A stretch of 35,136 bases of DNA, taken from assembly GCA_018666575.1 (NCBI GenBank), contig JABIYX010000107.1, positions 1 to 35,136 on the forward strand, read 5' to 3'. Origin of the DNA: Methanobacteriota archaeon (GTDB lineage: Archaea; Thermoplasmatota; Poseidoniia; Poseidoniales; Poseidoniaceae). The position numbers and the translations under genes were made by a program. Below are positions 1 through 35,136 of this stretch, in pieces; within the stretch, counting starts at the first letter, position 1, and each line of letters starts with the position of its first letter. The notes below the pieces were generated by a model. It worked only from the letters and a program-made list of their open reading frames with translations. It was not told where the DNA came from and did not search any database.

Positions 1-1148
1 GGTTTGCCACCTTTATCGGTTGCAATAGCAATTTCATTGATGGTTGCCTTGTCGCCAAAGAATTCAGTAACGACTTTTTCATCAGCATCGAATGGTAAGT
101 TTCCAACATAGAGTTTGAGCCCCTTAGGAGGTCCAGAAGTTTTCTTCTCTTTGTTATCAGCATCTCGAACGCCGATTCTTCGACCGTTGATCTTGTGTCC
201 GTCTAGAGCAGATATCGCAGCCTCAGCCTGAGGTTTAGCAGTGTATGTGACGAATCCAAATCCTTTGGATGCTCCAGAATCATCAGTCATAACAATACAA
301 TCAGTCATGTCACCGTGTTTGCCAAACATTTCCTTGAGTTGTTCAGTATCGACTTCTCGGGGAAGTCCTCCAATGAACAAACGACATCCAGGTGCTGCTT
401 TTTGTCGTCCTCCTTGACCGCCTTGGCCTTCAAATCGGAAATATGTGCGTTCTCTTCCATCTTCTCGTACGTCTGCAGCAATGTATGTTGCACGTCCTGA
501 TGGACCATGGGCAAAGAGTGCTTCAGCATCTCTACCCCAACGCTTTCCGGAGAGGTTGAATTCAGAAGCACCTTGTTCGAGTTCTGCCCATCCAGCTCCA
601 AAATTATCGGCTAGTGCACGGAAACTCCGATAGTTGCAAGATGGACAGGCAACATTCCAATCTCCGTTGACTTCTGCAACGAGTGTATCGCCACAAGGAG
701 GGCAAATGGCATGAAGGATTCCGCAATCATCACGTTCTCTGAAATCAAGGCGAACAACTGGTGTTACCTCAGTGACCACGGCTCGTGCAACATCTCGGCG
801 ACGTACAGCATCGGCAACGGTGTGGAGGAATCGATCGACAAGACGGGTGACATGGAAGTGGCCTTGAAGTTGACTTGGAAGGACATCGCCCTTTTTGCCT
901 TCAACAACAAGGATTCGAGCTTCTCCACCCTTTTCCTGAAGTTTTTCAAATCGGCAAATGACAGTATCGCCGATGGCAATATTGACAATTTCCTTTCCGG
1001 CTTGTACGCTAACAACGCCGTCATTGATGTTCATTTGGCCAACGGTTGTCGATACGATTGTATCGTCGATAACCATTGTTCCTTCGCCGGCTTCTACGTC
1101 GCCGACGTTTGCTACTTTCATTCCCGGGGTGACGAGGCTCGTCGTCAT
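1..1148 (-). CDS. Exosome subunit Csl4 (N-terminal domain, S1-like domain, zinc ribbon) fused to tandem RRM domains; 3' end truncated by the window edge
   Basis: Manual minus-strand translation is open from ATG at 1148 to position 1: MTTSLVTPGMKVANVGDVEAGEGTMVIDDTIVS...GDTVICRFEKLQEKGGEARILVVEG...CGILHAICPPCGDTLVAEVNGDWNVACPSCNYRSFRALADNFG (Csl4 layout), then CRLFIGGLPREVDTEQLKEMFGKHGDMTDCIVMTDDSGASKGFGFVTYTAKPQAEAAISALDGHKINGRRIGVRDAD (RRM1) and LKLYVGNLPFDADEKVVTEFFGDKATINEIAIATDKGGKP (start of RRM2). Confidence 0.87.
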   Translation of the reverse strand, partial: MTTSLVTPGMKVANVGDVEAGEGTMVIDDTIVSTTVGQMNINDGVVSVQAGKEIVNIAIGDTVICRFEKLQEKGGEARILVVEGKKGDVLPSQLQGHFHVTRLVDRFLHTVADAVRRRDVARAVVTEVTPVVRLDFRERDDCGILHAICPPCGDTLVAEVNGDWNVACPSCNYRSFRALADNFGAGWAELEQGASEFNLSGKRWGRDAEALFAHGPSGRATYIAADVREDGRERTYFRFEGQGGQGGRQKAAPGCRLFIGGLPREVDTEQLKEMFGKHGDMTDCIVMTDDSGASKGFGFVTYTAKPQAEAAISALDGHKINGRRIGVRDADNKEKKTSGPPKGLKLYVGNLPFDADEKVVTEFFGDKATINEIAIATDKGGK

Positions 1149-1246
1149 TTTAATCATCTCGTAGCACTGTTTCTTCGCCGATGCGAAGCCTTGTGCTGTT
1201 TTATTGCGAGGCACGCCCCCTTTTCAACCCATCACATGCCATCGTT

Positions 1247-1867
1247 TCAATTCAAACGCTCAAGTCGATAGCAGCGAATACGTGTTGAACCCTGCTGCTG
1301 TTTGTGATGGGAATAAGCGGCAGGCAATCGAAAATCGGTCTGATAAATCGAATGCAATGCGTACCCATTTGATTTCGCTAATGCTGCTAAATGTTCAGCA
1401 TCGATGCTGTGGATGAAATGAATTAGTGGAACCTTCATGGCAAATAATGTCTCAAAGAAAGCCCTGTCTGCATGCTTTGTTTGAACGCCCCAAGGTGGAT
1501 TCATAATCGCAATATCCACCTTTGAATCGACTTCTATCGCAGTGCCATCAACACGTCGATGAATTGTGTTGAGGAATTCCTTTCCTTCGACTTCAATTAT
1601 GTTTTCTTCGATTACATCAAGCGCTGTTTTGTCACACTCGACCATCGTGACTTGTTTTGCTCCGAGAAATGCAGCACCGATTCCAAGAACTCCATTTCCT
1701 GCTCCTAAATCCAGAATGTGTTTGCCTTCAAGTGAATCGCCAAGATTGATTTTAGTAAGCCATGCAGCAGCCAGGTTTCCTTCTGTTGGATATTGCTCAA
1801 GTTCAACCGAATGACAAGGATGCGGTTTGAGAGATGAGAGTCGCATCGCAAGATGCCGTTGGCGCAT
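1247..1867 (-). CDS. METTL5-like class I SAM-dependent N6-adenine RNA methyltransferase
   Basis: LEQYPTEGNLAAAWL, HILDLGAGNGVLGIGA (SAM motif I), IMNPPWG (NPPW/F catalytic motif). ATG at 1867 preferred over the ORF-track start 1942 because it follows the stop of the upstream zinc-ribbon gene. Confidence 0.8.
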   Translation of the reverse strand: MRQRHLAMRLSSLKPHPCHSVELEQYPTEGNLAAAWLTKINLGDSLEGKHILDLGAGNGVLGIGAAFLGAKQVTMVECDKTALDVIEENIIEVEGKEFLNTIHRRVDGTAIEVDSKVDIAIMNPPWGVQTKHADRAFFETLFAMKVPLIHFIHSIDAEHLAALAKSNGYALHSIYQTDFRLPAAYSHHKQQQGSTRIRCYRLERLN

Positions 1868-1871
1868 AACC

Positions 1872-2117
1872 TCACCAACGTCGTTGTTGTTGACCGAAAT
1901 TCTGTTGATTAAATTGCTGTTGCTGTTGCATGCGAGCAGCATATTCTGCTTGTTGCATAGCTTGTTGATTACTGATCATCAAAGCAATTTGGCGGATTTG
2001 TTCAGCCTCGATTCGCAGTCTTGCGATGAGTTGATCGCCAGGTTGTTGGCCGCCACAGAAGCGGCAAAAACGAGTTCCGTCGTTTTGTGATTGCCCACAT
2101 GTTACGCAAAAACCCAT
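1872..2117 (-). CDS. Small zinc-ribbon protein with Gln-rich tail
   Basis: CVTCGQSQNDGTRFCRFCGG (CxxC-x10-CxxC) followed by NQQAMQQAEYAARMQQQQQFNQQNFGQQQRRW. Confidence 0.7.
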   Translation of the reverse strand: MGFCVTCGQSQNDGTRFCRFCGGQQPGDQLIARLRIEAEQIRQIALMISNQQAMQQAEYAARMQQQQQFNQQNFGQQQRRW

Positions 2118-2177
2118 TTCTTCACCATCCTTTCCTATCTGCTGACAATTATCAACCTTTCACTCTCTCATGCTTGG

Positions 2178-3224
2178 TTAACCCATTGAAGTGAGTTGTA
2201 AAAATACAGGCCATGTTTCAAACCCAACGGCCGTTGCACGTTCGTTAATGATGTTCCATCGTGGGTCATCCATCATTTCACTTGGCTCGATTCCGTTGGA
2301 AAGCAGTTCTGAAACGAGTGCTCTAAATTCGATTTCGATTTCAGATTGTTGAGGTTCAGGCTCCTCTGGGACAGACGGGAGAGGAACAGTTTCTACAACT
2401 GGGTCAACAGATTCTTCAACAGAGTCCAACTCTTCGCCAGCTGCTTGCATTTCTCCAAATCCAGTATCAGTTGCCTTTGTAATCGCATCCTCTACGTTTT
2501 GTGGTTCGTTTGAAGTCCCATCATCTATTGATGGGAGGGGGACTGAGGCATGTTTTTCGATAACAACCTCAGATTCCATGACGATTTCAGGTGGAGCAAT
2601 TTCTGAAACTTCAACCTTCTCTTCTTGAACAACTGGCTCAGGTGTTGCTGGTTCTGCAGCACGACCAACACCGAGCACTTCGGCTTGTTGTCGAGCAAAT
2701 TCTGCTGCCTGTTTCCTAGGAAGACTTACGAAGCATTTGTTTGGAACGGATGTGGGTGGGAACGGCAAATAATAGCGTTCAATTGCAGGAAGGTCAGGAT
2801 GTCTGAAACAAAGCATATTGATGTTTTCAAATCCTCTTTGGGCAGGGACATCTACAGAGAATGGGACTGGCTGAATGGTTATCGACGCTCGAACCCATTT
2901 TTCAGTTGTAACAAGATGTTGCATCCATGGCCCCAAGTCACTTGTTGCGAGATCGAGGAACTGAAATGAAGCATCGCGAGGGTCAAGCCCTTGTTCTTGC
3001 AAAAGTCTTGCTTCTGCTCTTGGTCGATGGAAGACACCTATGACGGGTTGGCCGTGTTCTACCATGTCACCATGTAGTTCCAGAATCTTGCGTTCTCTCC
3101 GAGGACAAATCAACATGATCTGCATACGAGTTGCCTCGTTATCATAGATTTCTCCCCACCGTTTTGTTGCTTCAGATTGAAGCCCATCGATGGTCATGTT
3201 TGGAATCATTGCGGTTATGCCCAT
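2178..3224 (-). CDS. Conserved hypothetical protein with acidic, low-complexity C-terminal half
   Basis: Long ORF (356 aa from 3248; ATG at 3224 likely, since asd ends at 3229). N-terminal globular-looking region, Glu/Val/Pro-rich linker, short C-terminal region. No family recognised. Confidence 0.65.
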   Translation of the reverse strand: MGITAMIPNMTIDGLQSEATKRWGEIYDNEATRMQIMLICPRRERKILELHGDMVEHGQPVIGVFHRPRAEARLLQEQGLDPRDASFQFLDLATSDLGPWMQHLVTTEKWVRASITIQPVPFSVDVPAQRGFENINMLCFRHPDLPAIERYYLPFPPTSVPNKCFVSLPRKQAAEFARQQAEVLGVGRAAEPATPEPVVQEEKVEVSEIAPPEIVMESEVVIEKHASVPLPSIDDGTSNEPQNVEDAITKATDTGFGEMQAAGEELDSVEESVDPVVETVPLPSVPEEPEPQQSEIEIEFRALVSELLSNGIEPSEMMDDPRWNIINERATAVGFETWPVFLQLTSMG

Positions 3225-3228
3225 ACCC

Positions 3229-4323
3229 TCACCGCTCCGATGAAACATTGCTTGGATTTATGTCTACTGATGGAATTTTTCCTTTTGCTAAGGCAAGTTC
3301 TGCCAACAAAACGACGCCTCCTGCAGCTCCGCGAATTGTGTTGTGAGAGAGTGCTCTGAATGTGATGGTGTTCCCCGATACGTTCTCAAGATGAACGCAA
3401 GTTTCCATGCCAGCAACCAATTCTTTGGAAGGATCTGGGTTTGAATTTTGAGATGAACCCCAGAGATGTCTTGCCCTTGTTGGCGATTCGTCGAGAACTA
3501 TCATCGGTGAGTCTGGAGCACTCGGAAGGTTTCTCAGATGATTGTATTCCTGCGATTCGATGAGGGACTTAATTCCCTCATAAGTTATGTCTTGTTCAAG
3601 TTCAAGTTCGACATTAACAATGTGCCCTTCTTCAGCATCAACTCGCTTACAGACAACATCCCATTCAGCGTTAAGTTGTAAAATACGTTCTGCTTCTTCA
3701 ATCAACTTCTCCGCTTCGCCTTCTATTTCGTTGTCAATTGCTGCTTTCCTTTTTTCATCATCAAATAAGAGCGTCCAACCTGCTCCAGACAATGCTTGCT
3801 CACTGCGTACCTTTACCCCTTTGATGGTATGATGACTTGCGATGACATGGAGTGGATGAAGTACAGGAATAAGTGTACAGTTTGTGGCACAAGCAAGTCT
3901 ACCCAAATCCCCTGGCCAATGCTCGAGTGCTTCAGGATTCACATCTGCAACAACGAGTGGTACTTCAGGGTGCATTCGATATGCACTTGCATTTGAAAAT
4001 ACGACCAAACCATTTCTCGACAAAAGAAATTCAATTTTTTGTGCTGGGCCGCTAGGTAACGCACTGAATACGATTGCTACGTCGAGAGATTTCAGCATCT
4101 GATGGAGGTCCGGTGAATGAACGTCGAGTATTGGCTCAGATACCCCGCTCAAAGCCTCAGGTCTAGAGTGTTGAAGTCTCCAAGGTACTTCGGCGAGCAA
4201 ACGTCCATGATTTTGTCCTGCAACAGCAGCTAATTCGAACCATGGGTGATTTGCGAGCCTTTGCTGCATTCGCTGTGACACAAACCCTCCGGCACCCAAA
4301 ACTGCAACACGGGTCGAAGCCAT
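3229..4323 (-). CDS. asd: Aspartate-semialdehyde dehydrogenase
   Basis: VAVLGAGGFVSQRMQQRL dinucleotide-binding start, FSNASAYRMHPEVPLVVADVNPEAL, catalytic ACATNCTLIPVLHPL, VRSEQALSGAGW. Confidence 0.88.
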   Translation of the reverse strand: MASTRVAVLGAGGFVSQRMQQRLANHPWFELAAVAGQNHGRLLAEVPWRLQHSRPEALSGVSEPILDVHSPDLHQMLKSLDVAIVFSALPSGPAQKIEFLLSRNGLVVFSNASAYRMHPEVPLVVADVNPEALEHWPGDLGRLACATNCTLIPVLHPLHVIASHHTIKGVKVRSEQALSGAGWTLLFDDEKRKAAIDNEIEGEAEKLIEEAERILQLNAEWDVVCKRVDAEEGHIVNVELELEQDITYEGIKSLIESQEYNHLRNLPSAPDSPMIVLDESPTRARHLWGSSQNSNPDPSKELVAGMETCVHLENVSGNTITFRALSHNTIRGAAGGVVLLAELALAKGKIPSVDINPSNVSSER

Positions 4324-4414
4324 GGTAATACTAAAGCATGGCAGTTTTAGTCCCTTGCTCGTTTGATAAGGTGGGAAAGCATATCTTCAAATGCTTCATT
4401 TCTAACGCAATGCC

Positions 4415-4855
4415 ATGGAGAACAAATCTACCATCCAAGCTTTTGCCCACTGTGACGGCCCATGTGGCGTCTACGATCCTGCTAGTGCCCGTGTTGCGGC
4501 CGAAGCAGTACAATCAATGACCAAGAAGATGGTTGCTCTAAGCGAAAGCGGTGCAGATTCAGGATCAGCATCCTACATCAACACAATGAGTAGATACGCT
4601 GCCATCAAGGAAGAAGAATCACAAAAGTGCAAGCATGAACTTCTTGTTCTTTGGACCGATTTCTTCAAGCCTCAACACCTTGAAGCAAACCCAGACCTTC
4701 ACACCACCTTCTGGCAAGCAGCAAAGCTTTGCTCAGCATGTAAAGTCGAAGTTTCAGAACAACATGCTCAAGAACTCATGGATGCAGTTGAAAACATCCA
4801 CAAAATGTTCTGGTCCGTAAAGGGACGAGAGGTCTCTTGGATTCGTGCTAGTTGA
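4415..4855 (+). CDS. sodN: Nickel superoxide dismutase with N-terminal propeptide
   Basis: MENKSTIQAFA|HCDGPCGVYDPASARVAAEAV nickel-hook motif (HCxxPCGxY), HELLVLWTDFFKPQHLEANPDLH and IHKMFWSVKG, collinear with bacterial NiSOD. Confidence 0.93.
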   Translation: MENKSTIQAFAHCDGPCGVYDPASARVAAEAVQSMTKKMVALSESGADSGSASYINTMSRYAAIKEEESQKCKHELLVLWTDFFKPQHLEANPDLHTTFWQAAKLCSACKVEVSEQHAQELMDAVENIHKMFWSVKGREVSWIRAS

Positions 4856-5151
4856 GGGTTTTTAGTTTGGCCATGATAGCTGTAGTCGTCATCGGCGACA
4901 GCATGTGGCCTACGCTACGAGACGGTGATACCTTTGATGCCGTTTCTTACACAAATCAAGTGATCAACAAAGGAGATATCGTAGTCTTCAATGACCCTAC
5001 CCATCCTTCACGAATCTGTGTAAAACGGGTTGTGCATGTTAAACAAGATGGATTGTTTGTCGAAGGTGATAATCCAGATCCAACCGCTTCAACCGATTCC
5101 CATAACTATGGTTTAGTTTCCTTTGACCTATTGATTGGGATGAAGCGATAA
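4852..5151 (+). CDS. sodX: S26-family nickel SOD maturation protease (SodX-like)
   Basis: VIGDSMWPTLRDGDTF (catalytic Ser) and ICVKRVVHV (catalytic Lys), no TM anchor; overlaps the sodN stop (TTGA). TTG start at 4852 or ATG at 4873. Confidence 0.88.
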   Translation: MRVFSLAMIAVVVIGDSMWPTLRDGDTFDAVSYTNQVINKGDIVVFNDPTHPSRICVKRVVHVKQDGLFVEGDNPDPTASTDSHNYGLVSFDLLIGMKR

Positions 5152-5871
5152 CTTTCCTCTTCCAAGTTCAGCATCGACTGGGCGAGGGAACAATCTTCGA
5201 ATGATGAGTTTCTTCAAAATGGAGGAACCATCTCGTATTGAACCGAGTTTTGGTTCACCTATTCGTGGTTGGTATTGTATTGGATAGTTGCGTAGTTGAA
5301 TATTAGCAACTGCACATTCAGCATACATTTCAGCTTCGATTTCAAAATCCATACTGTTGAGGTTCATCTTACTGATTGATGCTTTATCGAACACCCAATA
5401 TCCGCTACAAACATCGTGTATTTCTAATCTAAATAGCATGACTGCAGACCATGTCAAGAGATGATTTCCTATCCAATTTTGTGCTGTCATCGCATGCGGA
5501 TGCATTTGATTTGTAAGGCGATTTCCAACAATAATTTGGCCTTTTCCAAGCAAAGGAAGCATGTTTAACATATCATCCGGATGGTATGTACGATCTGCAT
5601 CAAACATAACCACTGCATCATAATCGTTCTTAATTGCATATTCAAATCCCACGCGAATGCCTTCACCTTTCCCTTTCGTTGGTTGAACAAGAACAACGCA
5701 ACCAGCTTTTTCACCGATTTCCCTTGAGTTGTCAGAACTATTTCCGTCAACGATAACTATGCTGGGGGACCAACCTAATTCTCTCAATAATTGGTGAGGA
5801 ATCGCATTGAGGACTATTTCTAAACCATCCTCTTCGTTGAGGACGGGTAAGAGAATCATCAGTTCTTTCAC
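5128..5871 (-). CDS. Family 2 glycosyltransferase (dolichyl-phosphate mannose synthase-like)
   Basis: MILLPVLNEEDGLEIVL, IVIVDGNSSDNS, GKGEGIRVGFEYA, AVVMFDADRTYHPDD, DVCSGYWVFDK. Its 3' end overlaps sodX by 24 bp, convergent. Confidence 0.85.
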   Translation of the reverse strand: MKELMILLPVLNEEDGLEIVLNAIPHQLLRELGWSPSIVIVDGNSSDNSREIGEKAGCVVLVQPTKGKGEGIRVGFEYAIKNDYDAVVMFDADRTYHPDDMLNMLPLLGKGQIIVGNRLTNQMHPHAMTAQNWIGNHLLTWSAVMLFRLEIHDVCSGYWVFDKASISKMNLNSMDFEIEAEMYAECAVANIQLRNYPIQYQPRIGEPKLGSIRDGSSILKKLIIRRLFPRPVDAELGRGKLSLHPNQ

Positions 5872-5908
5872 GACCTTAGCCTCACTCGATTGTTTTTCAT
5901 GCCTTCGC

Positions 5909-8233
5909 TCATTCAGCCTCTAAGACCTCGAAATGGTGAATTCTTAATCCAGTCGAATCAATAATTTGTTCGCTTCTTCCAGAAAAGCCGAGTGGATTAA
6001 TCCACCATTCACCATCGCTTTTGAGATTGATTGAGATGTTGAGTTGTTCATCAAACTGAAGCGTGTTGCATACATACCTCCATCCACTTTTGTCCTCTGG
6101 TGTAAAAGAAACTTGATTGAATTGAATCGTGTAGTCGAGTCCAGTTCCAATTTGTTCATAGAGAAGACATACGTTGAATCGACCCCTCAGACCAGCATCA
6201 TCGATTGCTTCTCTCCATTCGATTTCCCCTTGTTTTGTCATTACCATTCTTTCTTCACCGAGTGAAAGGAGGTCGCTGTAACGATGGTTCCTCCAAGGAT
6301 CTTGTTCTAAATCACATCCGCTTGCATCAATGCATGGTATTTGAGATAAATTCGACACAACAGCCACGCGTTCTGGGGACGGAGCATCGTACAGTTTCCA
6401 GAAACGAGCTCCATCGTAACTCCTCTCGACAGACCAATGAGGGGATGTGGCAAGATAAGGTGCAAGGCTTCCAATTGGACTCGAAACAGCATATCCGATA
6501 TCCAATTCCCGCAAACGCAAGATGTCATCGTTTCGAATTGCAGCTGTAGCCTCCTGTTGAATCTCATGATCCAGCGTTAATAGGCCAAGTGTGGGAATGC
6601 TCGTGGTTCTGATATTCGTGGCAAATGAATAGGTATGTCCCCAGTGAATATTTTCAGAATAAATGATTTCGTCAGGTGGATTCTCTTCGAGCCACATACG
6701 CAATTTCTCATCACCAGATGTTGATGCATGAAGTTCTTCGTGTTGGGAAAGCTGAACAAATAATCCTGCTGATAATATCGATCCCAAAATCAAACCGCTT
6801 AGGCACATGGCGGAAATGATTGGCTTGTAGTAGGGGTCCATATCACGATTAAGCCATGCTCGTTCTCCATCAACACTCGTAAGAGAAGTGGAACGGCTGG
6901 CTATCAGTCCTACGATGAGTGCAAGTGGCACATGATAGGCATGCAAAGCCATTGAATAGAGTGTGTATGACAGAAGACTCAAGATTTGAACATTTGTAAA
7001 GCCATCAATCAAATGGACGAATGATAGAATCCAGAGAGAGCCCATCCACAATGAAAGAAGCCGTATCTCCTTTGATTTTCGGCCGAGCCATAAACCGAAT
7101 GCTGCCAACATCATTAACGGGCCATTGTACATCAGCATCGGTTTACCTCCTTGCCATCCATATTCAGCAAAAACTGGTTCTTCCAACATCCTCGGTGCAA
7201 AGAAGATTAAGGCGATGATAAACATGACACTCATGATGATAATGGAAGAGATGAAGACGTGTTTGCTTCGATCTTGTTCTTCTTCATCCATACCTGTCCT
7301 CATAAGAATACTCGCCAGCAACATACAAGCCAGGTAAATGGCTCCGGTTGGATGGATGAGTACAGTAAATGCAGCCGTTGAAATGAATGCAATGATGTGA
7401 GCGCGAAGGGATTGATGATATGGTCGAAATACAACCAATATACCCACGATGAGTCCAAGTTGACTCGCTACAGATGGATAGCCTGAGTCGAATACCTTTG
7501 CGAAAAGTGCGAGTGATCCCCCCATTGCTAATACAGATGAAGCGCCTGCTCCCAGTCGATCCATACTCCCCCATATTCCCAATAGGATGGCAAGGAGAGA
7601 AATGTGTCCTAGAAGCATTGAAGTTTGCTCAATAGAACTTCCTGTTAGTTCGGATAACCACGCCAAAAGGCTTGGGAAGGCTGGCGGGTAAGTCCAAACT
7701 CCAGAATTTGGACTGGGTAGGTCGAATGATCCCGATGACCCAACATTTGCAGCAAGTGTCCCAAATCCGACCCAATCGACTCCAAAAGGTCGTTCCAATA
7801 GCAATAATGGAATCAATGTCATTGCACAAAAGAAACCCGCTAAAATCTGAAGCATTGGATTACGTTGTTGTTGAAACCAACGTTGTGCTTGAACTTCTTC
7901 TTCAAGTTCCGGTTCAGATTCAGAAAGAACCAGCCCATGCATGGCTGCCTCAAGTCGTTGCCAATGCGTATGTCGAGTCTTTTCGATGTGAATTTTTCGT
8001 CGTAAAAAAACGATGGAACATGTGTTTAGCAAAAGTATCGAAACCGTTACTAAAGGAATGCTCCACAATTGAAGAACAAACAACATCCCTGATGTTCCAT
8101 AAAGTACGAGTAAACCCAGAGGTAAGCAAAGTAGCGATTTTCTAAACGTATCTGCAGCCCCATCAAGAATACGAGTTAATGCCAATCCAGGAGGTATTGA
8201 TGCGAGGACAATAATGCATAATGCCGCCCACAT
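5909..8233 (-). CDS. Large polytopic membrane protein, possible GT-C type glycosyltransferase
   Basis: 774 aa with many hydrophobic segments and a soluble C-terminal region, directly upstream of a GT2 gene in the same orientation; RMWLEENPPDEIIYSENIHWGHTYSF resembles GT-C periplasmic-domain segments. Confidence 0.6.
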   Translation of the reverse strand: MWAALCIIVLASIPPGLALTRILDGAADTFRKSLLCLPLGLLVLYGTSGMLFVLQLWSIPLVTVSILLLNTCSIVFLRRKIHIEKTRHTHWQRLEAAMHGLVLSESEPELEEEVQAQRWFQQQRNPMLQILAGFFCAMTLIPLLLLERPFGVDWVGFGTLAANVGSSGSFDLPSPNSGVWTYPPAFPSLLAWLSELTGSSIEQTSMLLGHISLLAILLGIWGSMDRLGAGASSVLAMGGSLALFAKVFDSGYPSVASQLGLIVGILVVFRPYHQSLRAHIIAFISTAAFTVLIHPTGAIYLACMLLASILMRTGMDEEEQDRSKHVFISSIIIMSVMFIIALIFFAPRMLEEPVFAEYGWQGGKPMLMYNGPLMMLAAFGLWLGRKSKEIRLLSLWMGSLWILSFVHLIDGFTNVQILSLLSYTLYSMALHAYHVPLALIVGLIASRSTSLTSVDGERAWLNRDMDPYYKPIISAMCLSGLILGSILSAGLFVQLSQHEELHASTSGDEKLRMWLEENPPDEIIYSENIHWGHTYSFATNIRTTSIPTLGLLTLDHEIQQEATAAIRNDDILRLRELDIGYAVSSPIGSLAPYLATSPHWSVERSYDGARFWKLYDAPSPERVAVVSNLSQIPCIDASGCDLEQDPWRNHRYSDLLSLGEERMVMTKQGEIEWREAIDDAGLRGRFNVCLLYEQIGTGLDYTIQFNQVSFTPEDKSGWRYVCNTLQFDEQLNISINLKSDGEWWINPLGFSGRSEQIIDSTGLRIHHFEVLEAE

Positions 8234-8305
8234 GAGTCGTGGCTAAACCTAATGGGTCATCAATTTCATCCATGAACTCATAGGTGGGATGCCTGTCTTA
8301 CAATC

Positions 8306-8920
8306 ATGTGGGGATGTTCAGACCTTGCAGGTTCAGGGAAAAATTCGTTTCATCCAATTGTTTCTCTTCCCGATCACTACTGGGTGCTAAATTTACAACG
8401 ACCTCAAATCGATTGGGCAAATCCTTACGCTTTTACAATCGGGCGGTATGACGAGGATAGAAAGGGAATGTATACGCAGGAATTGTTCGCAGGGGAGCGA
8501 ACCATTCACGTTGGTTTAGATATTGGTGCACCCGCCCAAACCCCCATATATGCATTTGAAGATGGTTTTATTCATTCTTTTGCCGACAATGATGGAGATG
8601 GATCTTATGGTCCAACAATCATCACAGAACATTCCATCCAAATTGATGGTCAAACGACCACATTATGGGTACTTCATGGTCATCTTTCGCGTGAATCTCT
8701 TAATGGTTTAAACGCCGGCGATCCTATCATTCGCGGTCAAACGATTGGTGCAATGGGTCATGAGAATGAGAACGGTGGATGGCCTCCACACGTGCATATT
8801 CAACTCAGTTTAGAAGAGCCTGAAAAAGCCGACTTGCCTGGAGTTGTGACTCCTGAGAATAGAGACCAAGCGTTACTCAATTTCCCTGACCCAAGAAATA
8901 TCTTGGGAATGGTCTACTAG
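8306..8920 (+). CDS. Peptidase M23-like domain protein
   Basis: ELFAGERTIHVGLDIGAPAQTPIYAFEDGFIHSFADN...YGPTIITEH...LHGHLSRESLNGLNAGDPI...ENGGWPPHVHIQL...FPDPRNILGMVY: LytM-type HxxxD / HGH / HxH pattern. Confidence 0.8.
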   Translation: MWGCSDLAGSGKNSFHPIVSLPDHYWVLNLQRPQIDWANPYAFTIGRYDEDRKGMYTQELFAGERTIHVGLDIGAPAQTPIYAFEDGFIHSFADNDGDGSYGPTIITEHSIQIDGQTTTLWVLHGHLSRESLNGLNAGDPIIRGQTIGAMGHENENGGWPPHVHIQLSLEEPEKADLPGVVTPENRDQALLNFPDPRNILGMVY

Positions 8921-8923
8921 CAC

Positions 8924-10009
8924 TTAGTTCGCTAGGTGACCCTTCAAGGCTAGAATTGGTGCAATTGCAGCAGGGTCTTTTCCGTGGATAAGTGCAAGTG
9001 CAATTGTCAACCAATCCATGACGATGCAGTGATGGAGCATTGCTTCGAGAAGAGAAGGCCCTTCTCCGTGAACTTTCCATGCGAAATCAGTAGGTGTATG
9101 TTCAATCATCCAATCGACTCGTTTACGCACTTGAGGTGAGATTCCATCCCATGTGATGAATAGGACTGCCTGTTCCTCTCTTGCAGGATCGCCATCCTCT
9201 CCAATGCCTCCCCATGCAACAATCTCGTTGTGATTCATTTCTGGTATCGCTCCGATTCGTGCAAATCGGCCTGAATTTTCATTAATTTGATTTTTGAATC
9301 GAATGAGGACAGGTTGCAATTCTTGAGGTCCCAAAAGAGCGAGTGTTTGTGTCGAAAGTGCTTGGGCTAATGCAAGTATATCGCTTCCCTCTTCTTTCCG
9401 GAAATCATTCGCATCAGATGCGTAATGAAGGCGGAGCATCATCGATTCAAATTCCTTTTCACTTTGGCGAGGGAGGATGCCAAGGTGTTGCATGCAGGCG
9501 AGTTGACGCGAAAACAAATGACCGAATGCAGTTCGAGGAGGTTGCCCTCCAATGGAAGGAATAAGGTAACAATTCTCGTAGAGTTCACCCAAACCAGCAA
9601 GCATTCCACCAGTTGCAATTACAATCACAGTAGCGCCTTGCTTCAATGCTGTTTCGGTTGCATGAAGGGTCTCTTCGGTATTGCCGCTATGGGATGTTGC
9701 AAGGACCAACCAAGATGGATTCCACCACGAAGGAATTCTATAATCTCTGTGTGTAATAAATGGAGTTTCTCCCGCATGATTTGAAAGGGTCGAGAGGAAA
9801 TCACCACCGGCTGCTGAGCCTCCCATTCCAAGACAAAGAACTCCATTCCACGTTTGTTTTTGGAGTTCAGAAAGCCAAGGTAGGTGTTCAAGATTAACCG
9901 CATCCATGCCCTTTTCAAAATCAGTAAAGAAGGTCTGAGTGAACCCAGCCATGCCTTGTGAATCAAGGGTGCTGAGTAGATTCTCGATGTCGATAGAATC
10001 TTCGTCCAT
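8924..10009 (-). CDS. Bifunctional phosphoglucose/phosphomannose isomerase (SIS domain)
   Basis: GVLCLGMGGSAAGGDFLSTL, LATSHSGNTEETLHA, VIATGGMLAGLGE, GGQPPRTAFGHLF, RFKNQINENSGRFARIGAIPEMNHNEIVAW. Confidence 0.88.
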   Translation of the reverse strand: MDEDSIDIENLLSTLDSQGMAGFTQTFFTDFEKGMDAVNLEHLPWLSELQKQTWNGVLCLGMGGSAAGGDFLSTLSNHAGETPFITHRDYRIPSWWNPSWLVLATSHSGNTEETLHATETALKQGATVIVIATGGMLAGLGELYENCYLIPSIGGQPPRTAFGHLFSRQLACMQHLGILPRQSEKEFESMMLRLHYASDANDFRKEEGSDILALAQALSTQTLALLGPQELQPVLIRFKNQINENSGRFARIGAIPEMNHNEIVAWGGIGEDGDPAREEQAVLFITWDGISPQVRKRVDWMIEHTPTDFAWKVHGEGPSLLEAMLHHCIVMDWLTIALALIHGKDPAAIAPILALKGHLAN

Positions 10010-10046
10010 GAATCATTGAGAGGCTAACCCTTCATAGGGGCTCCTA

Positions 10047-11111
10047 TCAATCCGTATGGTCAAGTGCCATATCATGAAGTGCTATGAATTCCCCTTCAAT
10101 ATTTGCTAATCGTAGCGTCCATGCTCCATCATAATCCCAAGGAAGACGAACTGAAGTCATTTTCCAGGTCTCTGGGTTGAGAAATTCTGCAACAGAGTCA
10201 TCTTTATTCAATACGTCAACAGTGATATGATTCTTCATCTGAGCAATGACAAGGACGTTGTCGAGATCTCTCCATGTGGCTCCGGTTCGTTCCTGTCGTG
10301 CGATACGTTCCATGATTGCACCATCCTTTGACCAAGAACTCGGTCTCCAAAGGTCTCCTCTCCATCGGACCACATCCCCCAAATCGTATCCCGGCTTTCG
10401 ATAAAGAAGCGTTAAACGAGTGACATCAACGCCATCTTTTCGTCCAACAGTTGTGTTGGTTTCTCCAACTTGGCCTCCCCAGTTGACTGTTAAATGTCGG
10501 CCCCAAGCACGAGCAAGACCCTTTGAACCCATGACCACATCGTAGCCACCAGTCACTGAACCTTCACTTGTAATGAAAAACATCGGGTCATCGCTTAAAT
10601 TCTCAATGACATCATCCAGACTTGCTCGAAGTGTGGTGAGCTCCTCTTCTTCGAGTCTTCTTCCAGTAGAACGCAATTGTACGGTTGCTTCGAAGTAATT
10701 GCCTGCCCGTCGAGTGCATGTCAAACAAACTCCGTTGGACATTCGAGCCCGCATAGTAAATTCGTCTTGATAGAGAAGATCGTCGACTACACCTTCAACT
10801 TGGAGGTGGAGAAGCGTGTGTCTGTCCGAAACAGTTTGCGGTTGGCAAGCTAATCCGATTTCTTCAGCACGTTCGTGGAATGCAACGTTTCGTTGAATCA
10901 GTTCGTCCCATAACTTGTCTTCAGGAACATCAACCCAACGTCCATGCATGTCGATAAGGCCGCATCTGGCACATCGGGTGAAGTTTGTGTTTTCTGGAAC
11001 TTCTGCAATACGTGTACGTGCTCTTGTGCAAGGTTCACACATTCTGTCCGCAAACAATGGGGGGTCGCTTCCACAGATGAGGCAAAAATCACCACCGAGT
11101 CCTTTGGCCAT
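10047..11111 (-). CDS. NMD3-like 60S/50S ribosome export-type protein
   Basis: FCLICGSDPPLFADRMCEPC...FTRCARCGLIDMHGRWVDV...CLTCTRRAGNYFEATVQLR: zinc-finger layout and core of archaeal NMD3. Confidence 0.85.
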   Translation of the reverse strand: MAKGLGGDFCLICGSDPPLFADRMCEPCTRARTRIAEVPENTNFTRCARCGLIDMHGRWVDVPEDKLWDELIQRNVAFHERAEEIGLACQPQTVSDRHTLLHLQVEGVVDDLLYQDEFTMRARMSNGVCLTCTRRAGNYFEATVQLRSTGRRLEEEELTTLRASLDDVIENLSDDPMFFITSEGSVTGGYDVVMGSKGLARAWGRHLTVNWGGQVGETNTTVGRKDGVDVTRLTLLYRKPGYDLGDVVRWRGDLWRPSSWSKDGAIMERIARQERTGATWRDLDNVLVIAQMKNHITVDVLNKDDSVAEFLNPETWKMTSVRLPWDYDGAWTLRLANIEGEFIALHDMALDHTD

Positions 11112-11120
11112 GATATCACC

Positions 11121-11276
11121 TCACTCTTCGCTTGTAGCATGGATTTGCTCAATTGCTTGGAGGCGTTGTTCCAAATCTTTGCTGCGGGCAAAGACAGTCC
11201 ATGTCCATATTCCAATGCCAAAGAGCATCCCGATATATGCAACTGCAAGATAGGTCATTCCTTCTGCCATTGTCAT
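11121..11276 (-). CDS. CcmD-like small heme-export accessory protein (51 aa)
   Basis: Manual translation MTMAEGMTYLAVAYIGMLFGIGIWTWTVFARSKDLEQRLQAIEQIHATSEE*: one TM helix plus coiled C-terminus. Starts in a TGATG overlap with the ccmC stop. Absent from the ORF track because of its length. Confidence 0.72.
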   Translation of the reverse strand: MTMAEGMTYLAVAYIGMLFGIGIWTWTVFARSKDLEQRLQAIEQIHATSEE

Positions 11277-12007
11277 CACACCTTGTCCATTGTCTTTTGA
11301 ATCCTTTCAAGCCGTTGCTCAAGAGAGGTTATTCTCATGCTCATCAGTATGTGGCCAATAATGAATATTGTAAAGGAGATTGCGCCGATGACGAGGATTA
11401 CGGCCATTTCTCCAGCAAGACTTCCTCCGTCTCCTCCTCCAACAACCGGTCCGGGGTGTCTGATTTGCCACAATCTTGTTGCGACATATGTGACTGGAAC
11501 AAGAACAAATCCATACAATCCAAAAGTGGAAAACGTATCTCTTGTCTCAACTCCATCTGGTTGTGATTGGCGGCCAAGTACCAAAAAGAGTGCAAGAAAT
11601 GTAAGTAATCCAAAGGTGTTGAGTCGAACATCTGTCCAATCCCAAGGTACACCCCATTCCGCTGCTCCCCAGACCATGCCGCTCCATACTGTCATAAGGC
11701 CAGTTGCTAATCCTGCTTCAGCACCAGCTACGTGCATTCTCCATCCAAGTTTTGAGCGTTTGAAAAACCACATAGCTGAACCCACGAAAAGGAACCCAAA
11801 GGCAATGAAAGCAGCCCAAGCAGCGGGTACGTGCCAGTAGAAGATTCGTTGAGCATCTGGTGATTGAAACGCATTGATTGAGACACTAGGGGCTTTGAGC
11901 AAGGCTAGGCCTAGGGTTAATCCAATTCCTAGAAACCCGAGGAGGAGAAAACCTTCCGCTCCTCTCTTGCTCATGTCTCTTCCAACCGTTGTCTCTCTTT
12001 GAATCAT
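11276..12007 (-). CDS. ccmC: CcmC-like heme exporter / cytochrome c biogenesis protein
   Basis: FYWHVPAAWAAFIAFGFLFVGSAMWFF, SGMVWGAAEWGVPWDWTDVRLNTFGLLTFLALFLVL (Trp-rich motif), multiple TMs. Confidence 0.85.
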   Translation of the reverse strand: MIQRETTVGRDMSKRGAEGFLLLGFLGIGLTLGLALLKAPSVSINAFQSPDAQRIFYWHVPAAWAAFIAFGFLFVGSAMWFFKRSKLGWRMHVAGAEAGLATGLMTVWSGMVWGAAEWGVPWDWTDVRLNTFGLLTFLALFLVLGRQSQPDGVETRDTFSTFGLYGFVLVPVTYVATRLWQIRHPGPVVGGGDGGSLAGEMAVILVIGAISFTIFIIGHILMSMRITSLEQRLERIQKTMDKV

Positions 12008-12013
12008 TGCATC

Positions 12014-13261
12014 TTAGATGAGGTTGGAATCAGTAATCCATTGAACCAGTAATGCAAATGGGAGGATGAGAATAGGCGTTAGTATTCGAGTAAATGCTGC
12101 TCTGGGACGAGCTAACCGCGACGAAGTCAAATCCAACATACGGACAATAAACATCGTTGAGATTGTGAGGAATGATCCGATGATTGTCACTTCCCATGAT
12201 ACTGGCATATCCATTGCTAATTGTGTCAGGAGCGTAAGCGCAAATCCAAGCACCGCTCCATGGAGGTATGAGGATGGGATTCCCTGTCTGTGTGCTTTCC
12301 ACCAAGCCAGCGATCGGTGTTCATGCAGCATCTGTACCATACTATCGCCTACCAATCCTGCAGCAAATGCAGAACTCAATATGAGTCCAGACCTTTGTAT
12401 TGTTCCGCTATCAAGTTTGGTTGGTTCGACAAGAGCAAGAAGAATTCCTAATGTCAATAAACCAGCAATCCCATTGAATGCTAATGTAGCCATAGTACGA
12501 TTGTTGTAGACGATTCCATTTCGAAGTGCAATCATCGCCTTGGAAGGTTGATGTGGTGCATGGTCACGAACAATTTCCGGTGTGCTTTCGCGAGGGATTT
12601 CAGTCATCCCTTCAGCATTAAATTGATGCGTTGCACATTGTTCAAACTCATTATTGTGGCTTGCAATGAGAATCCCATGCCCTTTCTGTCTCAAATATTG
12701 GACGTCCTCAATTAGACTTGTTCGAGAGGCTTGATCCAACCCTGAATCTGGCTCATCAAGAAAAATCAGTAGAGGGTCTGATGAGATGAAACCAGGGAGG
12801 AGCCCTGCTATCATCGCCACTTTTCTTCGCTGACCGCCAGATAGTTGAGCGATGGTATCATGCTTCCTATGTTTGAGATTATACCGTTCCAAAATGGAAT
12901 CCATTTCTATTCGAGAACCTGTGAAATCCATTGATGTAAGAAGATGCTCTTCGATGCGTTGACTCCCCATACATCCATCTGCTTGGAGTGTGAGTCCGAA
13001 GGGGCGTGAGGGTTTGTTGCTTCTACCTGCCTCGTCGATCAAAAGTTTCCCATGATGTAGCACTGAACCGGATTCAAGAGGGATTAGGCCTGCTGCAGTT
13101 TCGATGATTGTTGACTTTCCTTCACCGTTTGTTCCGTTGAATAAAATCACTTGCCCACTTGAAACTTGAAGATCAAGGTTTGACAGAACCGTTTTCATTC
13201 CTCTACGAACGGTTACGTTGTTCAAGTCGAGCAACGCCTCGGTCATGGTCTGGCCAAGCAT
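12014..13261 (-). CDS. ABC transporter ATPase fused to a polytopic membrane domain; probable CcmA-CcmB fusion
   Basis: Walker A GTNGEGKST, signature LSGGQRRKVAMIAGL, Walker B LLIFLDEPDSGLD; residues from about 245 onward contain several hydrophobic helices; directly upstream of ccmC. The first Met is not certain (MTEALLDLNNVTV is an alternative). Confidence 0.8.
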   Translation of the reverse strand: MLGQTMTEALLDLNNVTVRRGMKTVLSNLDLQVSSGQVILFNGTNGEGKSTIIETAAGLIPLESGSVLHHGKLLIDEAGRSNKPSRPFGLTLQADGCMGSQRIEEHLLTSMDFTGSRIEMDSILERYNLKHRKHDTIAQLSGGQRRKVAMIAGLLPGFISSDPLLIFLDEPDSGLDQASRTSLIEDVQYLRQKGHGILIASHNNEFEQCATHQFNAEGMTEIPRESTPEIVRDHAPHQPSKAMIALRNGIVYNNRTMATLAFNGIAGLLTLGILLALVEPTKLDSGTIQRSGLILSSAFAAGLVGDSMVQMLHEHRSLAWWKAHRQGIPSSYLHGAVLGFALTLLTQLAMDMPVSWEVTIIGSFLTISTMFIVRMLDLTSSRLARPRAAFTRILTPILILPFALLVQWITDSNLI

Positions 13262-13322
13262 CGCCTATGAATGAATGCTGCGACAGGACAAGACCCATTA
13301 GAAACGAGCGATTCGGACTATT

Positions 13323-14372
13323 ATGGGGCAGATGTTGATGGCAACATTTGGTCCTATTGAATGGGTTTTACTGGCCATATGGATTGTTGTAATTTCGGCT
13401 CCGATTGTGTATTCTCTAAGAAATAAAACTCCTGTTGCGTTGGGAATCTCTGTCGCTTTGCTTCTTGGCTACATCATCCAATATTCTTTTGTCGTAATGG
13501 AAAACTATGACATTGAGATTCAGTTTGTGTGGGCGGATTTCATGCTTATTCCTACTCGGATTGATTCTCCTACTTGGCTGCATACACTTGCTAGTGCAGG
13601 TTTTTTACACAGCCAAAGTGATGTTACGCATGTACTTGGTAACGTTTTGGTCATTGCCCTTGTTGGTATTCCACTTGAACAACGACTTGGCACGAATCGT
13701 TTTATTGTCGTCTATGTATTGGGTTTGTTGGGAGGTTCTGTTGCATGGGTCTTGTTCAATATTGACTCTTCAACGCCTTCATGGGGCGCATCAGGTGCTG
13801 CATTTGGGTTGCTTGGAGCATACCTTTCTGGATGGCCAAGAGATGAAATTCCGTTTCCTCTTATCCTGATTCGGCCTTGGCCAGTAACAATCATTGCACT
13901 TTTCTACTTTGGATTCGAATTGGTTAGAGCCTTCTCGACAGTTGGTCTTGGAACGTATTCCACAGTTGCTCACATGGCTCATATTGGAGGATTCGTGCTG
14001 GCGTACGCTGCAGTTCCGTTCATTGCCAGAGGTGGCCCATATCCACTCGGCGTCGTCGATGGAGGGCCAAAGGGATTCGGAAACGCCCGGGCTCGTCTTG
14101 ACAGAATTAAAGCAAACATGGTCGATCTCTCAGAACGGGATGATCCATGGACTGAACTCGGGTATGATTTGCCAAAGAAATTGAAGGATCCTTTCAGAAA
14201 ATTAAGAGAGGCTTCGGATGAAGCAGAAACGCGCCTTGCTTGGATGGAACACATCGCAGATAGTGGCGAATGCCCAGTATGCTCTTCTTCCTTGGGGATG
14301 GTTGAGCGAAAAGACGGCCCTCAATTGCAATGCTCACAACAACCGTCTCATCTTTCATGGCCTCAAAATTAG
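13323..14372 (+). CDS. Rhomboid-family intramembrane serine protease with Cys-containing C-terminal tail
   Basis: SDVTHVLGNVLVIALVG, SWGASGAAFGLLGAYL (GxSG), VAHMAHIGGFVLAY (His), C-terminus SGECPVCSSSLGMVERKDGPQLQCSQQPSHLSWPQN. Confidence 0.85.
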   Translation: MGQMLMATFGPIEWVLLAIWIVVISAPIVYSLRNKTPVALGISVALLLGYIIQYSFVVMENYDIEIQFVWADFMLIPTRIDSPTWLHTLASAGFLHSQSDVTHVLGNVLVIALVGIPLEQRLGTNRFIVVYVLGLLGGSVAWVLFNIDSSTPSWGASGAAFGLLGAYLSGWPRDEIPFPLILIRPWPVTIIALFYFGFELVRAFSTVGLGTYSTVAHMAHIGGFVLAYAAVPFIARGGPYPLGVVDGGPKGFGNARARLDRIKANMVDLSERDDPWTELGYDLPKKLKDPFRKLREASDEAETRLAWMEHIADSGECPVCSSSLGMVERKDGPQLQCSQQPSHLSWPQN

Positions 14373-14437
14373 GCCCAAAATAGGGTCTTCGATTGAACGT
14401 TAGAACGATAGCATCAAAATAGGCGAGGTGTTGGTCT

Positions 14438-17400
14438 ATGTTGGCCATTATGTCGAATCTACACTATCAACAGTCACGAGCGCCAGCATTTTTGTTGGTT
14501 TTTCTCTTGCTATTGGTTCCCTGTGCAGCGTTTGTAAGTTCTCAAGATAACGTCGAATCTCCAATTGAAATCACACATGCTCCGGCAATTCTTGTTGATG
14601 GCTTGCCGCCGCTTGAATGTGGTGATGAAATCTGTGAACGCCCTCTTCGAGAATACCTCCGGGACGGGCGTCCGGCAGCCCAAGAATACGGGTGGTGGAA
14701 TTCTTTTGGACCAGATTTAGATTGGAACGGAATGGATGATCGCTTACAACGTGTTCTGGACGGGATGGATTCTGTCTCCCCAACAGCAATAATTGGGCCC
14801 GATGGCAAGAAAACCGTTGCAATCATTGTCAACTACGCTTGGCATCCCACCGATACTGAAATCTCTCAACTCCAGAGTGTTCTCAATCAACATGGATGGA
14901 TTGGCGAGGAGAACGGAGCATGGTTCTCAGAACTAAGAAGCATAGATTCTCTCGTGGTTGACAAGGTTCCAGTTTCCGCTTTAATGGATATTTATTTCTT
15001 AGAAGGAGTGGTTGTAGTTGAGATGCAAAATGTCATGGCTCCCTCAAACAATGTTGCTGCAAAGGCAACAAAAGCTCGCGTATCCGACCAATATCCATAC
15101 TCCGTTTGGGCTCAAGGTTACACCGGAGAAGGTGTCGTCATTGCGGTATTGGATACTGGAGTGGATAATGAACATCGTTCTCTGAACGACTTTGATGATT
15201 CAAATGATGATCCAAATGAAGATGCCAATTCCTATGACGACCAGAAATGGTTCGGAGGGTTCGACGCAACGAGTTTTAATCCGGTACAAGATGGTTCAGA
15301 AGATCCTAATGATGGTAACGGGCACGGGACGCACGTAGCAGGATCTGCTCTAGGTACTGGAAGTTCTACCGGAAACCACATTGGAACAGCACCTGGTGCG
15401 GGACTTATCGATATCAAAGTCCTTACCGACGGTGGCGGAACAAATTCTCAAGCAAGTCTTGCTGGACTTCAATGGATGATTAACAACAAAGATACGAATT
15501 GGGGTGTGGACAGTGACTACCAAGGGATTCAAATTGGATCGATGTCATTTGGCTCGGTCGGTACTCCATTAAATCCAGGTGATAGAGGTGATAACGGTAC
15601 GAGCGCTGAAACCAATTTGATCAATGCTGCCACTGAACAAGGTATCGTTTGTGTTGTCGCTGTAGGAAATGATGGAAGCAACCGCATACCTTCCCCTGCT
15701 AGTGCTGACGGAGCAATCACAATCGGTTCGGTCGATGACAAAAATACCGTGGATCGAGTGGATGATGAATGGGCGGAATACTCCAATTTCGGCCCACGCT
15801 TAGATGATGGCGATGATGATTCCATTGATGAAATGAAACCAGACATCACTTCCTATGGAACAAATATTATGTCAGCCACAGCGTCAATAGGCTTTGCAAT
15901 TCCTGGTTCTGTGGCTTTGGCCGATAACGATTATGACGAAAAAGACGGTACGAGCATGGCAACACCTATTGCCTCTGGTATCGTTGCTTTGATGCTAGAG
16001 GTGGGTGATGAAATAGGACTCTCTTTGACTCCGGAAAAGATTAAACAGATTCTAAGAGATTCTGCGGAACAACGAGGTGATGTGTATAGTTCTTCTATTG
16101 ACGAAAAATGGAACGAAACCTATGGGTCTGGAATCATAGATGGCGCATGTGCCATTGATATCTTGCTAGAACGAATCTGTGGCAATGCACCAACGAGTAT
16201 TGTGAATGTAACTTTTCCTTCCGAAGGAGCCTGGCTGCTAAGCGGGGATACAACACGAATTTCAGGTGATGTGAACAACACGGATAGAGACTTTACAAAA
16301 GTCGAAGTTTTCATAGAACAACATTATCCTTACGTGGATTCAAATAATGATAATAAGCATGACAAACCTCCTGTGATGCTCATGAATTGGACAGAAACAA
16401 GGGGTACGATCGATGCTTGGTTCTTGGACGTTCTTATCGAAGATGTTTGGGTCAAAAACAATGACGAAAACATCCAGATTCATGTACGAGCTGTTAATGA
16501 TGAAGGTAATCTATCATCGCCTAGCATTCGGAAAATACAGGTGTCCCGGATGGTTGTTTCATTACAATCACCTGCCTTGCGAGAGGTTCTAGAAGGGTCT
16601 GTCCAAGTCACAGGTCAAGTCGAAGGAGTCGAACATGATCGCATTGAATACCGAATCGATAATCATGATTGGTTATTTGGCACCGCTCTTACCAACAGAA
16701 GTGGTAACGGTCAAGATGGGTTAGATAACTGGGAATTCACCTGGGATTCATCAGAGGCTGAGGATGGATCAAGAGATTTATCAATCAGAATGGTTAACAA
16801 ATCAGGTCTGACCTCTCCAACCACATTTAGAACCTACAATATCGACAACATTCCTCCTGCGCCAGGACTTAGATTCCTAGGGGATGTTGAAATTTTTGAT
16901 CAACAATTACCCGCTGAAACCGTTTATTCAGGAAGTTTGCTTGAATTGAAGTTCAACGTATTCAACGGAGGTGACAAAAACGCCGAAGACATTCTCGTTC
17001 GGCTCAATGCCCCTGGAGAAATTTCTGAAATCTATCCTTCACAAGGGCTCATACCATTGCTGAAGAAGGGTGAATCGGTGGAAGTAACGCTTTGGTGGCT
17101 AGCTACGGTTGCAGGCGAACATGATGTGTCGATTGAACTCGATCCGAATAACGTACAAGGAGATCAGGACTTAGACGACAACGTCTTTTCGTTCACCTAC
17201 GAAATTCTCGAACGACCATCTCAGCCATTATTGCGATTTTTACCGGGTTCTACTACCACGCTCCCAAATATTCCGATTACGAACGAACCCTATGAGATCA
17301 AAGTACGTGTAGATAACTTGGGTTCCGAGGATGCGATCTCCCTAATGGTAAATCTTGAACGAAAAGTTCCTGGCGTTGCCGGATGGTTAGAAATCGATAG

Positions 17401-19309
17401 AGAATCGATTGTTGTCGTACCTGGAGCGACATCAACATCGGGTTATGCTGATGTGAAATTCACAGATATCCATCCTGATAAGGGACCAGTACTCTATCGC
17501 GCCACATTATCGGGGAATGGTGTTGAAGAAGAACACAAAATGATTGAATTTACAGTAGCAGTGAGTGATATTCAATTCATTGGTGAAAACACTCTGTCAT
17601 TATCAAACGAGGAATACCCAGTTGCATTCGCTGGAATCGGCAAATCTACACTTGTCTTTACAGAAACAAACGGAGAACTTCATGTACGTTCTCTAACTAG
17701 TGACTTAACTCTCCAAACTGATACCTTGATCGATGATAATTGGGCTGGTGAATTAACTGTATTTGAACGAAGTGACGGTCTCGTGCATGCTGCATGGACA
17801 AGTCGAACTGAAAATCAACAAGGCTCCTTTTTCAATGATGTTGCAATGACTTCATTCTCAGAGACGGGGCAGATGCTCCCAGTACATCACCATCTAACTC
17901 CAATCAAAATCTCTGAAGGTCAATATTGGGGCTTAGATATAGCAGAAGAGGATGGACTATACGTCTTGTCAGGATACTACCGCAATATCTCAACAGGTGG
18001 TTCTTGGAGTGATACTACCTCTATTTTTACGATTCAATCCTTTACTCCAGATATCAAGGAAAATTGGTCGCTTCCAATAAATCACCTTGCGAACATTGAC
18101 ATCCACCCTGATGAAGGCGATTCACTCAGTACCGCTCTTCTGGATGGAGAATTACATGTTCTCTATCAAGAATTGAGAGATGATATATCGGGGGAGGATC
18201 GTGTTGGTCTCATGTATAGCCGTGGCGACTTGACCAGCAGTGATTGGTCGTATCAGTTGTCAGTTGGAGATTATGCCTCTTCCTCACAACTCGGCATTCT
18301 TGATGTCGATGGTGAAGATATGATTTTTGCTGCATGGATTGAGGGTGAAGGCCGAACTGCTCAAATTGCTCATACTGCAACCAAGGGCAATTGGGTGGAA
18401 CAAATTCACAGAGTGGAATCTCCGGGTTCAACACAAATTGAATTTTCAAAGCAATCGGATTCGATTGATGTCATTTACGATGAGATTACAGTTTACAGTA
18501 GAACAATTCGATATGGCTTAATGACGGATGATGGTAATAATCCCGCTTTTGCGCTCGGAAATGTGATTGGAAATAATGGAAATCTGATTGGCTATTCCAC
18601 CAATAACATAGACGGAATTGTGTTTACTGAATCGGAGACCGGTCGTATTTCAATGCAGAAATTTGCACTCAATGTTGAAGCAGAATCGGCTGAGCCGAAA
18701 TCCTTCCTTCAACAGTTACTTGAACCACTTCCAGGTTCTGAATCCACAAAGAGACTCATATTCTTTGGAATACTGGGGGCCATTTCTCTGCTCTTCCTCA
18801 CAGTAATGGCCACGTTAAGGTACTCTCACAAAGAGGAAGAAGAAAAATCCATTGAAATAGAGGATGCAGATGTTGCAATTATGGTTACTATTGAAGAGGA
18901 TTCTACGCACTCTGAAGACGAATTGGTTGCAACATTATCACCGTCATCTCCAGAATTTGTGATTGAAATGGAAGAACCCACTCTTCTTGATACGCTTGAA
19001 GCCAAGAACGCTTCAGGTGATGGAAGTGCCCGTCTCAACAGAAGAATGCAAAGGAAGCATGAGCGTGAAATTGCCGAGATTGTTTCAAAGAATCCTCCAA
19101 TGCCAGTTCCTGGTCAACTGAATCCACTTCCTCTAGTGAACACTCCACTTGAAGGGGATCAGGTATTACCATTACTTCCTCCTTTGCCAGAACTTCCTCC
19201 ATTACGAAGGGAAGTGACTTGCCCTTCATGTCAAGCAAACTTTGTGGTAACGGATATGATGCGCTCTCAACTTGAATGCCCAATTTGTTCTGAGAAATTT
19301 AATCTTTAG
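14438..19309 (+). CDS. Large secreted/membrane-anchored subtilisin-like (S8) serine protease with Ig/CARDB-like regions, C-terminal TM and cytosolic zinc ribbon
   Basis: Signal peptide FLLVFLLLLVPCAAFVSS; GVVIAVLDTGVDNEHRSL (Asp), GNGHGTHVAGSALG (His), KDGTSMATPIASGIVALML (Ser); TM LIFFGILGAISLLFLTVMATL; C-terminus VTCPSCQANFVVTDMMRSQLECPICSEKFNL. Confidence 0.92.
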   Translation: MLAIMSNLHYQQSRAPAFLLVFLLLLVPCAAFVSSQDNVESPIEITHAPAILVDGLPPLECGDEICERPLREYLRDGRPAAQEYGWWNSFGPDLDWNGMDDRLQRVLDGMDSVSPTAIIGPDGKKTVAIIVNYAWHPTDTEISQLQSVLNQHGWIGEENGAWFSELRSIDSLVVDKVPVSALMDIYFLEGVVVVEMQNVMAPSNNVAAKATKARVSDQYPYSVWAQGYTGEGVVIAVLDTGVDNEHRSLNDFDDSNDDPNEDANSYDDQKWFGGFDATSFNPVQDGSEDPNDGNGHGTHVAGSALGTGSSTGNHIGTAPGAGLIDIKVLTDGGGTNSQASLAGLQWMINNKDTNWGVDSDYQGIQIGSMSFGSVGTPLNPGDRGDNGTSAETNLINAATEQGIVCVVAVGNDGSNRIPSPASADGAITIGSVDDKNTVDRVDDEWAEYSNFGPRLDDGDDDSIDEMKPDITSYGTNIMSATASIGFAIPGSVALADNDYDEKDGTSMATPIASGIVALMLEVGDEIGLSLTPEKIKQILRDSAEQRGDVYSSSIDEKWNETYGSGIIDGACAIDILLERICGNAPTSIVNVTFPSEGAWLLSGDTTRISGDVNNTDRDFTKVEVFIEQHYPYVDSNNDNKHDKPPVMLMNWTETRGTIDAWFLDVLIEDVWVKNNDENIQIHVRAVNDEGNLSSPSIRKIQVSRMVVSLQSPALREVLEGSVQVTGQVEGVEHDRIEYRIDNHDWLFGTALTNRSGNGQDGLDNWEFTWDSSEAEDGSRDLSIRMVNKSGLTSPTTFRTYNIDNIPPAPGLRFLGDVEIFDQQLPAETVYSGSLLELKFNVFNGGDKNAEDILVRLNAPGEISEIYPSQGLIPLLKKGESVEVTLWWLATVAGEHDVSIELDPNNVQGDQDLDDNVFSFTYEILERPSQPLLRFLPGSTTTLPNIPITNEPYEIKVRVDNLGSEDAISLMVNLERKVPGVAGWLEIDRESIVVVPGATSTSGYADVKFTDIHPDKGPVLYRATLSGNGVEEEHKMIEFTVAVSDIQFIGENTLSLSNEEYPVAFAGIGKSTLVFTETNGELHVRSLTSDLTLQTDTLIDDNWAGELTVFERSDGLVHAAWTSRTENQQGSFFNDVAMTSFSETGQMLPVHHHLTPIKISEGQYWGLDIAEEDGLYVLSGYYRNISTGGSWSDTTSIFTIQSFTPDIKENWSLPINHLANIDIHPDEGDSLSTALLDGELHVLYQELRDDISGEDRVGLMYSRGDLTSSDWSYQLSVGDYASSSQLGILDVDGEDMIFAAWIEGEGRTAQIAHTATKGNWVEQIHRVESPGSTQIEFSKQSDSIDVIYDEITVYSRTIRYGLMTDDGNNPAFALGNVIGNNGNLIGYSTNNIDGIVFTESETGRISMQKFALNVEAESAEPKSFLQQLLEPLPGSESTKRLIFFGILGAISLLFLTVMATLRYSHKEEEEKSIEIEDADVAIMVTIEEDSTHSEDELVATLSPSSPEFVIEMEEPTLLDTLEAKNASGDGSARLNRRMQRKHEREIAEIVSKNPPMPVPGQLNPLPLVNTPLEGDQVLPLLPPLPELPPLRREVTCPSCQANFVVTDMMRSQLECPICSEKFNL

Positions 19310-19318
19310 GTGATTATT

Positions 19319-21136
19319 GTGTGTGGTATTTTCGGCTATATTGGGGACAAAAATGCCTCACAAGTACTCGTCCAGGGTTTACTCAGACTCGAGTATAGAG
19401 GTTATGATTCAAGCGGCATTGTCGTACGTAATGGATCACTTCAGACATTCAAAGAAATTGGGAAAATATCGGACCTTACATCAAGCCTTCCTAAAATGGA
19501 AGGGACCATTGGCATCTCTCATACTCGTTGGGCAACTCATGGTGGTGTGACAAAAGAGAATGCGCATCCACACACGAGCGAGGATGGGAAAGTAGCAATC
19601 GTTCACAACGGTATTCTTCAAAATTCGAATAAGTTACGAAAACGATTAATGCGTAAAGGAATCATCCTCTCCTCTGAAACTGATTCAGAAGTATTTTGTC
19701 ATTTCATTTCGATGGAATTGGAAAATGGAAAGTCCCCAATGGAAGCACTTGCAGCTGTTCTTCGAATAGTTCGTGGGACTTGGGGTCTTTGTGTACTGTT
19801 CAAAGATCATGATATGATTTTGTGCGCCCGTAATGGTTCTCCACTGATTATTGGCCGTTCCTCAGATGAACTGTTCATCTCCAGTGATCCTCATGCTATC
19901 CGAGAACACACAAGTGAAATGTTTGCTCTTGACGACGGGCAAATCGCTCGACTTGATCGTGAAGGTTTCGAAATAATGCTTCCTGAAGGTACACCCGTTG
20001 AGTCAAACCCTCTTGATATTGATGAAGAATGGGGAGTCAGTGAATTAGGAGATTATCCCCATTTTATGCTGAAAGAAATTCATGAACAATCACAATCCTT
20101 GCAACATTGCATTAGTGGGAGATTGCGCCATTCATCAGGATCGGCTAATCTTGGTGGATTAGACCTCGCACGGCACGATCTCACATCGATTCCTCATGTT
20201 CGTCTCATTGGTTGTGGAACTGCATTACATGCAGCTCAAATTGGTCAGTTATTGATTGAGAAATGGGCACGTATACCTGCAGTTTCTCATGTTGCAAGCG
20301 AATTCAACATGAATGACCCTGTCATTAATCCCAAGGCTATGCATTTTGCAATTTCCCAGTCAGGGGAAACTGCTGACACCCTTTCTGCTGTAAAAGAAAT
20401 TCAACGTAAGGGCGCTGATGTTCATGGTGTAATCAACGTCGTTGGTTCAACAATTGCTCGTCAATGCGGTAAAGGAGTGTATATCCATTCAGGCCCAGAG
20501 CAATCAGTGGCATCCACGAAGGCGTTTACAAACATGGTGGGAGCTCTCTCTCTTTTCGCACTGAAGTTAGGTCGTGGAAGATATCTTAACCTTACAGAAG
20601 GAAAGAAAATCGCAAAGGGAATGAAGGATTTACCAAAGAAAATCGAATCTTATCTTGCAAATCAAGGACCAATTGCAGAGGCAGTTGATGCCATTATTGG
20701 TGCTAAAAACGTTCTATTCTTGGGCCGTGGGGTGTCATCTCCCGTCGCTTCAGAAGGTGCACTGAAGTTGATGGAGATTGCTTATATTCCATGTCTTGCT
20801 TATCCCGCTGGTGAAATGAAACATGGTCCAATTGCATTGATAGAAGAAGGGTCGCCAGTGGTTGTTATCGCTCCAAATGATGGCGTTCAAGACCGAACTC
20901 TCAATGCAATACATGAGTGTAAAGCGCGTGGTGCCCGCATTATCTTAATTCATGAAGAAGGAGATTCAATCTCAGAAATTGGAGATATCAATATCTCTGT
21001 TCCAAAAACTCATCCAATGCTTTCTCCACTGATTACTGTTCTACCGACTCAACTTATTGCATATCACACTGCACTGAAACTCGGGAACGATGTCGATCGA
21101 CCTCGCAATCTTGCGAAATCAGTAACCGTTGAGTGA
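19319..21136 (+). CDS. glmS: Glutamine-fructose-6-phosphate aminotransferase (isomerizing)
   Basis: CGIFGYIGDKNASQVLVQGLLRLEYRGYDSSG, ISHTRWATHGGVTKENAHPH, SIS domains (ISQSGETADTLSAVKE), C-terminus HTALKLGNDVDRPRNLAKSVTVE. GTG at 19319 puts the catalytic Cys at position 2; the ORF-track start is 19310. Confidence 0.95.
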   Translation: MCGIFGYIGDKNASQVLVQGLLRLEYRGYDSSGIVVRNGSLQTFKEIGKISDLTSSLPKMEGTIGISHTRWATHGGVTKENAHPHTSEDGKVAIVHNGILQNSNKLRKRLMRKGIILSSETDSEVFCHFISMELENGKSPMEALAAVLRIVRGTWGLCVLFKDHDMILCARNGSPLIIGRSSDELFISSDPHAIREHTSEMFALDDGQIARLDREGFEIMLPEGTPVESNPLDIDEEWGVSELGDYPHFMLKEIHEQSQSLQHCISGRLRHSSGSANLGGLDLARHDLTSIPHVRLIGCGTALHAAQIGQLLIEKWARIPAVSHVASEFNMNDPVINPKAMHFAISQSGETADTLSAVKEIQRKGADVHGVINVVGSTIARQCGKGVYIHSGPEQSVASTKAFTNMVGALSLFALKLGRGRYLNLTEGKKIAKGMKDLPKKIESYLANQGPIAEAVDAIIGAKNVLFLGRGVSSPVASEGALKLMEIAYIPCLAYPAGEMKHGPIALIEEGSPVVVIAPNDGVQDRTLNAIHECKARGARIILIHEEGDSISEIGDINISVPKTHPMLSPLITVLPTQLIAYHTALKLGNDVDRPRNLAKSVTVE

Positions 21137-21856
21137 TTAAAGAACAGTAAATCGCTGTTCACTTTCTTTCCAATCGAATGGCTTGTATCCTAAGGCGTGT
21201 CGTGTATGGCGCATCTTAACGATTCCAAGTTTACGCTGAACATCATCACCTTTCCGATCCATAACAAGGTGAATAACCCCATCTGAAAGATAGTCTTCAA
21301 CACCATATTCTCCGAATTGTTTGTGATCTTCGCCTGTCATTTCACAGATGAAGAAGGATGTTAATTCAAGTCGTCGAACAGCTTCAAAGAGTCTGAAGAT
21401 TTCATCACGTGGGTTTTCCATTTTGGTTAATGTAAAGAATGCTCCGAGCGAATCGAAAACTAGGAGTTCAAATCCAATCGACTTACGGTAGTTTGTTAAT
21501 TGTTTGATGAGTTGTCCCATCCAGTCAACACGATTACTCATTCCCTGCTCATCCAATTGAACACGAAGATCGGATAGATCGATAATTGCAATTCTGTTTC
21601 GAACTCGAGGGTCATCAACATTCATCCCCATGTTTGACATGTGGGCTCGTAGTGAATCCTTACCTTGCTCTAAGGTCACATAAATTCCACTTGTCTCGCC
21701 ATAGAGAACTGCGTTATACAGGACGGAAAATGTTACACTAGATTTCATAGCTCCTGAGGCACCTGCTACGATACAGATGTGTCCTTTTGGAATTCCTCCT
21801 TGCATCTTTTCATCCAATCCTTCAACGTGGGTTGGTATTCGTTTCATGGTGTCCAT
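21137..21856 (-). CDS. KaiC/RadA-like RecA-superfamily ATPase
   Basis: RIPTHVEGLDEKMQGGIPKGHICIVAGASGAMKSS, SGIYVTLEQGKDSL, LLVFDSLGAFF: KaiC-family layout. ATG at 21856 (MDTMKRIPTHVEG) preferred over the track start 21940. Confidence 0.85.
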   Translation of the reverse strand: MDTMKRIPTHVEGLDEKMQGGIPKGHICIVAGASGAMKSSVTFSVLYNAVLYGETSGIYVTLEQGKDSLRAHMSNMGMNVDDPRVRNRIAIIDLSDLRVQLDEQGMSNRVDWMGQLIKQLTNYRKSIGFELLVFDSLGAFFTLTKMENPRDEIFRLFEAVRRLELTSFFICEMTGEDHKQFGEYGVEDYLSDGVIHLVMDRKGDDVQRKLGIVKMRHTRHALGYKPFDWKESEQRFTVL

Positions 21857-21951
21857 TGTTGCGCCCCGTCTTGAGGAAGACAATCTGCCCTTTGAAACAC
21901 ACGCTTCGAACGTTTGCAAAATCTGATGAAGGGAATCCACTTAGAGTAACC

Positions 21952-22521
21952 ATGCGCATCCTCCTTGCATCAGCATCAATTCGCAGGGGACTCATTCTGC
22001 AGGAGCGGTATACAGATGTTGTACAAAGAGCACTTGTAAACGTTAACGAAAGCGTCCCAAGAGGTCCGATTTCAGATCAGGTTCGAGAGGTTTCGTTAAG
22101 GAAATCAAGAGCAGTCTCATTTCCTATTGACGAAGATGTTGTCATCGTTGCAGATACTCTTGTCGAGGACCCTGATGATGAAAACACGGCTCTCGGTCAG
22201 CCCAGAGATGTTTCACATGCAACCAGTATGCTCATTCGTTTACGTGGCAGAAGACATCGGGTATGGTCTGCAACATCGGTATATGCCTTGGGTCAATGGA
22301 ACACGACAATCGAGTGTGCAATCGTTGAATTCAGTGATTTTTCAGATGATGCATTGATTGAACTCATAGAATCGAACTCATGGAAAGGGAAAGCGGGTGG
22401 CTATGACCTTGCCGGATTAATGGGTAAGCACGCTTCACTGGTTGAAGGTTCAGAATCGACTGTGCTTGGATTCACAGAAAAGTCGCTTGAATATCTGGAC
22501 CAGTTGAGTCAATTACTTTGA
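21952..22521 (+). CDS. Maf-like nucleotide pyrophosphatase
   Basis: MRILLASASIRRGLIL, VSLRKSRAVSFP, VIVADTLVED, GQPRDVSHATSMLIRLRGRRHRVWSATSVYA, KAGGYDLAGLMGKHASLVEGSESTVLGF. Start moved from track 21787 to the ATG giving the canonical Maf N-terminus. Confidence 0.87.
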   Translation: MRILLASASIRRGLILQERYTDVVQRALVNVNESVPRGPISDQVREVSLRKSRAVSFPIDEDVVIVADTLVEDPDDENTALGQPRDVSHATSMLIRLRGRRHRVWSATSVYALGQWNTTIECAIVEFSDFSDDALIELIESNSWKGKAGGYDLAGLMGKHASLVEGSESTVLGFTEKSLEYLDQLSQLL

Positions 22522-23811
22522 CAAGAACCGATTGTAAAACATTGGGATGCGATGCCAATTGGCATTCGGGAAGAAGATATGCCTTGCTAAGAGATATGTT
22601 AAGGATAAAATGCCAACGATCTGAGCCACAGCCCAGCCAATGAATGGAACGTAGTTTTTTCCAGTTGTGAGCACATTCTTGTCATAGAGAGACCAACAAA
22701 TTAGGACTGCTCCAATCATCAATGAGAGGAAGGTAATCCAAGGAGTTGATCGATTTGCTAATGAAATATGCAAATGGTCTTCGTGTAAAAACAATGCAAA
22801 ACCCCAGACGATAAGGAATCCAGAACTCGCTAGAAGCAACCAGTGAGCGGGTTGAATGCCCGCTTGCCCATCGTGACCTGTCCAGATTGGTCCAATCGAG
22901 ATGACAGCTAAAACCGGGAGTAAGAGATATCCTCCTAGGACCATTCTCGAATGGGGCTTTGCTAGAGGGCCAAAGGAAAGTTGAAGAATTCGTTTCGGGT
23001 CAATAATAAAGAACATGAGTATGAATAACGCCGTAAGAGAAATGTCAACAATATCTTCTGATACCAAACCTCTTCCTCTTAGTGTGCTGATTACAATATG
23101 TGCTAAAGCAATGATGAAAAACAAAGCGAACTTGAATTGAAGAGATTTAGGCTTCGTAACCTCCCATCCTAATCGACGGTTGAAGTGTGATAACAAACAT
23201 GTCGCAATTTGCATGCATGAGAAAAGAGCGACTGTAAAGGCAACTCCAAGTTCAATCATACCGCCAAAACCTCTCAAGAACCATGATATGATGACAACAA
23301 GGCCACAAATGACGAGCAGGATTCCAGGCGTGTAGGAAAATACTCCGACTTCATCGACTTCATTTTTGGTTCGAAATACGTCGATTGCTGGACTGGCCAG
23401 CGAAAGTAGAGAAAGAGAAAGAAGAATGATTCCGATTCCAGACAGCTCGATTAACAAGTCCCAGTCTGTTGAGAATACACCAACTAGAATGAACAGTTGA
23501 CCGAGTATATTGAGCTGTAAAAAGTGACGCATTGTTGTTCGTTCAAATGATGGAATGTTGTACACTAAAGGAAACGTGTCAAAAGCGATTCCAGCCAAAA
23601 CTGCAATCATTGGTCCAAGTGAAAAATGAACTATGAAGATGAAATTTATTGTTTTCAATCGTTCATCATCATCAAATAACCCATAAGGGGATTTGAAAAT
23701 CAGCCACGTAATCATGATTGCAAAAAGAAGGAACATCGCAGCTGATGCTACAAACAATTCGAGGTATGAGCCTGCGAATTTCTCCCTCTGTTGTTCAGTC
23801 ATGCTAATCAC
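22513..23811 (-). CDS. Polytopic membrane protein of unknown function
   Basis: About 430 aa composed largely of regularly spaced hydrophobic helices (roughly 12 by eye). 3' end overlaps maf by 9 bp. GTG start at 23811 or ATG at 23802. Confidence 0.7.
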   Translation of the reverse strand: MISMTEQQREKFAGSYLELFVASAAMFLLFAIMITWLIFKSPYGLFDDDERLKTINFIFIVHFSLGPMIAVLAGIAFDTFPLVYNIPSFERTTMRHFLQLNILGQLFILVGVFSTDWDLLIELSGIGIILLSLSLLSLASPAIDVFRTKNEVDEVGVFSYTPGILLVICGLVVIISWFLRGFGGMIELGVAFTVALFSCMQIATCLLSHFNRRLGWEVTKPKSLQFKFALFFIIALAHIVISTLRGRGLVSEDIVDISLTALFILMFFIIDPKRILQLSFGPLAKPHSRMVLGGYLLLPVLAVISIGPIWTGHDGQAGIQPAHWLLLASSGFLIVWGFALFLHEDHLHISLANRSTPWITFLSLMIGAVLICWSLYDKNVLTTGKNYVPFIGWAVAQIVGILSLTYLLARHIFFPNANWHRIPMFYNRFLSK

Positions 23812-24360
23812 TCATTCAACTTGAAGAAGCCGGGTTATCCCGAGTTCGTGCTTATTTCGCTCAACTACAACATCAGATCCTGGAATCAGCAGTAGTTTTT
23901 CCTCTGCATCCAATGCAAAAATAGCGACACCAACTCGTTCACACATCGTTCGTAATTCTCTACGACATGCTTGCTGATGAGAGTCCATGTGAACCAAAGG
24001 TCGTAAATCTACGATTACAGTATCTCCTTGATTGACTCGTTCTGAAATCTGATTTGTATAAATCCTATATTTAGAATCAGGCTTGACATAACGAAGTGCT
24101 CTCTTTGGGCGAATCTTTTCTGTCCTTCCAATCGATGAGAGGTCATGAAACGGTTCACCATCAGGGGTTACCGGGCCAGTCCAGAATGAAGGGGGCGACC
24201 TTAGTTGAGCCGATTCTTGGACTTCTTCAACAAGGGGTTCTGTGATTTGTTCTTGTGTCTCTAATGCAGGTTGTTGCTCTACAAGCGCTCTCTGTGGAGG
24301 CGGTGTTGGAGCCCCTCCTTCCGGATCGGGTAAGCCAAAAAATTGCCACAAGTTCCCCAT
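23812..24360 (-). CDS. SepF-like cell-division-associated protein (tentative)
   Basis: N-terminal MGNLWQFFGLP resembles a membrane-targeting amphipathic helix; Pro/Gln-rich linker; C-terminal ISERVNQGDTVIVDLRPLVHMDSHQQACRRELRTMCERVGVAIFALDAEEKLLLIPGSDVVVER matches archaeal SepF domain architecture by eye. Confidence 0.5.
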   Translation of the reverse strand: MGNLWQFFGLPDPEGGAPTPPPQRALVEQQPALETQEQITEPLVEEVQESAQLRSPPSFWTGPVTPDGEPFHDLSSIGRTEKIRPKRALRYVKPDSKYRIYTNQISERVNQGDTVIVDLRPLVHMDSHQQACRRELRTMCERVGVAIFALDAEEKLLLIPGSDVVVERNKHELGITRLLQVE

Positions 24361-24365
24361 GCACG

Positions 24366-27300
24366 TCACAAATCCAAATCATCAAGTAAACTCGACAGAC
24401 TGGTTGTGGCTTGGCTTGTTGGAGTCATTGAAGGTGTCGGTTGAGCAACAGGTGCAGGCGGCTGATTTGCTGCTAAGTATTGCTCGCCATAGTACGACCA
24501 TTGTTCCATCGTCCAGCCTTGTGGGAGTCCACTTGCTGGGAGAGGTGGCCCTTGATTTGTCTGAGGAGGTTGGTCATACGAAGGTTGAGAAACAGGTTGA
24601 GACGGTTGTGTTGGTTGTTCAAATGCTGGAGTTTCTGTAGGAGATTCATAGGTTGGCAAAGTAGCTGAATCCCACATTTTACTCGAACCAGTTGACTCGA
24701 GTAAATCTTCAGAGGGTGACCGTCGTGTGACTGCTAAAAAGGAAGCAAGGACAAGGACCAGAACGACGAGTAACATGATTACAATCGACATTGTCTCGCT
24801 GACACCAAGGGCTTCACTGAATTCTTCCAGAATGCCTTCTGCAGGCTTTTCTTCAACTGAAATGGTCAATGTCTTCGTGCTTGTGGCCAAATCATCATCA
24901 GTAACTGTTAGGGTAATCATCCACGTGCCGGCTGGTAAATCGTCAATTGAAATTGAAATACCAGTTGAATCGACATCCCCTAATCCTTCACCGTCTAGAT
25001 TCGTATCTTCCCATTCAAAGTCCCAAACGTAGAGCATATCGAGAAGATCACCTTCTGTGTCTATTGTATCGAATGCTGTAATGTTAAGCGTATCACCTTC
25101 GACTAAGTTGTCGATGGAGCCATTTCCGTAGGTAATCTTTGCAGTAGGGATTCGGTTGTTGACTTTTACAACGGCTGAGAGTGAGGCCTTTTCGCCATCG
25201 TCATCCATAACCCACGCAGTGATTGTTCTGTATCCTGATGAATCCCACATTGTTTCTAGACGGTCTCCTTCAACATCACAATCGTTGTTCAGTGTTCCAT
25301 CAAGGTCACTATCAGTTGTTCCATCAATGTCCCAACAGATTTCCAATGTCTCCATGTCAGAGGCAGTATCAATACCAATTACATCGAATGCAACGACTTC
25401 ATTTTCCCAAACGGGTAGCCCATCGATCCGATTGATAGCGTCTAAGAAATTTGTCTTAGCAGTTATAGTTGGTGCTACGTTTTGGATTGTGACCATTGCA
25501 AGAGATGGCTCAGACGAAACGCCATCATCATCAACAGATCGTACACTGATGACATGCTCACCAGTTGTTGGCCATGATGTGGCTACATCTGATGCTGAGC
25601 CATCGGTTGAAACCGTCATGTTTGGCATGAGGTCACTGAGATTCCAATTTAGAATCAGTTGGTCTCGATCATTGAGTGAGTCCGATCCCTGTGCACGTAA
25701 AATGACAGTTTGGTCTTCTTCCAAAATCCAGGTTCCATTTGCGTCAAATGGAGTATTTACTCCTGCAATCCATACCTCGATTTCACCAACTTCTGGCGCT
25801 ATATTCAGTACATTTAGGCTCGAGTTAACTTCGGTCTGAGCACCATCGTCGTCCGTTGCGATTGCCTTGATTTCAATTGGTCCTTCTTCCATAGGGGTAA
25901 AGGTACAGGTCGGCTGAGTCAAACCTTCTTGGCAGTTAAGATCGGGCCAAGAAATAGAGACTTGTTGCCCAGATGGAGATGTTGTATCGACGTCACCACT
26001 ATCGGATGCATCGATTGTTATTTCCGTTCCAACAGGAATTTCGGCAGCATGAGTGAGATTCATGTACGGTGCTCGGTTGAGGATTGTCACATAATTGACC
26101 AGGGTTGTTGAATCGAGTTCATCATCTGTAACGATGGTCGTAAGTTCCCAAGCACCAGCGTCTGTCCAATTCCACGACATTACACAATCAGGTGTGGTGA
26201 TGACATCGATGAGGCCTGGCCGTGATTCGATTTCAAATCGACATTCAACGTCCCCACCATCTGGATCAAATGATGTACGTGCATCAATCAAAACATCTTC
26301 GAAGGTGTATTTTCCTGATTCGATGCTCATCGATGCATTTGGCGAGCGTCCAATGAAAATATCAACACTTGCTTGGTTATTACTTCTATTTGCGTCACCA
26401 GCAACCAATTCGTCAGGGTCGACAGTAAAGGTCAGACTTTGACTCCCGATAGTGGCTCCTTCTGGAACCGTCCAATCAACAATAATTCGTTGTTCACTGT
26501 ATGCATCGATTGCAGGGACTGCTTGGCGTATTGCTTGCCCTCCTGGGACAACAACTTCCATCTCAGTTGATGGCGATGTCAGAACACCACGGTTTTGTGC
26601 CGGTAATGAGAAGGATAGTAAATCTCCTGGAAGGGCATTGTATCCTATTGATTTTGAGAGTGTTGCAATCTCACTGTCACGAGTTCTTGTAACGATAATG
26701 GAATCTTCTTGGGCAACCAAGTCAATGCCTACAACATTCAAATCGATAACAATTGTAGCAACACCAATAATTTCCTGAACTGGATCCCATACAATGACTC
26801 CATTGCTGGTGTAATCATCGCTTGCGGTGGTGTCATCCTGAACGTTTGATACGTTGATGTTCTCTTCAATCTCACCGTTACTATCTGTTGTCGGATTAAG
26901 TAACGTTCCTGCCATTTCGTAACGTAGTTGAAGATTTTTATTTACTTCTGGAGTGTTATTTGGAGCTACTGCATAGGTGGCATAGATGTCGGACATTGAG
27001 TCCGGCAATGTGGCTACGAATTGAGTTGTTACTTCGATGTCCACGTTTCGATCGCCTGGAGTCGTTCTCTTGTTTACGCCAAAGGAATCAACTGGTTCGT
27101 AATCCTTGAGTAGCCAATCGATTGTAAATCCTGCAGCGTTCGAGATTCGAATCCATGAGTTGAAGCGAACAGCAGGGCAATACCAATTGAAACCTGAACT
27201 CACTCCTGTAGCATTCCATTCGTTTACTTTGTATGACTCATCACATCCTTCGTATTTGATGTTCAAGCCATCTTCAGTTGGAATGCCATCTGTTGTGACC

Positions 27301-27980
27301 TGCCAAGAGTTGTTTTCAGCACCGTTGGTATCAAATTCAGATGGGTCGAAAAAATCAGAAGTTCCGCTTACGCTTGTTCCTGACATGAACGGCATGTACC
27401 ATTGATCACCTGTTCGAAGTGGGAAGTCATATCTCTCCTTGGGCGGGTCGTAGTAGGTGTCGAAATTTATGACTGCAATTTTCTGAGTGAAGAGGCCAAT
27501 ATTGAACGGAGCAAAATCAACATCCAATTCGAATTCAGAATTGATTACTGCTTGATCACGGACACGAATAATGTCCTCGCCGGAATAGCCGATCTCAAGT
27601 CTACCCGTAGTTCCTTCAAGCGTTGCTCCACTGTTTCCTGAACTGAAATCACCTTCAATTTTGAGTTTATATGCCAGTGTTTGTACGCCATCGATTGTGA
27701 TGAAAAAGATGTCTTCCACTTCGTAAACAGTATCTCCTGTTAGTGTGTTCAAACTCGCAGAAACGTTTGCTTGTGCAATGAGTTGTGCAACATCAAACTG
27801 AGTCTCATAAGTCCACTTGTCCCCTATACGCCAACTTGCAATTTCTGCAACTGTAGTTGATTTCGATGAGGATTCAATGGTTTTTTCATCTTCAAGAATG
27901 AATGCATTTTTTGATAACGCCATCATTGAGGTTGTCATCAGCAAGAACAAGACAAATACTGCGGTTGCTCGGTTCGCCAT
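24366..27980 (-). CDS. Giant secreted, membrane-anchored PKD-type surface protein (paralog 2)
   Basis: Signal peptide ATAVFVLFLLMTTSMMAL; WRIGDKWTYETQFD N-terminal domain; repeated PKD-like modules (DGGDVECRFEI...WTDAGAWELTTIVTDDE; CWDIDGTTDSDLDGTLNNDCD); TM SIVIMLLVVLVLVLASFLAV; tail LPQGWTMEQWSYYGEQYLAAN...SSLSSLLDDLDL. Confidence 0.85.
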   Translation of the reverse strand: MANRATAVFVLFLLMTTSMMALSKNAFILEDEKTIESSSKSTTVAEIASWRIGDKWTYETQFDVAQLIAQANVSASLNTLTGDTVYEVEDIFFITIDGVQTLAYKLKIEGDFSSGNSGATLEGTTGRLEIGYSGEDIIRVRDQAVINSEFELDVDFAPFNIGLFTQKIAVINFDTYYDPPKERYDFPLRTGDQWYMPFMSGTSVSGTSDFFDPSEFDTNGAENNSWQVTTDGIPTEDGLNIKYEGCDESYKVNEWNATGVSSGFNWYCPAVRFNSWIRISNAAGFTIDWLLKDYEPVDSFGVNKRTTPGDRNVDIEVTTQFVATLPDSMSDIYATYAVAPNNTPEVNKNLQLRYEMAGTLLNPTTDSNGEIEENINVSNVQDDTTASDDYTSNGVIVWDPVQEIIGVATIVIDLNVVGIDLVAQEDSIIVTRTRDSEIATLSKSIGYNALPGDLLSFSLPAQNRGVLTSPSTEMEVVVPGGQAIRQAVPAIDAYSEQRIIVDWTVPEGATIGSQSLTFTVDPDELVAGDANRSNNQASVDIFIGRSPNASMSIESGKYTFEDVLIDARTSFDPDGGDVECRFEIESRPGLIDVITTPDCVMSWNWTDAGAWELTTIVTDDELDSTTLVNYVTILNRAPYMNLTHAAEIPVGTEITIDASDSGDVDTTSPSGQQVSISWPDLNCQEGLTQPTCTFTPMEEGPIEIKAIATDDDGAQTEVNSSLNVLNIAPEVGEIEVWIAGVNTPFDANGTWILEEDQTVILRAQGSDSLNDRDQLILNWNLSDLMPNMTVSTDGSASDVATSWPTTGEHVISVRSVDDDGVSSEPSLAMVTIQNVAPTITAKTNFLDAINRIDGLPVWENEVVAFDVIGIDTASDMETLEICWDIDGTTDSDLDGTLNNDCDVEGDRLETMWDSSGYRTITAWVMDDDGEKASLSAVVKVNNRIPTAKITYGNGSIDNLVEGDTLNITAFDTIDTEGDLLDMLYVWDFEWEDTNLDGEGLGDVDSTGISISIDDLPAGTWMITLTVTDDDLATSTKTLTISVEEKPAEGILEEFSEALGVSETMSIVIMLLVVLVLVLASFLAVTRRSPSEDLLESTGSSKMWDSATLPTYESPTETPAFEQPTQPSQPVSQPSYDQPPQTNQGPPLPASGLPQGWTMEQWSYYGEQYLAANQPPAPVAQPTPSMTPTSQATTSLSSLLDDLDL

Positions 27981-28033
27981 GCTCTGATGTGTACTTCCTC
28001 GTACTTAGGATATACTCATTGAGGTCTTACTGC

Positions 28034-31000
28034 TTAGTCTTGGGAGTTTGATTCTAACCATTGTTGGCCATAGTGTTCCCATTGTTCCATAGTCCAACCT
28101 TCAGGGAGGCCAGTTTCTGGTATTGCTGGGCCAGATTGGTTGACTGGCTGGCTTTCTATTGCTTGATCAAAAGCATTGTTCACAGGAGGATCATGAGGTC
28201 TATTTCGGCGTGCGGATACTTCGTGAGGCATAAGCCCGACTTCTTCATCACTAAAGATTGCATTTTGACGCTCATCGAGACGTTCCATGGCCCGCTCTCG
28301 TCCACCCTTTCGTCGCTGTCTCGTCATATATCCCAATCCCACAAGCAGAATAAGAAGTAAGGAAAGTTGAGCAAGAGGGTTGGCTTCTTCTCCCACCATT
28401 AGTGCGCCCAGGTCTTCAGTGAATGTTCGGTCTGGTGGGCCAATTTCTATGTTAATAATTTTAGAGCCTGGCCGTTCTGGATTTTCATCCCAAGCCATGA
28501 CACGAATCGTCGTTGAGCCCGTTTGCTTGAACATGTGTTCAACTCGCTTCCCTACGGCATCAGCATCATTGTCTTTGATTCCGTCTCCATTAGAATCGGT
28601 TGTTGTATCAAGGTCCCAAATGATAGTCAGCTGGTCAAGATCATTTGCAGAGTCAATGGTGCTTGTAGCATCGAGAATGCAATTCTCATATGCGAGGCAA
28701 TCGATTGTTTTGTAGCGAACAATAGGAGGTATGTTCAACACTTCGACCGTGATGATTTCGCTGACACGAACTCCATCATCATCTGTCACGTGATAGATAA
28801 CAGTGTGCATGCCACTGGTATTCCAGTGCCATACAAGGTCGTCACCAATAATGTCGCAATCATCATCAGCACCGCCGATGTCATTGGAATCAATACCTGG
28901 GTCAATATCCCAGCATCGGACTAGTGAATCGTAATCTGAGGATGTATCTGTTGCATTTCCTGTTAATCTGATTTCTTCCCCTTCAGCAATTGGAAGAACT
29001 TCTTCGAGTGGCATAACCACTGGCGGCACGTTGGCAACGCTAACCCATCGTTCGTATGTTCCGCTGCTTGCTCCTTCTGAATCGCTGACTTCCAAACGCA
29101 TTCGATGTAATCCTGACGTTTCCCACATCATGTCATATTCTGAAACACGTCCATCAAAGGTCATGATGAGATTCGGTTGAGCATCATCAGGCCACCATCG
29201 ATGAGTAAGCCCTTCTAGATCATCAATCGAATCGAGAGCTTGTCCACGAACCCGTACCATTTGATCTTCTTCAACGTGCCATGTTTGTTGCACGTCCATT
29301 GCGATAGGAGTTCCACCATCACTAACAGTGACTGACAAACCATGAGGGTTGATGTTGGTAAATCTGATATCGATGCTCGCAGATGTCATTGAACTGTCAT
29401 CATCAACTCCAACTGCAAGGAAGGTATGCCATCCTTCGGTAGGTGCTGTCGTGGTACAAACACGGGTGTAATACCCCTCTTCACACTCGGCATTGGGCCA
29501 ATACACATCGACTACACCAGGATATACATCTTCTGAATCAGTATCGTTTGCATAAGCATAGAGCGTGACTGGATGTTCGACCTTTACCTCAGTTCTTGCA
29601 CTTACAACTTCGATGTTTGGTGCTCTGTTGAGTATACTAACATTCAATGTCGTTACCGCTTGGTCCTGTTCTTCATCGGTAACGGTTATTGTGACGGGAT
29701 ATATTCCATCGTCAGTCCAAGTGAAATTGAGCATACAATCGAGTGATTCTACTTTCATGTAGGAAAACGAACGTGTTCCATCATCATATGGGACGTTGAA
29801 GAGACAAGAGACATCCCCTCCATCTTCATCAAAACTACCACTTGCATTGATGACTGTCTGGACGTTGGTAAATTCCTCAATAGGTTCAGCCAAAGCAGTA
29901 GGCAATCGTCCAACAAAGAGCGTAATTTCTGCTAAATCATTATCCGAATTTGCGTCTGCAGAATTGACTTGCATAGGGTCAGCTTCCCATCGTATCGGTA
30001 CATCGCCAACACTCTGGTCAAGAGGAACTGTCCATGAGAAATCGACTTTGTGTGACTCGTATGTTGCAAGACTTGGTAGTCCAAGGTCAAACGTTGATCC
30101 ATCGGGGTGATAAATTCGCATTTGTGTCGGAGTCGATGCAGTAATTCCCTTGTTTACCACAGCGACTTCAACAACAAGTTCGTCTCCCGGCAGGACATTG
30201 TATCCGGAAAGTGAACTGACAGTACTCAACTCTCCACTGCGGTTGCGAATAATGACGGCACGTTCCTCGTCAGCAATGAGGTCAAGGCCAACTAGGTATT
30301 CATCCAACGTAATTGTGGTTGAGCCAACATAATTTCCTGCCTTGGCAACAACGCCATGACTTGCCCAATCAGTATTTGTCGAAGAATAATCAAGCGCATT
30401 ACCGACATTGATGGTAGCCATGCCAGATCCATTTGAACCGGTTACAAGAGTGGTTTCAGTATCTACGAAATCGAGTTCTACATTCACTCCACTAATCGAA
30501 CCAAAACAACTTGGATCGAGAGTAACCCAAACATCGAGTGGTGTGTCTAAGGCAGTTAGGGTTCGTTCCGGTTCAACTTCAATGCATTCTACTCTTATGC
30601 CTGGGTCGCTGTTGCTATCAGTTCCTGTAGCTCCAACCGGCATGTACTGTTTCAACCTGAAATCAATCGTAAGTCCAACATCTTCTTCGGAATGTCTCCA
30701 AGCGAAGTTATTGACAGCAGGACAATACCACCGGTAGCCTGTTGATTCACCGGCAGAATTCCATGATGTAAGTTCGTATGAAGAATCACATCCGCTGTAG
30801 GCGATTCCTGAACCAAATGCATTGCGTGGTTGTCCAACCTTTGTGACTTCCCAAGTGGTTGTGTTTGTATCGGAGGTTGGAGGGGGGAACGGGGTGATGT
30901 AATCGCTCTGCCCAGACCATGTTGCCGATGCTGTTGTCAGTACAGTCCAACGTTCACCATCTCGAATCGGGAAATCATAGGTTTCTGCACCAGGGCTGTA

Positions 31001-31558
31001 TGTATTGGTGATGGTGATGTCTCCAAGCAGTTGAGTTAATGATCCAATTCCATACGGTACAAATTTGATGTATAAATCCAAATCATTCCGAACGGAGGCA
31101 AAATCACTTACTCGAAGATATTCAGTTTGAGCGAATTGAATCTCTGCGTTACCTGTGTATCCCTCAAGTTCAACACCACTCTTATCGAAATCCGCTGTCA
31201 TTCGTAGTTTGTAGACCCATTCTGAGCGATTATCGACTTGAAGTTCAAGGATTTCAGTAACTTCTGCGATTGAATCGCCATTGATTTCACCAACGTTTGC
31301 AGAAACCCCTGTATCCGTAATAAGTATGGAAGGATCGAATGTTCCTGAATACACCCATTTGTCCCCAATTCTCCAGGTGGGGACATCGCTAACACCTGGG
31401 TCGCTGCCTGCGTGTTTTACGACTGTATTGTCTTCCTCAAGGGCAAACGATGTTCCAAAAGATGTTTGGGACATTCCCAAGAGCAAAAGCACCAACAACA
31501 GGGGGATGCCTGCTTGAAGACGTGCTTCGCCCATGTATGGCCTTGAGCGTTCAAGCAA
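28034..31558 (-). CDS. Giant secreted, membrane-anchored PKD-type surface protein (paralog 1)
   Basis: LLLVLLLLGMSQTSFG signal peptide; WRIGDKWVYSGTFD; DGGDVSCLFNV, CWDIDPGIDSNDIGGADDDCD, IWDLDTTTDSNGDGIKDNDAD; TM LAQLSLLLILLVGLGYMT; tail LPEGWTMEQWEHYGQQWLESNSQD. ATG at 31534 is an alternative start. Confidence 0.85.
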   Translation of the reverse strand: MLERSRPYMGEARLQAGIPLLLVLLLLGMSQTSFGTSFALEEDNTVVKHAGSDPGVSDVPTWRIGDKWVYSGTFDPSILITDTGVSANVGEINGDSIAEVTEILELQVDNRSEWVYKLRMTADFDKSGVELEGYTGNAEIQFAQTEYLRVSDFASVRNDLDLYIKFVPYGIGSLTQLLGDITITNTYSPGAETYDFPIRDGERWTVLTTASATWSGQSDYITPFPPPTSDTNTTTWEVTKVGQPRNAFGSGIAYSGCDSSYELTSWNSAGESTGYRWYCPAVNNFAWRHSEEDVGLTIDFRLKQYMPVGATGTDSNSDPGIRVECIEVEPERTLTALDTPLDVWVTLDPSCFGSISGVNVELDFVDTETTLVTGSNGSGMATINVGNALDYSSTNTDWASHGVVAKAGNYVGSTTITLDEYLVGLDLIADEERAVIIRNRSGELSTVSSLSGYNVLPGDELVVEVAVVNKGITASTPTQMRIYHPDGSTFDLGLPSLATYESHKVDFSWTVPLDQSVGDVPIRWEADPMQVNSADANSDNDLAEITLFVGRLPTALAEPIEEFTNVQTVINASGSFDEDGGDVSCLFNVPYDDGTRSFSYMKVESLDCMLNFTWTDDGIYPVTITVTDEEQDQAVTTLNVSILNRAPNIEVVSARTEVKVEHPVTLYAYANDTDSEDVYPGVVDVYWPNAECEEGYYTRVCTTTAPTEGWHTFLAVGVDDDSSMTSASIDIRFTNINPHGLSVTVSDGGTPIAMDVQQTWHVEEDQMVRVRGQALDSIDDLEGLTHRWWPDDAQPNLIMTFDGRVSEYDMMWETSGLHRMRLEVSDSEGASSGTYERWVSVANVPPVVMPLEEVLPIAEGEEIRLTGNATDTSSDYDSLVRCWDIDPGIDSNDIGGADDDCDIIGDDLVWHWNTSGMHTVIYHVTDDDGVRVSEIITVEVLNIPPIVRYKTIDCLAYENCILDATSTIDSANDLDQLTIIWDLDTTTDSNGDGIKDNDADAVGKRVEHMFKQTGSTTIRVMAWDENPERPGSKIINIEIGPPDRTFTEDLGALMVGEEANPLAQLSLLLILLVGLGYMTRQRRKGGRERAMERLDERQNAIFSDEEVGLMPHEVSARRNRPHDPPVNNAFDQAIESQPVNQSGPAIPETGLPEGWTMEQWEHYGQQWLESNSQD

Positions 31559-31579
31559 ATGAAAGATGCGATGACTTCT

Positions 31580-32194
31580 TCAGAGTAAATCAGCAAGTTC
31601 GTCCTTGATGATTTCAACAGCTTCCAGAATCTCATCCTTGTGTCGAGCACCGGTGATTACCATCTTTCCGCTGCCGAAAATGAGGCAAACGACCTTTGGA
31701 TAGTCAAGACGATAAATCAATCCAGGGAATTGCTCAGGTTCGTATTCGACTTTGTCGAATGGAAGGTGGAAGGTAAGGTTGTTTAGGTTCAACTTACGAG
31801 GTTCCCCTGCTTGGTCGGCTCCTGTGAATTTGTCCTTTCCGTCATAGTCTTCTGGGTAGTGGAGTGCGTAGGTCGCAACCATGTTTTGAACTTCAATCTC
31901 TACGTCTTCAACGTCCCATGTGGTAATTCCTGCATCACGTAGGTCATTGATCATTCGATCAATACCAGTATGGATGTTGTCTTCGTTCTTTCCACCAGTA
32001 CAAACTGCACGTCCAGAGCGGAACATGAGGATTGCTAGTTTGGGTTCAGTGACTCGGTAAACGACACCAGGGAATTGCTCTGGCTCATACTCGCAATTAA
32101 GTTGAATTGCGATGTCAGGGAGGTCAAGTTCTTCGGCAACACGGGTACTAGCAACGACGTTGACTACTGTCAAACGCTCTTCATCGGTGGTCAT
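31580..32194 (-). CDS. tbp: TATA-box-binding protein (TBP)
   Basis: Two direct repeats: VNVVASTRVAEELDLPDIAIQLNCEYEPEQFPGVVYRVTEPKLAILMFRSGRAVCTGGK and VQNMVATYAL...LNLNNLTFHLPFDKVEYEPEQFPGLIYRLDYPKVVCLIFGSGKMVITGA. Start ATG at 32194 (MTTDEERL). Confidence 0.95.
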   Translation of the reverse strand: MTTDEERLTVVNVVASTRVAEELDLPDIAIQLNCEYEPEQFPGVVYRVTEPKLAILMFRSGRAVCTGGKNEDNIHTGIDRMINDLRDAGITTWDVEDVEIEVQNMVATYALHYPEDYDGKDKFTGADQAGEPRKLNLNNLTFHLPFDKVEYEPEQFPGLIYRLDYPKVVCLIFGSGKMVITGARHKDEILEAVEIIKDELADLL

Positions 32195-32216
32195 GTCACA
32201 ATCCTTCTGCCCGGAG

Positions 32217-32224
32217 TATATAAA
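32217..32224 (-). promoter_or_regulatory. TATA box for tbp (TTTATATA on the minus strand)
   Basis: Plus strand TATATAAA at 32217..32224; its centre lies about 26 nt upstream of the tbp ATG at 32194, consistent with archaeal TATA-to-TSS spacing and a leaderless mRNA. Confidence 0.65.
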
Positions 32225-32268
32225 CTGACGGCTTGGCTTCAATGGGTGTTTTGATTTGAAGAAACACT

Positions 32269-33273
32269 TCACTGAACACTATCATCCTGTGATGAGAGGG
32301 TTTCAATACGAACGCCTGGTGAATTGAAAGGAGATATGAATGCTCTTCCACCTTCCATCTCGATTGCTCCAACAGTTTGTTCAGGATTTTTCGTTAAAGC
32401 AATCATACATCCACCGCCACCAGAGCCTGTCAATTTCACTCCCAAACTTGATGGAGCAGCTGCTTTGATGAGTTTCTCTAAATCAGGCGATGAGACGCCT
32501 AATGACCGCAATACTATGTGGTTTTCAGTCATCGCTTTACCCACCAGTTTCATATTTCCAGTCCGGAGTGCTTCAATGCCCTTTCTTGCAATAGATCCTA
32601 TCGCTTCTATCTCAACGTATCGTTCGGGATGCTCAGCGAGTAATTTGGCTACCTTTGCTACTTGTTTTGAAGTTGAACCATGCACGCCAGTATTGCCTAT
32701 GACGAGAAAGGTATCTTCGGGGATCTCGGCTTGGAATGAATGCAATTGCCACGTTGTTGTTTCGTCTCCTTGCTGTAACGTACGCTCTCCGATATGATCA
32801 AGCGCTTCTTCGACTTTATCTGAGAGTACAATAAATCCACCCAGAGCGCTTGTTGTTGTGTCGATTGGACTTGCTTTGCCACCTTGTGCGAACGCCTCGG
32901 CTTGATGTGACAATAGGCCAGCTGCCTCTGCGCTTACCTTCTCTTTTTTGAGTTGTTGTAAAGCAGCGACGAGAGCAACGGACAATGCAGCAGATGAACC
33001 CAAACCAGATGCAGTAGGTACAGTGCCTCGTATCCTAATTTTGAGTGGAGAATGTTCCCCATCAGGCCATAGTTGATCTTTCAAAAACCGAATATGTGGA
33101 TGTTTTGAGAAGTTCAAAATACCTCCGTCAAGCCGCCATGATTCGAATTTATGCTCCTCTTCAAGTTCGACAACCATTCGTTGGTTGATGCTGCAAGCGA
33201 CTGCAGGTTGTCCATAAACGACAGCATGCTCTCCGAAAAGAATACACTTTCCAGGAGCGCTTGCTTTCACCAT
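32269..33273 (-). CDS. mvk: Mevalonate kinase (GHMP family)
   Basis: VKASAPGKCILFGEHAVVYGQPAVACSI, GTVPTASGLGSSAALSVALV, SPIDTTTSALGG, GVKLTGSGGGGCMIAL. Confidence 0.93.
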   Translation of the reverse strand: MVKASAPGKCILFGEHAVVYGQPAVACSINQRMVVELEEEHKFESWRLDGGILNFSKHPHIRFLKDQLWPDGEHSPLKIRIRGTVPTASGLGSSAALSVALVAALQQLKKEKVSAEAAGLLSHQAEAFAQGGKASPIDTTTSALGGFIVLSDKVEEALDHIGERTLQQGDETTTWQLHSFQAEIPEDTFLVIGNTGVHGSTSKQVAKVAKLLAEHPERYVEIEAIGSIARKGIEALRTGNMKLVGKAMTENHIVLRSLGVSSPDLEKLIKAAAPSSLGVKLTGSGGGGCMIALTKNPEQTVGAIEMEGGRAFISPFNSPGVRIETLSSQDDSVQ

Positions 33274-33339
33274 GGTTGCTCCAGTCGTTTCACAATCATT
33301 AGGATTGGTGTTGATTCAATCGTTGGGTTGAAGGATTGA

Positions 33340-35136
33340 ATGCACTTGGGTTGGAATATGATGGTCCATCCACTTGACGTTGACTATGTCGGAATCAAAG
33401 GGTATTATCTCCTTTTGGTGCTTGGCGGAGTCTCTATTGCTTTCTTTACCTATCAGGTCCAAAAAGCAACACGTCTCGTTCTTCTTGGCGCTCCTGACAA
33501 GCGTTTTGATTCATGGGGTAAGCGTCTGAAAGAAACGCTTACAGTTTGGCTTGGTCAGAAGAAAGTCCTGGAAGATAAGGTTGCAGGAACAATGCACGTA
33601 CTGATGTTCTGGGGCTTTTTGATGCTCTCCTCCGATATGCTTGACCTTGCAACGGCAAATAGGTTCAGTGAACATATACTTCCTGATTTCTTGAATGGAA
33701 TCTGGAATGGAATGGTTGAGCTTGGATATACAAGCGCTCTTCTTGGCTGTTTCCTTGCGCTCAACCGTAGGATTCTCTTCACTCCTGAGAAGTTGAAAGG
33801 AAAGTCTCAACTTGAAGGAAACGTCATTTTACTCTTAATTATGACCATCTGTACAACATCCTACATCGTCGAAGCAGGAGAGAATCCTGATCCGACTTGG
33901 GAAATGATTGGAGCATGGGTTGCCGATACATTCTCACCTGGTCAAAGTGCGATTAATGCCGCTTACTGGGCTCACATGGTAGCCATATGCACCTTCCTCT
34001 TCTTGATTCCACTGTCAAAGCATATGCATCTTGTCATGGCACTACCAAACGTTGCATTTTTTGATACTGAACCAATGGCGAAAATGCGACCGCTTGCAAC
34101 TGATGAAAGTGGTTCTGCTGTCGCATTGGATGAATTGGAACTGGAAACCTTTGGGGCCTCAAGTTTTACACAACTCACATGGAGAAGTCTCATCGATGGA
34201 TGGGCTTGTACCTCCTGTGCTCGTTGCCAGGATGTATGTCCAGCCTATGCTTCGGGTAAATCACTCAATCCAATGCAAATTATTCATGACGTGAGAAATT
34301 ACGCAAACGAGCATTCCTCACAATTGTTCGCTGGAGAAACGCCTGATGAAGACATCATTGCTCGCTTTGGTGAAGAAGCAGTTTGGGCATGTACAACTTG
34401 TCACGCTTGTGTCGATGTATGCCCTGTGAACATCGAACATGTACCCAAACTCACAGACGCTCGCCGTCACCTCATGATGGAAAGAATGGAATTCGACGAA
34501 TCAGTTGAAGACACAATCATGCCACTCATGGCAACAATCGAGAATTTGGAATCCGATTCAAACCCATACGGATTACCATCGCATGAGCGAGGTGACTGGG
34601 CTGCTGATCTCGATGTCAAGGTTGCAGAACCTGCTGAATACATCTACTTCGCTGGTTGTGCTGCTTCCTTTGATGAGCGAAACAAGAAGGTCGCTCGTGA
34701 TACGATTTCGATTATGAAAGAAGCTGGCTTAGATGTCGGTATCCTTGGAATGCAAGAAGGATGCAGCGGAGATGCTGCACGTCGAGCAGGAAATGAATAC
34801 CTCTTCCAAATGCTTGCTGAAACCAATCTAGAAACATTTGACGAACTTGGTGTGAAGAAGGTTGTTGCATCTTGCCCTCACTGTTTCCATACACTTGGAA
34901 AAGAATACAAGGACTATGGCGGAGAAGACATTGAAGTCATGCACCACTCGCAATTGATTGCTCATCTCCAAGGTGAAGGTAAACTCCCAGAGCCGAAGCA
35001 CGATGGTTCTGTAACCTATCACGATCCATGTTATCTCGGACGTATTGGAGGAGAATTCGATGCGCCTCGTGATATCATTGGTGGTGTTGACGTGGAAGCA
35101 GAACGCCATGGCCGTGGCTCTTTCTGTTGTGGAGCA
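33340..35136 (+). CDS. HdrD/GlpC-like Fe-S oxidoreductase with N-terminal NarI-like membrane domain; 3' truncated by the window end
   Basis: Manual translation from ATG 33340 (or 33358/33361) is open to the window end: TM region MHVLMFWGFLML...YWAHMVAICTFLFLIPLSKHMHLVMA; ferredoxin motifs CTSCARCQDVCP and CTTCHACVDVCP; CCG-domain pieces CSGDAARRAGNE, CPHCFHTLGKEY, HDPCYLGR, CCGA. Only wrong-frame ORFs are listed in the track here. Confidence 0.88.
   Translation, partial: MHLGWNMMVHPLDVDYVGIKGYYLLLVLGGVSIAFFTYQVQKATRLVLLGAPDKRFDSWGKRLKETLTVWLGQKKVLEDKVAGTMHVLMFWGFLMLSSDMLDLATANRFSEHILPDFLNGIWNGMVELGYTSALLGCFLALNRRILFTPEKLKGKSQLEGNVILLLIMTICTTSYIVEAGENPDPTWEMIGAWVADTFSPGQSAINAAYWAHMVAICTFLFLIPLSKHMHLVMALPNVAFFDTEPMAKMRPLATDESGSAVALDELELETFGASSFTQLTWRSLIDGWACTSCARCQDVCPAYASGKSLNPMQIIHDVRNYANEHSSQLFAGETPDEDIIARFGEEAVWACTTCHACVDVCPVNIEHVPKLTDARRHLMMERMEFDESVEDTIMPLMATIENLESDSNPYGLPSHERGDWAADLDVKVAEPAEYIYFAGCAASFDERNKKVARDTISIMKEAGLDVGILGMQEGCSGDAARRAGNEYLFQMLAETNLETFDELGVKKVVASCPHCFHTLGKEYKDYGGEDIEVMHHSQLIAHLQGEGKLPEPKHDGSVTYHDPCYLGRIGGEFDAPRDIIGGVDVEAERHGRGSFCCGA

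Follow-up and report, generated by a model that had tools for sequence, protein, structure and literature searches.

The gene at the start of the analysed stretch (the window, 35,136 nucleotides) encodes the exosome cap subunit Csl4 joined in one frame to two RRM domains. The initial annotation had proposed such a fusion, and it is supported in the order Poseidoniales, the tandem form being specific to the family of the window, Poseidoniaceae. The Csl4-RRM combination and its conservation across the order appear to be new, while the parts themselves are already known; no report of such a fusion, or of a Poseidoniales exosome, was found in the open-access literature (subscription journals were outside the scope of the search). 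We consider it probable, from the sequence comparisons given below, that the protein serves as a Csl4 cap subunit with a C-terminal arm that captures RNA for the exosome.

The csl4-RRM gene and its domains

The minus-strand frame from 1148 to 3 is free of stops and yields 382 amino acids counted from the ATG at 1148, in agreement with the annotated opening of this strand to the window start. An in-window stop is absent, as had also been noted, because the window is the whole of contig C71, one of 202 contigs of a 1.87-Mb genome (G000), and the gene runs off its end. The gene end of C71 shares an exact 40-nt overlap with contig C186 (read on its minus strand), and the joined frame encodes a 460-aa protein in the order Csl4, conserved extension, Gly-rich linker, RRM1, RRM2 and basic Lys/Arg tail. 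C186 adds the remainder of RRM2 and the tail, settling the number of RRMs, which had been left to the sequence beyond position 1, at two. The gene order spanning the join is matched in three related loci (L004, L007 and L010), and C186 holds the expected downstream genes. Coordinates are collected in Table 1.

Table 1. Features of the csl4-RRM locus; positions refer to the window unless a second contig is named.
Feature	Position	Strand	Basis
csl4-RRM fusion gene, codons 1-382 of 460	3..1148	-	open frame; the rest is on G000:C186 (from 6050 to about 5777)
Csl4 part: N-terminal ECR1_N-like domain, S1-like OB region, zinc ribbon	600..1148	-	NF034126; PDB 2ba1_A profile match
ECR1_N region	1026..1136	-	PF14382 8.4e-06, 25.9 bits vs 27-bit cut-off
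Zinc ribbon CPPC-x15-CPSC	636..704	-	translation and alignment A2
Poseidoniales-specific extension (RW..EAE...GRATYIAADVREDGRERTYFRFE)	429..608	-	linker HMM and motif; diverged form in sister family
Gly-rich flexible linker	384..428	-	sequence; low pLDDT in model
RRM1	174..380	-	PF00076 79.5 bits; RNP2 LFIGGL 380-363; RNP1 KGFGFVTY 266-243
RRM2 first half, RNP2 LYVGNLP	3..119	-	PF00076 C71:12-113; joined frame
RRM2 second half, RNP1 KGFAFVFV	C186:5914-6045	-	PF00076 match; joined frame
Upstream small-domain methyltransferase gene	1247..1942	-	PF05175 1.2e-11

Profile searches recovered both the Csl4 and the RRM domains. The NCBIfam Csl4 model NF034126 matched residues 5-183 of the 382 (9.8e-25) with 87.4 bits, slightly below the curated cut-off of 90, which is exceeded in 175 of the 293 genomes of the order. 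We nevertheless accept the identity of the Csl4 part, which on sequence grounds is secured by a second comparison: a profile of 17 Csl4 parts aligned end to end with A. fulgidus Csl4 (AF_0206, PDB 2ba1_A) at E=6e-29, including the zinc-ribbon cysteines, with human Rrp4 and Csl4 as the next matches. The same alignment covers the ECR1_N region, for which the PF14382 score lies just below its cut-off; in known exosomes this domain anchors Csl4 and Rrp4 on the RNase PH ring. Within the ribbon, the first cysteine of each pair (C149 and C168) is invariant in alignment A2 and the second (C152 and C171) is kept in at least 90%. The complete Csl4 with a CPPC...CPSC ribbon described earlier is borne out by both profiles and by the translation. 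In the sister order, the stand-alone Csl4 of two loci (L060:5505-6068 and L062:5142-5696) has lost most zinc-ribbon cysteines, and that of L058 retains them. The segment that follows Csl4, previously taken to be a linker of about 60 aa, is in fact about 72 aa long and consists of a conserved 60-aa extension and the Gly-rich stretch. The linker HMM matches throughout the family of the window; the sister family passes only in L050 (5e-5), and in its other members the extension was recognised by the motif RW..EAE..L.HDG.RPYLSP.

Pfam RRM_1 matched the window protein in two stretches (1.1e-27; PF00076 above its cut-off, with both RNP1 and RNP2), and the domain placement made earlier holds, RRM1 lying at 380-174 and the start of RRM2 at about 119-1. 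Both RNP1 aromatics (Phe), which in known RRMs stack on RNA, are kept in 55 of 55 aligned RRMs, and the RNP1 and RNP2 contact positions are likewise retained in both RRMs of the tandem form and in the single RRM of the sister family. Judged by this conservation the RRMs of the fusion have an RNA-binding anatomy, and the sequence-selective recruitment attributed to them in the initial annotation is plausible. AlphaFold predicted the RRM pair of L004 as two confident RRM folds (mean pLDDT 88; about 91 for RRM1, with the order beta-alpha-beta-beta-alpha-beta) in no fixed mutual arrangement (pTM 0.49), and Foldseek with this model returned the pairs of hnRNP A1/A2B1, Sxl, HuD, HuR and PABP (E 1e-15). 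By sequence and structure together, the best PDB matches are the ssRNA/ssDNA-binding pairs of hnRNP A1/A2B1, Sxl, HuD and PABP, with which the fusion shares fold and RNP motifs; it differs from such tandem-RRM proteins in falling far under their family cut-offs and in sharing no further domains with them. Membership of the PABP family itself was ruled out (TIGR01628, 67.9 vs 497.1 bits). Against the Rbp_regulator model NF058537 (cut-off 100), the window protein with its truncated RRM2 scored 65.1 bits, and the full-length proteins of L004 and L038 scored 101.9 and 102.4 bits, each summed over two RRMs. The AlphaFold model of the full-length fusion had low confidence in the Csl4 part and the linker (mean pLDDT 48.8) and was set aside as too weak. 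Synonymous change was large and amino-acid change small, with dN/dS of 0-0.08 for RRM1, 0-0.07 for RRM2 and 0.03-0.08 for the Csl4 part. RRM2 is fast-diverging in several genera of the RRM tree, and its RNA role may therefore differ between genera.

Distribution and origin of the fusion

Since the window edge falls inside the gene, an assembly or binning step that joined csl4 to an unrelated RRM gene has to be considered. However, a scan limited to a single genome for each species found the fusion at full length in 19 other independently assembled public MAGs (L004-L022; 450-462 aa, 76-94% identity), nearly all of which carry the label Poseidoniaceae, Poseidoniales or Euryarchaeota. The one-contig genome G002 likewise encodes it, as a 496-aa frame, and none of these genomes has a stop or frameshift between the Csl4 part and the RRMs. 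Nor are the two encoded by separate genes within the order: Csl4 and RRM share an open frame in 83 of the 84 genomes with both matches listed. The exception (G091, L069:1753-3058), which taken alone would speak for an artefact, has the two parts in different frames within a stretch of ambiguous bases, a likely sequence error. With gene order conserved and dN/dS low across the junction region, we reject an artefactual join as extremely improbable.

A search of related Poseidoniales found the architecture to be order-wide. Every one of the 22 genera has Csl4, which was detected in 287 of 293 genomes; the threshold used also admits the related Rrp4, which makes the shared-frame test the stronger one. 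RRMs were found in 124 of 126 genomes (21/21 sampled genera); the two without them (G110 and G015) are also without a Csl4-strength match, consistent with incomplete assembly or loss. The Csl4 frames that look short within Poseidoniales (G175, G184, G201, G255 C63 and G284) are cut off by contig ends. The RRMs found in the order belong to Csl4 fusions or to fragments that fit such fusions, bar weak matches outside the Csl4 frame in G064 (C15:1843-2067 and C16:12687-12806), the sole such genome seen. In G255 (C63 and C88; L088/L089) there are two near-identical csl4-RRM copies, one of them cut and scrambled at a contig end, which are probably strain redundancy in the bin.

Two architectures occur. 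In the family of the window, the order is Csl4, extension, RRM1, RRM2; in the sister family (L046-L057 and L076), probably Thalassarchaeaceae, the extension is followed by a zinc finger and a single RRM. A hidden second RRM in the latter was ruled out, the extra ~75 aa being a CxxC-x17-CxxC treble-clef finger (TIGR04272 and PF23477 above cut-off). In the sister order of the same class, probably Marine Group III, Csl4 (185-214-aa frames) and the RRM (103-105 aa) stand alone on different contigs. The comparison beyond the order, made on sampled Thermoplasmatota and by a close-relative scan of genome contigs, found RRMs in 15 of 83 sampled genomes of other classes; every RRM frame there is at most 158 aa, so none is fused to Csl4, and no Csl4-RRM fusion was found in those 83. 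In most of the Thermoplasmatota sampled, an ordinary Csl4 has a length of about 180-220 aa, whereas Poseidoniales have 420-600-aa frames with RRM additions. Four Csl4 frames from beyond the order that looked long (G313, G366, G375 and G321) were discarded as candidates, their added length being N-terminal open frame in GC-rich DNA and not RRM. A search of viral contigs yielded no relatives.

The fusion gene is an ordinary csl4 with an addition and not a second copy, because the methyltransferase gene that adjoins it (as in L004, L038, L046, L058, L060 and L062) is shared with sister-order genomes in which Csl4 is unfused. In most Poseidoniales loci examined, a radical SAM and helix-hairpin-helix protein is encoded downstream of csl4-RRM (595 aa; L023:3950-5734, minus strand). 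The RRM tree was built from 55 RRMs over 79 columns, a small number, and some of its branches are long; it places the single RRM of the sister family and RRM1 of the window's family in one branch (100/99), along with two RRM2s, separate from the stand-alone RRMs (98/96) and from most RRM2s. This grouping, together with the extension common to both families, favours one RRM-Csl4 fusion in the Poseidoniales ancestor before the families split, after which one family would have gained or retained a second RRM and the other would have come to carry a zinc finger before its single RRM.

A candidate RNA-capture arm on the exosome

The genome of the window also encodes the remaining exosome components, with Rrp4, Rrp41 and Rrp42 adjacent on contig C31 and DnaG on C9. 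It is reasonable to postulate that the Csl4 N-terminus docks onto the Rrp41/Rrp42 ring as in known exosomes, and that the RRMs would therefore hang above the pore on a flexible tether, with up to three arms per homotrimeric cap. There they may catch the 3' ends or tails of single-stranded RNA and concentrate them locally at the pore, where the captured RNA would undergo phosphorolytic decay or A-rich tailing. In Sulfolobus, the RNA preference of the exosome stems from Rrp4 and DnaG and not from Csl4. Sulfolobus Csl4 shows no strong poly(A) binding, but an engineered Csl4 with the DnaG N-terminal domain at its C-terminus binds poly(A) strongly, and the reconstituted exosome containing it degrades poly(A) faster (PMC4227792). 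By analogy, we infer that the natural RRM arm works in a like manner: in both, an RNA-binding domain sits on the C-terminus of Csl4 and leaves the N-terminus free for docking, although the S. solfataricus protein is man-made and carries a DnaG domain, whereas the Poseidoniales protein is natural, carries RRMs, and occurs in a genome that also encodes DnaG. The recruiting role played by trans-acting DnaG in Sulfolobus, or by RRM adaptors like RBM7 in eukaryotes, would in Poseidoniales be partly built into the core complex.

The same domains could serve other ends. The arm might mainly be a localisation tether: by holding on to an RNP, or to RNA that is abundant or structured (rRNA, tRNA, polysomal mRNA), it would position the exosome for decay or rRNA maturation rather than choose substrate ends. 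The basic tail and Gly-rich linker would fit general RNA contacts of this kind, and the Sulfolobus study describes exosome DnaG as binding rRNA and enabling rRNA tailing (PMC4227792); however, the most similar RRM pairs bind short single-stranded RNA and there is no positive pointer here to rRNA or ribosomes, and we regard such a tether as rather unlikely. Less likely again is that the RRMs act as a chaperone or strand opener that lets structured RNA enter the pore when temperatures are low, in the manner of small bacterial Rbp-type RRM proteins. The host organisms are marine, the full-length fusions of L004 and L038 reach about 102 bits on Rbp_regulator, and L063, which stands alone as an RRM in the sister order, passes that model with 116 vs 100 bits; on the other hand, tandem canonical RRMs are usually sequence-selecting, and the link to cold is an analogy from general knowledge only. 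The small stand-alone proteins (bacterial Rbp type, and L059, L061 and L063 in genomes with unfused Csl4) share the single RRM and the superfamily with the fusion, but they are about 80-100 aa long, have their own gene and cluster among themselves in the RRM tree.

Some RRMs in other proteins bind protein instead of RNA, and the added domains might likewise contact proteins such as DnaG or a helicase, with RNA binding lost. RRM2 does vary among genera, and in L031 and L033 it groups with other RRM types, yet RRM1 and RRM2, like the single RRM of the sister family, retain the RNP1/RNP2 contact positions, which makes this quite improbable. A Csl4 cap that captures RNA through its arm thus remains our preferred reading. 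As a tentative extension of it, for which we would claim much less, exosome substrate choice in Poseidoniales may be set by an exchangeable Csl4 arm (RRM-RRM vs zinc finger-RRM), possibly including recognition of A-rich tails made by the exosome itself; related marine archaea would then share one exosome but differ in the RNA selectivity built into it.

Related systems and other genes of the window

Bacterial PNPase is a phosphorolytic ring with covalently attached C-terminal KH and S1 RNA-binding domains; these lie on the catalytic chain, whereas the RRMs of the Poseidoniales fusion lie on the cap subunit. The likeness to RBM7 of the NEXT complex (PMC4417160), where it is likewise an RRM that directs the exosome to RNA, is one of function only; RBM7-type adaptors act in trans via a helicase complex, unlike RRMs inside a core cap subunit. 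The fusion would thereby offer a prokaryotic in-cis parallel to the eukaryotic RRM adaptors, as well as a natural and defined counterpart of the engineered Csl4 fusion. RNA choice by archaeal exosomes is poorly known, and here evolution appears to have equipped Csl4 with such a recruiting arm, in a group that is among the most abundant archaea of the surface ocean and whose RRMs are gathered in one core protein of RNA decay.

Elsewhere in the window, a 1623-aa predicted surface subtilase with CARDB/Ig-like domains is encoded at 14438-19306 (plus strand) next to a rhomboid gene, and two large predicted surface CARDB/PKD proteins are encoded at 24369-27980 and 28037-31558 (both minus strand).
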